Shown one piece after another: positions 1 to 64,000 of a stretch of DNA of 64,000 bases. Within the stretch, counting starts at the first letter, position 1; each line of letters begins with the position of its first letter. Made by a program: the position numbers and the translations under genes. Location: NCBI RefSeq assembly GCF_038023995.1, contig NZ_CP150660.1:3904501-3968500 (forward strand). The letters run 5' to 3'. The notes under the pieces were generated by a model. That model saw nothing but the letters and a program-made list of their open reading frames with translations, was not told the origin of the DNA and made no database searches. Source of the DNA: Polaribacter atrinae (lineage in GTDB: Bacteria; Bacteroidota; Bacteroidia; Flavobacteriales; Flavobacteriaceae).

Positions 1-358
1 GCGCCAAACCAATTAAAATAAGCCCGACCATATATTCTGGATATTCACGTAAAAATGTTATTGCCAAAATAAACATTAAAACAGGGCCAATAATCCAATT
101 CAAAATAAGTGAAATGGATAATATTTTGGTATTCTTAAAAACCTTAGGTAAAAGTGCGTAGTTTACTTTCGCCAAAGGCGGATACATCATTAATATTAAA
201 CCAATAGCAATAGGAATATTTGTAGTTCCGCTACTAAATGAATTGATAATGTCTGGGAATGTTGGAATGAAATAGCCTAAACCAACACCAAATGCCATAG
301 CGACAAAAATCCATAAAGTGAGGTAGCTGTCTAGAAAACTTAATTTTTTTAAAGCCAT
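1..358 (-). CDS. acr3: ACR3-family arsenite efflux permease, partial
   Basis: This is the N-terminal ~119 residues of a polytopic membrane protein; the gene runs off the left edge of the window. The reading begins [20 protein letters not shown] and contains [12 protein letters not shown], a stretch typical of ACR3 (bile acid:Na+ symporter superfamily) arsenite exporters. ACR3 pumps As(III) out across the inner membrane. The start at 358 lies 2 bases after the stop of the arsenate reductase-like gene, so the two are probably co-transcribed as the last genes of an arsR-led operon. The family call is firm from sequence and context; the catalytic cysteine region lies outside the window. Confidence 0.88.
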
Positions 359-360
359 TT

Positions 361-993
361 TTATAAATTTACTTGAGAGAAAACATAAAATAATTCTGTT
401 GCAATTTGCAGACTTCTTTCTTGGTATTTTTCAGCTTGTTGAGGTGTATTGTCAAATGTCTTTGGATCATCAAAAGTAATTGGAATACGTTTTTCTGCGC
501 CAGCAATAAACGGACAACCGCCATCTGCTTGAGAGCAAGTCATAATAGCTGCAAATTCAGATTTTGGATTAAAATCATCATCTAATTTTTTAGAAAACCC
601 AATAATAGGATGTGCATTATCTGCGTATTTAATACTATAAATAGGATTGTTCGTTTCGGCAATTGTTTTGATTTTAAAACCAGCATTTTTTAAAGTTTCC
701 GCTGCCATCGGAAAAAGCGCTGTAGCTTCTGTTCCACCAGAATAACAAAACACATTCTTAATATTAAAATAATTAGCCATTGCTTGTGCCCAAACTTGTG
801 ATAAATGGCTTCTTCTAGAATTGTGCGTACAAATAAAGTTGATGTTAATTTTTTGTTGATTCCTAACTTTGTCTTGAATAAAATCTGCTAACGGTTGTAA
901 GACAGTTTTACGTTCTTCTGAAATAGTTTCAGGGGTTAAGCCTTTAATTACATTTTCTATTTCAGAAAATAATGTTGTTTGTGTTGTGATCAT
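361..993 (-). CDS. arsC: Low-molecular-weight phosphatase-like arsenate reductase
   Basis: A 210-residue protein with the LMW protein tyrosine phosphatase-type loop CTHNSRRS at about residues 55-62, preceded by the hydrophobic strand INFI. Arsenate reductases of this fold reduce As(V) to As(III), which the adjacent ACR3 pump then exports. A ~50-residue N-terminal extension precedes the catalytic loop, and further cysteines occur in [12 protein letters not shown], where thioredoxin-coupled enzymes carry their relay cysteines. It lies between DUF6428 and ACR3 in the arsenic operon. In Bacteroidota the same family is often annotated simply as protein-tyrosine-phosphatase, so arsenate specificity rests on context. 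Confidence 0.85.
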
Positions 994-1020
994 TTTTATT
1001 TAAGTTGATTTTTTTTTAGT

Positions 1021-1488
1021 TTAACAACATCCACTACCTGGAGCACAAGAATTTCCTGTTGCTATTTCTGAAAACTGTAATTTTGGTTTTTCTTCTGGAA
1101 TTCCACATTGGTCTTTAGCCAAACAATCTGTTTGCTTAGTGGTCAATAAAAAGTTTATTCCGTCAAAATCAAGTCCGAATTTACCAATTGTATCTGCTTG
1201 GTATTCTACTTCAATTTCTAAATCTTCAATATTTAAAACCTTTTCAGAAAGTTCTATAATGTTTAATAGTTTTTCTGGGTGTAATCTGTGGTCATAATCA
1301 TCTGCATTCCAAAGTTGAAAGTTTGCAACTTCTTCGTTTCTTACGGTTCCACCACAATCAATAAAATGTTTGGTAATTTTACCAACTTCCGTAACGTGAA
1401 AATGACTAGCAACTAATTCTCCGTTTGGTAATTGAAAACCGATGGTTTCTAATTTGTTTAATGCTACTTTAACTTCTGATAATTTCAT
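1021..1488 (-). CDS. DUF6428 family protein of the arsenic operon
   Basis: A 155-residue soluble protein without a signal peptide. I recognise it as the DUF6428 type found in Bacteroidota arsenic operons between arsR and arsC; its function is unknown. The body is acidic with several histidines (ASHFHV, KHFIDC, DHRLHP). The C-terminus is a flexible cysteine-rich tail, SCAPGSGCC, and two more cysteines occur in TDCLAKDQC. Clustered cysteines next to an As(III) pump suggest metalloid binding, for example as a chaperone handing arsenite to ACR3; that role is inference. The gene ends 27 bases upstream of the arsC start and follows arsR by 51 bases. Confidence 0.7.
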   Translation of the reverse strand: MKLSEVKVALNKLETIGFQLPNGELVASHFHVTEVGKITKHFIDCGGTVRNEEVANFQLWNADDYDHRLHPEKLLNIIELSEKVLNIEDLEIEVEYQADTIGKFGLDFDGINFLLTTKQTDCLAKDQCGIPEEKPKLQFSEIATGNSCAPGSGCC

Positions 1489-1539
1489 AATGAATGTTTT
1501 TATTAATTGTAATTATACGATGAATGCTGATAAATTTTT

Positions 1540-1872
1540 TTAACAGCAATCTGTTTTTTGAGATAAATCTTGATTCAAAAATTCTGACATAACCGTTTTC
1601 ATTGCGGTCCAGTTTTCTTTATGAATGCAGTAACAAACACTTGTGCCTTCCACACTTCCTTTTATCAACCCTAAATGTTTTAATTCTTTTAAATGTTGAG
1701 AAATAGTGGGTTGTGCCAATCCTATTTCGTTTACTAAATCACCACACACACAAGAATCAATCTTAAACAAATGTTGTAAAATAGTTACTCTTGCCGGATG
1801 CCCAAAAACTTTAGCAAACAAGGCTATCTCATTTTGTTGATCGGTAAACATTTCGGTTTTTGCTAATCCCAT
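1540..1872 (-). CDS. arsR: ArsR/SmtB-family metalloregulator
   Basis: A 110-residue winged-helix repressor. CVCGDLV at residues 41-47 matches the ELCVCDL-type As(III)-binding site of ArsR proteins. The recognition helix follows (QPTISQHLKELKHLGL, about residues 54-69), then the wing (GSVEGTSVCYCIH) with two more cysteines. The protein ends in a vicinal cysteine pair (KTDCC). It is the first gene of the arsenic operon and is expected to repress that operon until arsenite or antimonite displaces it from DNA. An imperfect dyad at 1897-1914, just upstream of the start, is a candidate operator. Confidence 0.9.
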   Translation of the reverse strand: MGLAKTEMFTDQQNEIALFAKVFGHPARVTILQHLFKIDSCVCGDLVNEIGLAQPTISQHLKELKHLGLIKGSVEGTSVCYCIHKENWTAMKTVMSEFLNQDLSQKTDCC

Positions 1873-1896
1873 ATTGTTGCTTTATTTATTCATTGC

Positions 1897-1914
1897 AATA
1901 TTACGATTAGTATT
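1897..1914 (-). promoter_or_regulatory. Candidate ArsR operator
   Basis: An 18-base imperfect palindrome of the form AATAnTAnnnnTAnTATT (12 of 18 positions symmetric) lies 25 bases upstream of the arsR start codon, where the operon promoter is expected. On the minus strand the box TAATATTG, close to the Bacteroidota -7 consensus TAnnTTTG, overlaps it. Position and symmetry fit an autoregulatory ArsR site, but this is inference from sequence alone. Confidence 0.4.
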
Positions 1915-2072
1915 TAATTTATAGAAATTTTTTAGTTGAAGTTGCAAAAAAATATTTTGAAAGTTTTTTTTTTGAGTTTAATAACTTGGTTTGTTATAAG
2001 GTAAAAAGTATCTTAATTGATGTAAAATAAATAGTTTCATCTCATTGATATTACAAGTATTATGAATTTTAA

Positions 2073-2228
2073 GTCCGTATTATTTATCCTATTTTAGTGT
2101 TTGCAAGCAAATTACCTCATAAATGGTCTTATATTCATTATGATAGTGTAGAAAATTGGTGTCTTTTTAATATTGGTGAAGCGGCGGATAATACTTCTAA
2201 ATTTTGGAAAAAATATGCTCTAAATTAA
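2073..2228 (+). pseudogene. Possible coding remnant without a start codon
   Basis: The arsR-DMT spacer (1873-2335) contains an open stretch of 52 codons ending in TAA at 2226-2228, with protein-like composition (KLPHKWSYIHYDSVENW, then GEAADNTSKFWKKYA). It has no ATG; an ATG at 2062 is in another frame and stops after 11 codons, so a one-base shift could have joined the two. I do not recognise the family. It may be the last fragment of a deleted gene or a chance open frame. Confidence 0.25.
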
Positions 2229-2335
2229 TAATTGGATATTTTACGATAAAACTACAATTTTGGCATCTTTTTCAATTATGTTAGCTGTTTTGTTTTAAGT
2301 AAGGTCTGATTAATTTATTGTTTATCTAGTTTTTT

Positions 2336-3235
2336 ATGAAGTATTTATTTGGTGTTACTATGATTTGGGCTTTTTCGTTTAGCTTAATTGGAGTATATCT
2401 TTCGGGGTTTGTTGATGCATGGTTTTCTGTATTGATGCGTATTGGTATTGCTACCATCATATTTTTGCCTTTTTTAAGGTTGAAGAAAATTAAAGCAACA
2501 ACAATTTACAAACTTATTGCAATTGGTTCGGTTCAATTAGGTTTAATGTATTGTTTTTACTTCCAGTCGTTTCGTTTTCTTACGGTGCCAGAAGTGTTAC
2601 TTTTTAGTGTACTTACACCGATTTACATTACTTTATTAAACGATATTTTAAGTAAGCGATTTCATAAAAGACATCTTCTTACTGCTTTAATTGCTGTTTT
2701 AGGAGCAGCTTATATTCAATACTCAAGTATTAACGAAAATGTGTTTTTAGGTTTTATAATTATCCAAGGTGCCAACCTTTGTTTTGCTGTTGGTCAAATT
2801 GCTTACAAGTATGTATTAAAATCTACACCTGAATTAAAAAACACCCCAAAACATACTATTTTTGGCTTGTTTTTTATTGGAGCGTTTTTAGTAGCGCTCA
2901 TTGCTTTTTTCATTTTTGGTTCAACGGAAAAGCTACCAACTACATCAGTTCAGTGGGGAGTAATCATATATTTGGGAGCTGTGGCTTCTGGCCTAGGTTA
3001 TTTTTTTTGGAACAAAGGTGTTGTTATGGTAAATACAGGCTCGTTAGCCATTATGAATAATGCGTTAGTTCCAATAGGTTTAATTGTTAATCTGGTTATT
3101 TGGAATAAAGAGGCAGATATTCAAAAGATTTTAATTGGAGGAAGTCTTATTTTCGCTTCTCTTGCACTTAACGAATACCTCAATAAAAGAAGTAGTTCTA
3201 AATCCTTGTTCATCAAGAAAAGAAAGGCAGATTAA
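2336..3235 (+). CDS. DMT-superfamily (EamA) permease
   Basis: A 299-residue integral membrane protein with about ten hydrophobic helices arranged as two EamA-like halves. The second half starts near residue 145. It begins MKYLFGVTMIWAFSFSLIGVY, with the short cytoplasmic start and first-helix tryptophan usual in this family, and ends in a basic tail (KRSSSKSLFIKKRKAD). Drug/metabolite transporters export amino acids, purines or other small metabolites; the substrate cannot be read from sequence. It is transcribed away from the arsenic operon and followed by the converging msrA gene, so it is probably monocistronic. Confidence 0.85.
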   Translation: MKYLFGVTMIWAFSFSLIGVYLSGFVDAWFSVLMRIGIATIIFLPFLRLKKIKATTIYKLIAIGSVQLGLMYCFYFQSFRFLTVPEVLLFSVLTPIYITLLNDILSKRFHKRHLLTALIAVLGAAYIQYSSINENVFLGFIIIQGANLCFAVGQIAYKYVLKSTPELKNTPKHTIFGLFFIGAFLVALIAFFIFGSTEKLPTTSVQWGVIIYLGAVASGLGYFFWNKGVVMVNTGSLAIMNNALVPIGLIVNLVIWNKEADIQKILIGGSLIFASLALNEYLNKRSSSKSLFIKKRKAD

Positions 3236-3285
3236 GATTTGCTTTTTTAGACTTTGTTTAAGTTTAAGTCTTGAGAGAATCTTAA

Positions 3286-3831
3286 CTAATTATTAGTTGT
3301 TACTTTTTTATACTTATGCAGTATCTCTAAAGGGATGTGACAATAAGAATGGTCATTAGGGTGTAAGGTTAATCTATTTTGATGTTCTGCATCACTCGGG
3401 ATAAAATTAGTTAAAGGAAGAACTTCAATAACTATTTTTTTTACGGTTTTATTTTTATGATTTAGTGACTCTTCTATTTTTTGAATGCAATTTTTTGCTT
3501 TTAACAAGTGATTTTGGTTATCGCTATAGATGCCTGTGCGATATTTCTCTCCGATATCGTTTCCTTGTTGGTTAATACTATAAGGGTCAATAATTTCTAA
3601 AAGATAATGAATTAAATCTTCAATTGAAAGAATCTGAGAGTCAAAGGTAGTTTTAACACATTCTGCATAACCATCATAAGCTGTTTTAGTAGATTTGGTA
3701 GCTCCATTAACTCTGCCAGCTTGGGTATCAAGTACACCTGGTAGGTGTTTTAAGAATTCTTGCACGCCCCAAAGACAACCGCCGGCAATATATATCGTTC
3801 CCATTGATGCTATTTGTTCTTTTTTTGTCAT
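3286..3831 (-). CDS. msrA: Peptide methionine sulfoxide reductase MsrA
   Basis: A 181-residue cytoplasmic enzyme with the MsrA active-site motif in the form GGCLWG (usually GGCFWG) at about residues 17-22, whose cysteine reduces methionine-S-sulfoxide in proteins. Other family signatures follow: GVLDTQAGRVNG, YDGYAECV, IDPYSINQQGNDIGEKYRTGIY and DAEHQNRL. The Leu replacing the usual Phe and the lack of an MsrB partner nearby are mild oddities. The gene sits directly downstream of the duplicated uvrB 3' end, so uvrB-msrA was probably the ancestral order. It converges on the DMT permease. Confidence 0.9.
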   Translation of the reverse strand: MTKKEQIASMGTIYIAGGCLWGVQEFLKHLPGVLDTQAGRVNGATKSTKTAYDGYAECVKTTFDSQILSIEDLIHYLLEIIDPYSINQQGNDIGEKYRTGIYSDNQNHLLKAKNCIQKIEESLNHKNKTVKKIVIEVLPLTNFIPSDAEHQNRLTLHPNDHSYCHIPLEILHKYKKVTTNN

Positions 3832-3899
3832 TTTTAATTATTTGTAATGTTAAGATGAATATGCAGCGTTTTTATTAAGTTAGTTTTTTTTAGAAAACT

Positions 3900-4143
3900 C
3901 TACAACTTCTCCCTCAAAAGAGCAATTTCATCACGTAGTTTAGCAGCAACAATAAAGTCTAATTCTTTAGCAGCGGCTTCCATGTGCTTACGTTTTTCTC
4001 GTATTCGTTTTTCTATTTCCTCTTTTGGTAAATACTGTAAATCTTGTTCTGCTGCAACCTGTTTTGCATTGTCGTAATGATAACTAGAAACGGTAGATTT
4101 AGATAAAGTATCATCAATTTTTTTGTTGATTTGGGTTGAGGTT
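3900..4143 (-). pseudogene. Duplicated 3' end of uvrB (UvrB C-terminal fragment)
   Basis: On the minus strand this segment reads as the last ~80 codons of UvrB, through KKIDDTLSKSTVSSYHYDN to the UVR domain and its own stop codon at 3900-3902. Over a core of about 215 bases it differs from the 3' end of intact uvrB (5716-~5960) at roughly six positions, mostly synonymous; similarity ends near 4143, and both ends of the match are more diverged. It has no start codon and cannot make a working UvrB. The silent-site pattern suggests both copies evolved under selection in separate lineages before being brought together. It marks the far edge of an insertion that placed the gene at 4351-5535 behind uvrB. 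Confidence 0.88.
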
Positions 4144-4350
4144 ATATTGGGAAAATTACAGTTTTGAAAACTTAATTTTCCATTGTTTTATAGTAACTTT
4201 TAATCTTCTTTAATAGTATTATTAGATGAATTTAATTGAATATAGTTGTAAATGATTCACCTATCCTTCTTCTTGGTCCCCAAAAAGTAATAGTCTTTGG
4301 TGCTGCAGAATTTCCAAAGTATTGGAATGGAATGTATAGTTTGTGATTTT
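4144..4350. other. Spacer inside the uvrB-flanked insert
   Basis: A 207-base A+T-rich spacer between the uvrB fragment and the outer-membrane protein gene. On the minus strand a short open stretch reads AAPKTITFWGPRRRIGESF and stops before 4215; it has no start codon and may be decayed coding DNA carried with the insert. No promoter or terminator is evident. Confidence 0.3.
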
Positions 4351-5535
4351 TTAATTAAAAGAATATCCTAATTTAATCATGAAACTTTGAATGTTTGCAT
4401 ATTCAATATTACTTTCTGAAATTATTTTTTTAGGTGCATTATAACGTGCTTCTATACTGAGTTTATTATTAAAGTGGTATCCAATTCCTAAAAGAAAACT
4501 TATGTTTTTATTCATTTTAGTTTCTTTTTCATTAAATTTTATAGGAAAATCTAAGTTAATACCCGAATTAATAAATAAAACTTTTTTATTATTAAGGAAT
4601 AGATAATGTCTTATTGCAATGGGTATTTCTAAAGAGCTGTATTTTACTTTTTCATTACTATAAATCGGTAAGCTAGCCGTTGCATTTGGGTTTGATGGTG
4701 GTGCATAAAGTGTATATCCTATAACTACATCTGTATTAATTGTTTTGAAGGCTGATTGATAAGTAGGCTCAGTAAATAGAGACCATTTATTATTATTGAA
4801 AGGGAAAATATATTCTAATTCTAAACCTAAATTAATTGCTGAAGTAGAAGTAGCATCTAATACTGATAGTCCAAAACCTATTTTACCATAAATATTAAAT
4901 TTACCTTTTCTGTTTTTTTTGATATATAATTTATTTGAACTATTAGAGCATGAGTTGAATTTTGAGAAAAAGTTGATAAAACTATCTTCTCTATATTTAA
5001 TGTTAGAATTAATGTTTTTACAATTTAATTCATCCCTCAACGTTTTTTGGTAATTTAAGTTTTCAGAAATACCACCTTTATTATTCTTATATTTTTTATA
5101 CTCTAAAGGTTTAATTTTTGAATTTAGACTATAAAAAAAGTAATCAACTCCGTTATCTGAATATTTAAATAGACTTGCTTTTCCTTTTATTATTACTTTT
5201 AAGAACAAGTTTTTATTTTTAAATATTGAGACCCTTTTATTACTCAGGTTATCTAAATTATTAGAATATTTGTTAATGTCTACCTTATGTTTTTCAAATA
5301 AGAATTTATTATAGATTTCTAATACGTTTAACTGATTAGATTGTATTTTTTTAACTTCAGATTTATCAGTTAATTTAAATTGAAATTGAGATGGAGTTTG
5401 CCTCCAATCTTCATTTTTAATTAAGCATTCAGTTTTGTTTCCATCTATAGTTGTAAAATAACCTTTTTCAAATTTATTTTGGGCAATTGAATTTAATCCT
5501 ATAAATAGGATAATAAGAGTAATTATCTTTTTCAT
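4351..5535 (-). CDS. Outer-membrane beta-barrel protein (porin-like)
   Basis: A 394-residue protein with a signal peptide (MKKIITLIILFIGLNSIAQ, cleavage after about residue 19). A soluble N-terminal half contains GYFTTIDGNKTECLIKNEDW, a stretch typical of a Bacteroidota family of unknown function. From about residue 215 onward there are alternating amphipathic beta-strands with aromatic ends, closing with IQSFMIKLGYSFN as expected of an outer-membrane barrel. The substrate is unknown. The gene lies between intact uvrB and a duplicated uvrB 3' end, so it looks like the cargo of an insertion. It is noticeably richer in A+T and lysine/asparagine codons than uvrB, consistent with transfer. Confidence 0.72.
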   Translation of the reverse strand: MKKIITLIILFIGLNSIAQNKFEKGYFTTIDGNKTECLIKNEDWRQTPSQFQFKLTDKSEVKKIQSNQLNVLEIYNKFLFEKHKVDINKYSNNLDNLSNKRVSIFKNKNLFLKVIIKGKASLFKYSDNGVDYFFYSLNSKIKPLEYKKYKNNKGGISENLNYQKTLRDELNCKNINSNIKYREDSFINFFSKFNSCSNSSNKLYIKKNRKGKFNIYGKIGFGLSVLDATSTSAINLGLELEYIFPFNNNKWSLFTEPTYQSAFKTINTDVVIGYTLYAPPSNPNATASLPIYSNEKVKYSSLEIPIAIRHYLFLNNKKVLFINSGINLDFPIKFNEKETKMNKNISFLLGIGYHFNNKLSIEARYNAPKKIISESNIEYANIQSFMIKLGYSFN

Positions 5536-5715
5536 TGTTTTTATTATTGTTGTGAAACTATAAATAAGATCTTACTTAACTATTGATAATTATCAATATT
5601 AAAACTTATTAATAGGATTATTTTTTTTGCTTTTTTATTCGATTTAACTTAATGTTTATTTTATTCAAAAGAAGTTTTAAAAAACAATTTTGTAAAAAAA
5701 ATATGGAATTATTTA

Positions 5716-7704
5716 TCATAATTTTTCCTTCAAAACAGCAATTTCATCACGTAATTTAGCAGCAACAATAAAGTCTAATTCTTTAGCAGCGGCTTCCATG
5801 TGTTTACGTTTTTCTCGTATTCGTTTTTCTATTTCCTCTTTTGGTAAATACTGTAAATCTTGTTCTGCGGCAACCTGTTTAGCATTGTCGTAATGGTAAC
5901 TAGAAACGGCAGATTTAGATAAAGTATCATCAATTTTTTTGTTGATTTGAGTCGGAGTAATGCCATGTTTTGTATTGTAGGCAATTTGTTTCTCTCGTCT
6001 GCGTTCGGTTTCATCAATGGTTTTTTGCATGCTGTTGGTCATTTTATCAGCATATAAAATAGCCAAACCATTTACGTTTCTTGCAGCTCTACCAACGGTT
6101 TGTGTTATAGATCTATGACTTCTTAAAAAACCTTCTTTATCTGCATCTAAAATGGCTACTAAAGAAACTTCTGGTAAATCTAACCCTTCACGTAAAAGGT
6201 TAACTCCAATTAAAACATCAAAAATACCTTTACGCAAATCTTGCATAATTTCTACACGCTCTAAAGTATCTACATCAGAATGAATATAACGACAACGAAT
6301 ATCTACTCTTGTTAAGTATTTTGTCAATTCTTCTGCCATTCTTTTGGTTAATGTAGTAACCAAAGTACGTTCGTCTTTTTCTACACGAACCTGAATTTCT
6401 TCAATTAAATCATCAATCTGGTTTAAACTTGGGCGAATTTCTATCACAGGATCTAATAAACCTGTGGGTCTAATTACTTGCTCTACAAAAATACCTTCTG
6501 TTTTTTCTAATTCATAATCTGCAGGTGTTGCAGAAACATAAATTACTTGGTTCTGTACCCCTTCAAATTCATCAAATTTTAAAGGACGATTGTCCATTGC
6601 AGCTGGTAATCTAAAGCCATATTCTACTAAGTTTTCTTTTCTACTTCTATCGCCACCATACATTGCGTGCGTTTGCGGAATGGTAACATGGCTTTCATCA
6701 ATCACCATTAAATAATCATCCGGAAAATAATCTAACAAACAGAAAGGTCTTGTACCAGGTTCTCGTCCGTCTAAATAACGAGAATAGTTTTCAATACCAG
6801 AACAATACCCCAATTCACGAATCATTTCTAAGTCAAACTCAGTTCGTTCTTTTAAACGTTTTGCTTCTAAATGTTTTCCTATTTCTTTAAAATAATCCAC
6901 TTGTTTCATCATATCTTCTTGAATTTGATGAATGGCATTTTGTAAAACATCCGGAGATGTTACAAACAAGTTTGCAGGATAAATGGTTAGTTCACTAAAG
7001 CTTTCTAAAACCGTATTATTCTCTAAATCAAAAGATTCTATTTCTTCAATTTCATCACCAAAAAAATGGACTCTATAGCCATTATCTCCGTAAGATGGAT
7101 AAATGGTAACCACATCTCCTTTTACTTTAAAGGTTCCACTTTTTATTTCGTGTTCTGTTCTAGAATATAAACTTTGTACTAATTGATGTAAAAATTTTGT
7201 TCGCGCAATTTGCTGATCAACATGAATAGGAATTACGTTTTTCTTAAATTCTACGGGATTTCCAATACCATACAAACAAGAAACCGAAGCTACTACTAAG
7301 ACGTCTCGTCTACCAGAAAGTAGGGATGAGGTGGTACTTAATCGCAAGCGTTCGATATCGTCATTAATAGATAAATCTTTTTCTATAAAAGTTCCCGTTA
7401 CCGGTATGTAGGCTTCTGGTTGATAATAATCGTAGTAAGAAACAAAATACTCTACAGCATTATCAGGAAAAAATTGCTTAAATTCAGAATACAACTGAGC
7501 CGCCAATGTTTTGTTGTGTGCCAAAACTAAGGTTGGTTTGTCTACTTGTTTTACCACATTTGCTACAGTAAAAGTTTTACCAGAACCGGTTACACCTAAA
7601 AGTGTCTGATATTTTTCGCCATCATTAATGCTTTTAGTAAGTTCTTTTATTGCTTGCGGTTGATCTCCCGTAGGAGAAAATTCTGATACCAATTTAAATT
7701 CCAT
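5716..7704 (-). CDS. uvrB: Excinuclease ABC subunit B
   Basis: A full-length 662-residue UvrB, the damage-verification helicase-like subunit of nucleotide excision repair, which is loaded by UvrA and recruits UvrC. Visible signatures are Walker A GVTGSGKT (residues 37-44), the aromatic beta-hairpin YYDYYQPEAYIP (about 91-102), the DEAD-like box VIDESHV (near 335), helicase motifs IGVNLLREGLDLPEVSLV and QTVGRAARN, and a C-terminal UVR domain (EEIEKRIREKRKHMEAAAKE...) that binds UvrC. It starts 30 bases after the end of the type IX-secreted protein gene. Its last ~80 codons are repeated at 3900-4143, so the present 3' end may have been supplied by the inserted DNA. Confidence 0.98.
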   Translation of the reverse strand: MEFKLVSEFSPTGDQPQAIKELTKSINDGEKYQTLLGVTGSGKTFTVANVVKQVDKPTLVLAHNKTLAAQLYSEFKQFFPDNAVEYFVSYYDYYQPEAYIPVTGTFIEKDLSINDDIERLRLSTTSSLLSGRRDVLVVASVSCLYGIGNPVEFKKNVIPIHVDQQIARTKFLHQLVQSLYSRTEHEIKSGTFKVKGDVVTIYPSYGDNGYRVHFFGDEIEEIESFDLENNTVLESFSELTIYPANLFVTSPDVLQNAIHQIQEDMMKQVDYFKEIGKHLEAKRLKERTEFDLEMIRELGYCSGIENYSRYLDGREPGTRPFCLLDYFPDDYLMVIDESHVTIPQTHAMYGGDRSRKENLVEYGFRLPAAMDNRPLKFDEFEGVQNQVIYVSATPADYELEKTEGIFVEQVIRPTGLLDPVIEIRPSLNQIDDLIEEIQVRVEKDERTLVTTLTKRMAEELTKYLTRVDIRCRYIHSDVDTLERVEIMQDLRKGIFDVLIGVNLLREGLDLPEVSLVAILDADKEGFLRSHRSITQTVGRAARNVNGLAILYADKMTNSMQKTIDETERRREKQIAYNTKHGITPTQINKKIDDTLSKSAVSSYHYDNAKQVAAEQDLQYLPKEEIEKRIREKRKHMEAAAKELDFIVAAKLRDEIAVLKEKL

Positions 7705-7734
7705 GATGTAAAAATACGGATAGAAAAAAGATTA

Positions 7735-10476
7735 TTACTTTCTAATTAAACTAAAATTTCCAGAAGCTTTAATTAATTGGTCGTTGTTGTCAATAATTTC
7801 AGAATGAAACCAGTAATCATTAGAAGGAAGTGGCTTACCGTTGTAGGTACCGTCCCAACCAAGATTATTAAAATCTGTAATTTGGTACACTACTTTACCG
7901 TATCTATCCATAATAAATATTTTAACAGACTTAAAGAAAGCGCTGTCTATTCCTTTTACATTCCAATAATCGTTTTTATTATCATTGTTTGGGGTGAAAA
8001 ATTTACGATAACCAATTACCGAAACATTAGTTTGCACTGGAGGTTCACAATTATTAATATCTCTTATATAAATAGTTCTTAACCCTGTAGTGACATTGGT
8101 AAATGTATGTGAAGTTCCGTTGCCAAAAAAGGTGTTATTATCTAATGAAAATTCATAGGTACTGTTACCGTTAAGGTTAATATCAACAATATTATTGGTT
8201 TCATCTTCTGTATTTACATTTATATCGTAAAACGTTGCCGATGGCGGATTAATTACTGTAAATTCTTTAAAACTAGTACAAGTTATTCCGTTTTCGGTTT
8301 TGTAAACCGTTAAAGAATAATCTCCGATAGCATTTAATTTAAAGTCTTTGTTTGTGCTTATAATATTGTCTGAACTATTTCTCCATTCAAAAGCATCATT
8401 ACTGGCATCTGCCGTAAGTGTAATTGGGTTTACGTTTGGATTAAAACAAATAGTGTAACTGTCTTGTAGTTCTATTTTAGGGGTAGGATTTACTACTAAA
8501 TTCACAGGCTCCATTCCGCCACAACCTAACTCATTGTCTACTCGAACATAAATTGTTGTTGATAAGGAATTAAATTTATTTGGGAGTTGGTTTTCTGTAG
8601 TTTGTGCATCAAGCAGTGTTGGGTAAAAACGAATTGTATTTTCAGCGTCTAGATTAAAATTGGTTCTAATTTCATTGCTTTTTGTTTTTAAATCGAAATA
8701 TCCAATTCTGTCTCCATTTAAATTGTCTGAGCTATCACAAGTATAATATGTATCAACATCACCAAGAGAAACAAATTTAGATTCAATAAAAAAGTTGGTG
8801 ATGCTTCCGCACCCTTTTTCTGTAATAACTTTTACAAAGAGTTCTTGAGATGTGCTTTCATTTTCGAAGGTTTTTGGGTTTGGTATGCGATTTTCATCTC
8901 TTTCTGCGTCATTACTACTTTTGTAAAAAAGATACGCCTTGTTAAAAGAATCTTCAACTATTTTAGGACCAATATCTGTTAAATCAAACAAATCTATTCC
9001 ATTATTATCACCATCACATTGTATTAATTTTTGGTCAGAGGTTAATTTAGGAAGTGGATATACTGTAATTTCTTTATAAAAAGGTATCTCTTTTCCTTCT
9101 ATGGTAACCAAACATGTTACGATAAAGTTGCCAGAAGTAGTGTATTGATGATCTGCAGTTAAACCTGTGCCCGAGTTCCCATCACCAAAGTCCCATTTTG
9201 CAGCAGTAATTGTATTATATGAATCTAAGCTAAAGTTAAAAACATCGGTGATACATTTATTTTCTGTAATAATTCTATTTCTAAAATAAGATTGAATAAA
9301 GTTGGGCAATCCTTTGTAGGATGCTCCACTTTTTAAGTTTATAGCTTCATGTTCATAATCTGCATTTTGACCAACTCTATTAGGCTCATGAACAATACTG
9401 AGCGTTTCTTCAGCATAAGTTTCAAATCCAAGATAATTTCCATTGCCATCAAAAATATTTTCTGTTGTTGATTGGGCAATATATATTTTACCATCTGTAC
9501 CTAAGCTTATGGAAGATTTAGAGATTTCTAAAGGGCCAGAATATACAGGTGTTCCTCTAAAACCTTCATCTGGGTTGTCTACTTCTAATTGCATTATGTT
9601 ATAGCTTTGGCCATTACGGTTACTATACCTTGCAGAATAATATAATAATTTAGAATCTGGAGAAAAAGTAAGTCCGTAAGCATCATAACCAGCGCCACCA
9701 AATTCTGCGATGGTAACATATTTTATTTTAGAAAAAAGACCTGTTGTAGTGTCAAATTCAAAAAACCGGATGAGACCTGCATTATATAATGCAATTGTGC
9801 TTCCATCAGGAGAAATTGTCATTTCTCCATCATAACTATTTTCATATTTTACATACTCAAGTTGTGTTGTTGTAAATGGTCTTTCTACACCATCTTCTGT
9901 AACTTTAATAGCGTACAAAATATCATTTTCAGCTTCATATGCATTACTTCCGTAGGTTATACCCCAAACATCTTTACCGTTTTTATGGTGTATAGCGGTA
10001 ATTTTATTTGCTGTGGAATGCATAAGTGGCATGTTCTTGTATTTAACCCAGCCTAAAGGTCTTGAAGTTGAAAATTCTATTTCTGAATGATAAATCATAG
10101 GATAAACTAAGGGAGAACTTAATTCTGTTTTTCTAGTTGTAAAAACATAAAAAGTAGTATCACTATTTGGCTTAGGTATAATTATCGAAGATTGCGTGTT
10201 GTTTAACTCGCCATTTAAGCCTTCACCATTTATCATTATCTCATGGTTTTTATTCCAGATAGTTTGACCGTCTGTATAAAATAACAAGTTTCCTTGGGAG
10301 TCAGAAATACTTGAAGATCCGTTAATTACAGTCATTTGGCTATCTTCTAAGACGTCTACATTCCCTTTATTAAAATGAATGCCTGCTTTATCTCCAAAAT
10401 ACCAATGATCTGTTTCTCTTTGAGAAAAAATATTGATACTAAATAGAAAGAGTAGTAAGTATAATTTTATTTTCAA
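7735..10476 (-). CDS. Large secreted protein with PKD domain and type IX type B sorting domain
   Basis: A 913-residue secreted protein. The signal peptide (MKIKLYLLLFLFSINIFSQ) is followed by a beta-propeller-like region (ETDHWYFGDKAGIHFNKG; repeated SPDG/SPDSKLLYYSAR blades, about residues 25-400). A PKD domain follows (WDFGDGNSGTGLTADHQY, about 425-475), then beta-sandwich repeats with cysteines. The C-terminal ~90 residues (FFTPNNDNKNDYWNVKGI ... WDGTYNGKPLPSNDYWF) are the gliding-motility-associated type B CTD that directs export and surface attachment by the type IX system. It is a likely surface adhesin or gliding-associated protein; the ligand is unknown. Confidence 0.88.
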   Translation of the reverse strand: MKIKLYLLLFLFSINIFSQRETDHWYFGDKAGIHFNKGNVDVLEDSQMTVINGSSSISDSQGNLLFYTDGQTIWNKNHEIMINGEGLNGELNNTQSSIIIPKPNSDTTFYVFTTRKTELSSPLVYPMIYHSEIEFSTSRPLGWVKYKNMPLMHSTANKITAIHHKNGKDVWGITYGSNAYEAENDILYAIKVTEDGVERPFTTTQLEYVKYENSYDGEMTISPDGSTIALYNAGLIRFFEFDTTTGLFSKIKYVTIAEFGGAGYDAYGLTFSPDSKLLYYSARYSNRNGQSYNIMQLEVDNPDEGFRGTPVYSGPLEISKSSISLGTDGKIYIAQSTTENIFDGNGNYLGFETYAEETLSIVHEPNRVGQNADYEHEAINLKSGASYKGLPNFIQSYFRNRIITENKCITDVFNFSLDSYNTITAAKWDFGDGNSGTGLTADHQYTTSGNFIVTCLVTIEGKEIPFYKEITVYPLPKLTSDQKLIQCDGDNNGIDLFDLTDIGPKIVEDSFNKAYLFYKSSNDAERDENRIPNPKTFENESTSQELFVKVITEKGCGSITNFFIESKFVSLGDVDTYYTCDSSDNLNGDRIGYFDLKTKSNEIRTNFNLDAENTIRFYPTLLDAQTTENQLPNKFNSLSTTIYVRVDNELGCGGMEPVNLVVNPTPKIELQDSYTICFNPNVNPITLTADASNDAFEWRNSSDNIISTNKDFKLNAIGDYSLTVYKTENGITCTSFKEFTVINPPSATFYDINVNTEDETNNIVDINLNGNSTYEFSLDNNTFFGNGTSHTFTNVTTGLRTIYIRDINNCEPPVQTNVSVIGYRKFFTPNNDNKNDYWNVKGIDSAFFKSVKIFIMDRYGKVVYQITDFNNLGWDGTYNGKPLPSNDYWFHSEIIDNNDQLIKASGNFSLIRK

Positions 10477-10777
10477 ATTGAATGATTTTATAAAAAAAAT
10501 AAAAATAAAGCTATTTACAGACTCGTATCAATTTATTGTGTTAAAAATAGTTGAAACATGTAATAAATAGAGTTAAATGTTTTTTTGGAAGTATTATTAT
10601 TTGAAATCTTGTCAAAAAGTAGCTTTATATGCATTAAAACTTTAAAAATATTAAATTGTTTGTAACAAATAAGGAATCTGAGCTACATATATTTAGAAGC
10701 GATATTGTTTTTATTTCAAAATTTTTAACGAAATTGCTTGTCTAATAAAGTATTAAACTAAAAAAAATAAAATAACT
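10477..10777. other. Divergent intergenic region, no gene seen
   Basis: A 301-base A+T-rich spacer between two divergently transcribed genes, so promoters in both directions are expected. The only structure I see is a short odd-length dyad TTTGTAACAAA at 10659-10669. No open frame of note and no hairpin terminator. Confidence 0.4.
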
Positions 10778-12118
10778 ATGTCTGATGATTTTGATTTACT
10801 AGAAACGAGTGCTAATAAAAAAACTGAAACGGTAGATGTAAATTGGGGGAAAGCGATTGACACCATGAAGTCTAAATTGGCACAAGAAGACGATCCTGAA
10901 TCTCGCCAAAAAATATTGAACGCAACCTTAGATGATGTTGTGCACATGGCAGAAAAAGACAGAACCACGCTTTTAGATGCAATTAAAGACTTAACAGATT
11001 ATCAAGATGAAGTTGGTATTATGTTCGAGAAGTTTTCAGCTTTAAATCCATCAGAACAAAAAGTTATAGACGATGCACAAAAAGCATTAGAAAGAGCAAG
11101 AATAGAATTAGAAGATGCCCAAAATAAACCAGACACTTGGTGGAATAATCTTTGGGGAAGAAAATCGAAGATTAAAAAAGAAGAAGTAGAATTTGCAGCA
11201 GCAGAAAAAGTACGTGCAGGAGCAGATAATAAAGCGAAAGCACTGTTTCAGCAGCGTATAGAAAGTGCAGATATTCAAACGTTATTAAGTGAGCTTTCCT
11301 ACAAATCTCAAGCAGCAGTTACGCGTTTAAAAAATAGAGAGGTAGAAATAAAAGAAGTAGAAGAAAAGTTAAAAGATGCTATTGTAGAGGCTTCTAAAAA
11401 TCACACAAAAGCGTTAGCTAAAAAGAAAGAAGTAGAAGCGCAATTAGAAGAGCAGTATGCCTTATTAAAACAATCTCGCCAAGAATTAGAAGAAATTGTA
11501 GACAAACAATCTACTGCCTATTCAGAAGCTATTGGAAAAATGACTGCTATTGAGCAAAAAGTAGAGGAGTTAGAAGGACTAAAAAATGCCTACACAACTT
11601 TGGCTGCCAGTAAAGATAGTTTTGTACATAAGCATAATTTAACTATTAAAGTATTAACTTCTTTACGTTCTAATTTACAAACTCACAGAGCGAAATTAAA
11701 GTCAGATACCGAAGAAAGATTAAAATATTATGATGGTTATGTGGTGGCGTTAAAAGCAAGAACAGATCAAGAATTTGCGGCCATTTTAGAGCATTTAGGT
11801 GTAAAAACAGATGAGCATATCGGAGAAACTTTAGCATCGATGCATTCTGCAAGTGCTAGAGCGCGTCAAGAAATGATGGATAATATTCCGGTTCACGAAA
11901 AAGTGATGACCGGTGTTTATAGCTCTTACGCAGAGGCTTTGCACGAAATTAGAGAGAAAGATGTAGATATTCAAAAGAATTTTGCAGACCGTTACGGAAT
12001 AGACATGAAAGAGATTTTCGAAGACTATTACAAAGCAGATGCAACGGCACCAAAAGGAACGGATGCTCCTGCAGCAAAACCAAAAGCAGATACTTCTAAC
12101 GATGATTTGTTAAGCTAA
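10778..12118 (+). CDS. Long coiled-coil cytoplasmic protein of the AAA/Nudix/DUF6638 cluster
   Basis: A 446-residue, highly charged protein with no signal peptide or membrane helix. After an acidic N-terminus (MSDDFDLLETSANKKTETVD) and a helical region, a tryptophan-rich motif DTWWNNLWGRKSK lies near residue 119. A long coiled coil of Lys/Glu/Ala heptads then spans about residues 175-340. The C-terminus is a low-complexity Ala/Pro/Lys/Asp tail ending DDLLS. Relatives are sometimes labelled microtubule-binding, which I regard as coiled-coil noise; a distant similarity to TelA-type toxic-anion resistance proteins is possible but not visible to me. It is the first gene of a same-strand cluster with an AAA ATPase and may be its scaffold or substrate. 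Confidence 0.72.
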   Translation: MSDDFDLLETSANKKTETVDVNWGKAIDTMKSKLAQEDDPESRQKILNATLDDVVHMAEKDRTTLLDAIKDLTDYQDEVGIMFEKFSALNPSEQKVIDDAQKALERARIELEDAQNKPDTWWNNLWGRKSKIKKEEVEFAAAEKVRAGADNKAKALFQQRIESADIQTLLSELSYKSQAAVTRLKNREVEIKEVEEKLKDAIVEASKNHTKALAKKKEVEAQLEEQYALLKQSRQELEEIVDKQSTAYSEAIGKMTAIEQKVEELEGLKNAYTTLAASKDSFVHKHNLTIKVLTSLRSNLQTHRAKLKSDTEERLKYYDGYVVALKARTDQEFAAILEHLGVKTDEHIGETLASMHSASARARQEMMDNIPVHEKVMTGVYSSYAEALHEIREKDVDIQKNFADRYGIDMKEIFEDYYKADATAPKGTDAPAAKPKADTSNDDLLS

Positions 12119-12153
12119 CGTCATTGCGAAAGAGGTACGATTGAAGCAATCTG
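12119..12153 (+). repeat. Half-copy of a CGTCATTGCGA-type dispersed repeat
   Basis: Starting right after the preceding stop codon, the sequence CGTCATTGCGAAAGAGG ... GAAGCAATCTG resembles the left arm of the dyad at 58549-58634 (CGTCATTGCGAGGAGG ... GGCAATCTG). No matching right arm is present here. Confidence 0.5.
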
Positions 12154-12178
12154 TTAATATATAAACGAATAATATTTT

Positions 12179-12279
12179 GGGCGTTACCTTCTTTTGAAAA
12201 AAACAAAAGAAGGTCAGGCTTTTCATTATATCTTTTTTTCGTACCTCAAAAAAGGATGCCATTTCAATCCTTAACGCAG
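12179..12279 (+). repeat. Dispersed intergenic element, copy 1 (GGGCGTT...TAACGC)
   Basis: This ~100-base element begins GGGCGTTACC and ends AAAAAAGGATGCC-ATTTCAATCC-TTAACGC, with an internal hairpin TCTTTTG/CAAAAGA and the conserved GGCTTTTCATTATATC block. The same outer blocks flank different centres at 26009-26134 and 39561-39703; 21359-21440 is a looser relative. It lies directly upstream of the toxin-antitoxin genes. Confidence 0.7.
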
Positions 12280-12354
12280 GCTTGTTTATTAGCTAATTTA
12301 TTAATTTATAGGTGTTTATTTCTTAGTCAATATGTGTAAATAATAAATATATAT

Positions 12355-12362
12355 TATATTTG
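12355..12362 (+). promoter_or_regulatory. Candidate -7 box of the toxin-antitoxin operon
   Basis: TATATTTG matches the Bacteroidota -7 consensus TAnnTTTG and lies 18 bases before the antitoxin start. No exact TTG -33 element is at the usual distance; TATGTG is the nearest. The surrounding A+T-rich alternating sequence could also be an antitoxin binding site. Confidence 0.45.
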
Positions 12363-12379
12363 TAAAAAATAAATATAAA

Positions 12380-12625
12380 ATGGCAACATTCACATCTTCT
12401 TTACCAGATAGTCTTTTAGAAAAATTATCTGTATTGGCAAAAGAATTAAAACTTCCTAAAAATAGGTTAATAGAAAATGCTTTAGAATTGTATTTAGACC
12501 AAGTAGAAAAAGCGAGTTATATTCAGTCTTATAAGCAGGCTGCTTCGGACCAAGATATTTTATTGATTGCAGAAGAAGGCATGCAAGAATATTTTACAGA
12601 ACTTAACGATGCAGATGCTAACTAA
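12380..12625 (+). CDS. Ribbon-helix-helix-type antitoxin
   Basis: An 81-residue protein whose N-terminus (MATFTSSLPDSLLEKLSVLAKELKLP, then KNRLIENALELYLDQVEK) has the strand-helix-helix pattern of CopG/RHH DNA-binding antitoxins. The C-terminal half (DILLIAEEGMQEYFTEL) is acidic and should wrap the toxin. It is followed without a gap by a MazF/PemK-like toxin gene (TAA then ATG), the usual antitoxin-first order. It presumably represses its own promoter as a complex with the toxin. The pair sits as an insert between genes of the AAA/Nudix cluster. Confidence 0.85.
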   Translation: MATFTSSLPDSLLEKLSVLAKELKLPKNRLIENALELYLDQVEKASYIQSYKQAASDQDILLIAEEGMQEYFTELNDADAN

Positions 12626-12958
12626 ATGAAACAAGGCGAAATTTGGGAACTGTATTTAAATCCTACAAAAGGTAGTGAACAAAGCGGTAGAAGACCAGCA
12701 GTTATTATAAGTGGTAATATGGTAAATAAACATTTACAGGTTGTAATTGTTTGTCCATTAACCACAAGTATAAAAAATTATAAAGGAAATTTAATTATCA
12801 ACCCAAATGAAATAAACGGATTAGAAAAGACTTCAGAAGTGTTGACTTTTCATGTTCGTTCTGTTTCTAAAACAAGGTTGGATAAAAAAATAGGTAAAAT
12901 TCCTTTAAAAGATATTGAAGTAATTAAAAAAACTTTAAACGATATTCTTAAATTTTAA
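12626..12958 (+). CDS. MazF/PemK-family endoribonuclease toxin
   Basis: A 110-residue protein with the PemK/MazF fold signature: KQGEIWELYLNPTKGSEQSGRRPAVIIS at the N-terminus, CPLTTSIKNYKGNLII in the middle and TFHVRSVSKTRLDKKIGKI near the end. The conserved Arg of GRRPAV and the Ser/Thr of PLTTS correspond to catalytic and substrate-binding positions of MazF-type mRNA interferases. It starts on the base after the antitoxin stop codon, so translation is coupled. It ends only 2 bases before the next ATG (12961), which places the unknown 341-residue protein under the same transcription unit. The cleavage specificity is unknown. Confidence 0.88.
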   Translation: MKQGEIWELYLNPTKGSEQSGRRPAVIISGNMVNKHLQVVIVCPLTTSIKNYKGNLIINPNEINGLEKTSEVLTFHVRSVSKTRLDKKIGKIPLKDIEVIKKTLNDILKF

Positions 12959-12960
12959 AA

Positions 12961-13986
12961 ATGATTACAACACCTTTAGATTCTGCACTTTTAGATTCAA
13001 AAGAACAATATGTTTTTTATCATAAAATGGTAGATTTTGTATTAAAAGAACTCATTGTAAGTGTGCAACAAGAAAAATTATGTACACATCAAGAATTGTT
13101 ACTTTTTAAACAATATTCAGATTTACTTTTATATTCTATCGAAGCCATGCGTATTAAATATATGTATGACGAAGAAGATCATATGAAAGTAGATTTAACA
13201 GATTCGGGGTTTCCTAATTATTTAGAATTTCGATTTCTGTACAACGATTTAGAGTTAAGAAATCAGTATTTAGATAAATTAAAAGATGTAGATACTCTAA
13301 AAGCAGAATTTTTAAACACACTTTTAGTAAAAAAACAACCCATTAAAAGGTTAGATTTATTTAAAGCGTCTTCTTTTGTTTATTATACTTCTGTAGAAAA
13401 AAAATACATTTTTAACAGATTTGTACAAGGTAAAATTCTAACGGTTAAAGAAGGTCCGAATTATCAATATATGACAAGTTGGAGTTTTTACGACGTAAGT
13501 CATAACCGACCTTTTATATGTTATATGTATTTTAATTATGATGGAAAAATAGACAAAGAAAAAATCTACGAAGTCTTAAAAGAAAGTGCCGATAGAGAAA
13601 TGTCTTTAGATACAATGGCCTACAATATCGATCGAAAATTACCCGATATTCAGCCAAAACATCTTAAAAGAATAGATTTAGGACCGTTTCATAATGTATT
13701 TGCAAAAGACGAAAATGAAATTACTCATGCTATTTTAAGTGGAATTGCTAAAAAAGAAATTGCTTTAGAATCGTACGCTTTATCATTAAAAATTGACGAA
13801 GTTTTTTCTGGAGATACGTTTACGGAAGGAAGCTTTTTCTCTAAACAAACCCTACAAAAATGGAGTGATGTTATTCCACAAAAATATGTTTTTGCACCTC
13901 ACAGAATTATTCAATTATTACATAATCAAACGCCAAGAACGTTAGATAAATTGGCAAAACCGCCGATTGAAGTAAGTTCACTTTAG
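12961..13986 (+). CDS. Uncharacterised 341-residue protein of the AAA/Nudix/DUF6638 cluster
   Basis: I do not recognise a domain. The protein is soluble and largely helical, with no signal peptide. Notable stretches are FLYNDLELRNQYLDKLKDVD (about residues 90-109), a beta-rich middle (MTSWSFYDVSHNRPFICYMY) and APHRIIQLLHNQTPRTLDKL close to the C-terminus. It starts 2 bases after the MazF-like toxin gene. It is followed by the broken four-helix-bundle gene and then the AAA ATPase, all on the same strand. I infer that it belongs to the ATPase cluster and that the toxin-antitoxin pair was inserted upstream of it; it does not resemble a third toxin-antitoxin component. Confidence 0.6.
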   Translation: MITTPLDSALLDSKEQYVFYHKMVDFVLKELIVSVQQEKLCTHQELLLFKQYSDLLLYSIEAMRIKYMYDEEDHMKVDLTDSGFPNYLEFRFLYNDLELRNQYLDKLKDVDTLKAEFLNTLLVKKQPIKRLDLFKASSFVYYTSVEKKYIFNRFVQGKILTVKEGPNYQYMTSWSFYDVSHNRPFICYMYFNYDGKIDKEKIYEVLKESADREMSLDTMAYNIDRKLPDIQPKHLKRIDLGPFHNVFAKDENEITHAILSGIAKKEIALESYALSLKIDEVFSGDTFTEGSFFSKQTLQKWSDVIPQKYVFAPHRIIQLLHNQTPRTLDKLAKPPIEVSSL

Positions 13987-13990
13987 TGAG

Positions 13991-14018
13991 CAGTCTTCAG
14001 TTTGCAGTTATCAAGTTA
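13991..14018 (+). repeat. Heptad-periodic tract after a stop codon (CAGTNNN)
   Basis: Four consecutive 7-base units, CAGTCTT, CAGTTTG, CAGTTAT and CAAGTTA, begin 5 bases after the stop of the preceding gene. A closely similar tract is at 14457-14491. Both are followed by A-rich sequence and an ATAAGCAGA block. Confidence 0.65.
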
Positions 14019-14085
14019 GTGGATAAAAAAATAAGAAAATAGAAATATAAATAAGCAGAGTAAACTGTCGACTAAACATTATAAA

Positions 14086-14445
14086 ATGAGTTTTAAAACG
14101 TTATTAGCTTATAAAAAAGGGTTTGCTTTGGCTATGGAAATTTTTCATTTGTCAAAGACGTTTTCAAAGTCTGAATTGTTTAGTTTGACTTCACAAATTG
14201 TTCGTTCAAGTAGGTCTGTTTGTTCTAATATTTCTGAAGGATATAGAAAAAGACAATATTAAAAGCATTTTAAAAGTAAAATATCAGATGCTGATAGTGA
14301 AAATACAGAAACTCAGTTATGGTTAGATTTTGCACTAGCATGTGATTATATTTCAGAAGAAAAGAAAATTGAATTACAAAATAAAAGTGAAGAAGTAGGT
14401 AAACTTCTAAATTATATGATGAATAACTCTGATAAATTTAGATAA
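14086..14445 (+). pseudogene. Four-helix-bundle (S23 rRNA-intervening-sequence) protein, nonsense mutation
   Basis: The frame from ATG 14086 to TAA 14443-14445 encodes a ~119-residue protein of the 23S rRNA-intervening-sequence/four-helix-bundle family (FKTLLAYKKGFALAMEIF, SQIVRSSRSVCSNISEGYRKRQY, SDADSENTETQLWLDFALACDY). It is interrupted by one in-frame TAA at 14260-14262, right after RKRQY where relatives usually continue with PKHF. Apart from this codon the frame is intact, so the mutation is recent or a base-call error. The family is small and helical, with no known activity; it is also found inside rRNA intervening sequences. The gene is bracketed by two similar heptad-repeat tracts, and an intact paralog lies at 18541. 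Confidence 0.82.
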
Positions 14446-14456
14446 TTATAAGTAAA

Positions 14457-14491
14457 CTATCTTCAGTAGGCTGTTTACAGTCAGCAAGTTT
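14457..14491 (+). repeat. Heptad-periodic tract after the S23-type pseudogene
   Basis: Five 7-base units (CTATCTT, CAGTAGG, CTGTTTA, CAGTCAG, CAAGTTT) start 11 bases after the pseudogene stop. They mirror the tract at 13991-14018, so the pseudogene lies between two direct copies. The CAGT cores are complementary to the ACTG cores of the tract at 14560-14594 and could form an imperfect hairpin around the A-rich spacer. Confidence 0.65.
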
Positions 14492-14559
14492 ATGAAATAA
14501 AAAAAAGAGAAAGAAGAAAAATAAAATAAATAATAAGCAGAATAGGAACAGCAGCGTAA

Positions 14560-14594
14560 AACTGCCAACTGAAAACTGCCAACTGCATACTGAA
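14560..14594 (+). repeat. Heptad-periodic tract before the AAA ATPase start (NNNACTG class)
   Basis: Five 7-base units (AACTGCC, AACTGAA, AACTGCC, AACTGCA, TACTGAA) end 5 bases before the ATG of the AAA ATPase gene. They have the reverse-complement sense of the tract at 14457-14491. The tract occupies the ribosome-binding region and could affect translation of the ATPase. Confidence 0.7.
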
Positions 14595-14599
14595 AAACT

Positions 14600-16558
14600 A
14601 TGAATCACAACTCAACGTTCCCAATAAAACAGAATGAACTAGATATGCTCAGAGATGAAGCTTCTGGTTATTTAAAAAGTATTCAGTGGGAGCAAAGTAA
14701 TAGAGCAAAGAATAAAGATAAAGATGCAAAAGACGCATCAATTTTATTGTATTTGTCGAGAGCTAATAATGGAAGCAATGTAGAAGTTACCTCTGTTTCT
14801 AAAACTATTTTAGCTTTAAAAAAACGATTATTACCAGATTCTATTGCAATTCCTGTCTATTTGAATCAGACCTTATATGCCGTTCAAGAAGGATTGACTT
14901 TAGGAATTTGGATTAAAGATAATTATTACGATGCCTCAGGACTGTCTAGTTTGCATGAGCGAAAATCGGCATTGGATTCTCAAGGAAAACGTGAGTTTGA
15001 AAGTAAAATGCAAACTGCAACCGCTTTTCAATTATTTGCAATTTCGTATAAAATTTTACACGATTTAAAACCACATGCTTCAGATGATTTATCTGTAATG
15101 AAGCAGAAGTTTGCAGGGATTCCAGAAGTATCATTATTATCACCTTTAAAAGGAATTGCCTGTACTTTATTTTATTTTGATAAATATTTAGGACATCCAG
15201 ATATAGTAAAGTCAGACAAAGATGTTATTGATTTTACTATGGTTTATTTTGAAGCTTTAATTGATGAAATTCAATTACGTAAAAGCAGTTTAGAATATAC
15301 AGAAACCATAGTTGATAGAACCTATAAATTAGAAAATTCTGATTTTGCAGTATCAGGATGGGAAAATGCATTTTCAGGAACCGCAAAAAGTATTGAGTTT
15401 AATAAAATTCAGTTCGAGCAAATTGTAGGAAATAAAGATGCCAAACATTTTGCACGTAGATTAACAGAAAGAATGTTGAGTTACGATTTTGAGGCAAAGA
15501 AAAATCCGTTTCAAGAATTAGGCGGTTTTATGCCAGTTTTTATGGGATATGGAATTCCAGGAACAGGAAAATCGATGTTAATTGCAGCGATTGCTACACG
15601 ACTGAAAGAACACGCAGATCATTTAGGCATTCCATTTTTATTTCATCCAATGCCAGACACGTTAATTTCTACTTTTCAAGGAGGATCTGCAGAAAAAATG
15701 GTAGAATGGATGAAACCAATGCAAGACCCAACAAAATTAATTTTTGCACCTATTGATGATGCAGAAAACAACTTGCAAGAAAGAACTACACAAGGCGTTT
15801 CTGCAGGTGTAAAAGAAGTTATCGGGGTTTTCTTGCGTTATACAGAAGGTGCTTATGCGGTAAATTATGGAAATTCTTCTATCGGATTATTTACCAATTT
15901 GCCAGAAATGTTAGACAAAGCGGTAATTTCTCGTGTACAAGGAAGATTTAAAATTGATGGAGCAAGAACAGAACATGATTTTTTAGATCAGGATTATATT
16001 TGGTGGAAAAAGTTTGAGAAAACCATGCCCGACTTTGTGAATATGCAAAACCCTTCTAATTATCAGTTTTTAAAAGATCAAGGACTGGCTAAAAGTATGG
16101 GAGAAATTTTGAGTTCTGTAGAAAAACCATCCGAAGAAAGAGTTTTAGAAGCGTATGACAGAGCAGAGAAAAACCATAGATCTAATGAGCATTTATTCTT
16201 TGCTATTTTATATAAAGAAATTCAGAAAATATTTCCATTCTTCTCATCAAGAGATGTGCGTAATATTCAGTCTGCAATATCGTTGCGATTAACAGATTTT
16301 GATTTAGAACAAGATTGGTTTGAAAACCCTGAAACGTATTTCAAAAAAGACTATCAAACAAAGTTTAACATGTTGCAAGAGTTGATGAAAAGTAATATGA
16401 AAGGTTTAAACTTCTCTGAGGTTAGAAGACAAGAAGTGGTGCGTTACTTAGATAATGTTGCTACCATTGCAGACACCGATTTTAAGAGAAAAGTAGATGC
16501 AAGAGTTAACCAAATGAATATTGATTTAGAAGCTAGAAAAACATTTGATAATGAGTAA
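14600..16558 (+). CDS. AAA-family ATPase of an uncharacterised cluster
   Basis: A 652-residue cytoplasmic protein. The N-terminal ~300 residues are helical and unfamiliar. The AAA module follows with Walker A GYGIPGTGKSM (about residues 314-324), Walker B-like LIFAPIDDAEN (about 378-388, Asp-Asp in place of the usual Asp-Glu), sensor region NSSIGLFTNLPEM and an arginine-finger candidate ISRVQGRFKIDG. The C-terminal ~200 residues are helical with SSRDVRNIQSAISLRL, resembling a lid domain. AAA proteins of this kind remodel or unfold partners; the partner here may be the coiled-coil protein at 10778. It overlaps the Nudix gene by 8 bases, so the two are translationally coupled. Confidence 0.85.
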   Translation: MNHNSTFPIKQNELDMLRDEASGYLKSIQWEQSNRAKNKDKDAKDASILLYLSRANNGSNVEVTSVSKTILALKKRLLPDSIAIPVYLNQTLYAVQEGLTLGIWIKDNYYDASGLSSLHERKSALDSQGKREFESKMQTATAFQLFAISYKILHDLKPHASDDLSVMKQKFAGIPEVSLLSPLKGIACTLFYFDKYLGHPDIVKSDKDVIDFTMVYFEALIDEIQLRKSSLEYTETIVDRTYKLENSDFAVSGWENAFSGTAKSIEFNKIQFEQIVGNKDAKHFARRLTERMLSYDFEAKKNPFQELGGFMPVFMGYGIPGTGKSMLIAAIATRLKEHADHLGIPFLFHPMPDTLISTFQGGSAEKMVEWMKPMQDPTKLIFAPIDDAENNLQERTTQGVSAGVKEVIGVFLRYTEGAYAVNYGNSSIGLFTNLPEMLDKAVISRVQGRFKIDGARTEHDFLDQDYIWWKKFEKTMPDFVNMQNPSNYQFLKDQGLAKSMGEILSSVEKPSEERVLEAYDRAEKNHRSNEHLFFAILYKEIQKIFPFFSSRDVRNIQSAISLRLTDFDLEQDWFENPETYFKKDYQTKFNMLQELMKSNMKGLNFSEVRRQEVVRYLDNVATIADTDFKRKVDARVNQMNIDLEARKTFDNE

Positions 16559-17135
16559 CAAGCGAATAAAAGATATCGAAAAGTCATTACTGTCCGACAA
16601 TTATTACACGTTAAATAAATTTAAATTTAAGTATCAAATGTCTGACGGACGTTGGGTAAAACAAATGCGAGAAGTTTATGAACGTGGACATGGAGCAGGA
16701 ATTTTGTTATACAATACCACAAAAAAAACAGTGGTTTTAATCAAACAATTTAGATTGCCTACTTTTTTACATGATAATAAAGATGGTTTTATAATTGAAA
16801 TTCCTGCGGGTTTATTAGATGCAGATAATCCGGAGCAATGCATCATTAGAGAAACGGAAGAAGAAGTTGGAATTCGTTTAAAATCGGTAAAAAAGATTTA
16901 CGAAGGGTATTCATCACCAGGAGTTTTAACAGAAAAAATGCACTTTTTTATTGGCGAATATACAGACGATATGAAAGTGAGTGAAGGCGGAGGATTGGAG
17001 AGTGAAACAGAAGATATTGAGATTTTAGAAATTCCGTTTACAGAAGCAGTAAGAATGTTAAATGAAGGAGAAATTGTAGATACAAGAACTATTGTGTTAT
17101 TGCAATACGCTATTATTCATAATTTGATAAAATAA
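16551..17135 (+). CDS. Nudix hydrolase, GDP-mannose pyrophosphatase (NudK)-like
   Basis: A ~194-residue Nudix enzyme. The Nudix box occupies about residues 86-107, with the core RETEEEVGI preceded by EIPAGLLDADNPEQCI; this is the short-spaced box of NudK-type hydrolases, with Asn where the first Glu is usual. GHGAGILLYNTTKK and IKQFRLPTF also match NudK-like enzymes, which cleave nucleoside-diphosphate sugars. I chose ATG 16551 (MSNKRIKDIEK); an in-frame ATG at 16545 adds two residues. The overlap with the AAA gene ties it to that cluster, so its substrate may be a signalling or nucleotide-sugar molecule particular to this system. Confidence 0.85.
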   Translation: MSNKRIKDIEKSLLSDNYYTLNKFKFKYQMSDGRWVKQMREVYERGHGAGILLYNTTKKTVVLIKQFRLPTFLHDNKDGFIIEIPAGLLDADNPEQCIIRETEEEVGIRLKSVKKIYEGYSSPGVLTEKMHFFIGEYTDDMKVSEGGGLESETEDIEILEIPFTEAVRMLNEGEIVDTRTIVLLQYAIIHNLIK

Positions 17136-17144
17136 AATATAACA

Positions 17145-17234
17145 CAGATATTTTACAGAGTTTCACTAAGAGTATTGTTGAAAAAACTCTGCGAAACTCT
17201 GTAGGTTCTCAGTGAAACTCAGTGTAACAATACT
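17145..17234 (+). repeat. Period-10 inverted repeat spacer before the DUF6638 gene
   Basis: The whole Nudix-DUF6638 spacer is repetitive, with units of about 10 bases (AAACTCTGCG, AAACTCTGTA, AAACTCAGTG). The arm GAGTTTCACT (~17158) is the exact complement of AGTGAAACTC (~17210), and AGTATTGTT near 17170 pairs with AACAATACT directly before the ATG at 17235. It is built like the heptad tracts nearby: one arm after a stop, the complementary arm touching the next start. Confidence 0.65.
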
Positions 17235-18476
17235 ATGCAAAAATTAATAAAAGCCAATTTATATAGAAGTGAGTCAATTTCCGTGAGTGGAAAATTGGTA
17301 GAGCGTTATAATAAATGTTTGGTAAAACTAGGGTTTACAAAAACCAAATTGACTTCTTTTTCTATTGATGGAGTAGGTTGGAGCCCGGAAATTGCCGAAG
17401 AAAAAGGAGAATCTTTTTACTTAAATAATGGTGAAGCAAATACGCACGCAATAATTATTACGCCAAAGCAAAAAGGATTACCGGTTTACAATCCATTTAA
17501 TTCTTTTGATAGAGAATTGATGAAATTGGTGTTTAAACATCACGAAAAAACCATCAATGAGATAACAAGAGATTCTGCAATTTGTATTGAGTTTGATCAA
17601 AAAATAGATGCTTTTTATGAGCCTTTAGATGTTTTACGATATAAAGATATTATCATTAGATTTCATTTAATTGATAATTTAAATAAAGCCAAGGAAGACC
17701 AATTAAAGTTAATAGAGCAATTTAATAATGAATATAATTTTATTGATGAAGAGATTCATAAAGAACTGATACGTTCGGCTAAAAAATATGGAGATTTAAG
17801 AGAAAGAAATCTAACGATAGCAGAAATTACTTTTACCACAGATTCTTTTTATACAAAAGCTTTTGGTGGTATTTATTTATTAAGAGATTTGGTAACACCT
17901 GTGCTTATTTTCGAAAATGAAGCAACTTATAAAGAAGCGATAAAAGATACAACATACGATGTTTTAATGTATCATATTTCTCACTCAGAAATGATTGAAA
18001 AATTATTGAGTTATAACGTTCTAGAATTAGATTTAGAAGAGGAAACCACTAGAAAAAGATATAAGAGAATTCAGAAATTTATGTTCTCATCTTTTTTAAA
18101 GGAAACAGCGCATCCTATAAAAGAAATTTTACAAGACGGAATTTTATTTAAAAGCTATTTGAATAAAATAGATATTTCATCAAGAAAAAAAGTGATGGGT
18201 TTAGAACGTTTTTTAGAGAAACAGCAAATTTCTAAAAATACAAATCCAAAAGACCTTATTGATGAAGAAATGTATATTGCGTTGCACAAACCACATTCGT
18301 CATTAAAACCTAATCATCAAGATTTAATTTGGCATTTATTGGTAAGTATTGCACCAATAGATGTGTTGTTTTTATATTGGTATGATAAAGAGCAGTTTTA
18401 TGCGCTTTTTAAAACGTTAGATGCATCTTTACAAGACTGGGGAATAGAGACAATTTTAAAAGGGTTTGAAGTATGA
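17235..18476 (+). CDS. DUF6638 family protein
   Basis: A 413-residue soluble protein that I recognise as the DUF6638 type; function unknown. It has no signal peptide or membrane helix. The N-terminus (MQKLIKANLYRSESISVSGKL, ERYNKCL) is basic. The middle contains NTHAIIITPKQKGLPVYNPFNSFDRELMKLVF, and the C-terminal third is helical with HPIKEILQDGILFKSYL and KPHSSLKPNHQDLIWHLLVSI. It lies in the same-strand cluster behind the AAA ATPase and Nudix genes and I infer it acts with them. Its last codons (GFEV-stop) fall within a repetitive tract with an inverted copy at 19581-19602, so its C-terminus may have been set by the repeat. Confidence 0.68.
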   Translation: MQKLIKANLYRSESISVSGKLVERYNKCLVKLGFTKTKLTSFSIDGVGWSPEIAEEKGESFYLNNGEANTHAIIITPKQKGLPVYNPFNSFDRELMKLVFKHHEKTINEITRDSAICIEFDQKIDAFYEPLDVLRYKDIIIRFHLIDNLNKAKEDQLKLIEQFNNEYNFIDEEIHKELIRSAKKYGDLRERNLTIAEITFTTDSFYTKAFGGIYLLRDLVTPVLIFENEATYKEAIKDTTYDVLMYHISHSEMIEKLLSYNVLELDLEEETTRKRYKRIQKFMFSSFLKETAHPIKEILQDGILFKSYLNKIDISSRKKVMGLERFLEKQQISKNTNPKDLIDEEMYIALHKPHSSLKPNHQDLIWHLLVSIAPIDVLFLYWYDKEQFYALFKTLDASLQDWGIETILKGFEV

Positions 18477-18516
18477 GGATTGAAGTAAGAAGTTTAGATT
18501 AGAAAGTTTGAAAATT
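18464..18516 (+). repeat. Heptad-periodic tract overlapping the DUF6638 stop codon
   Basis: Seven-base units (TTTGAAG, TATGAGG, ATTGAAG, TAAGAAG, TTTAGAT, TAGAAAG, TTTGAAA) start inside the last codons of the DUF6638 gene and run past its stop. Positions 18464-18485 match the reverse complement of 19581-19602 at 21 of 22 bases, giving a long-range inverted repeat around the S23-type gene and the next membrane protein gene. Confidence 0.7.
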
Positions 18517-18540
18517 GTATCTTTATAAAAAGAAAAAGTA

Positions 18541-18894
18541 ATGAGTTTTAAATTTGAAAATCTAATAATTTGGCAAAAATCGATGGACTTAGGTGAAAAG
18601 ATGAATATACTATCAAAAGCATTTCCTAAAGAAGAAATTTATAATTTATCTTCTCAATTAAGAAGAGCATCAGATTCTGTAGCTTTAAATATTTCTGAAG
18701 GATCTATTTTGCAATCAAATGCAGAATATAGAAAGTTTTTAGGGTATGCAATTCGTTCTTTAGCAGAGGTGGTTACTTGTTTGCATAAAGCTATTAGAAG
18801 AAATTATGTATCAAAAACTGATTTTGATGTATATTATAAGAACTGTTTTGATTTAATGAATATGACAATTGCATACAGAAATAAAATAAAATAA
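18541..18894 (+). CDS. Four-helix-bundle (S23 rRNA-intervening-sequence-type) protein
   Basis: A 117-residue helical protein of the 23S rRNA-intervening-sequence family. Typical motifs are FENLIIWQKSMDLGEKM at the N-terminus, SQLRRASDSVALNISEGS (residues ~40-57) and EYRKFLGYAIRSLAEVVTCL. The monomer forms an antiparallel four-helix bundle that assembles into rings; no enzymatic activity is known. It is intact, unlike the paralog at 14086, and shares only family-level similarity with it. It is bracketed by heptad-periodic tracts at 18464-18516 and 18945-18979, the same arrangement as around the paralog, hinting that gene and tracts travel together. Confidence 0.88.
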   Translation: MSFKFENLIIWQKSMDLGEKMNILSKAFPKEEIYNLSSQLRRASDSVALNISEGSILQSNAEYRKFLGYAIRSLAEVVTCLHKAIRRNYVSKTDFDVYYKNCFDLMNMTIAYRNKIK

Positions 18895-18944
18895 TTAAAC
18901 CTGAAGGAGAGGCAGAAAGAATGACGTTTTAAGTCTGATTGATA

Positions 18945-18979
18945 AACTTCTAACTACCTCCTTCCAACTACCAACTTAA
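18945..18979 (+). repeat. Heptad-periodic tract before a membrane-protein start
   Basis: Five 7-base units (AACTTCT, AACTACC, TCCTTCC, AACTACC, AACTTAA) end 8 bases before the ATG at 18988. They are of the reverse-complement class relative to the tract at 18464-18516, with AGAAGTTTA-like sequence in common. Confidence 0.65.
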
Positions 18980-18987
18980 AATAAACC

Positions 18988-19488
18988 ATGACCATAGAAA
19001 TTATCATATTTATCGCAGCAATTTTATTTGGAATAGTTATTTATTGGAGAGAATCAAGAGGAAATAAAATGTATTTATTCTTTAATAAATTAATGAATTC
19101 AGAAGAATTACAAATGAAGGATACAGACACAAAAGGATTTGTGTTTCAGCAAAATTTTGTTTTAAGGTTTGTTTATATCGCTGTTTTATTTTTAGTAGGT
19201 ATTTTAATTGTACAATTTTTAATTCCGATAAATTATGCAACAATTTCATTGTTTGCGTCTATGATTTTCGGAACTTTGATAGGAACTTATATTGCAGGAG
19301 TTGTTTTTAAATCATCAGAAATTTTAGAAGAACAGACGGAAGCATTTGAGCATAAATTAGAAGAAGCTATAGAAAAAGGAAAAGATTTTATGGAAGATTT
19401 TCAATCAAAAGAAAATAAAGAGTTAGAAGCTCCAAAAGTAAATGAAAAAAGTGCTAGAGAACGTTTAAAAGACAAAGGACTTTTATAA
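18988..19488 (+). CDS. Small membrane protein with C-terminal coiled coil
   Basis: A 166-residue protein with three hydrophobic segments (about residues 2-20, 52-74 and 79-102). A charged helical tail follows (SSEILEEQTEAFEHKLEEA ... ERLKDKGLL), predicted to form a cytoplasmic coiled coil. No family recognised. It lies between the S23-type gene and the large membrane protein at 19611 on the same strand. Both membrane genes could anchor the AAA/coiled-coil system to the inner membrane, but this rests only on position. The start follows a heptad tract by 8 bases. Confidence 0.65.
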   Translation: MTIEIIIFIAAILFGIVIYWRESRGNKMYLFFNKLMNSEELQMKDTDTKGFVFQQNFVLRFVYIAVLFLVGILIVQFLIPINYATISLFASMIFGTLIGTYIAGVVFKSSEILEEQTEAFEHKLEEAIEKGKDFMEDFQSKENKELEAPKVNEKSARERLKDKGLL

Positions 19489-19490
19489 AA

Positions 19491-19518
19491 TTTCAGTTCT
19501 CAGTAGCAGTTTTCAGTT
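19491..19518 (+). repeat. Heptad-periodic tract after a stop codon
   Basis: Units TTTCAGT, TCTCAGT, AGCAGTT and TTCAGTT begin 2 bases after the stop codon at 19486-19488. The class (CAGT cores, forward sense after a stop) is that of 13991-14018. Confidence 0.6.
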
Positions 19519-19555
19519 AAAGTAATTAGTAAAGAAAGATAATTAGAGTAAAATA

Positions 19556-19607
19556 TTAAGTATGAGTAAGAAGCTTCCAGCTTCAAACCTCATACTTCAA
19601 ACTTATA
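19556..19607 (+). repeat. Hairpin and heptad tract before the 19611 gene
   Basis: AAGTATGAGTAAGAAG is followed by its approximate complement in heptads CTTCCAG, CTTCAAA, CCTCATA, CTTCAAA, CTTATAA, ending 3 bases before the ATG at 19611. Positions 19581-19602 also form a 21-of-22 inverted match with 18464-18485. Confidence 0.7.
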
Positions 19608-19610
19608 AAT

Positions 19611-21350
19611 ATGTTAAAAAATTATTGGAGTAAAGGTGCAAAGCAAAAGAAAAGAGTCATTATATTTTTTATAGTATTATTGACTTTATTGTTCTTTTTT
19701 AGAGATGATTATCAGCCGGCATTAATCTTTGTTAGAAAATTTATTTTCATAATTTTATTGTGCTTTTCATTACTGTTTCTAGGTTTACGAGGTTTTAGAA
19801 AATCAGCAAGTGTTGGTAAAAGAATTGGAATTTTATTTTTCTTGTCAGTATTTTTCGGAATCTTATATTATGTAGGTTGGAATTTAAAATTTTACGATTA
19901 TATGAAAACTTATAACGTATTTAATGATTTAAATAAGATTGAAATTCACGAGTTGCCGTTAACACAAAATGAAAGAATTCAACCCTTAAGAAACATTTTT
20001 TCAATGGCAAACGAATCCGTTGGCGAAACCAAAGATGTTTCTTTACCACATTTGGTAAGAGTAGATGGAAATAATCAATGGACCATGGCGATTCAGCCTA
20101 CAGAAAAATACTATTGGCAAGGATTAAAAGACAATACAGAAGAGATTTTTTCTGTATCTAGTACTACACCTTTTCCACGTTTTTCATCAGAAAATAGAAT
20201 TTCGGTGACATTTTCAATAGGAGAATCTCTAAAATTTAGTAGAAATACGTACAATGCCGTTGTGCAACGTTTAAATCCTTGGATGCTATTTAATTATGAA
20301 CCAAGTGATACTTTTTATATGAAAAATGATAAAGGAGCTTGGGTTGAGGTTGTGAGTTTAATAAAATGGAAAGGCTTCTTTTTTCCGTATCCGAGTTTTG
20401 GAGGCGTAATGGTTATAGAGAATGGAGAACATGATATCAAAGATTATTTAGAGAGAATTACCATCGGAAAAGGAACGTATATTTCTCCTGATGAAATGAA
20501 AAATTATGGATACTTAACCAAACAAAATACGCTGGCAGAAAATGTCTCTCAATTACAAGCAGAATCACTAAAGTTTTTAGCAGGTTTTTCAGATCCTTTA
20601 CCTTGGAATATGGAGAGTGCTGTAAAAATACCTACAGCACCAAAAGATCAAAATGCACAACCTTATGTAACAGATTTCGATTTTTCAGATACCAAAACGG
20701 AGGCATTTAATGGACTTTATCATTGGTTTGGTTTAGAACCTGTGGGTAATGAAAGAACCAGTTTAAGTTACAGTGTTTTTATTCCTGCTGATGGTACAGA
20801 TAAGTTGTATTATTATGATCATGCATCAAAAAAACAAGGATATGCAGGCGTTTCTGCAATGCCTTTAAAGGTAAAAGAATCTAAAAAAGAATACGATTGG
20901 AACTCTAATACTCCCGTAGAGTTTAGACCTTATATTAAAAACATTGCAGGTAGAAAACGTATGTTTTTTCTAGGAACCGTTTCTACAATTAGTTCAGATA
21001 ATCCTGAGCAATTTGATGGATCTGCAACACCTGATTTGGCTTTGATAGACAGTGAGTATAGAGATGTAGTTTGGATAAATGCTAAAAAACCAAGTACGTG
21101 GAATGAGGAAGTTTACAACCAATTAAATGAAGCTTGGAAAACAAGTGAAGGAGCTAATTTGTACTTCGAAAAACAAAAAACAATTTTAGAGCAGAACAAA
21201 CAAGTTTTAGATTCTATAAAATTAATTTCTAACCTAGATAAAAATCAGCAAATATTAGACTCTATTAAATTAATTTCTGCACAAGATAAAAAACGCACAG
21301 AAATAGAAAAGCTTCAGAGAAAAATAGATTCTATTAAAAATAATCAGTAG
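19611..21350 (+). CDS. Large membrane-anchored protein of unknown family
   Basis: A 579-residue protein with three N-terminal membrane helices (about residues 13-30, 36-58 and 70-90). A large soluble part follows that I do not recognise. That part carries conserved-looking stretches such as VSLPHLVRVDGNNQWTMAIQ, FYMKNDKGAWVEVVSLIKW, PWNMESAVKIPTAPK and EYRDVVWINAKKPSTWNE. The C-terminus has a short tandem repeat, LDSIKLIS, twice, then IDSIKNNQ, in a coiled-coil-like tail. It is the last gene of the same-strand cluster. The topology (small cytoplasmic N-terminus, long domain after the third helix) suggests that most of it faces the periplasm, which would make it the envelope-facing part of the system; this is inference. 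Confidence 0.62.
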   Translation: MLKNYWSKGAKQKKRVIIFFIVLLTLLFFFRDDYQPALIFVRKFIFIILLCFSLLFLGLRGFRKSASVGKRIGILFFLSVFFGILYYVGWNLKFYDYMKTYNVFNDLNKIEIHELPLTQNERIQPLRNIFSMANESVGETKDVSLPHLVRVDGNNQWTMAIQPTEKYYWQGLKDNTEEIFSVSSTTPFPRFSSENRISVTFSIGESLKFSRNTYNAVVQRLNPWMLFNYEPSDTFYMKNDKGAWVEVVSLIKWKGFFFPYPSFGGVMVIENGEHDIKDYLERITIGKGTYISPDEMKNYGYLTKQNTLAENVSQLQAESLKFLAGFSDPLPWNMESAVKIPTAPKDQNAQPYVTDFDFSDTKTEAFNGLYHWFGLEPVGNERTSLSYSVFIPADGTDKLYYYDHASKKQGYAGVSAMPLKVKESKKEYDWNSNTPVEFRPYIKNIAGRKRMFFLGTVSTISSDNPEQFDGSATPDLALIDSEYRDVVWINAKKPSTWNEEVYNQLNEAWKTSEGANLYFEKQKTILEQNKQVLDSIKLISNLDKNQQILDSIKLISAQDKKRTEIEKLQRKIDSIKNNQ

Positions 21351-21358
21351 TTTTTGTA

Positions 21359-21440
21359 GCTATTTCCCGCTTTCATTACTCGCTTTTTTTGTCAGAAAAA
21401 CAAAAAAGAGCTCAAACATGCCATTCAATCGGGGCTAAAC
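21359..21440 (+). repeat. Dispersed intergenic element, diverged relative
   Basis: GCTATTTCCCGCTTTC, a hairpin-like centre CTTTTTTTG ... CAAAAAAGAG, then ATGCCATTCAATCGGGGCTAA. The layout (pyrimidine block, A/T hairpin, ATGCC-TTCAATC, closing GC-rich block) parallels the GGGCGTT...TAACGC elements, but the ends differ. Confidence 0.5.
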
Positions 21441-21545
21441 TTGTTTGCCAATTTATATTAAAAACTGCTATTTCTACCTTTTTTAAATAGACATTTTATG
21501 CTGTTATTTTAGGTTTAAATACTTAAAAGAGGTTTAAGAAATCTT

Positions 21546-21553
21546 TATATTTG
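21546..21553 (+). promoter_or_regulatory. Candidate -7 box for the lipoate ligase gene
   Basis: TATATTTG fits the Bacteroidota -7 consensus TAnnTTTG and lies 26 bases before the start codon. No clear TTG element is seen 19-20 bases further upstream. Confidence 0.4.
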
Positions 21554-21579
21554 TTAGCTACAATTAATAGATATAACCT

Positions 21580-22578
21580 ATGATTTTTATTGATAATGAA
21601 GGGGGTACAGATCCTAAACTAAACTTAGCATTAGAAGAATATGCATTAAGAAATTTTGATGCTTCAACAGATTATTTATTATTTTATATTAATGCGCCAT
21701 CTATAATTATTGGTCGTAATCAAAATACTATAGAAGAAATTAACCAAGAATATATCGATAAAAATGGTATAAAAGTAGTTAGGCGTATTTCTGGCGGAGG
21801 AGCAGTCTATCATGATTTAGGAAATTTAAACTTCAGTTTTATTACCAATCACGACGGAAAAAGTATTAGTAATTTTAAAAAGTTTACAGAACCTGTAATT
21901 CGTGTTTTAAATGAATTGGGCGTTACTGCCGAGTTAAAAGGTAGGAATGATATTTTGGTTGATGAAAAGAAAATTTCTGGAACAGCTCAATTTTCTACAG
22001 GAAAAAGAATGATTAGTCATGGTACTTTATTGTTCAATACAGATATGAGCGAAGTAGGGAAAGCGCTTCATGTAAAAATGAGTAAAATTCAATCAAAAGG
22101 ACATAAATCGGTTAGAAGTCGTGTTGCAAATATTAGTGAATTTTTGAAAGAACCTATTACAATGGATCATTTTAAAAAGCAATTACTAACAGGGTTGTAT
22201 GAAGCAAAAGAAGATTTTGAAATCCATAAACTAACCGAAGCAGAATGGAAAGCTGTACATGAATTAAAAGAAACAAAATACGATTTGTGGGATTGGAATT
22301 TTGGAAACTCACCTAAGTTTAATATTCAGCGTAACAAACGATTTCCTATAGGGGAGATAGATCTGCGTATTTTTGTAGAAAAAGGACATATTTCTGACTT
22401 TAAAATTTATGGAGATTTCTTTGGTAGACAACCCATTGCTGATCTTGAAAAACGATTAATAGGTGTTCCTTATGATAAAAATGAAATCACCAATAAGTTA
22501 TGTCAAATAACTATTTCCGATTATTTTGGAAAATTAGAAAATTCAGAATTTATAGACTTGGTTTATGGTAATGATTAA
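21580..22578 (+). CDS. lplA: Lipoate-protein ligase A
   Basis: A 332-residue enzyme that adenylates free lipoate and attaches it to the lipoyl domains of 2-oxoacid dehydrogenases and the glycine cleavage H protein. Signature stretches are PSIIIGRNQNTIEEIN (about residues 45-60), the lipoate-binding loop RRISGGGAVYHDLGNLNFSF (70-89), and the catalytic-lysine segment ILVDEKKISGTAQFSTG. The C-terminal ~85 residues form the accessory domain (FPIGEIDLRIFVEKGHISDFK). It lies apart from the flanking clusters, with its own promoter box. Confidence 0.93.
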   Translation: MIFIDNEGGTDPKLNLALEEYALRNFDASTDYLLFYINAPSIIIGRNQNTIEEINQEYIDKNGIKVVRRISGGGAVYHDLGNLNFSFITNHDGKSISNFKKFTEPVIRVLNELGVTAELKGRNDILVDEKKISGTAQFSTGKRMISHGTLLFNTDMSEVGKALHVKMSKIQSKGHKSVRSRVANISEFLKEPITMDHFKKQLLTGLYEAKEDFEIHKLTEAEWKAVHELKETKYDLWDWNFGNSPKFNIQRNKRFPIGEIDLRIFVEKGHISDFKIYGDFFGRQPIADLEKRLIGVPYDKNEITNKLCQITISDYFGKLENSEFIDLVYGND

Positions 22579-22618
22579 TTTGTTATAAATAAGTAAGCTC
22601 ATCGTATATATTATAGTT

Positions 22619-22655
22619 AAAAATTTCCTTGGATTTATTTTCCTTGGTAAATAAA
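22619..22655 (+). promoter_or_regulatory. Two overlapping candidate MarR operators
   Basis: Two dyads with core TTTCCTTGG are centred 15 bases apart: 22619-22640 (half-sites AAAAATTTCC and GGATTTATTT, 7 of 10 symmetric) and 22634-22655 (TTTATTTTCC and GGTAAATAAA, 9 of 10 symmetric). The second has the same half-site as the perfect palindrome at 25102-25123 next to marR. It covers the -33 TTG of the promoter at 22644-22674, so a bound repressor would block RNA polymerase. Confidence 0.6.
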
Positions 22656-22674
22656 ATTTTATTTTGTATTTTTG
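22644..22674 (+). promoter_or_regulatory. Bacteroidota-type promoter of the DoxX/OsmC redox operon
   Basis: TTG (22644-22646), 20-base spacer, then TATTTTTG (22667-22674) matches the TTG/TAnnTTTG promoter consensus. Transcription would begin near 22681, only ~15 bases before the apparent N-terminus of the DoxX-like frame. The TTG is inside a candidate operator. Confidence 0.6.
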
Positions 22675-22737
22675 TCAAGAATTTAAAATATTTAGGATAA
22701 AACAACAAAAATTATATATTACGTTTCAACAAGTTTA

Positions 22738-23061
22738 TTGACACTAATCATGCTTTTTTCTGCAGGCATGTATATTTTTAATCATGAAGCAGTAGCCGGT
22801 ATGTTTACCAATTTTGGGTATCCAACATATATTATTTATCCGTATGCCGTAGCAAAATTATTAGGTTTAGTTGCGTTGTGGTTTGTAGCTAATAAAACGA
22901 TAAAAGAGTGGGCGTATGCAGGTTTTTTCTTTGCATTTATTTTTGTTTTTTTTGCACATATTATGATTAATGACGGAGAACAAGCAGCATCTATAGCAGC
23001 AATGGTATTTTTAATTACCTCTTACATTACTTATAAGAAAATAACAAATGGCAGAGCTTAA
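22738..23061 (+). CDS. DoxX-like membrane protein, start codon uncertain
   Basis: A four-helix membrane protein of the DoxX-like type (MLFSAGMYIFNHEAVAGMF, FGYPTYIIYPYAVAKLLGL, FFFAFIFVFFAHIM). Such proteins are often linked to thiol or oxidative stress genes and have no proven reaction. The first usable codon in frame is TTG at 22738, but coding similarity to relatives seems to extend upstream through DKTTKIIYYVSTSLL to 22696, where the codon before GAT is TAG rather than ATG. Either TTG is the true start, giving a shorter first helix, or the start codon has been mutated. It overlaps the osmC gene by 14 bases and leads a four-gene redox operon. Confidence 0.75.
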   Translation: MTLIMLFSAGMYIFNHEAVAGMFTNFGYPTYIIYPYAVAKLLGLVALWFVANKTIKEWAYAGFFFAFIFVFFAHIMINDGEQAASIAAMVFLITSYITYKKITNGRA

Positions 23062-23443
23062 AAAATCTGAAGTAGTTTTAACAAATAGAAACTATTTAGC
23101 AGAAGCAAAAACAAGAAATCATTTTTTAACAATGGATCAATCTGTTGCTTCTGGAGGTGATGATAGTGGAGCAACTCCGGTAGAATTTTTATTAACAGCA
23201 ATTGGTGGTTGTGTTTCTATGACGTTAAGAACCTATGCAGAAATAAGAGGTTGGGATGTTGGAGAGATAACAGTAAATGTTATTCAACATCAAGATGAAA
23301 GTGGTAGTTATTTAACTGAAGATATATCCTTTGAAAAAGAAATAACAGAAGCACAAAGAAAGAAGTTATTAGTCTTTGCAGGTAAATGTCCTGTTGCAAA
23401 AATGATAAAAGGAGAAACAAAAATAGTTACTAGTATTCTGTAG
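23048..23443 (+). CDS. OsmC/Ohr-family peroxiredoxin-like protein
   Basis: A 131-residue OsmC-fold protein. The first conserved cysteine lies in GATPVEFLLTAIGGCVSMTL (about residues 37-56) and the second in FAGKCPVAKMI (about 113-123). These thiols reduce organic hydroperoxides or bind reactive electrophiles in OsmC/YhfA-type enzymes. The start overlaps the DoxX-like gene and an FMN reductase gene follows, so the protein acts in a thiol/redox stress operon. YhfA-type versus Ohr-type cannot be settled here; the C-terminal GETKIVTSI pattern looks more like the YhfA type. Confidence 0.88.
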   Translation: MAELKKSEVVLTNRNYLAEAKTRNHFLTMDQSVASGGDDSGATPVEFLLTAIGGCVSMTLRTYAEIRGWDVGEITVNVIQHQDESGSYLTEDISFEKEITEAQRKKLLVFAGKCPVAKMIKGETKIVTSIL

Positions 23444-23501
23444 TTCAGATTGTAATTTAATAGTTTGTTGTCACGATTACACAAATAAACATTTTTAAAA
23501 T

Positions 23502-24035
23502 ATGAAAAAAATATTAGCATTTGCAGGTAGTACAAGTTCTACTTCTATCAATAAAAAATTAGCAACTTTTGCAGCAGAAAACTTAGTAAATACTTCTTTT
23601 GATGTGGTAGATTTAAGAGATTTTACATTACCAATTTATAGTGAAGATGAAGAAAAAAATGGTTTTCCAGAAGATGCAAAAAAGTTTTCTGCATTACTAG
23701 ATCATTACGACGGTTTTATTTTGTCTTTAGCAGAACACAATGGTTCTTATACAGTTGCTTTTAAAAATATTTTTGATTGGAGCTCAAGAATAGAAGCCCA
23801 GGTTTTTAGAGACAAACCTTTATTATTAATGGCAACTTCTCCAGGAGCAAGAGGTGGACTTACAGTTTTAGAAACAGGAATGGCAAGATTTTCTAGACAA
23901 GGCGCAAAAGAATTAATTTCTTTCTCTTTCCCAAGTTTTTATGATAATTTTAAAGAGGGTACAATCGTAAATATAGAATTATTGACAGCCTTAAAAGAAA
24001 AGGTAGACACATTTGAAAATGCAGTAAATCAATAA
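23502..24035 (+). CDS. NAD(P)H-dependent FMN reductase
   Basis: A 177-residue flavodoxin-fold protein of the NADPH-dependent FMN reductase family. The FMN phosphate loop is GSTSSTSINKKL (about residues 8-19), and a second flavin-contact segment is LAEHNGSYTVAFKNIFDW (about 78-95); TSPGARGGLTVLE follows. Relatives reduce free FMN, quinones or azo compounds. It is the third gene of the DoxX/OsmC operon, ending 3 bases before the glutaredoxin-like gene. It probably supplies electrons or detoxifies quinones in the same stress response. Confidence 0.9.
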   Translation: MKKILAFAGSTSSTSINKKLATFAAENLVNTSFDVVDLRDFTLPIYSEDEEKNGFPEDAKKFSALLDHYDGFILSLAEHNGSYTVAFKNIFDWSSRIEAQVFRDKPLLLMATSPGARGGLTVLETGMARFSRQGAKELISFSFPSFYDNFKEGTIVNIELLTALKEKVDTFENAVNQ

Positions 24036-24038
24036 AAA

Positions 24039-24287
24039 ATGAAAATAGTTTTATACGGCAGAGCAGGACATGCATATACAGTAGCTTTTAAAAATTTTTT
24101 GAATTCAACAGATATTCCATACATCTATAAAGATATTTCTAAAGATGCTGCAGCAAGAGAACATAGTAAAGAATTGTATGATGGCGTTGCTAAATACCCA
24201 ACCCTGTTTGTAGATGATAAAGTCTATTTAACACCAACAACAGAAGAATTTAATAAAATTATGCAAGATTTAAATCTAAGAGCATAA
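24039..24287 (+). CDS. Glutaredoxin-fold protein lacking active-site cysteines
   Basis: An 82-residue protein with the size and pattern of a glutaredoxin: beta strand KIVLYGRAG, active-site position, helix, then the cis-proline segment KYPTLFVDDKVYLTP. Where glutaredoxins have CPYC this protein has HAYT (in AGHAYTVAFKN), and there is no cysteine anywhere in it. It therefore cannot do dithiol exchange and may bind glutathione-like thiols, a partner protein or nothing. The following residues YTVAFKN are identical to YTVAFKN in the adjacent FMN reductase. It closes the redox operon. Confidence 0.75.
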   Translation: MKIVLYGRAGHAYTVAFKNFLNSTDIPYIYKDISKDAAAREHSKELYDGVAKYPTLFVDDKVYLTPTTEEFNKIMQDLNLRA

Positions 24288-24304
24288 GTTTTTGTTTTGG
24301 GATT

Positions 24305-24388
24305 AAGAACAAAGAACAAAGAACAAAGAACAAAGAATCGAGAATTAAGAAAAGAGAATAAAGAGAATAAAGAGTGAAAAGTGAAGGG
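24305..24388 (+). repeat. Heptad tract after the glutaredoxin-like gene (AAGAACA units)
   Basis: Four perfect AAGAACA units (24305-24332) are followed in phase by AAGAATC, GAGAATT, AAGAAAA, GAGAATA, AAGAGAA and further decayed purine-rich heptads to about 24388. It lies 17 bases after a stop codon and is paired with a different heptad array before the next gene. Confidence 0.8.
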
Positions 24389-24461
24389 GCAATTTTTTTT
24401 AAACAGAATGAATAATTTTGAATGTAATTAGAATGTACATCACTTATTTTTTTTAATTTTC

Positions 24462-24636
24462 GATTACTGATTACTGATTACTGATTACTGATTACTGATT
24501 ACTGATTACTGATTACTGATTACTGATTACTGATTACTGATTACTGATTACTGATTACTGATTACTGATTACTGATTACTGATTACTGATTACTGATTAC
24601 TGATTACTGATTACTGATTACTGATTACTGATTACT
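24462..24636 (+). repeat. Perfect tandem array of 25 GATTACT units
   Basis: Exactly 175 bases made of 25 identical 7-base units GATTACT, ending 13 bases before the marR start codon; one further degenerate unit lies between. All frames on both strands contain stops, so it is non-coding. With no mismatch in 25 units the array must be young or actively homogenised. Slipped-strand change in copy number would alter promoter-to-gene spacing in 7-base steps. Confidence 0.97.
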
Positions 24637-24649
24637 AAATACTGAATAC

Positions 24650-25087
24650 ATGGGAGATATTTCTAAAGACATAAAATCTACGTTTAAAAGCAATAAATTA
24701 AAAGCTTTTATCAATATAAAATACACGGCAAATTGGTTAAGTAGTAAAGAAAATGAATTCTTTAAACCGTATGCTATTTCTCCACAACAGTATAATATTC
24801 TTAGAATTTTACGCGGTGCAAAAGATAGAATTAAAGTACAAGTTGTAAAAGAAAGAATGATAGAAAGGGCGCCAAATGCAACCCGTTTAATGGACAAGTT
24901 ATGCGATAAAAATTTAATTGAGAGAGAGCGTTGCGAAGAAGACAGAAGAGTAGTATATGTTAGAATAACAAAACTTGGTTTAGAATTATTAACAAGTATT
25001 GATGATAATAAAACACTATCTTTTTTAGATAATATTACCGAAGAAGAAGCTTTATTACTAAGTAATTTGTTAGATAAATTACGATAA
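24650..25087 (+). CDS. MarR-family transcriptional regulator
   Basis: A 145-residue winged-helix repressor. The N-terminal dimerisation helix (KAFINIKYTANWLSSKENEFF) leads into the DNA-binding core: QQYNILRILRGAKDRIKVQ, then the recognition region ERAPNATRLMDKLCDKNLIER. The wing ERCEEDRRVVYVRITKLG contains the conserved D-R-R motif. MarR proteins release DNA on binding phenols, quinones or oxidants. It lies between a redox operon and two pirin genes. A perfect palindrome just downstream (25102-25123) and matching dyads at the redox operon promoter are likely targets. The single cysteine pair C-D-K / E-R-C near the wing could sense oxidation; this is inference. Confidence 0.92.
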   Translation: MGDISKDIKSTFKSNKLKAFINIKYTANWLSSKENEFFKPYAISPQQYNILRILRGAKDRIKVQVVKERMIERAPNATRLMDKLCDKNLIERERCEEDRRVVYVRITKLGLELLTSIDDNKTLSFLDNITEEEALLLSNLLDKLR

Positions 25088-25101
25088 AAAAAAATTACCC
25101 T

Positions 25102-25123
25102 TATATTTTCCATGGAAAATATA
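25102..25123 (+). promoter_or_regulatory. Perfect 22-base palindrome, candidate MarR operator
   Basis: The half-site TATATTTTCCA is followed by its exact complement TGGAAAATATA, between marR (stop at 25087) and the first pirin gene (start 25140). The core TTTTCCATGGAAAA resembles the TTTTCCTTGGTAAA site at the DoxX/OsmC promoter. Position and symmetry are as expected for a MarR dimer controlling the pirin gene. Confidence 0.65.
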
Positions 25124-25139
25124 AATGATTTAAAATAAA

Positions 25140-26009
25140 ATGAGAAAATTAAAATCGATACAGCACAATGTAACAAGTCCGCTTGTAAACATGGGGCCAA
25201 TAAAACTTCGTCAACCTTTGCCTACAGAAGGCATCGAAAATGTAGATCCGTTTTTGTTATTACATCATTATGGGCCTTATGCAATATCAGAATTTAACAA
25301 TCCGTTTGATTTAGGTCCGCATCCACATAGAGGATTCGAACCGATAACGTTGCTTTTTAAAGGCGAACAATTACATCGAGATTCTTTGGGTAACGAGATG
25401 GTTGTAAAGGCAGGAGGAGTACAATGGACAACCGCAGGTAGTGGAATTATTCACGCAGAAGCACCAACCAAAGAGTTTGTGAAAAAAGGTGGCGATTTAG
25501 AAGGAATTCAGCTTTGGTTAAACCTTCCTGCGAAAGATAAAATGATGACACCTAATTATCAGCATTTAGAAAAGGAACAGATACCTAAGTTAATTTCAGA
25601 AGATAAAAAAGTGCAGTTAAATATTATTGCCGGAAGCCAATTTGAAGAAAAAGGTTTGATTAAAACACAAACCGAAGTAAATGTGTTTACGGCAAAAGCA
25701 TCAGAAGGAGGAAAGCTAGAAATGAACATTCCAGAAAATCATCAATCTTTAATTTACTTATTAGATGGGGAGATTTTGATAAACAATTCAGAGGTTCTTA
25801 AAAAGGGAGAAAACCAGATGGTAACCTTCCACCAAGACGGAAATACCATTCAGTTCGAAGCCCAAAAAGAGAGTACAATTTTAATTTTATCAGGCAAACC
25901 AATCAATGAAAAAATTAAACAATACGGACCTTATGTAATGAATACGCAAACAGAAATTTTAGAAGCCATGCGCGATTTTAACCAAGGTAAAATGGGATAT
26001 TTATATTAG
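25140..26009 (+). CDS. Pirin-family bicupin protein
   Basis: A 289-residue bicupin of the pirin family. The N-terminal cupin holds the metal site: LGPHPHRGFEPITLLFKGE (about residues 59-77) and GSGIIHAEAP (about 100-109), giving the usual three His plus one Glu. DPFLLLHHYGP near residue 37 is also characteristic. The C-terminal half has the pirin_C domain (GEILINNSEVLKKGENQ). Bacterial pirins include quercetin dioxygenases and metabolic regulators; the substrate here is unknown. The gene follows marR and the palindrome by 17 bases. Its stop codon overlaps the start of a dispersed GGGCGTT element. Confidence 0.92.
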   Translation: MRKLKSIQHNVTSPLVNMGPIKLRQPLPTEGIENVDPFLLLHHYGPYAISEFNNPFDLGPHPHRGFEPITLLFKGEQLHRDSLGNEMVVKAGGVQWTTAGSGIIHAEAPTKEFVKKGGDLEGIQLWLNLPAKDKMMTPNYQHLEKEQIPKLISEDKKVQLNIIAGSQFEEKGLIKTQTEVNVFTAKASEGGKLEMNIPENHQSLIYLLDGEILINNSEVLKKGENQMVTFHQDGNTIQFEAQKESTILILSGKPINEKIKQYGPYVMNTQTEILEAMRDFNQGKMGYLY

Positions 26010-26134
26010 GGCGTTCCCTAAAAAGGTCGGGCTTTACACTATATCTTTTTTCTTCTGTTCTCGATACAAATTTTTCATGCTTCAAAATTCACTCGAACTG
26101 CCAGAAAAAAGGATGCCGTTTCAATCCTTAACGC
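26009..26134 (+). repeat. Dispersed intergenic element, copy 2 (GGGCGTT...TAACGC)
   Basis: It starts at the last base of the pirin stop codon with GGGCGTTCCC, continues CGGGCTTTACACTATATC and ends AAAAAAGGATGCCG-TTTCAATCC-TTAACGC. The centre (TTCTCGATACAAATTTTTC ... CACTCGAACTGCC) looks like a second, nested repeat absent from the other copies. Confidence 0.72.
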
Positions 26135-26188
26135 AAAAAAAACAATCCTTAAGAACAAGATACTTTACGTGTCTTTAAAAATAAAATC

Positions 26189-26896
26189 ATGAAAAAAATA
26201 CTTCACAAATCAACAACAAGAGGATATGCAAACCACGGTTGGTTAAAATCTCATCACACATTTAGCTTTGCAAATTATCAAAATCCAGAAAGAATGAATT
26301 TTGGTATGTTACGTGTTTTAAACGATGATGTTGTACAACCAAAAATGGGGTTTGGCACACATCCTCATAAAAATATGGAAATCATTTCTATACCTATTTC
26401 AGGAAGCTTATCTCACAAAGATAGTATGGAAAATAAACGAGCAATAGAAGTAGGAGAAGTACAAGTAATGAGTGCCGGAACAGGTTTAACACATTCAGAA
26501 TTTAATGATAGTAAAACAGACGAAGTTAATTTTTTACAACTTTGGATTATTCCTGAAGCAGAAAATGCAACCCCGTATTACAATCAAAAAATGTTTGATG
26601 AAGCTGGACGAAAAAATAAATTTCAAGTATTCGTTTCTCCAAAGGATAACTTAGTAGAAGGTTCTTTACCAATAAACCAACAAGGTTATATTTCTATGGT
26701 TGATTTAGATAAAGATTCAGAAATTACATATCAACCAAAAAAAGGAGCCTATTTTTTCTTAATTGAAGGAGAAGTTATTGTAGCAGACGAGATTCTAGAA
26801 AAAAGAGATGCTATAGGAATTACAGATGCAAAAAATATTTCTATTAAGGCAAATAGTTCAAGTAAGTTGTTAGTTGTAGATGTACCCATGTTTTAA
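26189..26896 (+). CDS. Pirin-like protein (YhaK/YhhW type)
   Basis: A 235-residue bicupin of the shorter YhhW/YhaK class. Opening residues RGYANHGWLKSHHTFSFANY are diagnostic. The metal ligands lie in GFGTHPHKNMEIISIPISG (about residues 53-71) and SAGTGLTHSEFN (about 97-108). YhhW has quercetin 2,3-dioxygenase activity; in this context detoxification of quinone- or phenol-like compounds would fit the neighbouring MarR and FMN reductase genes. A strong terminator hairpin (26919-26952) follows. Confidence 0.92.
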   Translation: MKKILHKSTTRGYANHGWLKSHHTFSFANYQNPERMNFGMLRVLNDDVVQPKMGFGTHPHKNMEIISIPISGSLSHKDSMENKRAIEVGEVQVMSAGTGLTHSEFNDSKTDEVNFLQLWIIPEAENATPYYNQKMFDEAGRKNKFQVFVSPKDNLVEGSLPINQQGYISMVDLDKDSEITYQPKKGAYFFLIEGEVIVADEILEKRDAIGITDAKNISIKANSSSKLLVVDVPMF

Positions 26897-26918
26897 AAGT
26901 TACCATAATTATTGATTT

Positions 26919-29040
<2,122 letters not shown>

Positions 29041-29136
29041 AGTAAAATATATTTTAGTAAAGTTTTTCATTTTCAAAAAAAAGAGGTACAAGTTTTTTTA
29101 GTAGCTTGCATCTAAATAAGAAATACAAATTTGATA

Positions 29137-29710
29137 ATGAAGAAAATACTTTTTATTGTAATTCTTTTTTTTAACGTTTAATCTCGTTGCACAACGTTCT
29201 AGAGGTGGTGGAAGACAACAATCACAAAACCCAGAGTTGAATCAAACAAAAGAGGTTAAAAAACTGAGTGCAAAAGAAATTGCGGGTATTTTTTATTATG
29301 ATGTTGATGAGGTGATAAAGAAAGTTAAGATTAAAGATGATGACAAAAAATATTCAGTAACTAAAGCATTAAGAAATTATAATTTTAAAGTAAAAGAAAT
29401 TTTATTCTTAAATGCTGAAAAATTTACGGATTTAGATCTTTTAATGAACGCAATGTCTAATGAAAGAGATAGTGAAAGTAATAAAAACATAAGAGAAAAG
29501 GTAAGAGAAGTCACTAGACCAATTAAAGAGAATGTTCATGAGCATGAAAAAGAACTCAATGAAATTCTAAAAGGTGTTTTATCAGAAAAGCAAGATAAGA
29601 AGTGGTTAAAATATCAAAAGAGTATCATAGAAAGTTTACAGCCTAAAAAAGCAGAAAACAATAATCAAAATTCTAGACCTAGTAGAGGTAGCGGAATGAG
29701 AAGACAATAA
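29137..29710 (+). pseudogene. Small secreted basic protein, frameshift in signal peptide
   Basis: ATG 29137 opens a signal peptide (MKKILFIVILF) that stops at 29179-29181 because a run of eight T residues (29165-29172) shifts the frame. With one T fewer the frame continues LTFNLVAQRSRGGGRQQ and joins the long downstream frame ending at 29710, giving a ~190-residue secreted protein with a cleavage site after VAQ. The mature part is helical and highly charged (VKKLSAKEIAGIFYYDVDEVIKKVK, EHEKELNEILKGVLSEKQDKKW) and ends in a Gln/Asn/Arg-rich tail (SRPSRGSGMRRQ). No family recognised. It could be a real pseudogene, a phase-variable gene or a homopolymer error. Confidence 0.75.
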
Positions 29711-29717
29711 TTGAATT

Positions 29718-29744
29718 AAATCCTATGTTTATAGGATTTTTTTT
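29718..29744 (+). terminator. Rho-independent terminator
   Basis: AAATCCTAT, loop GTTT, ATAGGATTT followed by a T run, 8 bases after the stop codon of the frameshifted gene. It isolates that gene from lpxD. Confidence 0.78.
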
Positions 29745-29792
29745 AAGATTAATAATTAAAGAGTACATTTAGAAAAAATATAAAAATTAACT

Positions 29793-30785
29793 ATGAAAAC
29801 ATTTTCCATTGAAGAAATAACAACACTTGTAAACGGCGAGCAAATTGGCCTTTGTGAGGATATAATTAACGCTCCAGAGCAAATAGAGAATGCTGTTAAA
29901 GGAAATGTAACTTTTATAGGAAGTTCTAAATATGCACGTTTGTGGGAAAATTCTAACGCAAGTGCCGCTATTGTTTATGAGGGAATAAATATTGTGCCAG
30001 AAGAAGGAAAAGCATTTATAAAAGTGAAGAATCCAGATTTGGCAATGGCGGTTTTATTAGAAGCTTTTGAGCCAGAATCACCTTGTTTTGAAATAGATAT
30101 TCACCCAACTGCAGTAATAGATAAGACAGCAACCTTAGGAAAAGGATGTAAAGTCGGTGCAAATTCTTATATAGGTAAAAATGTTACTTTAGGAGATAAT
30201 GTAGTAATTTACCCTAATGTTTCCATATTTGATGACACTACGATTGGTAATGAGACTGTTATTTGGTCTGGAACCGTTATTAGAGAACGTACTAAGATAG
30301 GAAGTCATTGTATTTTTCATATAAATGTGAGTATTGGAGCTGATGGATTTGGATACAGACCAAGCTCAGATGGTAGAGGTTTGGTAAAAATTATACATAT
30401 AGGAAATGTAGTTATTGGAAATGCTGTAGAAATTGGTGCAAATTCTTGTGTTGATCGTGGTAAATTTAGTTCTACTATTTTAGGTGATGGTTGCAAGATT
30501 GATAATTTGGTACAAATAGGGCATAATTCTGTATTAGGAAGATGCTGTATTATGGCAGGACACAGTGGTTTAGCAGGTTCTGTAACATTAGGAGATGGTG
30601 TAATTATTGGAGGAAGTGCTTCTATAAAAGACCATGTTACCATACATTCTGGAGCAAAAGTAGGCGCTGGTTCTGGTGTTATTGCAGATGTACCAGCTGG
30701 TAAATCAGTAGTAGGATATCCTGCTTGTGATTCTAGAGAAAAAATGAAACAATGGGTAGCGTTGCGTAAACTTGGTAGAAGTTAG
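29793..30785 (+). CDS. lpxD: UDP-3-O-acylglucosamine N-acyltransferase LpxD
   Basis: A 330-residue enzyme of lipid A synthesis that transfers a 3-hydroxyacyl chain from ACP to UDP-3-O-acylglucosamine. The N-terminal ~100 residues form the uridine-binding domain ([24 protein letters not shown]). The rest is a left-handed beta-helix of hexapeptide repeats ([22 protein letters not shown]...). The catalytic His is in [12 protein letters not shown] (near residue 243), and [13 protein letters not shown] is a second signature. The C-terminal helix ends [15 protein letters not shown]. It stands alone here, not in the usual lpxA/fabZ operon; some Bacteroidota carry a second lpxD-like gene. Confidence 0.92.
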
Positions 30786-30904
30786 GTATTTACTTATTAT
30801 TACTTTCTAAAACGCTAATTTTATAAGCTTTTTACTAAAGGCTATAATTGGGCAATACCAAATAATTACCGATATTTGCCAATTAAACTAACTAATTACG
30901 AATT

Positions 30905-31087
30905 ATGGGAATGAATAAAAATACAGTGCTTGCTTGGGCAACACTTATAATGATACTTGTGGGATTAGGTTTAATAGCTTTAGGTGCATTTAGGTATGAT
31001 GATGTTGCTGGATGGGGATTTGCTGCTGTAGGTGCAGGTTTCTTTGCTATTGCTTGGGTGTTTAATGCCTTAAAAGGAAGGGTTTAA
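30905..31087 (+). CDS. CAL67264-family small membrane protein
   Basis: A 60-residue protein with two hydrophobic helices (about residues 8-27 and 36-54) separated by FRYDDVAGWG and ending in NALKGRV. I recognise it as the CAL67264-type membrane protein common in Flavobacteriaceae; function unknown. The only cytoplasmic features are a short N-terminus (MGMNKNT) and the basic C-terminus. It lies just upstream of ettA on the same strand, a neighbourhood I believe is common in the family. Confidence 0.82.
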   Translation: MGMNKNTVLAWATLIMILVGLGLIALGAFRYDDVAGWGFAAVGAGFFAIAWVFNALKGRV

Positions 31088-31168
31088 AAGAGTAAGTAGT
31101 TTCAGTTTTAGGTTTTAAGTAGTTGCTTAGAATCTTTTAATTTTTCAAATTTTTTAATATATAATATA

Positions 31169-32860
31169 ATGAGCGACGATAAGAAAGTAATCTTTTCGAT
31201 GAATAAGTTGTCTAAAACTTATAAATCAACAGGTAAACAAGTTTTAAAAGATATTTATTTAAGCTTCTTTTATGGAGCAAAAATTGGTATTCTTGGTTTA
31301 AATGGATCAGGAAAATCTACTTTATTAAAAATTATTGCAGGTGTAGAGAAGAATTTTCAGGGTGATGTAACTTTTGCTCCAGGGTATAAAGTTGGGTACT
31401 TAGAACAAGAGCCACAATTAGACCCAGAAAAGACAGTTTTAGAAGTTGTAAAAGAAGGAGTTGCAGAAACAGTTGCAATTTTAGAAGAGTACAATAAAAT
31501 AAATGACATGTTTGGTTTAGAAGAAGTGTATTCTGATGCAGATAAGATGGATAAACTAATGGCGCAACAAGCAGTATTGCAAGATAAAATAGATGCTGCA
31601 AATGCGTGGGAATTAGATACCAAATTAGAAATTGCAATGGATGCTTTAAGAACTCCAGATTCTGATAAAAAAATTGGAGTACTTTCTGGTGGAGAAAAAA
31701 GACGTGTTGCTTTATGTAGATTATTATTACAAGAACCAGAAATTTTATTATTAGATGAGCCTACCAACCACTTAGATGCAGAATCTGTACACTGGTTAGA
31801 GCATCATTTAGCACAATATAAAGGAACTGTTATTGCAGTAACACACGATAGATATTTCTTAGATAATGTTGCGGGTTGGATTTTAGAGTTAGATAGAGGA
31901 GAGGGGATACCTTGGAAAGGAAATTATGCTGAATGGTTAGATCAAAAATCTAAGCGAATGGCACAAGAAAGCAAAACAGCTTCTAAAAGACAAAAAACAT
32001 TAGAAAGAGAATTAGATTGGGTTCGTCAAGGAGCAAAAGGTCGTCAAACAAAGCAAAAAGCGCGTTTGAAGAATTATGACAAATTGATGAGTCAAGATCA
32101 GAAACAAACAGACGAAAAATTAGAAATATACATTCCTAATGGTCCACGTTTAGGAACAAATGTTATTGAAGCTACTGGTGTTTCTAAAGCTTTTGGAGAA
32201 AAATTATTATATGATAATTTAGAGTTTAATCTTCCGCAAGCGGGAATTGTTGGTATTATTGGTCCCAATGGAGCTGGTAAAACCACTATTTTTAAAATGA
32301 TTATGGGAGAAGAAACTCCTGATGGTGGAAGCTTTAGTGTAGGTGAAACTGCTAAAATTGCTTATGTAGATCAAGCGCATTCAGATATTGACCCAGAAAA
32401 AACAATTTGGGAAAATTTTTCTGACGGACAAGATTTAGTAATGATGGGAGGTAAGCAAGTTAATTCTAGAGCTTATTTAAGTCGTTTTAATTTCTCTGGT
32501 AGTGAGCAAAACAAAAAAGTAAATACACTTTCTGGTGGAGAGCGTAACCGTTTGCATTTAGCAATGACACTAAAAGAAGAAGGAAACGTTTTATTATTAG
32601 ATGAGCCTACCAATGATTTAGATGTAAATACATTAAGAGCATTAGAAGAAGGTTTAGATAATTTTGCTGGTTGTGCGGTTGTAATTAGTCACGATAGATG
32701 GTTTTTAGATAGAGTTTGTACACACATTTTAGCTTTTGAAGGTAATAGTGAAGTCTATTTCTTTGAAGGTGGTTTCTCTGAATATGAAGAGAACAAAAAG
32801 AAACGTTTGGGTGGAGATTTAATGCCAAAACGTATTAAATATAGAAAATTAATTCGATAA
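31169..32860 (+). CDS. ettA: ABC-F ATPase EttA, energy-dependent translational throttle
   Basis: A 563-residue soluble ABC-F protein with two ATPase cassettes. Cassette 1 has GLNGSGKST (about residue 48), signature LSGGEKRRVALCRLL and Walker B LLLDEPTNHLD. Cassette 2 has GPNGAGKTT (about 365), LSGGERNRLHLAMTL and LLLDEPTNDLD. The linker region RELDWVRQGAKGRQTKQKARL and the short arm insertion (MDKLMAQQAVLQDKIDAANAW) are those of EttA, which binds the ribosomal E site and gates the first elongation step according to ATP/ADP. A strong terminator follows. Confidence 0.95.
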   Translation: MSDDKKVIFSMNKLSKTYKSTGKQVLKDIYLSFFYGAKIGILGLNGSGKSTLLKIIAGVEKNFQGDVTFAPGYKVGYLEQEPQLDPEKTVLEVVKEGVAETVAILEEYNKINDMFGLEEVYSDADKMDKLMAQQAVLQDKIDAANAWELDTKLEIAMDALRTPDSDKKIGVLSGGEKRRVALCRLLLQEPEILLLDEPTNHLDAESVHWLEHHLAQYKGTVIAVTHDRYFLDNVAGWILELDRGEGIPWKGNYAEWLDQKSKRMAQESKTASKRQKTLERELDWVRQGAKGRQTKQKARLKNYDKLMSQDQKQTDEKLEIYIPNGPRLGTNVIEATGVSKAFGEKLLYDNLEFNLPQAGIVGIIGPNGAGKTTIFKMIMGEETPDGGSFSVGETAKIAYVDQAHSDIDPEKTIWENFSDGQDLVMMGGKQVNSRAYLSRFNFSGSEQNKKVNTLSGGERNRLHLAMTLKEEGNVLLLDEPTNDLDVNTLRALEEGLDNFAGCAVVISHDRWFLDRVCTHILAFEGNSEVYFFEGGFSEYEENKKKRLGGDLMPKRIKYRKLIR

Positions 32861-32881
32861 TATTTCGAAATTATATTTTAC

Positions 32882-32915
32882 AAAAAGCAGCTAATTTTTA
32901 TTAGCTGCTTTTTTT
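32882..32915 (+). terminator. Rho-independent terminator after ettA
   Basis: AAAAAGCAGCTAA and TTAGCTGCTTTTT form a 13-base stem with a TTTTTA loop followed by further T residues, 21 bases after the ettA stop. Confidence 0.88.
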
Positions 32916-33113
32916 GTTTACCATAGTTTCTTCATTTCTATTTCTTAAACATATAAAAAATAGATTGTAACTTATTTTATATCAGTCTTATAAAAAAAGA
33001 TTGTTTGTTGCTTTTTTTTAGGGTAAAAAGTGTCTTGCAATAAAGAGTTTATATCTAAGTAAATCCTATGAATGAGGAATCATACTTTTAAATATTAATA
33101 GTATTTTAGAGGA

Positions 33114-34913
33114 ATGAAATTTAATGTTTTATTCCTCTTCCTTTTTATCTTTTTGATTAATAATAAATTGTTTTCTTTTCAAGAAAAATCAACCAATATT
33201 ACTTATGATAGTATTGCTAAAACGGTTGTTTTTTATAGTAAAAAAAGAGATAATAAGAAGGCATTATTCTATTCTAAAAAAATGCTTCAAAAATCATTAA
33301 ATAATAAAAATGAAAAACAAAAAGCAGAATCTTACTATAGAATTGCACAGTTTCAAAGAAAATTAAGAGCTAATGATAGTGCTTTCTATTTTTACAATAA
33401 ATCTAAAGAATTATACCGTCAACAAAATGATAGTATTCAAATAGCAAGATGTTTACGAGATATAGCTATTATAGAATCTTCTTACGGAAATTATATTAAT
33501 AGTAATATATCTGCAATTAATGGATTAGAATATTTAAAGGGTAGAAATGCAAGTGCTATAGCCTCCATTTACAATACTTTAGCAATAAATTCTAAAAAAC
33601 AAAATTTATTTAAACAAGCTATTTATAATTATAAGCAAGCATTAACTTTTATTTCAAGTACAAGGGGCAATATTGTAATTAAAAATAATATGGCTAATGT
33701 ATATAAAGAGCAAAAAGAGTATTCTAAATCAATTTCAATTTTAGAAGAGTTATTAAAAGGTGATATTACTAGTCAAAAAAGTAAAGCAAGAATTATTGAT
33801 AATTTAGCTCATATTAAATGGTTAAATAATCCAAATATAAATATCTTAAAAGATTTATTACTAGCAAAATCTATCAGAGTTAAGGAAAAAGATACTTACG
33901 GATTAATTGCAAGCTATAGCCATTTGTCAGATTTTTTTTATAAAAAGAATAGAAGCAAATCATTATTTTATGCTGATAAAATGTATGAAGTATCAAAAAA
34001 AGAAAAAAGTCCGCAAGATCAAATAGAAGCTATAGATAAAATTATAGGACTTCAAACAGCTCAAAAAGCCATTAATTATTATAAAGAAAGTATTCGTTTA
34101 AGAGACAGTTTACAAGAAGTAGAGTCTAAACATCAATACAAGTTTGCTACTATTAAATACAATTATGAAGAAGAAGAGAAACAAAAACTGAAGTTTCAAA
34201 CATTAGCAACAGAAAACATTTTAGTTGCTGAAAAAGAAAAAAGTCAGAAGAAAAATGTTTTAATTATTGGTTTTTTATCAATTTCTAGTTTATTATTTTT
34301 AATTTATAGAAGAAAAGAACAGCACAAAAAACGAATTTTACAAGAGAATTATAATACTGAAACAAGGATTGCAAAAAAATTACATGATGAATTAGGGAAT
34401 GATATTTTTAATACACTCACAAAAGTTCAAAATACTAAAATTAATACCGAAGAAATTATAAACGATTTAGATAAAATCTATTTACAAACACGAGCAATTT
34501 CTCACGAAAATGACTCTATTGAAACAGGATCTAATTTTGAAAATTATTTTAGAAATCTAGTAGCAAGTTATAATTCTGATGCTTGTAAAATTATATTAAA
34601 AGATTTGTCTTCTTTAGATTTAAATAATTTAAATAAAAGTAAACAGATTGTTATGTATCGTGTTTTTAATGAGTTATTTGTTAATATGAAAAAACATAGC
34701 CAAGCAAGTTTAGTAGTATTGTCTTGCAAGAAAACAAATCATAATTTAGAAATAAGTTATGCAGATAATGGTGTAGGATTTAAGGATAATACTATTATTT
34801 TTAAAAATGGACTTAAAAATATGGAAACCCGTATAAAAACTATTAATGGAACTATTAACTTTGAAAATAAACCTAACAAAGGTTTAAAAGTGTATATCCA
34901 TTTTAAAAATTAA
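33114..34913 (+). CDS. TPR-containing sensor histidine kinase
   Basis: A 599-residue sensor. A signal/anchor sequence (MKFNVLFLFLFIFLINNKLF) precedes a periplasmic region of TPR-like helices (KAESYYRIAQFQRKL, IASIYNTLAINSKKQN, FKQAIYNYKQALTF; about residues 45-330). A coiled coil and one membrane helix (about 380-397) follow. The cytoplasmic kinase is of the HisKA_3/LytS-like type, with phospho-acceptor His in KKLHDELGND (about 424) and ATPase motifs SYADNGVGF and FKNGLKNMETRIKTINGT. It starts a two-gene unit with its response regulator, 2 bases downstream. The signal is unknown. Confidence 0.9.
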   Translation: MKFNVLFLFLFIFLINNKLFSFQEKSTNITYDSIAKTVVFYSKKRDNKKALFYSKKMLQKSLNNKNEKQKAESYYRIAQFQRKLRANDSAFYFYNKSKELYRQQNDSIQIARCLRDIAIIESSYGNYINSNISAINGLEYLKGRNASAIASIYNTLAINSKKQNLFKQAIYNYKQALTFISSTRGNIVIKNNMANVYKEQKEYSKSISILEELLKGDITSQKSKARIIDNLAHIKWLNNPNINILKDLLLAKSIRVKEKDTYGLIASYSHLSDFFYKKNRSKSLFYADKMYEVSKKEKSPQDQIEAIDKIIGLQTAQKAINYYKESIRLRDSLQEVESKHQYKFATIKYNYEEEEKQKLKFQTLATENILVAEKEKSQKKNVLIIGFLSISSLLFLIYRRKEQHKKRILQENYNTETRIAKKLHDELGNDIFNTLTKVQNTKINTEEIINDLDKIYLQTRAISHENDSIETGSNFENYFRNLVASYNSDACKIILKDLSSLDLNNLNKSKQIVMYRVFNELFVNMKKHSQASLVVLSCKKTNHNLEISYADNGVGFKDNTIIFKNGLKNMETRIKTINGTINFENKPNKGLKVYIHFKN

Positions 34914-34915
34914 GA

Positions 34916-35584
34916 ATGTTTAAAAAAGTTTTAGTTGTAGAAGATTTTGATGTAATTAATAGCGGAATAAAAATGGCGCTAGAAGGATTAAACATAGAAG
35001 AAGTAGATTATATTTCTTATTGTGATGAAGCTTTTCTTAAAATTAAAAATGCTTTTTTAAAAGGAGAACCTTATCAATTAATTATTTCTGATTTATCTTT
35101 TGAAAACGATGGAACTCCGCAAGAGTTAAAATCTGGAGATGAACTCATCGAAAAAATTAGACACGAATTTCCTGATTTGAAAATTATCGTTTTTTCAGTA
35201 GAAGATAAATCATATAGAATTCAGAATTTATACAAAAATCTAAAAATTCAAGGGTATGTATGGAAAAGTAGAAATGGATTAAAAGATTTAAGAAAAGCAA
35301 TTGATGTTGTTTCTACATCAGATCACTTTTATATTTCTCCGGATTTAAATAGTGTAATTCATCCCAAAAAAACTATTGAAATTACAGATTCAGATATTCT
35401 TCTAATAGAATACTTATCTAAAGGGCTGCTGCAAGAGGCTATCAGTAAAAAATTAAAAGAAAAAGGAATATCACCGTCTAGTATTAGTGCTATTGAAAAA
35501 AGATTGAAATTTTTAAAAGAACATTTTAACGCTAATAATCCAGCACATTTAGTAGCTATTGCTAAAGATTTTGGACTTATTTAA
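34916..35584 (+). CDS. Response regulator with C-terminal helix-turn-helix
   Basis: A 222-residue regulator. The receiver domain (about residues 1-125) has the acidic pocket VVEDFD, phospho-acceptor Asp in LIISDLSFE (about 60) and KIIVFSVEDKSYRI. The C-terminal part (LLIEYLSKGLLQEAISKKLKEKG, then SPSSISAIEKRLKFLKEHF) is a LuxR-like helix-turn-helix somewhat diverged from the classical form. It is the cognate partner of the TPR histidine kinase, with a 2-base gap. A strong terminator at 35639-35673 follows. Confidence 0.9.
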   Translation: MFKKVLVVEDFDVINSGIKMALEGLNIEEVDYISYCDEAFLKIKNAFLKGEPYQLIISDLSFENDGTPQELKSGDELIEKIRHEFPDLKIIVFSVEDKSYRIQNLYKNLKIQGYVWKSRNGLKDLRKAIDVVSTSDHFYISPDLNSVIHPKKTIEITDSDILLIEYLSKGLLQEAISKKLKEKGISPSSISAIEKRLKFLKEHFNANNPAHLVAIAKDFGLI

Positions 35585-35638
35585 AAACAATTTTTGAATC
35601 TATAAAACGGCTTGTTGGTTTAAAAAACAGATAATAAT

Positions 35639-35673
35639 AAAAGCCTCATTTCGTTAAAGAAATGAGGCTTTTA
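35639..35673 (+). terminator. Rho-independent terminator after the two-component genes
   Basis: AAGCCTCATTTC, loop GTTAAA, GAAATGAGGCTT then TTA: a 12-base perfect stem 55 bases after the response regulator stop. The mirrored A run on the left means it may also act on minus-strand transcripts. Confidence 0.85.
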
Positions 35674-35787
35674 ACTTTTTCTATCACATGTAATTTTAAA
35701 ACTAGTTAACAGATAAATTGTTCAAATAATTATAGTATAAATTTATAATTATAATTTGTATTAAAACAGCGTATAAATACCTGTTTT

Positions 35788-36714
35788 TTAACTTCTCCTT
35801 TTTCTGTTATTCTCTTCTTTTGTAGTTGCTTTCTTTTTTTCATTTTTTCTTTTAACTACAGTAGGTTTTCTATTAGAATTATTATCATTTCTTTTAACAG
35901 AAGTTGTCTTTCCTCTAGTTACAGTTGTTGGTCTTCTAGTTACGGTGCTATTATTTCTTCTATCAATAGTTCCATTTTTATTTGTGTTTATTGTAGTAGA
36001 CCTTCTTGTTGTTGAATTATTTCTTTTACCTACTACTGTTCTTCTATTACTATTTATTGTAACAGGTTTTCTATAAGTGGTATTACTTCTTCTGGTAACT
36101 GGTGCTGGTTTTCTCCTTCTTAAAATCTTACTTTTATTACCAATTTTAGCATTCGGATTTGCCTTATAGTAATAGTATTTATTATCTTCTCTAATTTTAG
36201 AGTAGTGTCTAGCAAAATCTCTGTGAGAAAAATAAGAATTATTATATTCAAATATATTTCCAATATTTAGGTTAATTCTTAAACCATTATAATGATAATA
36301 ATTGTCTTTTACATTTCCGTAAAATTTAGGATTTCCCCAATGATCATATCTAATTTTTAAATTACCTACATCGGTTAATTGTCCTCTATAATATTTCATA
36401 AAAACGTTTCCAATTCTGGTTACATTTCCATATCTATCATAGTTTATAAAAGAGTTTCCAATTCTTTCAATTCTACCTCTGTAATCTCTAGATATGAATA
36501 CACCAATTTCGTTTCTATTAGAAGTATAATGTGTATTAAAATCAAATTCACCGTTAGTGAAAATAAAGAATTCAACATCACGTTCTACAAAATTTACTGT
36601 ATTCTCGTATGAGTAATTAAACCCAATTTTGTTAGGTACTTCTTTATTGTTTTCGGCTTTAATAGTTGAAACAAGAAAGAACATTCCTATTAATATAAGT
36701 ACACCTTTTTTCAT
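35788..36714 (-). CDS. Secreted protein with long Arg/Lys/Thr/Asn-rich tail
   Basis: From ATG 36714 the protein has 308 residues. A signal peptide (MKKGVLILIGMFFLVSTIKA) is followed by a domain of short repeats with the pattern YDRYGNVTRIGN / YYRGQLTDVGN / YDHWGNPKFYGN (about residues 75-145), resembling YD-like beta turns. From about residue 195 the sequence is a low-complexity, strongly basic tail (RRRKPAPVTRRSNTTYRKP ... NRKRRS) with TTVTR/STVTR repeats. Similar proteins are common in Flavobacteriaceae with unknown role; the tail could bind nucleic acid, polysaccharide or the outer surface. An in-frame ATG 28 codons upstream lacks signal-peptide logic, so I chose 36714. Confidence 0.72.
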   Translation of the reverse strand: MKKGVLILIGMFFLVSTIKAENNKEVPNKIGFNYSYENTVNFVERDVEFFIFTNGEFDFNTHYTSNRNEIGVFISRDYRGRIERIGNSFINYDRYGNVTRIGNVFMKYYRGQLTDVGNLKIRYDHWGNPKFYGNVKDNYYHYNGLRINLNIGNIFEYNNSYFSHRDFARHYSKIREDNKYYYYKANPNAKIGNKSKILRRRKPAPVTRRSNTTYRKPVTINSNRRTVVGKRNNSTTRRSTTINTNKNGTIDRRNNSTVTRRPTTVTRGKTTSVKRNDNNSNRKPTVVKRKNEKKKATTKEENNRKRRS

Positions 36715-36961
36715 AATGTATGGTTTTAGGGTTTTGCTTACTCTAATATACTTTTCAGCTTCCGTATTTGATAACCATAATTTCAAAGAACGTGCCAAAA
36801 AAGAAAATTCATATTTAATGAGGCAATAAAGGTTTAATTAGTGTGAATTTATAATGTTGATTATTAGTGTTTTAATTCAATGTTTGTTTTTTATTTGAAA
36901 ATATTGAATAGAACTCGTAAATTCATAAAAATTTTAACGACAAAAGGAAAAATATTTTTTT

Positions 36962-37459
36962 ATGATTGAAGCTATTGAGAAAAACTTACAAAGAGGAATC
37001 TCTTTATTAAATACAATTTCTAATGAACAATATTCAGACAACTCAGTAGCTCCTTATTATTCTATCATAGGTTGTCACATGCGTCATATTTTAGATGTAT
37101 TTTCTTGTGTTTTAGTTGGGGTAGAATCACAATCTATTTATCTAAATAAAAGAAATAGAAACGAATTATTGGAACTACATACTCAATTAGGAATTGAATA
37201 CTTTAATGAAACAATTCATAAATTAAAAGAAATTGATATTTTAGAGTTAGAAAAAACAATGCTTGTTAAGGATGATTTAGGGTTGGGCGTAAAGTCTGTT
37301 AATTATACTTTAGCGGCCATATTAATGCAAGCACACAGTCATGCAATTCATCATTTTGCAAGTATTGGTTACATTATTTACCAATTGGGAACAGAATTGC
37401 CAGATGCAGATTTAGGTTTTAACCCAACAACTCCAAAAGCAACTGTAGAAAAACGATAA
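36962..37459 (+). CDS. DinB-family (YfiT-like) protein
   Basis: A 165-residue four-helix-bundle protein. Metal-ligand histidines of the DinB/YfiT fold are visible in SIIGCHMRHILDVFSCVL (about residues 34-51) and QAHSHAIHHFASIGY (about 121-135). DinB-superfamily proteins are metal-dependent thiol transferases (bacillithiol, mycothiol) or of unknown activity. The 3' end overlaps antisense to the possible frameshifted extension of the DUF6695 gene. It stands alone on the plus strand. Confidence 0.85.
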   Translation: MIEAIEKNLQRGISLLNTISNEQYSDNSVAPYYSIIGCHMRHILDVFSCVLVGVESQSIYLNKRNRNELLELHTQLGIEYFNETIHKLKEIDILELEKTMLVKDDLGLGVKSVNYTLAAILMQAHSHAIHHFASIGYIIYQLGTELPDADLGFNPTTPKATVEKR

Positions 37460-37628
37460 AACGTATGTTGTGAGTTAATTTGTAAAATATACAGTTTTTT
37501 ATTTTGCATAATAAGGGCTTCTTTACAATTTGTAGGATACATAAATTGATGCTCTTCTAAATAATTAAAACATTTTTTATCAATGCTAAAATTAGCATAA
37601 AAATCTTTTGTCCCTTCAGAGTCAAACC

Positions 37629-38468
37629 TTATACAGTATAAGTAACAGAATCAATTTGTCTTTCAATTTTAAACCAAGCACCACTTCCAATTCCGCCTAA
37701 CCAAGTTCCGCCTTTTAAGTTAAAAACGTTATTATTTGGGTGTTCTGTACCAATTAAATTAGGTTCAATATCAAATTTACTAAAAAAAGAAGCTTTGTAT
37801 TCTTTAAGAATAGACCTATTCTTATAATCTTCAAATTTTTGTTTGTAAATAGTATGAATAATGTTCTTTGTATTTCCTTTAATTACATTTCCAATAGGAC
37901 TTGGCGTTAGTAAATTAGATTTTTTTAATTGCTGACTAATTTTTTTATTTGTGGAAGAAGCAATAATTGTATCCGTTACAAACCGAGCACAATTGTTACC
38001 GTTTTTTATAAAAGCTCCGTAAGGGATTTCTTTTTGTTGTATTAATTGAAGAATATAAAGGTGTGCCTTTTCAAAATCGATCTCATCGTGGATACTTGCA
38101 ACCAACCTACCATCTCCGTGTGTTTTTTCTGGGTGATTTTCAATCCAAAGTAAAATTTCTTTTAAGTTGGCCAACTTTGCGTTTTCAAATTTTGCACTTA
38201 TAGAAACCTTTAGTTCTAGATCTGTTTCCTTACATCTAACGCGCCCATTTCCGTAACTAGTAAAGTACCTGCCAAAATCGTAATAATTAATTTCAGCTTC
38301 CTCTTTTTTTATCAATAATAAAGCAGCATGACCAGCTTGAACAGCGTGTTTACTACCAATACCAATTAATGGCCAAATCTTACTTGAAGGCTCCCAATAA
38401 GCAGGCCTTACAACGGTGTCAGGGTAAGAAAGAATTACTATAATTCCGTTCGTCTTGTCTATGCTCAT
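37629..38468 (-). CDS. DUF6695 family protein, probably frameshifted near its C-terminus
   Basis: The intact frame encodes 279 residues: N-terminus NGIIVILSYPDTVVRPAYWEP, GSKHAVQAGHAALLLI, YDFGRYFTSYGNGRVRC, and NGNNCARFVTDTIIAS. I recognise these as the DUF6695 type, possibly a papain-like/NlpC-related fold given the Cys-His-rich motifs; function unknown. The frame stops at TAA 37629-37631 after SVTYTV. In the -1 frame coding continues for 60 or more codons (CIRFDSEGTKDFYANFSIDK, MYPTNCKEALIMQNKKLYIL), which looks like the missing C-terminus, open to 37378. A one-base indel near 37640 is therefore likely. The gene shares one base with the DUF6095 stop codon. Confidence 0.7.
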   Translation of the reverse strand: MSIDKTNGIIVILSYPDTVVRPAYWEPSSKIWPLIGIGSKHAVQAGHAALLLIKKEEAEINYYDFGRYFTSYGNGRVRCKETDLELKVSISAKFENAKLANLKEILLWIENHPEKTHGDGRLVASIHDEIDFEKAHLYILQLIQQKEIPYGAFIKNGNNCARFVTDTIIASSTNKKISQQLKKSNLLTPSPIGNVIKGNTKNIIHTIYKQKFEDYKNRSILKEYKASFFSKFDIEPNLIGTEHPNNNVFNLKGGTWLGGIGSGAWFKIERQIDSVTYTV

Positions 38469-38710
38469 TAATTATTAAAGATGGCTTTTAGTAGAATATT
38501 AAAAGTTTTAAAAGCAAAGTAAATTGTAAATATGATGATAACTACTGCAACAAATAAAATAAGATAAGAAATGTATTCGTTTGGTGTGTTGTCAAACTTT
38601 TTTAAAGCTTTAAACCCCATGGTAAGTGATACAGGAGACGCTATAAAAAGAATAAGTAAAATACTTAAATTTCTTAAACCCTTACCTAATAAGTTGTAAT
38701 TAGTGCTCAT
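38468..38710 (-). CDS. DUF6095 family small membrane protein
   Basis: An 80-residue protein from MSTNYNLLGKGLRNL, with two membrane helices (about residues 15-35 and 46-70). I recognise it as DUF6095; function unknown. The start at 38710 lies 11 bases inside the end of murQ, and its stop shares a base with the DUF6695 start codon. murQ, DUF6095 and DUF6695 are thus translationally coupled. This suggests a cell-wall-linked function, but no direct evidence is visible. Confidence 0.8.
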   Translation of the reverse strand: MSTNYNLLGKGLRNLSILLILFIASPVSLTMGFKALKKFDNTPNEYISYLILFVAVVIIIFTIYFAFKTFNILLKAIFNN

Positions 38711-39518
38711 TTTTATAGTTTTTAAGGGCGTTTCTAACATTACCATATTTGCTTAGTAATTCACTTGCCTCGTTTTCGTCGATATTTAGTTCCATAGCTA
38801 ACATCTTTTGTCCTCTTTTTACAAGTTTCTTGTTAGAGAGTTGCATGTCAACCATTTTATTGCCCTTAACTTTTCCTAATTGAATCATGGTTGCTGTAGA
38901 AAGCATATTTAGCACTAACTTTTGAGCTGTTCCTGCTTTCATTCTTGAGCTTCCGGTTACAAATTCGGGCCCCACAACAACTTCAATAGGAAATTGAGCA
39001 ACGTGCCCTAAAGGACAATTTTTGTTACAAGTAATACAACCTGTAACTATATTATTTTTATTACACGCTTCTAAAGCAGAAATTACATAAGGTGTTGTAC
39101 CAGAAGCAGCAATACCAACAACTACATCTTTATTAGAGATATGGTGTTCTTGCAAATCTAACCAACCTTGGTTTTTAGAATCTTCTGCAAATTCCACAGC
39201 GTTTCTAATAGCAATATCTCCACCAGCAATAATACCAACAACTAATTCAGGTGAAACTCCAAAAGTAGGCGGACATTCAGAGGCATCTAAAACACCTAAT
39301 CTACCCGATGTACCGGCCCCTATATAGAAAATTCGCCCTCCATTTTGTAATTTATGTACAATCTGTGTCGTTAAATTTTCAATTTGAGGTAAAGCCTTTT
39401 CTACAGCTAAAGGCACCATTTTATCTTCGTTATTTATGTTGCTTAATAGATCTGTTACAGACATCTTTTCTAGATGATTGTAGTTAGAATCTTGCTCTGT
39501 TGTTTTTATAAAATTCAT
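38700..39518 (-). CDS. murQ: N-acetylmuramic acid 6-phosphate etherase
   Basis: A 272-residue SIS-domain lyase that splits the D-lactyl ether of MurNAc-6-phosphate in peptidoglycan recycling. Signatures are IFYIGAGTSGRLGVLDASECPPTFG (sugar-phosphate binding, about residues 65-87), VVGIAASGTTPYVISALE (about 118-135) and GSSRMKAGTAQKLVLNMLST (about 190-209). It is slightly shorter than the ~300-residue enterobacterial enzyme, as usual in Bacteroidota. It heads a three-gene overlapping unit with DUF6095 and DUF6695. No MurNAc transporter or kinase gene is seen in the window. Confidence 0.94.
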   Translation of the reverse strand: MNFIKTTEQDSNYNHLEKMSVTDLLSNINNEDKMVPLAVEKALPQIENLTTQIVHKLQNGGRIFYIGAGTSGRLGVLDASECPPTFGVSPELVVGIIAGGDIAIRNAVEFAEDSKNQGWLDLQEHHISNKDVVVGIAASGTTPYVISALEACNKNNIVTGCITCNKNCPLGHVAQFPIEVVVGPEFVTGSSRMKAGTAQKLVLNMLSTATMIQLGKVKGNKMVDMQLSNKKLVKRGQKMLAMELNIDENEASELLSKYGNVRNALKNYKNEH

Positions 39519-39560
39519 CGGTCAAAAATACAGAATTCTATACTATTCTTAAGTGTTTTT

Positions 39561-39703
39561 GGGCGTTTTAACGGGCTTTACACTATATCTTTTTTATATT
39601 TAGATTCATTTAAGCAACTACAGAATCTAAATAAGTACTTCGTTTATGTAAAATAGGTATACTATTTAAAAATAAAAAAGGATGCCGTTTCAATCCCTAA
39701 CGC
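39561..39703 (+). repeat. Dispersed intergenic element, copy 3 (GGGCGTT...TAACGC)
   Basis: It starts GGGCGTTTTAACGGGC, continues TTTACACTATATC and ends AAAAAGGATGCCG-TTTCAATCC-CTAACGC. The centre is unrelated to the other copies (TTTAGATTCATTTAAGC ... TATACTATTTAAAAA). It fills the spacer between murQ and the DUF4249 lipoprotein gene. Confidence 0.72.
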
Positions 39704-39727
39704 AAAGCCAAGAACAATTCTATTAAA

Positions 39728-40558
39728 TTACTCTTTCTCTACTAAACGGATGCTGTAAGTATCTGTTTCTGAAATATGAAAATAGCCTAAAGGAAAATTA
39801 GCATCGTTTGTAGTGTTAATAATATTACCTAATAAAGACGATGGAATAGATTGAAAAGGACCACCACCTCCTTGACCACTTTGGCTGCTTAAAACCTGAA
39901 AGTAAGTATAATAGTCTTTAGTAATTCCAGACATTTTAATATTTACAGTAGTTGGTAATTCGATTTCATCTTCTTGATAAAAAAAAGAAAAATTATATTC
40001 AACTCCATTAAAAAAACGATCATCAATCGATGTATAAAAGTTTTTATCAAAATTAAATAGGTAATAGTTCTCTATAATTGGAGCATCTTTAAATGTTATT
40101 TTCAATTCTGTTTCTTCTCCAGAAAAAAGAGTTTCATCACCTTGTTCAACACTTGTAAAAGGTGTAGATTTTACTTTACTCGCTTTTCCTTTGTAAACTT
40201 CATTATTATAGATGATGGTTAATTCATATTCGGTATCATCCGCAGGAATAAAAGAAGCTATAGGGTTAAAGTTACCATCTGCATTAGCATCTACAAAAGG
40301 AATTATGGTGTTGTCTGATAAATTTGTTAAAGTAACAACTGCATTTGTAACAGCAGGAATTTCTTCATCAAAATAATCGGCAGATAAGCTTAGTTTTACA
40401 GTGGTATTTGCCACAACTGGGCTTTGGTTAAAAAGCACTTCAAAAGAAGCATCAATAATTAATTTGGGCTCAATAGAAGGAACATCGATATCTACAACTT
40501 TCTCACAATTTGTAAAAAAGATGATAATTAAAACGAAAATAATTTTTATATTTTTCAT
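39728..40558 (-). CDS. DUF4249 family outer-membrane-associated lipoprotein
   Basis: From ATG 40558 the protein has 276 residues. The lipobox is FFTNC (Cys near residue 18), followed by EKVVDIDVPSIEPKLIIDASFEV, the hallmark of DUF4249 lipoproteins. The rest is beta-rich with immunoglobulin-like features. DUF4249 genes usually sit directly downstream of a TonB-dependent receptor, as here, 34 bases after it. They probably act as a substrate-binding or plug-associated surface lipoprotein. The substrate is unknown. Confidence 0.88.
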   Translation of the reverse strand: MKNIKIIFVLIIIFFTNCEKVVDIDVPSIEPKLIIDASFEVLFNQSPVVANTTVKLSLSADYFDEEIPAVTNAVVTLTNLSDNTIIPFVDANADGNFNPIASFIPADDTEYELTIIYNNEVYKGKASKVKSTPFTSVEQGDETLFSGEETELKITFKDAPIIENYYLFNFDKNFYTSIDDRFFNGVEYNFSFFYQEDEIELPTTVNIKMSGITKDYYTYFQVLSSQSGQGGGGPFQSIPSSLLGNIINTTNDANFPLGYFHISETDTYSIRLVEKE

Positions 40559-40592
40559 AAGACTAATAATACTTAGCAACCTATTGAAAGGT

Positions 40593-42971
40593 TTAGAATT
40601 TAAAATTATAAGTTACAGAAGGCACTAAGCCAAAAATAGAAGTTTGTATTGCTTCGTTTCTATAAGTTTCACTATTCTGTGTAAAATTGATAGACGCTGC
40701 GTTTTGACGACCATATAGATTGTAAAGTCCAAAAACCCATTCTCCCTGCCATTTTCTAAATTTATTCTTTTCTGGTTTTAGTGTTGCGGAAACATCTAGT
40801 CTGTGATACGCAGGTAATCTGTCTGCATTTCTTCTATTGTCATCATAAATTGGCACATTTAAACCTTGGTATTCATATTGCCCAACGGGGTAATTTGTAG
40901 GTTGCCCTGTTTGAAAAACAAAATTTGCATTGAATTTCCATTTTTCGTTAAAGTCGTAACTACCATTAATAGAAAAATCATGGGTTTTGTCATAGGCCGT
41001 ATTGTACCATTCTCCACTATTAATTCCAGGTTCAGCAGCAGTTCTACCAGGTGTTAATTGTTCTGATTTAGATAAGGTGTAAGAAAACCAACCTTTAAAT
41101 TTTCCAGCGTTTTTTTTAAGTAAAAATTCTAAACCATAAGCTCTTGCTTTTCCGTTTAAAATAACCGTTTCAATTTCATTATTGGCAACTAAATTAGCAC
41201 CATTTATATAGTCGATTCTATTTTGAATGTCTTTATAAAAGACTTCTGTTTCTATGGAATAATCACCATTTTTTATAGATTTAAAGTACCCAACTGCATA
41301 TTGATCTAAAAGTTGCGGTTTTATATATTTTCCACTAGGTGCCCAAACATCTAACGGAGTAGGAGAAGAGGTGTTCGATAATAAATGTAAGTATTGTGCC
41401 ATTCTATTATAGCTTCCTTTTATAGACGTATTATCATCTAAAATATACGACATAGACACTCTTGGTTCTAAATTACTAAAACTGCTAATAGCATCACTTC
41501 TTTTAAAAGATTCTGTAGCAATAGCGTCTGCAGATTCATATTTTTTGAACTCACTATTATAGACCACAGCTTCATTATTTGTGTAGACATTTAGTTCATC
41601 TTGCCCTAGTCTTGTAAAATTACTAAAACGAAGTCCGTATTGCAGCCTTAATTTCTCACTTACTTTATGCTCTGCATCTAGATACACTGCAAATTCGTTT
41701 GCATATTTATCAATTAATTTTTCAGGAAGAATTCCAGAATCTTCTCTATTAGGTTTAATTTCTCCTGGATTAAATTTGTTGTAGATGTTGTTAACTCCAT
41801 AACTCAGCTTAAATTTATTATTGATGTAATGGTTAAAATCATACTTTATGTTATAGTTTGTAATGCCAGAATCCCATTCGAAACCAACAAAATCTAAGGT
41901 TAATCCGTAAAAGTAATCAGAATAAATAACAGACAAGTTAGAGAAAAGTTTGTCAGAAAAAAGATGGTTCCAACGTAAGTTTGCTACTTTATTTCCATAA
42001 GTATTTACAAAGTTATCACTAATTCCAAAAACGTCTTTTCCAAAGTAACCAGAGAAGAAAATACTATTTTTGTCATTAATACGGTAGTTTACTTTTGTGT
42101 TTAAATCGTAAAAATAAGCTTTGTTATCATTGTCAAAAAGCGGTAAGAATAAATGAGCGTAAGAAGATCTTCCTCCAACTAAGAAGGATATTTTTTCTTT
42201 TTTAATAGGACCTTCAATTAATAGTCTTGATGAAACCAAACCAATTCCACCAGTAACTTTAAATTCTTTACTATTTCCTTCTTTTTGATAAATATCTAAA
42301 ACAGAGGATAACCTACCTCCGTAATTTGCAGGAATCCCTCCTTTATATAATTTCACGTCTTTTATTACATCCGGATTAAAAACAGAGAAGAATCCGAATA
42401 AATGTGATGAATTAAAAACGATTGCTTCGTCTAATAAAATTAAATTCTGATCTGCAGCGCCACCTCTTACATTAAAACCAGAAGCGCCTTCTCCAGCACT
42501 TGTTACACCTGGTAATAAGATTAAAGATTTAATAATATCTGCTTCACCTAATACAACAGGTATTTGTTTTATGGTTGCAGATGTAAGCCTGTTGACACTC
42601 ATTTGAGGTGTCTTAACATTTAAATTTTCTACATTTCCTTCTATGATAATTTCATCTAAACTTTCTGATTCTTCTTTTAATTTGAAATTTTTCACCTCTT
42701 TTTCTTTAAGGTCAATAGTTTCAATAATAGTAGAATATCCTAAATAACTGACTTGTATGGTGTAAGTGCCTTCTGGAAGTGTAATGGAGTAGAACCCATA
42801 TTGATTGGTTGTAGTACCTGAGTTTAACTCAGGGAAATATATAGAAACACCAATTAATGTTTCATTATTACTGTCATCATAAATAGTACCACTAACGGTA
42901 TGTTTTTCTTGACTAAAAGCAGCAAAACTCAATAAGAGTAAAAGTGATAGTATTTTTTTAAAACGAAACAT
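40593..42971 (-). CDS. TonB-dependent receptor with carboxypeptidase-like regulatory domain
   Basis: A 792-residue outer-membrane receptor. A signal peptide (FKKILSLLLLLSFAAFSQ) leads to a CarboxypepD_reg-like beta-sandwich (GTIYDDSNNETLIGVSIYF, about residues 25-105). The plug domain follows (PVVLGEADIIKSLILLPGVT, GFNVRGGAADQNLILLDEAIV, about 135-225). The 22-strand barrel has a C-terminal aromatic end (VPSVTYNFKF). It imports a ligand using TonB-ExbBD energy; together with the DUF4249 lipoprotein it forms a two-gene uptake unit. The ligand cannot be told from sequence: there is no SusD partner, so a glycan is less likely. Confidence 0.92.
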   Translation of the reverse strand: MFRFKKILSLLLLLSFAAFSQEKHTVSGTIYDDSNNETLIGVSIYFPELNSGTTTNQYGFYSITLPEGTYTIQVSYLGYSTIIETIDLKEKEVKNFKLKEESESLDEIIIEGNVENLNVKTPQMSVNRLTSATIKQIPVVLGEADIIKSLILLPGVTSAGEGASGFNVRGGAADQNLILLDEAIVFNSSHLFGFFSVFNPDVIKDVKLYKGGIPANYGGRLSSVLDIYQKEGNSKEFKVTGGIGLVSSRLLIEGPIKKEKISFLVGGRSSYAHLFLPLFDNDNKAYFYDLNTKVNYRINDKNSIFFSGYFGKDVFGISDNFVNTYGNKVANLRWNHLFSDKLFSNLSVIYSDYFYGLTLDFVGFEWDSGITNYNIKYDFNHYINNKFKLSYGVNNIYNKFNPGEIKPNREDSGILPEKLIDKYANEFAVYLDAEHKVSEKLRLQYGLRFSNFTRLGQDELNVYTNNEAVVYNSEFKKYESADAIATESFKRSDAISSFSNLEPRVSMSYILDDNTSIKGSYNRMAQYLHLLSNTSSPTPLDVWAPSGKYIKPQLLDQYAVGYFKSIKNGDYSIETEVFYKDIQNRIDYINGANLVANNEIETVILNGKARAYGLEFLLKKNAGKFKGWFSYTLSKSEQLTPGRTAAEPGINSGEWYNTAYDKTHDFSINGSYDFNEKWKFNANFVFQTGQPTNYPVGQYEYQGLNVPIYDDNRRNADRLPAYHRLDVSATLKPEKNKFRKWQGEWVFGLYNLYGRQNAASINFTQNSETYRNEAIQTSIFGLVPSVTYNFKF

Positions 42972-43061
42972 TTTGTTTAATGATTTTATTTAAATTGTAA
43001 ACAAAAATACAATTCTAATTTTTAATATAATGTTATTTTTTATATAAGAATTTTAAACAAT

Positions 43062-43090
43062 AAAAGCCGATGTATAAACATCGGCTTTTA
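43062..43090 (-). terminator. Rho-independent terminator after icd
   Basis: AAAAGCCGATGT, loop ATAA, ACATCGGCTTTT: a perfect 12-base stem with T-rich flanks on both strands, 26 bases beyond the icd stop. Confidence 0.88.
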
Positions 43091-43115
43091 TATTGAAAAT
43101 ATATTATTTAGAAGT

Positions 43116-45362
<2,247 letters not shown>

Positions 45363-45522
45363 TTATTTTGTTTTCAACGAAATGCTTTTCGTAAAAAAGT
45401 GGAACAAATTTATGAATTTATAATGACACTTTTGTTGATTAATTATTATTAATTATGGTGTTTTTCTGAGCTTTTAATAATAAAATAAGACTATTGGTAT
45501 GAATGTGAGTTTAAAGCAAAAT

Positions 45523-45562
45523 AAAAGCCATATCACACAATTTCTTGTAGTGATATGGCTTC
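45523..45562 (-). terminator. Orphan rho-independent terminator
   Basis: Stem GAAGCCATATCAC / GTGATATGGCTTTT on the minus strand, followed by a T-rich run. No gene ends nearby on this strand, since the rplS terminator is 450 bases upstream. Confidence 0.65.
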
Positions 45563-45868
45563 TTCGAAATAGTGTTTTAATACTGTTTGTATTACTACAA
45601 TAACAAATAAAAGTTACCTTTTATATCTCTTTATTAAAAAAGAAATTACATACAACTATTTCAGTTTTTGAAACATCCTTAATTTTAATCAAGCATTCTA
45701 CTCTTTTAAAATTTTTATTAATGTTTCAATTTTAATCAGTGAAAATAAATCTTTTTAGATTTAGGAACTATTTACACAATGAATAAATCTAGTTTAAGTT
45801 TCTTTTTATGCTTTTAAATAAATAGAAATTTCAATTTAGTTTTTCTGATTAACAATACTAAATAAATA

Positions 45869-45909
45869 ACGTTACTTTATGTATTTACATGTGTTTTGAC
45901 AAGTAACGT
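45869..45909. promoter_or_regulatory. Inverted repeat ACGTTACTT/AAGTAACGT
   Basis: A perfect 9-base inverted repeat with a 23-base spacer in the long spacer between icd and rplS. It could be a regulator binding site or an RNA stem; nothing else supports either. Confidence 0.35.
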
Positions 45910-46012
45910 GTAAATTATATTATAAATATACAAATTTTTTATAGATATGTTTCTTTTTTAACATATATTTTGTTAACAATCTATTAACTATGGTTGTTAA
46001 CAATTGTGTACT

Positions 46013-46048
46013 AAAAAAGCGTTGTGATTTCTCACAACGCTTTTTTTT
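46013..46048 (-). terminator. Rho-independent terminator after rplS
   Basis: AAAAAAGCGTTGTGA, loop TTTC, TCACAACGCTTTTTTTT: a 15-base stem with A/T-rich tails on both sides, 19 bases beyond the rplS stop. Confidence 0.92.
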
Positions 46049-46066
46049 AATCTAAGTAAAAAGAGA

Positions 46067-46420
46067 TTATTTTCTTCTTTTTTCAGTAATTCTAGCTTTT
46101 TTACCAGTAAGACCTCTAAAGTAGAAAATACGAGCTCTACGTACTTTACCTCTTTTGTTAACTTCAATTTTTTGAATAGAAGGTAAGTTTACAGGGAAAA
46201 TTCTTTCTACACCTATTGTACCAGACATTTTTCTGATTGTAAATGTTTCAGAAGCTGCAACTCCTTTTCTTTGAATAACTACACCTCTAAAAAACTGAGT
46301 ACGTACTTTTTCACCCTCTTTAATTTCGTAATAAACAGTGATTGTATCACCTGCTGCAAATTCTGCAAATTCTTTTCTTGCTACAAATTCGTCTTGTACA
46401 AATTTTACTAAAGATTCCAT
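46067..46420 (-). CDS. rplS: 50S ribosomal protein L19
   Basis: A 117-residue bL19, located at the 30S-50S interface. It shows FAAGDTITVYYEIKEGEKVRTQFFRGVVIQRKG (about residues 22-54), TFTIRKMSGTIGVERIFPVNLP and RRARIFYFRGLTGKKARITE. The C-terminus KRRK is typical. trmD lies upstream on the same strand, the conserved order. A 288-base gap with its own promoter (46491-46522) separates the two, so rplS is probably transcribed independently, with a leader of about 65 bases. Confidence 0.98.
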   Translation of the reverse strand: MESLVKFVQDEFVARKEFAEFAAGDTITVYYEIKEGEKVRTQFFRGVVIQRKGVAASETFTIRKMSGTIGVERIFPVNLPSIQKIEVNKRGKVRRARIFYFRGLTGKKARITEKRRK

Positions 46421-46490
46421 ATCTTTTAATTTAATTGGTTTTGTAAAACAACGTTCACGATTTTTTCGTCAGAGGTTAATTTAGCGGTTG

Positions 46491-46522
46491 CAAAAGTAGT
46501 CATTATTTTTTGTTGATAGCAA
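46491..46522 (-). promoter_or_regulatory. Candidate rplS promoter
   Basis: On the minus strand TTG (46522-46520), a 21-base spacer and TACTTTTG (46498-46491) fit the Bacteroidota TTG/TAnnTTTG consensus. The resulting leader contains the small stems ACGA/TCGT and GTTTT/AAAAC and could be an autoregulatory ribosomal-protein leader. Confidence 0.5.
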
Positions 46523-46708
46523 CTAAAATTAATTATTTTTTACTTGATAGCTAGTGTAATAGAAAATCTAAAACTATCTAGGCTCTACATTATTAATTTT
46601 AATAATGATAGCTGCTAATTTTAATATTTTTCTAAATATTTTTTTACTTAATAAGGTCTTGTAATTTTTAACTGTTTTATCGTTGAAAATTATTTTGATA
46701 ATACTTCT

Positions 46709-47392
46709 TTAAGAAGTTTCATCTAGTAAATCTGGTCTTATTTCTTCTGTTCTTTTGTAGGCTTGATCACTTCTCCAATCATCAATTTTAGGAAAATTCC
46801 CAGACAATAAAATTTCAGGAACTTTCATTCCTTCAAATTCCGAAGGTCTTGTGTATACTGGTGGCGATAATAAGTTGTCTTGAAAAGAGTCTGTAAGCGC
46901 AGATTGTTCATCGCCAATAACACCAGGAATTAAACGAACAACAGCATCTACTAATACTGCAGCAGCTAGTTCGCCTCCTGTTAAAACATAGTCTCCAATA
47001 GAAATTTCTTTGGTGATGTATTTATCGCGAATTCTTTGGTCTACACCTTTATAGTGTCCTGTTAGTATAAGGATGTTCTCTTTTAAAGAAAGTGTGTTTG
47101 CGGTAGATTGATTTAGTGTTTTTGCATCTGGAGTCATATATATAACTTCATCATACGATCGTTCTGCTTGCAACTTTTTAATACAATTTGCAATCGGCTC
47201 AATCATCATTACCATACCGGCGCCACCACCAAATTGGGTGTCATCTATTTGTTTGTAATTTCCTAAACCATATTCACGTAAATCATGAATTATAATTTCT
47301 GCCAAACCTTTGTCTTTTGCTCGTTTAATTATAGAATGGTTAAACGGGCTTTCTAGTAAGTTTGGGGCAACTGAAATGATATCTATTCGCAT
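46709..47392 (-). CDS. trmD: tRNA (guanine-N1)-methyltransferase TrmD
   Basis: A 227-residue SPOUT-class enzyme that methylates N1 of G37 in tRNAs reading CNN codons and so prevents frameshifting. It shows [38 protein letters not shown] (about residues 52-68), the trefoil-knot SAM site [16 protein letters not shown] ... [14 protein letters not shown] (about 110-145), and the C-terminal [19 protein letters not shown]. It dimerises through the knot. rimM and rpsP are not adjacent here; the neighbour upstream is a divergent DUF2721 gene. Confidence 0.97.
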
Positions 47393-47499
47393 GGGACAAA
47401 TGTAATGTTTTTGTTGGGTTTATGAGTAGGTGTTTTTTTGAATAAATTAGTTCTTAATTTTTTCTTTAATGCGTGGTATTTCTTAAATTTGATACTTAT

Positions 47500-47904
47500 A
47501 TGGAAGAATTAACTTTAACAACACCTGCGCTTTTATTTTCGGCAATATCTCTAATTATGCTTGCATATACGAATCGTTTTTTGGCGTATGCAGCGGTAAT
47601 AAGAAACTTACATGATATTTATTTAGAAAAAAAAGATAACTCATTATTAAGGCAAATTAAGAACTTAAAATTACGATTAAATCTAACAAGATGGATGCAA
47701 ATATTTGGAATTTCTAGTTTGTTATTTTGTGTGGTAACGATGTTTTTAATTTATATAGGTTTAAATATAGTTGCAGCTTGGGTGTTTGGGTTTGCATTAA
47801 TTTTATTAATTATTTCTCTTGGGTTATTGATAAAGGAATTACAGATTTCTATACAAGCATTGCAACATCATATTGAAGATATTGAAGAGCATTTAGAAAA
47901 ATAA
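47500..47904 (+). CDS. DUF2721 family membrane protein
   Basis: A 134-residue membrane protein from MEELTLTTPALLFSAISLIM. It has three hydrophobic segments (about residues 8-30, 63-87 and 90-110) and a basic connecting loop (RNLHDIYLEKKDNSLLRQIKN). I recognise the pattern as DUF2721; function unknown. An in-frame GTG 9 codons upstream is possible but the extra residues are not family-like. It converges on the HPP-family gene with a 17-base gap. Confidence 0.82.
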   Translation: MEELTLTTPALLFSAISLIMLAYTNRFLAYAAVIRNLHDIYLEKKDNSLLRQIKNLKLRLNLTRWMQIFGISSLLFCVVTMFLIYIGLNIVAAWVFGFALILLIISLGLLIKELQISIQALQHHIEDIEEHLEK

Positions 47905-47921
47905 AAAGAGATCACTTTAAT

Positions 47922-48539
47922 TTATTTTCTCCCAAACTTGGGAAGTATTTTTGCCAAACGTTTTTTTGTTTTAAATATTCGTGTAGACGTTCTGTTGGTG
48001 GGGTAACTTCTATTTTTTGTCATATTGTTAAAAATTAAAGCAGTAACAAATAGAATTATAGCACCTGTTAAAACGGGAGATAAAACATAATAATAGCCTA
48101 AAGAAGTAATTTTTTCTGAACCAATTATAGGTATTAAAGCCGTTGCTCCACCAGGTGGGTGAAGTGTTTTTGTGTACTGCATTGCAATAATAGAAACTGA
48201 CACCGCTAAAGGTGCAGAAATCCAAATAATATCAGGACAAATTTTAAAAACCGTAACTCCTACAATTGCCGATAATATGTGTCCGCCAATAAAATTTCTT
48301 GGTTGCGCTAAAGGGCTTTGTATAGCTCCATAAATTAAAACACTTGAAGCTCCAAAAGAACCAATTAAAAAAATGTTTTCTACTCTAGGTAGGGATGATG
48401 ATTGTATAAAAGCAATGATTCCAATCCCAACAAATGCACCAAGAAAAGACCAAAATTTTTCTTTATAATCTATTAAGGTTTCTTTGTAAATAATGTACTT
48501 AGTAACCCTAAAGGTTCTTTTTAGCTTTTTTTGTACCAT
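47922..48539 (-). CDS. HPP-family integral membrane protein
   Basis: A 205-residue protein with about four membrane helices and the HPP motif in MQYTKTLHPPGGATALIPIIG (about residues 118-138), the signature of the family. ENIFLIGSFGASSVLIYGA and PLAQPRNFIGGHILSAIVGV are further conserved segments. HPP-family proteins have been linked to nitrite transport in chloroplasts and cyanobacteria; the bacterial substrate is uncertain. It ends in a basic tail (TKKRLAKILPKFGRK). It may be related in function to the ClC channel 200 bases upstream on the same strand. Confidence 0.88.
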   Translation of the reverse strand: MVQKKLKRTFRVTKYIIYKETLIDYKEKFWSFLGAFVGIGIIAFIQSSSLPRVENIFLIGSFGASSVLIYGAIQSPLAQPRNFIGGHILSAIVGVTVFKICPDIIWISAPLAVSVSIIAMQYTKTLHPPGGATALIPIIGSEKITSLGYYYVLSPVLTGAIILFVTALIFNNMTKNRSYPTNRTSTRIFKTKKRLAKILPKFGRK

Positions 48540-48735
48540 CTATTTTTTCTTTTGAGTGATGTAGATAAATAGGGGACGAAGTTATGTTAAAAAAGAAAGA
48601 ATCTAAAGATGTTTTAAAGATTTACGAATTTCTAAATAGAATAAAGCGTAAGCAGAATTTAAATATCAATTTAGAATCAATATGATAATTCTGTTTAAAA
48701 ATTATAACCTTTTTGAACAGTCTATTAATAATCTT

Positions 48736-50013
48736 TTAATTACGCTTCTTTTTATCCATTTGAGCGCCAATAAATGCGGTTCTTGGTGCTAAGAAATAAC
48801 CGGTTAAACTTGCAAATAAAATAGGAATAAAATAAGAAAAACCTGTTAATGTGGCTAACAGTATTGTGGTACTCATAGGTGTTCTTGTTACGCAAGCATT
48901 AATGCCAGCCATACAGCTTATTATTGCTAAAGATACGTTTATAGATGGAAAATAATGGTGAATGATTAACCCAAGTGTGGTACCTACAAAAAATAAAGGA
49001 ATAATAAAACCACCTCGCCATCCTGAAGTTACGGTTATAGCAATGGCTAGAATCTTAAAAATTAGGATTAAAAACAATGCGTTAACAGAAAAGTTAGTGT
49101 TTACTAAAGAGTTAATTTCTTCATGACCAAAGTATCTAGTTAGCGGAAAGTAAAATGAAATTACACCAAGTAGTATTCCTCCAATTAAAGTTTTAATGTA
49201 AATAGCTGTTTTTACCTTTTTAAAAAGGGATTTTAAAAATTTGATGCAATAAATAAATATCCAACCTACAATTGTTGCAACTATTGCTAATAAAACGGCA
49301 ATTCCAAAATCAAAGGTTCCAGAATATTCATATGCAGGCAAACTCCAAGTTGCGCCTAATCCTAAATGAATAATAAGTGCAAAAATTACATAACTAAAGC
49401 AACTTGCTACCAAAGCAGGAATTATGGCTTTGTAATATTCTACGGCGTGTTTGTGATGTAGTATTTCTAAAGAAAATAAGCTTCCTCCTAATGGAGCACC
49501 AAATAAAGCGGTAAAGCCAGAAGCCATACCAGCAATACTAAGAGAGCGAAGTTCTTCTCCTTTTAACCTAAATATTTTACCAAGCCAAGTACCTGTAGAA
49601 CCTGTTACTTGTACTAAAGGAGCTTCAGGACCTAAACTTCCACCAGAAGCAACACAAAGTAAAGACGAAAGAATCATAGAAGGATTGTTCTTTGGGTCTA
49701 GTTTCCCTTTGTTAAAACGAATATTGTCAACAATTAAGTCAATTTCTCCAGGATCTCCAATATAGTGGATGATTAAACCTGCCAATAAACCACAAATAGC
49801 CATGGTTGGTATTACGAGCCATCCTTCAAAAAAAGCTATTTTATGAATTAAAAATTCTAAAACAATCCAGTAAATTCCTGCAATCAGTCCTCCCATTAAA
49901 CCAAGAAGTGCCCAAAGTAAAAAGGTGCGATTAAAAACAAACGGGGTGAATTTTAAAGGCTGGTCTAGTATGCTTGAATATGATACTATTTGTCTTCTTC
50001 TTTTAAGTTTCAC
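48736..50013 (-). CDS. ClC-family chloride channel/transporter
   Basis: A 425-residue membrane protein of the voltage-gated chloride channel family. Ion-pathway motifs are SGGSLGPEAPLVQVTGSTG (about residues 118-136; GxGPE-like), ASGFTALFGAPLGGSLFSLEI (about 163-183) and SGWRGGFIIPLFFVGTTLG (about 333-351). SLGPEAP in place of GREGP and the absence of CBS domains are common in this bacterial subclass. It probably moves chloride, or fluoride or nitrate in some subclasses, perhaps with proton exchange. It lies upstream of the HPP gene on the same strand. Confidence 0.88.
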   Translation of the reverse strand: MKLKRRRQIVSYSSILDQPLKFTPFVFNRTFLLWALLGLMGGLIAGIYWIVLEFLIHKIAFFEGWLVIPTMAICGLLAGLIIHYIGDPGEIDLIVDNIRFNKGKLDPKNNPSMILSSLLCVASGGSLGPEAPLVQVTGSTGTWLGKIFRLKGEELRSLSIAGMASGFTALFGAPLGGSLFSLEILHHKHAVEYYKAIIPALVASCFSYVIFALIIHLGLGATWSLPAYEYSGTFDFGIAVLLAIVATIVGWIFIYCIKFLKSLFKKVKTAIYIKTLIGGILLGVISFYFPLTRYFGHEEINSLVNTNFSVNALFLILIFKILAIAITVTSGWRGGFIIPLFFVGTTLGLIIHHYFPSINVSLAIISCMAGINACVTRTPMSTTILLATLTGFSYFIPILFASLTGYFLAPRTAFIGAQMDKKKRN

Positions 50014-50072
50014 TTTTTGTGGATTTTTCGGGATAAATAAAGGGCGAAATTAGATGAAAATAATCTAGAAAC

Positions 50073-50106
50073 AAAAAATCTCAAGCTTTTGCGCTTGAGA
50101 TTTTTT
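50073..50106 (-). terminator. Rho-independent terminator after the DUF2911 gene
   Basis: AAAAAATCTCAAGC, loop TTTTGC, GCTTGAGATTTTTT: a 14-base stem 22 bases beyond the DUF2911 stop, separating it from the ClC gene. Confidence 0.88.
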
Positions 50107-50128
50107 AATTTTAAAAAAGGATTGCAAT

Positions 50129-50974
50129 TTACATTGCTCCCCATTCTTTTAAATATGTTTCGTTCATTTTAACATACCCTGCATTACCTGCTTTTTCTGC
50201 AAGTTTAAGAGATGCTGTTGCTGCTTTTATTGCTCCTTTTTTATTTCCTGCTTTTGCATGAATTAAAGCTTGTCTATGTAAAACCCAAAATTTTGGTGAG
50301 TCAGCAGTCATTTCTACAGACTTATCAATCCAAGTTTGTGCTTTTTTAATGTCTTTTCCGTTTTCTAAATAATATACAGCTGCTGCATAATAGTCATTAG
50401 ATGAAGGGCCATTCATAACAGTTGTTATTTGTTTTGTAACCATTTCTTCTACTGGTGTTTCAATTTTAAAACCTACGTAGGTGTTTTCCCACATAATCCC
50501 TAAAACAGCAGCATTAGTGGTCATATCATCAAAACTAATTGTAAAAGTTTCAATTACCATCGGTATATTTTGTGTTGCAACATTCACTTTTGCAACAATT
50601 TTGGTTTCGTCTAACTTTTTTGGAGTTCCACTTTTTGTTTCTTCATATATTACAATTTCCCAAGATTTCTCTGCAGGTATTGAAAAAATAGTATAACTTC
50701 CTTTTTCTATTTTATTCCCATCAATAGTAACATCAGTAGAAAATGTAATTTTTGTATTATCATTTGCTCCAGTTCTCCAAATTTCATTAAATGGAACTAA
50801 ATCTCCAAAAATTGTTCTTCCTTTTACTCCTGGTCTAGAATACTCTACAGTAATATCTGTTAAACCAACGATTTGTTCAATTTTTTGTAGTGGACTTGGT
50901 TGTGGTGTAGTAATTTGTGCGTTTACAGTTAATGTAAATACTGCGACAAATAATGATAAAATAATTCTATTCAT
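50129..50974 (-). CDS. DUF2911 family secreted protein with C-terminal TPR-like helices
   Basis: A 281-residue exported protein: signal peptide (MNRIILSLFVAVFTLTVNAQ), then the DUF2911 beta domain (QKIEQIVGLTDITVEYSRPGVKGRTIFGDLVPFNEIWRTGAND, about residues 28-70; ITFSTDVTIDGNKIEKGSYT). The C-terminal ~90 residues form TPR-like helices (YYAAAVYYLENGKDIKKAQ, KAGNKKGAIKAATASLKLAE). DUF2911 proteins are widespread in Bacteroidota and probably periplasmic; function unknown. It is likely monocistronic. Confidence 0.9.
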   Translation of the reverse strand: MNRIILSLFVAVFTLTVNAQITTPQPSPLQKIEQIVGLTDITVEYSRPGVKGRTIFGDLVPFNEIWRTGANDNTKITFSTDVTIDGNKIEKGSYTIFSIPAEKSWEIVIYEETKSGTPKKLDETKIVAKVNVATQNIPMVIETFTISFDDMTTNAAVLGIMWENTYVGFKIETPVEEMVTKQITTVMNGPSSNDYYAAAVYYLENGKDIKKAQTWIDKSVEMTADSPKFWVLHRQALIHAKAGNKKGAIKAATASLKLAEKAGNAGYVKMNETYLKEWGAM

Positions 50975-51129
50975 AATTAGTAATTTTTTTAGTGATTAAA
51001 TGATACTCAAAATTACGACTTCAAAAAAATAGAATTGTTAACAAAACCTTAAAAAGGGATTGTATCTTTGTGATAGTTGTAGAATAAGAATGTTTTTTTG
51101 TTGACTAGTATAATTTTATAGGTTTTTTT

Positions 51130-51891
51130 ATGAGGAATGTTAGTGTTTTAGGTTGTGGTTGGTTAGGGATGTCTTTATCAATTTCTTTGTTAGATGAAGG
51201 ATATTCTGTAAAAGGATCTACCACATCAGAAGAGAAGTTAGAGTTGTTAGAAATGAATAATATAGCACCTTATATTGTTGATATTTCTAGTTTTGAAGAG
51301 TTTGATGATTTCTTACACACAGATATTTTAATTATTGCAATAACATCAAAAGATGTAGATGGTTTTGAAAACTTAATTTCTCAAATTAAAAACTCTCCGG
51401 TTCAGAAAGTGATTTTTATAAGTTCTACGTCTGTGTATGGAAGAATAAATAAAGTAATGACAGAAGAGGATGCTGTTTTAAAAACACCTTTAACAGAAAT
51501 TGAGAATTTATTTAGAGAGAATACTTTTTTTGAAACGACAATTATTCGTTTTGCAGGTTTGTTTGGTGATGTAAGACAACCATATAATTGGTTTAAAAAC
51601 GGTCGTAAAATTCCACAACCAAAAGGATTTGTAAACATGATTCATAAAGAAGATTGTATTGAAATTATTCATGAAATTATTGCGCAAGATTGCTGGAATG
51701 AAACTTTTAATGCGTGTTCTAATCATCACCCAACTAGAAGGGAGTTTTACACAATTAATAAAGTAAGTAATGGTTTTGACATTCCAGAATTTGAAGACAA
51801 TGAAGTGTATGAATGGAAAATTATCAGTTCTAAGAAGGTGCAAGAAGTATTAGATTATACTTTTATTCATGATAATTTGTTGGATATTTAA
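51130..51891 (+). CDS. NAD(P)-binding SDR/epimerase-like protein (YeeZ type)
   Basis: A 253-residue Rossmann-fold protein. The nucleotide loop is VSVLGCGWLGMSLSISL (about residues 4-20), followed by KGSTTSEEKLELLE. The active-site region shows KVIFISSTSVYGRIN (about 95-109), with the Ser-Thr and Tyr of extended SDRs although the usual YxxxK lysine is not obvious. IHKEDCIEIIHEII closes the core. It resembles YeeZ and related epimerase-like proteins; substrate unknown. A TATCTTTG box at 51063-51070 is a candidate -7 element. Confidence 0.8.
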   Translation: MRNVSVLGCGWLGMSLSISLLDEGYSVKGSTTSEEKLELLEMNNIAPYIVDISSFEEFDDFLHTDILIIAITSKDVDGFENLISQIKNSPVQKVIFISSTSVYGRINKVMTEEDAVLKTPLTEIENLFRENTFFETTIIRFAGLFGDVRQPYNWFKNGRKIPQPKGFVNMIHKEDCIEIIHEIIAQDCWNETFNACSNHHPTRREFYTINKVSNGFDIPEFEDNEVYEWKIISSKKVQEVLDYTFIHDNLLDI

Positions 51892-52253
51892 GAGTTTAAT
51901 CTCATTTCGAAATGCTTTTTTCTGTGATTAAGAAATTCTATTTCAATTTGCGAATTGTTCTGAGATTTCTCATCATTCTTCCTTAGAAATGATAGTGTGT
52001 TGTTAGTTTGAGTGCTTTTCATTTTTTAGAAAATTATATACAGAACTTTTTAGAGCACTCCAAAATGGATACAACTTGTCACTTCGAAGTAATGAGAAGT
52101 TTTATAAAGAGGATAACAGAATATTGAGGGTTTTAATGTGATTTCTCAATCGCTAAAAAGCGCTCATTTCGAAATGACAGAGCGTGTGTTTTTTTATTTT
52201 TTTGTAGATGAATTAAGAAAAATGCATTAAGAAATTTTAGTTTTTGCTAACAG
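51892..52253. repeat. Repetitive spacer with ATTTCGAAATG-type dyads
   Basis: A 362-base spacer between converging genes, made of degenerate repeats: CATTTCGAAATGC near 51904, CATCATTCTTCCTTAGAAATGA near 51970, TTGTCACTTCGAAG near 52076 and its partner CATTTCGAAATGACA near 52168. The last two could form a long imperfect stem. The motif recurs at 54636-54707. No gene is visible. Confidence 0.6.
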
Positions 52254-53894
52254 CTAACAGTATTTCCTTTTTCTCAAATAGTTAAAAACAAATCCGAAGG
52301 CAAATAATAAAAGTAAAGGTAAAGCAACATTTAAAAATTGCCAGAAAGTACGCTCTTTAAAGGCTTTTTGTTTGTCTAGTGTTCTAATTTGTAAAGTTTT
52401 GTTTCTAAGCTGAATCAAGCCTGCATCATCCAATAAATAATCAACTGTATTTAATAAGAAGTCTTTATTTCCAAATTGTTGATTTGTCCACTTGTCTCTA
52501 TTTAAATCGAAAGGTTGCTTTTTTAAAATCTGATTTTTTCCAATATCACCATCAGAAATTATTACCATTTTATTTTTGGTTGCATGCTCTTTAAAGAGTG
52601 GTGTTTCAAATGGTTTTACTCTGTCTTTGTAAGCCGATTTAAAATTACCTTCTAACAAAACAGCAAATAGTTGATTTCCGTCTGCATATTCTTCTTCAGT
52701 TACTTCATCAGCAATAGATTGAAGTTCAATAAAACCAGGCGTTCCTATTTTTTTTGTTAAAGTAGAACTCAGTAATAAAGGTGTTTTTTTAATGTTGTTT
52801 GTTAAAGTATCTATCTGATTTGCAAATTGTAATCTAACAGGAGAAACGTTTTTTGTAATTGGGTGATTTGGGTTTCCGCCAACCAAAGGATGATAAAACC
52901 AATCTAAGTTTTTAAACTGCGTTTGATTCCCAACTTTACCCGTTGCTAACGGAATTTGAGCTGCATATAAATCTTTAATAAGTGTGGTGTTAATTCTAAT
53001 TCCGTAAGAAAACAATAAATCTGTAAGGTTTAAATCTCTTGGGTATGCTAGCATTTTACCAGAGTTAAACAAACTGTCTTGATCTGCTTGTACATTGTCT
53101 AACATCCACAAGGTTTTTCCGCCATTGGCGATATATTGATCTAATGTAAGTTTTTCTTTCTCTGTAAATCTCTCTGTTGGTTTTGCTATAATTGCCAAAT
53201 CTAAAGACATTAAGTCTTGCAATGTTTGTTGCGGATTGGCTGCTACAGAATCTAAAGTAAATTTGGCTAATTTATATTTCTTAGCAACTTCACTTAAAAA
53301 ACTATACTGATAAATGTCTTGCAATTCTCCGTTTCCGGTAATTACAGCCACACTTTTTTGCCTGTTTTGAGTAACTGAATTTATAGCATTAGAAAAACTA
53401 TACTCTAAATTTTCAATGGCTTTTTGTAGTTGTTCGTCTTGCGATGCTACAATTGCATTTGGTAATAAAGAAGCAATGGTAGATTTTTTACCGTACGTAA
53501 CTTCTGCCCAAGGGAAAATAATAGCTTCAGATAATTTACCTTCTTCTTCTACTGTTAATTGACTAGGTAACATGCCTCTTTTAATCAAGTCTTCACGTTG
53601 ATTATCTGGAGTTTCAAAATTGATTTTGATGTTAGAATTAGTGGTGGCTAATTCTTCTAAATATTGTCGTGTTTCTGCTTGTAATCTTTTAAATTCTGAT
53701 GGGAAATCGCCTTCTAAATAAACGGTAACAAATAGAATGTCATCTACTTTAGAAAGAATGTTTTCTGTCGTTTTAGAAAGTGTGTAGCGATTATCTGCAG
53801 TTAAATCGAAGCGTTCGTAAAATGATTGGTTGATCGTATTTAAAAGAATCAAACCAACAATTATAAGGATGCTGTTTTTAAGATTTTTATTCAT
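52254..53894 (-). CDS. gldG: Gliding motility ABC transporter accessory protein GldG
   Basis: A 546-residue protein of the GldAFG ABC complex needed for gliding in Flavobacteriia. It has an N-terminal membrane anchor (NSILIIVGLILLNTIN), the characteristic NQSFYERFDLTADNRYTLSKTT, and a large periplasmic IFT52/DUF4350-like domain (VAVITGNGELQDIYQYSFL, LDLAIIAKPTERFTEKEKL, GGKTLWMLDNVQAD). A C-terminal membrane helix (about residues 520-540) ends in RKRKYC. It overlaps gldF by 8 bases, consistent with co-translation. The ATPase gldA is elsewhere, as is common. Confidence 0.94.
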   Translation of the reverse strand: MNKNLKNSILIIVGLILLNTINQSFYERFDLTADNRYTLSKTTENILSKVDDILFVTVYLEGDFPSEFKRLQAETRQYLEELATTNSNIKINFETPDNQREDLIKRGMLPSQLTVEEEGKLSEAIIFPWAEVTYGKKSTIASLLPNAIVASQDEQLQKAIENLEYSFSNAINSVTQNRQKSVAVITGNGELQDIYQYSFLSEVAKKYKLAKFTLDSVAANPQQTLQDLMSLDLAIIAKPTERFTEKEKLTLDQYIANGGKTLWMLDNVQADQDSLFNSGKMLAYPRDLNLTDLLFSYGIRINTTLIKDLYAAQIPLATGKVGNQTQFKNLDWFYHPLVGGNPNHPITKNVSPVRLQFANQIDTLTNNIKKTPLLLSSTLTKKIGTPGFIELQSIADEVTEEEYADGNQLFAVLLEGNFKSAYKDRVKPFETPLFKEHATKNKMVIISDGDIGKNQILKKQPFDLNRDKWTNQQFGNKDFLLNTVDYLLDDAGLIQLRNKTLQIRTLDKQKAFKERTFWQFLNVALPLLLLFAFGFVFNYLRKRKYC

Positions 53895-54603
53895 GGTCTA
53901 AACGTGTTTTAGTGATGAATAAAAAGAATATTGTTACACTTAAAAAGTATACAATATCTCGTGTGTCAATTACGCCTCTAGAAATACTTTTAAAATGTTC
54001 ATTTAATCCCATTTTTTTAATGGTTAAATCACCACCAAGAGTATCAGAAATTACATCAAACCCGTAAAACAAAAAGAAGGTGATAAGCACACCTAATATA
54101 AAAGCTACTATTTGGTTTTTAGAAAGAGTAGAAGTAAATAAACCAATAGAAGTATAGGTTGCTGCTAAGAATAATAAACCAAGATAAGAACCAATTGTAC
54201 TACCAAAATCGATGTTTCCGGCAGGGTTTCCTAATTGATAAATGGTATAAATGTAGGTTAATGTTGGTACTAGAGCAACAATAACTAATAAGAGTGATGC
54301 AGCGAATTTACCAAGTACAATTTGCCAATCAGAAATTGGTTTTGTTTTTAAGAGTTCTATGGTTCCGCTATTAAATTCATCAGCAAAACTTTTCATGGTA
54401 ATAGCCGGAATCAAAAATAAAAATACCCAAGGAGCAAAAAAGAAAAACGAATTTAAATCTGCAAAACCTGCATTTAAAATGTTAAAATCGCCTTTAAAAA
54501 CCCATAGAAATAAACCGTTTAATAACAAGAAAACACCAATAACTAAATAGGCAATTGGACTTGCAAAAAATGAGTTGAATTCTTTTTTTAAGATTGCTAT
54601 CAA
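53887..54603 (-). CDS. gldF: Gliding motility ABC transporter permease GldF
   Basis: A 238-residue six-helix ABC-2-type permease. It starts MIAILKKEFNSFFASPIAYLVIG, with the typical EFxSFFxSPIAY motif, continues with ITMKSFADEFNSGTIELLKTKPISDWQ (about residues 64-90) and ends in a membrane helix before TKTRLDHE. With GldA (ATPase) and GldG it forms the gliding-associated ABC exporter. It is the first gene of the gldF-gldG pair; the upstream spacer carries a dispersed dyad. Confidence 0.95.
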   Translation of the reverse strand: MIAILKKEFNSFFASPIAYLVIGVFLLLNGLFLWVFKGDFNILNAGFADLNSFFFFAPWVFLFLIPAITMKSFADEFNSGTIELLKTKPISDWQIVLGKFAASLLLVIVALVPTLTYIYTIYQLGNPAGNIDFGSTIGSYLGLLFLAATYTSIGLFTSTLSKNQIVAFILGVLITFFLFYGFDVISDTLGGDLTIKKMGLNEHFKSISRGVIDTRDIVYFLSVTIFFLFITKTRLDHE

Positions 54604-54635
54604 TGTTTATTTTATTTCTTTAAAGTTTACAAACA

Positions 54636-54707
54636 ATTGTCATTTCGAATTTTGAAAAGAGAAATTATATTGGATATAAATTCTTCTTTATTCGGAATGG
54701 CAATTGA
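54636..54707. repeat. Dispersed dyad TTGTCATTTCGAA...TTCGGAATGGCAA
   Basis: An imperfect inverted repeat: TTGTCATTTCGAATTTTG with GAGAAATTATA on the left, and AATTCTTCTTTATTCGGAATGGCAA on the right. It lies between the GNAT and gldF genes and resembles the repeats at 51892-52253. Confidence 0.55.
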
Positions 54708-54729
54708 TCGCTTAATTATTTTAGAATTT

Positions 54730-55257
54730 CTATTTTTCTAACTTATAAATTCTATTGTCTTCAAAACCTTCGTCTGTTCTGTCTATTTGTAAATCAAAAT
54801 CTAGTTTATGTAACAACGTAATAGAAGCAAGATTATTTTTGTGAGTAAAAGCTTCTATGGTGTTTAATTCCATTTTTTCAAAAGCATATTCTATTACTTC
54901 TTCAAAAGCCTCAGTCATATACCCTCTTTCTTGGTAATCTGGATGAATTTCATATCCAATTTCTGCATAATTTTCTGCAATATCAAAATTACGTAAACCA
55001 ATTGTACCTAGTAATTCAGAACTGTTTTTAGATTCAAGAACCCAAAAGATAACTTCATTATCTGCTACTAAATTAGAAGTTTGGTCTATAAAAGCTCTAG
55101 CTTCAGAAAGATTTTTAAGAGATTCACGTTGTATGTATTTGTTAACCTCTTTGTTTGCTCTTAAACCAAAAATTGCTTTTGCATCTTCTAAGTTTATTGC
55201 TCTTAATGTTAATCTGTCTGTTTCTAAAACAGGGAAAGTAGTAAAATCGAAATCCAT
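54730..55257 (-). CDS. GNAT-family N-acetyltransferase (RimJ/RimL-like)
   Basis: A 175-residue acetyltransferase starting MDFDFTTFPVLETDRLTLRAI, the typical opening of RimJ/RimL/SpeG-like GNATs. The acetyl-CoA pyrophosphate loop is YEIHPDYQERGYMTEAFEEVI (about residues 103-123). The motif B region (HKNNLASITLLHKLDFDLQ) follows. The acceptor is unknown: a protein N-terminus or small molecule is equally possible. It lies 25 bases before the monooxygenase-like gene's end on the same strand and may form a unit with it and the SAM hydrolase gene. Confidence 0.88.
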   Translation of the reverse strand: MDFDFTTFPVLETDRLTLRAINLEDAKAIFGLRANKEVNKYIQRESLKNLSEARAFIDQTSNLVADNEVIFWVLESKNSSELLGTIGLRNFDIAENYAEIGYEIHPDYQERGYMTEAFEEVIEYAFEKMELNTIEAFTHKNNLASITLLHKLDFDLQIDRTDEGFEDNRIYKLEK

Positions 55258-55282
55258 TATTTATTTATATTTGTCTTAATTT

Positions 55283-55579
55283 TTATTGTAAGCTAGCTTT
55301 TTTATCTACGCTCCATGCTAACGGTTTGTCGTTAAAAAATACTTTTGTTTTTGCCCAAACACCTTTAAAAAGTGCTGAGTTTCGGTAATTTTCTAAATCT
55401 TCTTCTTGTTCCCAATAAGAATAGGTGAAAAAGATTTCTGGGTTTGTTTTATCTTGATATAACTCTAATAAGTTACATCCTTTAGAGGCTTTAATTAATG
55501 TTTTTTTCTCTTCGAACATTATTAAAAACTCATTTATATGTTTTGTATGAAAACTCATTTTTACAATTCTAACCAACAT
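55283..55579 (-). CDS. Antibiotic biosynthesis monooxygenase (ABM) domain protein
   Basis: A 98-residue dimeric alpha-beta barrel (ABM-like) protein. It starts MLVRIVKMSFHTKHINEFLIMFEEKK, followed by GCNLLELYQDKTNPEIFFTYSYWEQEEDLENYRNSALF, the typical core with a W-E and small-substrate pocket. Relatives oxidise quinols or degrade haem; without further conserved residues the activity is open. It lies 5 bases after the SAM hydrolase gene, so the two are probably co-transcribed. Confidence 0.85.
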   Translation of the reverse strand: MLVRIVKMSFHTKHINEFLIMFEEKKTLIKASKGCNLLELYQDKTNPEIFFTYSYWEQEEDLENYRNSALFKGVWAKTKVFFNDKPLAWSVDKKASLQ

Positions 55580-55584
55580 CCTTT

Positions 55585-56445
55585 TTATGTTAAATGTGTA
55601 AAATCTGGTTTAATGTCATCTATAAAATCGATAATGATAGCATCTCTATAACCTAAACCTAGTAGGGTAGATGCTCCACCAACCGTGTCTAAATTACTTC
55701 TATAAATGGCAATTTCTAAATAGCCCGCAGAATTAAAAATAGCTAATTTATGGCCTTCATATTGCTGGTTGCTATAAGATTCATTGCTTACTACTTCATT
55801 ATATTTATTAAATATTTTTGTAAAAAAATGTTTTCTTGCATGCACAATAAAACCTCTTCCTTTGCCAATATCTTTAAGCATTTTTTTACTGATGTTGGTA
55901 ATTACATTTCCGTAATTATCAATATAAATAATACCTCCAGTAATTTGATTTTGCTGTTGATTTGTCTTTGGCTGAATTTCTACAATCTTTTTTAATTCAG
56001 AAATTTCTTTACCAATTACTGTTAAATTTCCTCCTCTAGCAATAAAACATGCTACTTGTACAAATACATCTAAAACAGGAAAACTACTTTCTACTCTGTC
56101 ATGAATGTTAATTTCTACAATTTTACTTGGTTGAATTTCTGAAGCAATCATAGAGATTAAGCCGTTATCTGGACATACAAAAAAATGACCGTCTAATTCT
56201 ATTGCAATATGCTTATTGTCATCACTTAATTCTGAGTCTACACCAACAATATGTATGGTTCCTTTAGGGAAACTTTTGTAAGAATTTTTTAAAATATAAG
56301 CCGTTTCGGTAATGCTAAAAGGAGACACTTCATGCGTAATATCTACAATTTTAGCATCTGGTAGTTCAGAATAAATAGCTCCTTTTACAGCGCCAACAAA
56401 GTGGTCTTTTGTTCCAAAATCTGTGGTTAAAGTGATTATAGACAT
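55585..56445 (-). CDS. S-adenosylmethionine hydrolase (DUF62/SAM hydroxide adenosyltransferase)
   Basis: A 286-residue enzyme of the SAM hydroxide adenosyltransferase/halogenase fold, which splits SAM to adenosine and methionine using activated water. Signatures are ITLTTDFGTKDHFVGAVKGAIYSELPDAKIVDITHEV (about residues 4-40), HFFVCPDNGLISMI (about 88-101) and IIYIDNYGNVITNIS (about 167-181), with the catalytic Asp/Arg/His set distributed in these. No halogenase-type chloride loop is obvious. It may limit SAM levels. It is divergent from phoH. Confidence 0.92.
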   Translation of the reverse strand: MSIITLTTDFGTKDHFVGAVKGAIYSELPDAKIVDITHEVSPFSITETAYILKNSYKSFPKGTIHIVGVDSELSDDNKHIAIELDGHFFVCPDNGLISMIASEIQPSKIVEINIHDRVESSFPVLDVFVQVACFIARGGNLTVIGKEISELKKIVEIQPKTNQQQNQITGGIIYIDNYGNVITNISKKMLKDIGKGRGFIVHARKHFFTKIFNKYNEVVSNESYSNQQYEGHKLAIFNSAGYLEIAIYRSNLDTVGGASTLLGLGYRDAIIIDFIDDIKPDFTHLT

Positions 56446-56574
56446 TAAAAAATTGGCTGTTAATTAATTGTGTAAAAGTTGTTGATTATTTTACGCAAAT
56501 CTAATCATTTTAAAAAATTTAATGGTTATTTTTAGTTGAAATATAAATGTAATTTATTAATAAAAATTAATCAT

Positions 56575-57528
56575 TTGAACGAACGCACTATAGAGCTTAC
56601 AGAAATTAGTCCTAAAGATTTTTTCGGAGCGCAAAACAGTACTATTGAACAATTAAAAAGATACTTTCCTAAAATTAAAATCGTTGCTAGAGGATCTAAA
56701 TTAAAAATTTATGGCGAACCAGAAATTTTAGATGAGTTTGAAATTAGATTAGAACGTTTGATAAAGTATTATAATAAATACAATAAGTTAGACGAAAACA
56801 GTATTGAACAAATTTTAACTTCTAATGGAAATGAAGAAAAAATAACTGCGGCTAAAAATGCTAAAGAAATTTTGGTACATGGAGTTAGCGGAAGGTTGAT
56901 AAAGCCACAAACAGAAAACCAACGAAAAATGGTTACCCTTATGGGTAAAAACGATATGTTGTTTGCTGTTGGACCTGCAGGTACAGGGAAAACATACACA
57001 GCGGTTGCTCTGGCTGTAAAAGCTTTAAAAGAAAAAGAAGTTAGAAGAATAATTTTAACAAGACCTGCAGTAGAATCTGGTGAAAATTTAGGGTTTCTTC
57101 CTGGAGATTTAAAAGAAAAATTAGATCCTTATATGCAACCTTTGTACGATGCCTTAAGAGATATGATTCCGCATGAGCGTTTAGAATCTTATATAGAAAA
57201 AGGAGTTATTCAAATTGCACCTTTGGCTTTTATGCGTGGTAGAACTTTAGATAATGCTTTTGTAATTTTAGATGAAGCACAGAATACAACCCATAATCAA
57301 ATGAAGATGTTTTTAACAAGAATGGGTAAAAGTGCAAAGTTTATTATTACTGGAGATCCTGGTCAGATAGATTTACCTAGAAAGCAAGTTTCTGGATTGA
57401 AAGAATCTTTATTGGCGCTAAAAGATATTGACGGAATTGCCCAAGTATATTTAGACGATAAAGATGTGGTAAGACACCGTTTGGTGAGGAAAATAATTAG
57501 TGCTTATAAGAGTATAGAAACAGAATAA
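56575..57528 (+). CDS. phoH: PhoH-family ATPase
   Basis: A 317-residue protein, with TTG at 56575 chosen as start (LNERTIELTEISPKDFFGAQ) because this is where family similarity begins. The next in-frame start upstream, at 56536, adds 13 unlikely residues. An N-terminal KH-like segment (LKRYFPKIKIVARGSKLKIYG) precedes the ATPase: Walker A VGPAGTGKTYTA (about residues 137-148), VILDEAQNTTHNQMKMFL (Walker B) and ITGDPGQIDLPRK. PhoH-like ATPases are thought to be RNA helicase-like or linked to RNA decay. No partner such as ybeY is adjacent. The next gene is purC, with its own promoter. Confidence 0.9.
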   Translation: MNERTIELTEISPKDFFGAQNSTIEQLKRYFPKIKIVARGSKLKIYGEPEILDEFEIRLERLIKYYNKYNKLDENSIEQILTSNGNEEKITAAKNAKEILVHGVSGRLIKPQTENQRKMVTLMGKNDMLFAVGPAGTGKTYTAVALAVKALKEKEVRRIILTRPAVESGENLGFLPGDLKEKLDPYMQPLYDALRDMIPHERLESYIEKGVIQIAPLAFMRGRTLDNAFVILDEAQNTTHNQMKMFLTRMGKSAKFIITGDPGQIDLPRKQVSGLKESLLALKDIDGIAQVYLDDKDVVRHRLVRKIISAYKSIETE

Positions 57529-57537
57529 AAATTTTAG

Positions 57538-57568
57538 TTGTTAGTAACTAGTCTTTAGTTTATTTTTG
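57538..57568 (+). promoter_or_regulatory. Candidate purC promoter
   Basis: TTG (57538-57540), a 20-base spacer and TATTTTTG (57561-57568) fit the Bacteroidota consensus, 24 bases before the purC start. The spacing is the same as in the promoter at 22644-22674. Confidence 0.6.
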
Positions 57569-57591
57569 CGGCCACAACAACATAACATATA

Positions 57592-58536
57592 ATGAATACA
57601 ATTAACAATACTAATTTTCAATTTCCTAACCAGAAGTCTGTTTATATAGGTAAAGTAAGAGAAGTTTATAATATAAATGACGATCTTTTGGTGATGATTG
57701 CAACAGATAGATTGTCTGCTTTCGACGTTGTTTTACCACGTCAAATTCCGTTTAAAGGTCAGATTTTAAATCAGATTGCAACAAAAATGATGAATGATAC
57801 CGCAGATATTGTTCCTAATTGGTTAATTGCAAATCCAGATGAAAATGTAGCAGTAGGTCATTTATGCGATCCATTTAAAGTAGAAATGGTTATTCGTGGT
57901 TATATGTCTGGTCATGCAGCGCGTGAATATAAATTAGGTAAAAGAACTTTATGTGGTGTTGAAATGCCAGAAGGATTAAAGGAAAATGATAAATTTCCAG
58001 AACCTTTAATTACACCTTCTACCAAAGCAGATAATGGAGAACATGATGAAGATATTTCTAGAGAAGATATTTTGTCTAAAGGAATTGTTTCTGAAGAAGA
58101 TTATATCATATTAGAAAACTATACAAGAGCTTTATTTGCTAGAGGAACAGAAATTGCAGCAAAAAGAGGATTGATTTTAGTGGATACTAAATATGAATTT
58201 GGTAAAACGAAGGAAGGGAAAATTGTATTGATTGATGAAATTCATACTCCAGATTCTTCTCGTTATTTTTATGCAGAAGGATATCAAGAAAGACAAGACA
58301 AAGGCGAAAGTCAAAAACAACTATCTAAAGAATTTGTGCGTCAATGGTTAATTGAAAACGGTTTTCAAGGAAAAGACGGACAAAAAGTACCTGCAATGAC
58401 AGATGATAAAATCATCGAAATTTCTAATAGATATATAGAATTATACGAACAAATTACTGGAGAAGCTTTTGTAAAAGCGACTACAGACAATGTATTAAAT
58501 AGAATTGAGGAGAATGTACTTCAATTTTTAAAATAA
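57592..58536 (+). CDS. purC: Phosphoribosylaminoimidazole-succinocarboxamide synthase
   Basis: A 314-residue SAICAR synthetase, the eighth step of IMP synthesis, joining CAIR and aspartate with ATP. The longer Bacteroidota/fungal-type form is seen: [33 protein letters not shown] (about residues 16-48), [24 protein letters not shown] (about 99-122), [20 protein letters not shown] (about 206-225) and [18 protein letters not shown]. It has its own promoter, so purine repressor-type control is possible, but no PurR box is visible. Confidence 0.97.
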
Positions 58537-58548
58537 CACATAAATTTA

Positions 58549-58634
58549 CGTCATTGCGAGGAGGAACGACGTGGCAATCTGATTATTTTAATTATAAATA
58601 AAAGATTACTTCGTTATGCTTCCTCGTAATGACG
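58549..58634. repeat. CGTCATTGCGAGG-type inverted repeat element
   Basis: Two 32-base arms (58549-58580 and 58603-58634), complementary at about 24 of 32 positions, flank a 22-base A+T loop: left CGTCATTGCGAGGAGG ... GGCAATCT, right AGATTACTTC ... CCTCGTAATGACG. It fills the purC-fabV spacer. A left half-arm also occurs at 12119-12153. Such elements are scattered through many flavobacterial genomes. Confidence 0.8.
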
Positions 58635-58655
58635 AATCTTTTAAAACTAACAACC

Positions 58656-59843
58656 ATGATTATAGAACCAAGAACAAGAGGATTTATCTGTTTAACATCG
58701 CACCCAACGGGTTGTGAGCAAAACGTGATCAATCAAATAGAATACGTAAAATCGAAAGGAAAAATTGACGGAGCTAAAAAAGTACTAGTAATAGGTTCTT
58801 CTACAGGATTTGGACTAGCTTCAAGGATATCAAGTGCTTTTGGATCTGATGCTGCAACTATTGGGGTTTTCTTTGACAAACCAGCAACAGAAGGTAGACC
58901 AGGTTCACCAGGTTTTTACAATACAGCAGCTTTTGAAAAACATGCAACTGCTGCAGGTTTATATGCAAAAAGTATCAACGGAGATGCTTTTTCTAACGAA
59001 ATAAAAGAGCAAGTTGTAAACTTAATTAAAGAAGACTTAGGGCAAGTAGATTTAGTAATTTACAGTTTAGCCTCACCAGTAAGAACACATCCTGTAACAG
59101 GAAAAAGATATAAATCCGTTTTAAAGCCAATTGGCGATGTTTTTTCTAACAAAACAGTAGATTTTCATACCGGTAAAGTATCAGAAATTTCTATCAATCC
59201 TGCAGAAGGAGAAGATGTAGAAAACACCATAAACGTAATGGGTGGTGAAGATTGGAAAATGTGGATGGACGCATTACAATCTGAAAACTTATTAGCAGAA
59301 GGAGCTACCACAGTTGCTTATTCTTATATTGGCCCAGACGTAACAAAGCCAGTATATAGAAACGGAACTATTGGAGCTGCCAAAGATCATTTAGAAGCTA
59401 CAGCTTTTACAATTTCAGACGATTTAAAATCAATTGGTGGTAAAGCATTTGTTTCTGTAAATAAAGCGTTAGTTACACAAGCAAGTTCTGCAATTCCTGT
59501 AATTCCTTTATACATTTCTTTATTGTATAAGGTGATGAAAGCAAAAGGAATTCATGAAGGTTGTATCGAACAAATTCAACGTTTGTATAGTGAGCGTTTA
59601 TTTGGTGGAGATTTAGCTTTGGATGAAAAAGGTAGAATTAGAGTTGACGACTGGGAAATGAGAGAAGATGTACAAGCAGAAGTTAATAAACTTTGGGAAA
59701 CAGCAACAACAGAAAACTTATCAGAAATTGGCGATTTAGAAGGCTATAGTAACGATTTTTATAACCTTTTTGGTTTTAAAGTTGAAGGTGTAGATTATAA
59801 TGCTGATGTTAATGAAGTAGTTAACGTACCAAGTATTCATTAA
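58656..59843 (+). CDS. fabV: Enoyl-ACP/trans-2-enoyl-CoA reductase FabV
   Basis: A 395-residue NADH-dependent enoyl reductase completing the fatty acid elongation cycle. The start at 58656 gives MIIEPRTRGFICLTSHPTGCEQNV, the usual N-terminus. The nucleotide loop VLVIGSSTGFGLASRI lies at about residues 50-65. The catalytic Tyr-x8-Lys occurs in YSYIGPDVTK (about 226-235), with a second lysine in TIGAAKDHLE. SVNKALVTQASSAIPVIPLY follows. FabV replaces the triclosan-sensitive FabI in many bacteria. It lies alone; the preceding spacer is a dispersed repeat. Confidence 0.96.
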   Translation: MIIEPRTRGFICLTSHPTGCEQNVINQIEYVKSKGKIDGAKKVLVIGSSTGFGLASRISSAFGSDAATIGVFFDKPATEGRPGSPGFYNTAAFEKHATAAGLYAKSINGDAFSNEIKEQVVNLIKEDLGQVDLVIYSLASPVRTHPVTGKRYKSVLKPIGDVFSNKTVDFHTGKVSEISINPAEGEDVENTINVMGGEDWKMWMDALQSENLLAEGATTVAYSYIGPDVTKPVYRNGTIGAAKDHLEATAFTISDDLKSIGGKAFVSVNKALVTQASSAIPVIPLYISLLYKVMKAKGIHEGCIEQIQRLYSERLFGGDLALDEKGRIRVDDWEMREDVQAEVNKLWETATTENLSEIGDLEGYSNDFYNLFGFKVEGVDYNADVNEVVNVPSIH

Positions 59844-59877
59844 GAATTTTATCCCGCGATAGCGGAATTTTAAATAT

Positions 59878-59915
59878 AAACCTCACAGATTTTATTTTGT
59901 GAGGTTTTCTTTTTT
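59878..59915 (+). terminator. Rho-independent terminator after fabV
   Basis: AAACCTCACA pairs with TGTGAGGTTT around ~10 bases, followed by a T-rich run. A small hairpin CCGC-GATA-GCGG precedes it at about 59855. Confidence 0.75.
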
Positions 59916-59939
59916 ATATTGTAAAAAAAAATAGAGTTA

Positions 59940-60419
59940 ATGAAGGCTGTTACCTTAAAACAATTAAAAGATGAACTTTCTCATAAATCTGCCAATGAGT
60001 TAAAGGAGTTGTGTTTGCATTTGTCTAAATTTAAGAAAGAGAATAAAGAATTGTTAACCTATTTGTTATTCGAATCTCATGACGAAGAACAGTATATACA
60101 GAGTGTAAAAGATCAAAACGAAGTATTGTTTTCAGAAATAAATACAAAGAGTTATTTCTATATTAGAAAAAGTGTTCGAAAGATTTTAACACTCAACAAA
60201 AAATTTATTAGGTATTCTAAAAAGAAAGAAACAGAAGCAGCATTGTTACTTCATTTTTGCGCTTGTTTAAAAGACTTTAAACCGTCTATGAAAAATAGTG
60301 CCAGATTAACGGCAACTTTTGATAGGCAAGTGGTTTTAATTAAAAAAGCAATAGCTACCTTGCATGAAGATTTACAATATGATTATCAATTAGAATTAGA
60401 GGAATTATTAAATGAATAA
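59940..60419 (+). CDS. Uncharacterised small helical protein
   Basis: A 159-residue basic, helical, cytoplasmic protein (MKAVTLKQLKDELSHKSANELKELCLHLSKFKKENKELLTYLLF; ...SYFYIRKSVRKILTLNKKFIRY). It is rich in Lys and Leu, with several conserved-looking helices and the C-terminal LQYDYQLELEELLNE. I do not recognise the family. It overlaps the next gene by 8 bases, indicating a two-gene unit. No nucleic-acid-binding motif is obvious beyond its charge. Confidence 0.7.
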   Translation: MKAVTLKQLKDELSHKSANELKELCLHLSKFKKENKELLTYLLFESHDEEQYIQSVKDQNEVLFSEINTKSYFYIRKSVRKILTLNKKFIRYSKKKETEAALLLHFCACLKDFKPSMKNSARLTATFDRQVVLIKKAIATLHEDLQYDYQLELEELLNE

Positions 60420-60783
60420 AAAAGAAAGACCAGTTTTGACGGATTTAATTAAGGAAGGAACTTCTGAAATGGAAAAATTTCAAAATGAAGTGATACGACC
60501 TGTTATAAAAATGCAGCACAATTTATTAATTACTTCATTTAAAAACTATCTTCTAAAAAGAAAAGTTGATTTTGCTGTTTTACCAGATAAGAAAAAGAGA
60601 AGTAAAGTAACGGCTATTTATAAAACGGACAATAATTATAAGAATTTTACTTTGGGAGTAATCATTGGTCATTTTTCTACGGATGAATTTACTTTTTATA
60701 GTGATAATGCATCCGAAATAAATAGAAGGGTTTTGCAAATTACGTCTCAAAGAATTAAGGATAGTATTTTGGAGGTTGTGTAG
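60412..60783 (+). CDS. Uncharacterised protein coupled to the preceding gene
   Basis: A 123-residue protein (ERPVLTDLIKEGTSEMEKFQNEVIRPVIKMQHNLLITSFKNYLLKRK; FTLGVIIGHFSTDEFTFYSDNASEINRRVLQI). Relatives I recall are sometimes annotated glyoxalase, but no metal-binding glyoxalase residues are evident, so I leave the function open. It starts 8 bases inside the preceding gene. The conserved core is the helix EKFQNEVIRPVIKMQH and the strand-like IGHFSTDEFTFY. Confidence 0.68.
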   Translation: MNKKERPVLTDLIKEGTSEMEKFQNEVIRPVIKMQHNLLITSFKNYLLKRKVDFAVLPDKKKRSKVTAIYKTDNNYKNFTLGVIIGHFSTDEFTFYSDNASEINRRVLQITSQRIKDSILEVV

Positions 60784-60862
60784 TAGTAATTAATTTTTAT
60801 ATCATTTTAAAAAAAGTAAGCCAATATTTATTTGGTTTACTAAATGTTGGAAGCTATAAACT

Positions 60863-61560
60863 ATGAAAAACACACTAACAGATAAATTAACGAAAGCAAG
60901 TCTTCAATATGGAGAACAAACATTAATTAGAACTGGAATAAATCTAATTCCATATGTTGGGGGAGCATTAGATTTTTTGATATCCAATCATGGTCAGAAT
61001 TACACTATAAAAAGAATCAATACTTTTATCGAAGAACTTCAATCTGAAATATCAAAACTTAAAGAGGAGCAGATAAATAAAAAATATTTAGAAAGTGAAG
61101 AAGGGTTTGACTTGTTAGTTAAAAGTTTTAATTCTGTATCTAAAACGAGAAATACTGAAAAAATAAAAACATATGCTCAAATAGTAACTGGAGCTATTAT
61201 TTCCAAGAAAACTTTTAAATATAACGAACCTGAATTGTATTTAAGAATTATAGACGAATTGTCTGAGCCTGAAATTCAAATTGCATATGCTCTATACAAT
61301 TTGAAAGAAAATGAAAAATTTGACATTTTCAAAAGAAAAGATAAAGAGTACCCTAAAGGAATTACTAATGACGCTGAATTAATTGCATTTCATAATACTA
61401 ATTTTAGTTCTGAAGATATAAACCATTGTTAATCAGAATAGAGAAAACAGGTCTAATTAAAGAAATGATAGGTGGCTCAATATTGGGATATGATGGAGGA
61501 GTATATGAAATAGAACCTATATTCAAAAAACTAATTATGTTTATACAATTTCACAAATAA
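60863..61560 (+). pseudogene. Uncharacterised helical protein, frameshifted
   Basis: The first frame (60863-61432) gives 189 residues: an Ala/Gly hydrophobic segment (INLIPYVGGALDFLISNHG), a coiled coil and FNSVSKTRNTEKIKTYAQIVTGAI. It ends abruptly at NHC-stop. In the neighbouring frame coding continues at once (LIRIEKTGLIKEMIGGSILGYDGGVYEIEPIFKKLI) to a TAA at 61558-61560. Adding one base at ~61426 (CATTG to CATTTG) restores a single ~232-residue protein whose end resembles a winged helix. Similar proteins sit in accessory or defence-like regions of Bacteroidota; function unknown. Confidence 0.75.
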
Positions 61561-61709
61561 AGTCGCAACATTGTGTATGAAAAATTACTTAATTTAGTAC
61601 TTTAACAAAGTTTGTTGCATTTTATTTACTTTAATTTTTCTTCAAAAAAAAGAGACTTCCAAACAACCTTAAATTCCCAAAACATAAAAACATTTACTAT
61701 AATTACGAA

Positions 61710-62699
61710 ATGAATCAAGCCCTAAAAATAACATCTCTATTATTTATTCTGATATTTATTTCTTGTGGATATCAAAAAACGGAGGAAGATAAACATCCCG
61801 AAATTCCAATTTTTCCAGAGCATACAAACAATAAGATATCTATTAAACAATTCGCTATTAATTTAATGGATATTAAATACAATGAGAAAAATTTATTTGC
61901 CAATAACGAAAATGGTGATTTGATAATTTTAGATAGAAAATTTAATATCATAAAAGAATTAAAGGTTCCTAATAATTACATTAGTAAAGATGGAACTATT
62001 TATTTTATGCAACCTAATGAAAAACCTGAATTCATTGAGGTTTATAAAATGTCTATTGAAAATAATTTCAAAAAAGAAAAATTAAAGAATTTCATCATCA
62101 ATTCTAGAGAACCATTTACAATCAGAGATTCTTTAAATGTAGTTTATAAGCGTAAAATAAATGATAAAGACACTATTAAAATTAAGAGTTATATAGATAG
62201 TTTAGTTCATGTTGCTTATCAAAAAGAAAATAATTTAGTTTCTGATAAAATAAAAAAATTAAAACCGAATCTAGTTTCAATTTATCCATTATCAAATTCA
62301 GTAAGTGTTTTAAAATTCAAAGACAAGGAATTCGCTTTATATACAAGGTATGACCATACAGGTGAGTTTAAGGATGTGTTAGAAAAAACACGCCTTAATG
62401 GATTAGAACCTATATGGAATTTAGAAAAAAGTCCAAAATCATTTGACAAGGTTGTTTTAGGGAATTCATTCTCTGGAAATCATTATGTAGGTGGTTATAC
62501 TTCTTATGGCTACAATTATGTAGAAGTTTCATTACATAACGAAACAACAAAGTTTAAAGCAAAGAACTCAAACAATGGAAATGGTGTAAATATTTTATAT
62601 GAAAGCAAGGACACGATTATCTTAAAAGATTTTGAAAAATTGTATCATATAACATTAAAAAATAACATTAAAAAAATAACGATTGCCAACACTGTTTAA
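61710..62699 (+). CDS. Uncharacterised lipoprotein
   Basis: A 329-residue lipoprotein with the lipobox IFISC (Cys near residue 19) following a typical signal (MNQALKITSLLFILIFISC). The mature part starts GYQKTEEDKHPEIPIFPEH and has propeller-like repeats (NLFANNENGDLIILDRKFNIIKELKVPNN...). The C-terminal part carries a Gly/Tyr-rich stretch (SGNHYVGGYTSYGYNYVEV) and ends in a beta pattern (LYHITLKNNIKKITI). No family recognised. It is possibly the partner of the next secreted protein. No signs of truncation. Confidence 0.72.
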   Translation: MNQALKITSLLFILIFISCGYQKTEEDKHPEIPIFPEHTNNKISIKQFAINLMDIKYNEKNLFANNENGDLIILDRKFNIIKELKVPNNYISKDGTIYFMQPNEKPEFIEVYKMSIENNFKKEKLKNFIINSREPFTIRDSLNVVYKRKINDKDTIKIKSYIDSLVHVAYQKENNLVSDKIKKLKPNLVSIYPLSNSVSVLKFKDKEFALYTRYDHTGEFKDVLEKTRLNGLEPIWNLEKSPKSFDKVVLGNSFSGNHYVGGYTSYGYNYVEVSLHNETTKFKAKNSNNGNGVNILYESKDTIILKDFEKLYHITLKNNIKKITIANTV

Positions 62700-62776
62700 A
62701 TCTTATTGCGGTCTTTGAAAATGTGAATTTGAAAACGAATAGAGTAACAATTAAAAAAAAACGAAACACTTCATCA

Positions 62777-63283
62777 ATGAAAAGTCCTATATACTTTCTA
62801 TTTTTTATAACTTCCTTTCTTGTATGTCAAACTTCTTTTGCACAAGAGAACTTCGAAAAAACGAAAATTGTAACCAATGTCTTTAAAGCGCTAAAAAAAC
62901 AGAAAGTAAAAATATTTTTAAAGAGTTTACCAACTAAAGATGATATCACTTACCTCATTCCGGTAGAGCGTGCTGCGCAACCAGACAAAGACATTCCTGA
63001 TGTAGATCTCATAATTTCAAACTTTAAAAGAGATGCCTCTGAAAATTTTAGAAAAGTAATTAAAAAAGGAAATGCTTTTGGTGTTGATTGGAAAGATATT
63101 ATTTTACAGAAAGTGAGCTATGATGACAACCCAGACCCAGATCCAGACATACAAATGGAGAGAGGGAATATTACTTTGGTATGCGAAAGCAATGATAAAA
63201 AATTTCTAATAGTAATAAGAAAAACTTACAAAATACGAGATACTTGGCGATTAATGGATCGCATAAAGTTTACACTATTGTAA
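62777..63283 (+). CDS. Uncharacterised secreted protein
   Basis: From ATG 62777 the protein has 168 residues: signal peptide (MKSPIYFLFFITSFLVCQTSFAQ, cleavage before ENFEKT) and a compact alpha/beta domain (VFKALKKQKVKIFLKSLPTKDDITYLIPVERAA ... GVDWKDIILQKVSYDDNPDPDPDIQMERGNI ... TLVCESNDKKFLIVIRKTYKIRDTWRLMDRIKF). The pattern is like small periplasmic domains that resemble SnoaL/NTF2 folds. The upstream in-frame GTG at 62723 would put charged residues before the signal peptide, so I chose 62777. Function unknown. Confidence 0.72.
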   Translation: MKSPIYFLFFITSFLVCQTSFAQENFEKTKIVTNVFKALKKQKVKIFLKSLPTKDDITYLIPVERAAQPDKDIPDVDLIISNFKRDASENFRKVIKKGNAFGVDWKDIILQKVSYDDNPDPDPDIQMERGNITLVCESNDKKFLIVIRKTYKIRDTWRLMDRIKFTLL

Positions 63284-63444
63284 TGAGTTATGATATTATT
63301 GATTAATATAAATAATTGTTTTAACTATTCTTTTGAGTCTAATGGGGCTTATATGCCATCAAATATTATTGAGACAATAGGTTATTACAAACACATTATA
63401 TATTACCTGTTTTTTATATGAAAAATTGCTTAATATTCTAAAAA

Positions 63445-64000
63445 ATGGCATTACCAGAAAAAATAAAAGAAGTATCAATCTATTCAGAAATAGAGATTGG
63501 TGTGTATCCTCCAAATGGATTTCTACAATTTACAGAAGCAAGTTTAGGAAATGGAGATAATTTTGGTTTCTATTGGGAGTTTGGAAAAGAAAATAAAGAG
63601 CCCATAATTTGTGAAATGATTCATGATGAAGGAATTATTGTTCCGAGATTTTCTAATCTTGACAAGTTTTTAGAATGGTATAAGTTAAATGATTATGATT
63701 GGGGAGAAGAAGAAATTGAGGATGAAAAATTTGTTTTTAGTTTACTACAAAAAGGAAATGAATCCTTGAAAGAAAATGATCCTAAAAAAGCAATTCAATT
63801 TTATAAAGAAAGTACCGAAAGTTTTGGAGAGCTAAGTGAAAGCTGCTTTAAATTGGCTTCTCAATATAAAAGAGTTGGAAATGAATTAGAGTTTCAAAAA
63901 AGTATAATTAATTCAATTATTTCCAATTGGGCAATTGATTTTCCTTCTCAAAATGCAATAAGAATGTTTAAGAATTTAAACCCAGTTGAGGAGTTAAAAA
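63445..64000 (+). CDS. SUKH/SMI1-like protein with TPR-like C-terminus, partial
   Basis: The frame from ATG 63445 runs off the right edge (at least 185 residues). The N-terminal half (YPPNGFLQFTEASLGNGDNFGFYWEFGKEN, PIICEMIHDEGIIVPRFSNLDKFLEWY) has the pattern of the SUKH (SMI1/KNR4) superfamily, many members of which are immunity proteins for polymorphic toxins. From about residue 105 two helical repeats (LLQKGNESLKENDPKKAIQFYKES; LSESCFKLASQYKRVGNELEFQKSI) look like TPRs. No toxin gene is visible on the left, so any partner would lie beyond the window. The call is moderate because the SUKH motif is only seen by eye. Confidence 0.6.
   Translation, partial: MALPEKIKEVSIYSEIEIGVYPPNGFLQFTEASLGNGDNFGFYWEFGKENKEPIICEMIHDEGIIVPRFSNLDKFLEWYKLNDYDWGEEEIEDEKFVFSLLQKGNESLKENDPKKAIQFYKESTESFGELSESCFKLASQYKRVGNELEFQKSIINSIISNWAIDFPSQNAIRMFKNLNPVEELK

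Follow-up and report, generated by a model that had tools for sequence, protein, structure and literature searches.

A MarR-family protein of Polaribacter atrinae as a probable repressor of redox genes through shared candidate operators

The window analysed here is a 64,000-nucleotide stretch of the Polaribacter atrinae genome (contig NZ_CP150660.1, positions 3,904,501 to 3,968,500), and coordinates refer to its first letter as position 1. The genes and candidate control elements considered are as follows.

22620..22639, + strand: upstream, weaker dyad of a tandem candidate operator; core CCTTGG at 22627-22632, the second core conserved at -15
22635..22654, + strand: main candidate operator of the doxX operon, TTATTTTCCTTGGTAAATAA; core CCTTGG at 22642-22647, conserved in relatives
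22644..22674, + strand: candidate doxX operon promoter, TTG-N20-TAnnTTTG; TTG at 22644-22646, TAnnTTTG at 22667-22674 (consensus from PMC6847099)
22738..23061, + strand: DoxX_2 membrane protein; the reading frame starts from TTG, the usual ATG start being missing here
23048..23443, + strand: OsmC-like protein (Pfam)
23502..24035, + strand: NADPH-dependent FMN reductase, FMN_red (Pfam)
24039..24287, + strand: glutaredoxin-like protein (Pfam)
24650..25087, + strand: MarR-family regulator of 145 aa (Pfam; AlphaFold model resembling MarR structures)
25101..25124, + strand: perfect 24-bp palindromic candidate operator in the gap that separates marR from the first pirin gene (symmetry; dinucleotide shuffles)
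25140..26009, + strand: first pirin, Pirin + Pirin_C (Pfam)
26189..26896, + strand: second pirin, Pirin + Pirin_C_2 (Pfam)
27016..29040, + strand: Oxidored_FMN / Pyr_redox_2 protein of old-yellow-enzyme/FadH type (Pfam), often the final gene of the cluster

The order doxX-osmC-fmnR-grx-marR-pirA-pirB-OYE is seen again, albeit with frequent gene losses, among 80 named loci (the best 80 of 342 matches), whose records come from Polaribacter, Tenacibaculum, Lutibacter and other Flavobacteriaceae, one being labelled just 'Bacteroidia bacterium'. The regulator scores 39.4 bits against the MarR domain PF01047 (cut-off 24.6). Its AlphaFold model (mean pLDDT 82) resembles structures of the MarR family, among them those of HpaR, E. 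coli MarR and S. aureus MhqR, the MhqR structure 9qdr ranking 19 among the Foldseek matches. Across 141 aligned orthologs the recognition-helix segment (R73, P75, N76, T78, R79, L80, D82 and K83) is 99-100% conserved. C85 is kept in 126 and C95 in 128 of the 141, and both together in 115; a thiol switch through these residues is therefore possible, though not universal.

Among the perfect even palindromes of the window, the longest is the marR-pirin one, TTATATTTTCCA/TGGAAAATATAA, the runner-up measuring 18 bp. In 100 dinucleotide shuffles of the window, perfect palindromes of at least 24 bp averaged 0.02 per shuffle, and any occurred in 2 of the 100. The original prediction had the symmetry and place of this element right and its length short, its 22 bases (25102-25123) being the inner part of the 24-bp whole. 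It had also put overlapping dyads at 22619-22655 across the -33 TTG of the doxX promoter, and this is borne out: two imperfect dyads overlap there with CCTTGG cores 15 bp apart, and the downstream core contains the TTG at 22644-22646, which stands exactly 20 bp before TATTTTTG (22667-22674), a match to TAnnTTTG, the -7 box. PMC6847099 gives the Bacteroidetes promoter consensus as TTTG/TANNTTTG. The TTG of the doxX promoter is at the same time the centre of the main candidate operator. The tandem cores and the marR-pirin palindrome have a CC-WW-GG core in common. A canonical promoter was sought beside the marR-pirin site and none was recognisable there, so that control of the pirin gene by this site is less certain than control of the doxX operon.

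The palindromes are conserved near orthologs, the point on which the original prediction had staked itself. With a half-site derived from the window palindrome, a CC-WW-GG palindrome was found to adjoin cluster genes in 132 of the 140 related loci searched, whereas each of eleven control two-base cores, in an identical search, did so in 0-5 of them. The 140 loci comprise the 80 named loci and 60 family loci, mostly of different genera and drawn from 114 family genomes with a MarR ortholog. Among the named loci, 69 have a site upstream of doxX/osmC/fmnR/grx, 10 upstream of marR and 37 just 3' of marR; 77 have one or more of these slots occupied, and just 8 sites lie outside the tested slots in 1.17 Mb. 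The corresponding counts for the family loci are 55, 0 and 15, with 55 having a site in any slot and 2 sites lying elsewhere. The slot just 3' of marR is thus empty in 88 of the 140 loci. In eight loci every tested slot is empty (L059, L073, L099, L226, L227, L256, L265 and L267); in L059 and L073 the contig begins at or near marR, and in L256 a site is present outside those slots. No operator was seen directly 5' of the Oxidored_FMN/Pyr_redox_2 gene. From the sites together, the putative operator reads WTATTTTCC-WW-GGWAAATAW.

The promoter-side sites keep a fixed geometry. Of 156 such sites, window included, 146 lie 5' of cluster genes and 10 lie 5' of marR. In 117 of the 156, TAnnTTTG lies exactly 23 bases past the first W of the core, and in 99 of those 117 TTG falls within the core. 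Relatives provide 145 sites 5' of cluster genes, whose central pairs are TT (105), AT (27), TA (13) and AA (0), and at 52 marR-downstream sites the pairs are AT (29), TT (15) and AA (8); site orientation is therefore biased where the site forms part of a promoter. The 146 sites upstream of cluster genes (window included) show a degenerate second core at a distance of exactly 15 bp on the 5' side of the main one, with CC in 47%, GG in 58% and both in 26%, compared with a frequency of 0-4% at every other offset tested from -32 to -6. The overlapping dyads thus represent a conserved arrangement, and the design of putative operator and promoter appears unusually clean.

Beyond the cluster, the 4.01-Mb genome has sites within two mismatches of TATTTTCCWTGGAAAATA that keep CC..GG at the two window positions and as a pair at yceI, with no others. 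This yceI gene, at about 1.782 Mb, encodes a YceI-domain lipoprotein and has both sites upstream; the one nearer the gene includes TATATTTG, a -7-like box. A further 19 genomes of the genus were selected for their off-cluster matches, so that the counts are not a frequency; every one has a site shortly upstream of the yceI relative, doubled in 15 and single in 4. In another genus, two genomes (G090 and G315) have a site that precedes another YceI gene (L303 and L302) by about 40-50 bp. Looser patterns add nothing to this list. Across the whole genome the motif at up to three mismatches does not outnumber its control (37 forward and 34 reverse matches vs 42 and 32), which makes weak sites uncountable, and a shorter pattern at up to two mismatches gave 259 forward and 265 reverse matches against 310 and 327 for the control. 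Scanning the window at three mismatches gave 48 matches where 47.5 were expected, so that loose scanning is useless there. Since the loose genome scans show no excess, the members claimed for the candidate regulon are the doxX operon, pirin and yceI, and no more.

The motif also follows the regulator between genomes. Among 299 family genomes, with orthologs counted at an identity of at least 56%, the strict motif (no mismatches) occurs in 81 of 114 genomes that have the MarR ortholog, being absent from the other 33, and in 6 of 185 that lack it (Fisher p 2.6e-38, uncorrected for phylogeny and shared ancestry); a reversed control pattern matches 11 of the 299. In two of the ortholog-less genomes with the strict motif (G310 and G220) the match falls inside a coding sequence, and in two others (G217 and G061) a search for a relative of the cluster or of yceI found none. 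Within the genus, at one mismatch, the motif occurs in 45 of 52 genomes with marR and 1 of 6 without, a weak association, with the reversed control matching 23 of 58 genomes. One genus genome on a single contig (G055) has no marR match and keeps relatives of yceI and fmnR, each 54% identical; no operator lies near either, though this is one case only. Genome G209 has two extra matches, one inside a gene and one upstream of an unrelated gene.

Paralogs of the regulator provide a further comparison. They are 38-49% identical to the window MarR and mostly have other recognition helices and other palindromes. Thirty paralog loci (10 first read by eye and 20 new) were all scored over flanks of marR measuring 350 bp on the 5' side and 297 bp on the 3' side. 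The CC-WW-GG motif flanks marR in none of the 30, against 45 of 139 orthologs over equal flanks (Fisher p 5e-5, uncorrected for shared ancestry). Four of the five paralogs with a P-N helix, all four with RLS, have TTTACATG.AAA-like sites, and 21 of the 25 without such a helix have TTGTA-NN-TACAA-like sites; in the 20 new loci alone the respective counts are 1/2 and 14/18, and in the orthologs 0/139 and 2/139.

From these data, we consider it very likely that the MarR protein encoded at 24650-25087 represses a redox/electrophile defence set through shared operators. We infer binding, repression, cooperativity and inducer, and the steps would run as follows. A MarR dimer would bind the palindrome WTATTTTCC-WW-GGWAAATAW. 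At the doxX promoter it would cover the -33 TTG at the operator centre, with repression probably strengthened by another dimer bound to the core 15 bp upstream. A third site would be occupied between marR and pirin, and two more before the yceI lipoprotein gene. Inactivation of MarR, for which an electrophile, quinone or oxidant is the likeliest agent, would then switch on the doxX operon, the pirins and YceI together. Electrophile or quinone stress is suggested because the locus encodes FMN reductase, OsmC, glutaredoxin, pirin and OYE-type proteins; the class of inducer is a guess from gene content. The original prediction that one MarR protein serves both the redox operon and the pirin gene gains support from conservation, co-occurrence and the paralog contrast; it is amended here in that a yceI unit joins the set and control of pirin is the less certain part.

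An improbable alternative is that the palindromes are operators of another transcription factor to which MarR is a mere neighbour. The tie of MarR to the motif is drawn from sequence, and one genome of the genus without a marR match (G004, 92% complete, about 200 contigs) does have sites; this genome is fragmented, however, and its doxX-osmC-fmnR cluster runs up to a contig end. The co-occurrence of motif and ortholog across the 299 genomes, the candidate sites flanking marR itself and the different palindromes found at similar places beside paralogs with other recognition helices all argue for MarR as the binding protein.

Two other readings were weighed. The marR-pirin palindrome might work at the RNA level, as a transcript hairpin or attenuator, instead of as a DNA operator: it is perfectly self-complementary and lies between two co-directional genes with no recognisable promoter adjoining it. 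We regard this as equally improbable, because its consensus is the same as that of the promoter-side sites, which precede the -7 box and so should be outside the operon mRNA, and no T run follows the palindrome. MarR acting as an activator, for example from the site 15 bp upstream, would also fit a conserved upstream site at a fixed distance, but is if anything slightly less probable still, as the -33 element lies at the centre of the main site, where a bound protein is expected to block the promoter, and at yceI the nearer candidate operator includes the TATATTTG box.

This control would resemble known MarR systems in kind. MhqR of Staphylococcus aureus and Bacillus subtilis, a quinone-sensing repressor of MarR type, has the same fold, a palindromic operator at the promoter and targets in redox and quinone detoxification. 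Its operator is given as TATCTCGAA-aTCGAaATA, at -6 to +12 (PMC6798810), and its quinone pocket as F11, F39, E43 and H111 (PMC12893000), whereas the candidate operator here, TATTTTCC-WW-GGWAAATA, has a different consensus and is centred on -33, and the targets differ. In sequence or fold, a comparison of the protein alone, HpaR, SlyA and MarR of Proteobacteria rank with the best NCBIfam and PDB relatives, but the NCBIfam scores fall far under the cut-offs for HpaR (TIGR02337; 42 bits vs 121.2), SlyA (37 vs 120) and MarR (27.7 vs 240), and membership of HpaR was rejected. SydR and OhrR are likewise MarR-type repressors of redox genes, but their sensing Cys is N-terminal (C16 in SydR; PMC11633110), and the window protein has no Cys before C85, hence no N-terminal sensing Cys. 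Membership of the OhrR/SydR type was rejected on this ground and on the NCBIfam OhrR score (27.3 bits vs 200). Judged by sequence, the palindromic operator by which a MarR member is recognised lies beside both its own gene and the adjacent genes.

To our knowledge, the regulons of Flavobacteriia are little mapped. Among the matches listed from the open-licence literature, judged mainly by title, we found no account of this MarR regulon. The family has been called understudied (PMC9723704). The putative regulon is new, and the kind of control system is already known. It would combine a clear operator with three candidate transcription units in one genome, in a layout that can be tested. If true, pirin, YceI, DoxX, OsmC and FMN reductase would be assigned to one redox-defence response.

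With their distinct palindromes, the paralog groups form a natural series for MarR specificity. The Flavobacteriaceae paralogs with PN..RLS or SNTTR helices share with the window system palindromes beside marR and a similar layout, and some adjoin YceI or DoxX genes; they differ in the palindromes themselves, which are TTTACATG.AAA-like or TTGTA-NN-TACAA-like. A helix-operator code can be proposed in which CC-WW-GG goes with (A/S)PN(A/T)TR, ACATGT with PN.TRLS (4/4 such paralogs) and GTA-NN-TAC with SN(T/A)(T/S)R. In it the common layout would place operators both at the promoter and immediately 3' of marR, and in the CC-WW-GG group the operator centre would double as the -33 element, with the second core one and a half turns upstream. 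If true, a natural specificity code would be readable from MarR paralogs. We give about even chances to the broader idea that paralogous MarR repressors of Bacteroidota have kept this layout while the operator core diverged along with the recognition helix, insulating quinone/electrophile-defence modules from one another. The helix of paralog L345 is close to that of the orthologs, yet its locus has neither the CC-WW-GG nor the ACATGT motif, which counts against a simple code. Outside the family, CC-NN-GG occurs by marR in 3 of 10 proteins with P-N and 0 of 8 with S-N, so that the code is suggestive and unproven.

Within the region 22693-22752 of the window, the usual start codon of doxX is absent, the aligned codon being GAT. 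An ATG occupies the aligned position in 63 of the 63 relatives examined, and the sister genome (G039) likewise has ATG. The next in-frame candidates in the window are a TTG at 22738 and an ATG at 22750. The missing ATG reflects either a real loss or an assembly error.

Directly upstream of marR lies a heptamer array:

24462-24649: GATTACT array, 26.9 copies, its 3' end abutting the marR start codon

Without interruption, the array runs for at most 25 copies in the window and 41 in the sister genome. Among the loci listed, one relative (L034) has 18 copies of GAATACT at the same place before marR. Expression of marR may change with heptamer copy number. On the downstream side, an A-run followed by TTT sits a fixed 6 bp ahead of the predicted operator, with each T found in 91-98% of sites (n = 53; positions 25090-25100 in the window and the marR-downstream sites of L031-L278). 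At 25090-25100 the TTT is not intact. Some MarR paralogs have comparable stretches after their stop codon.

Two more predicted operators lie outside the window, in the genome it comes from:

G000:C1:1782411-1782455 (L213 4011-4057): yceI promoter region, two operators

The half-site of the gene-proximal yceI operator contains a TATATTTG -7-like box. Paralogous MarR groups (loci L306-L317 and L326-L345) have palindromes of their own, TTTACATG.AAA-like and TTGTA-NN-TACAA-like, and some of these groups adjoin YceI or DoxX genes.
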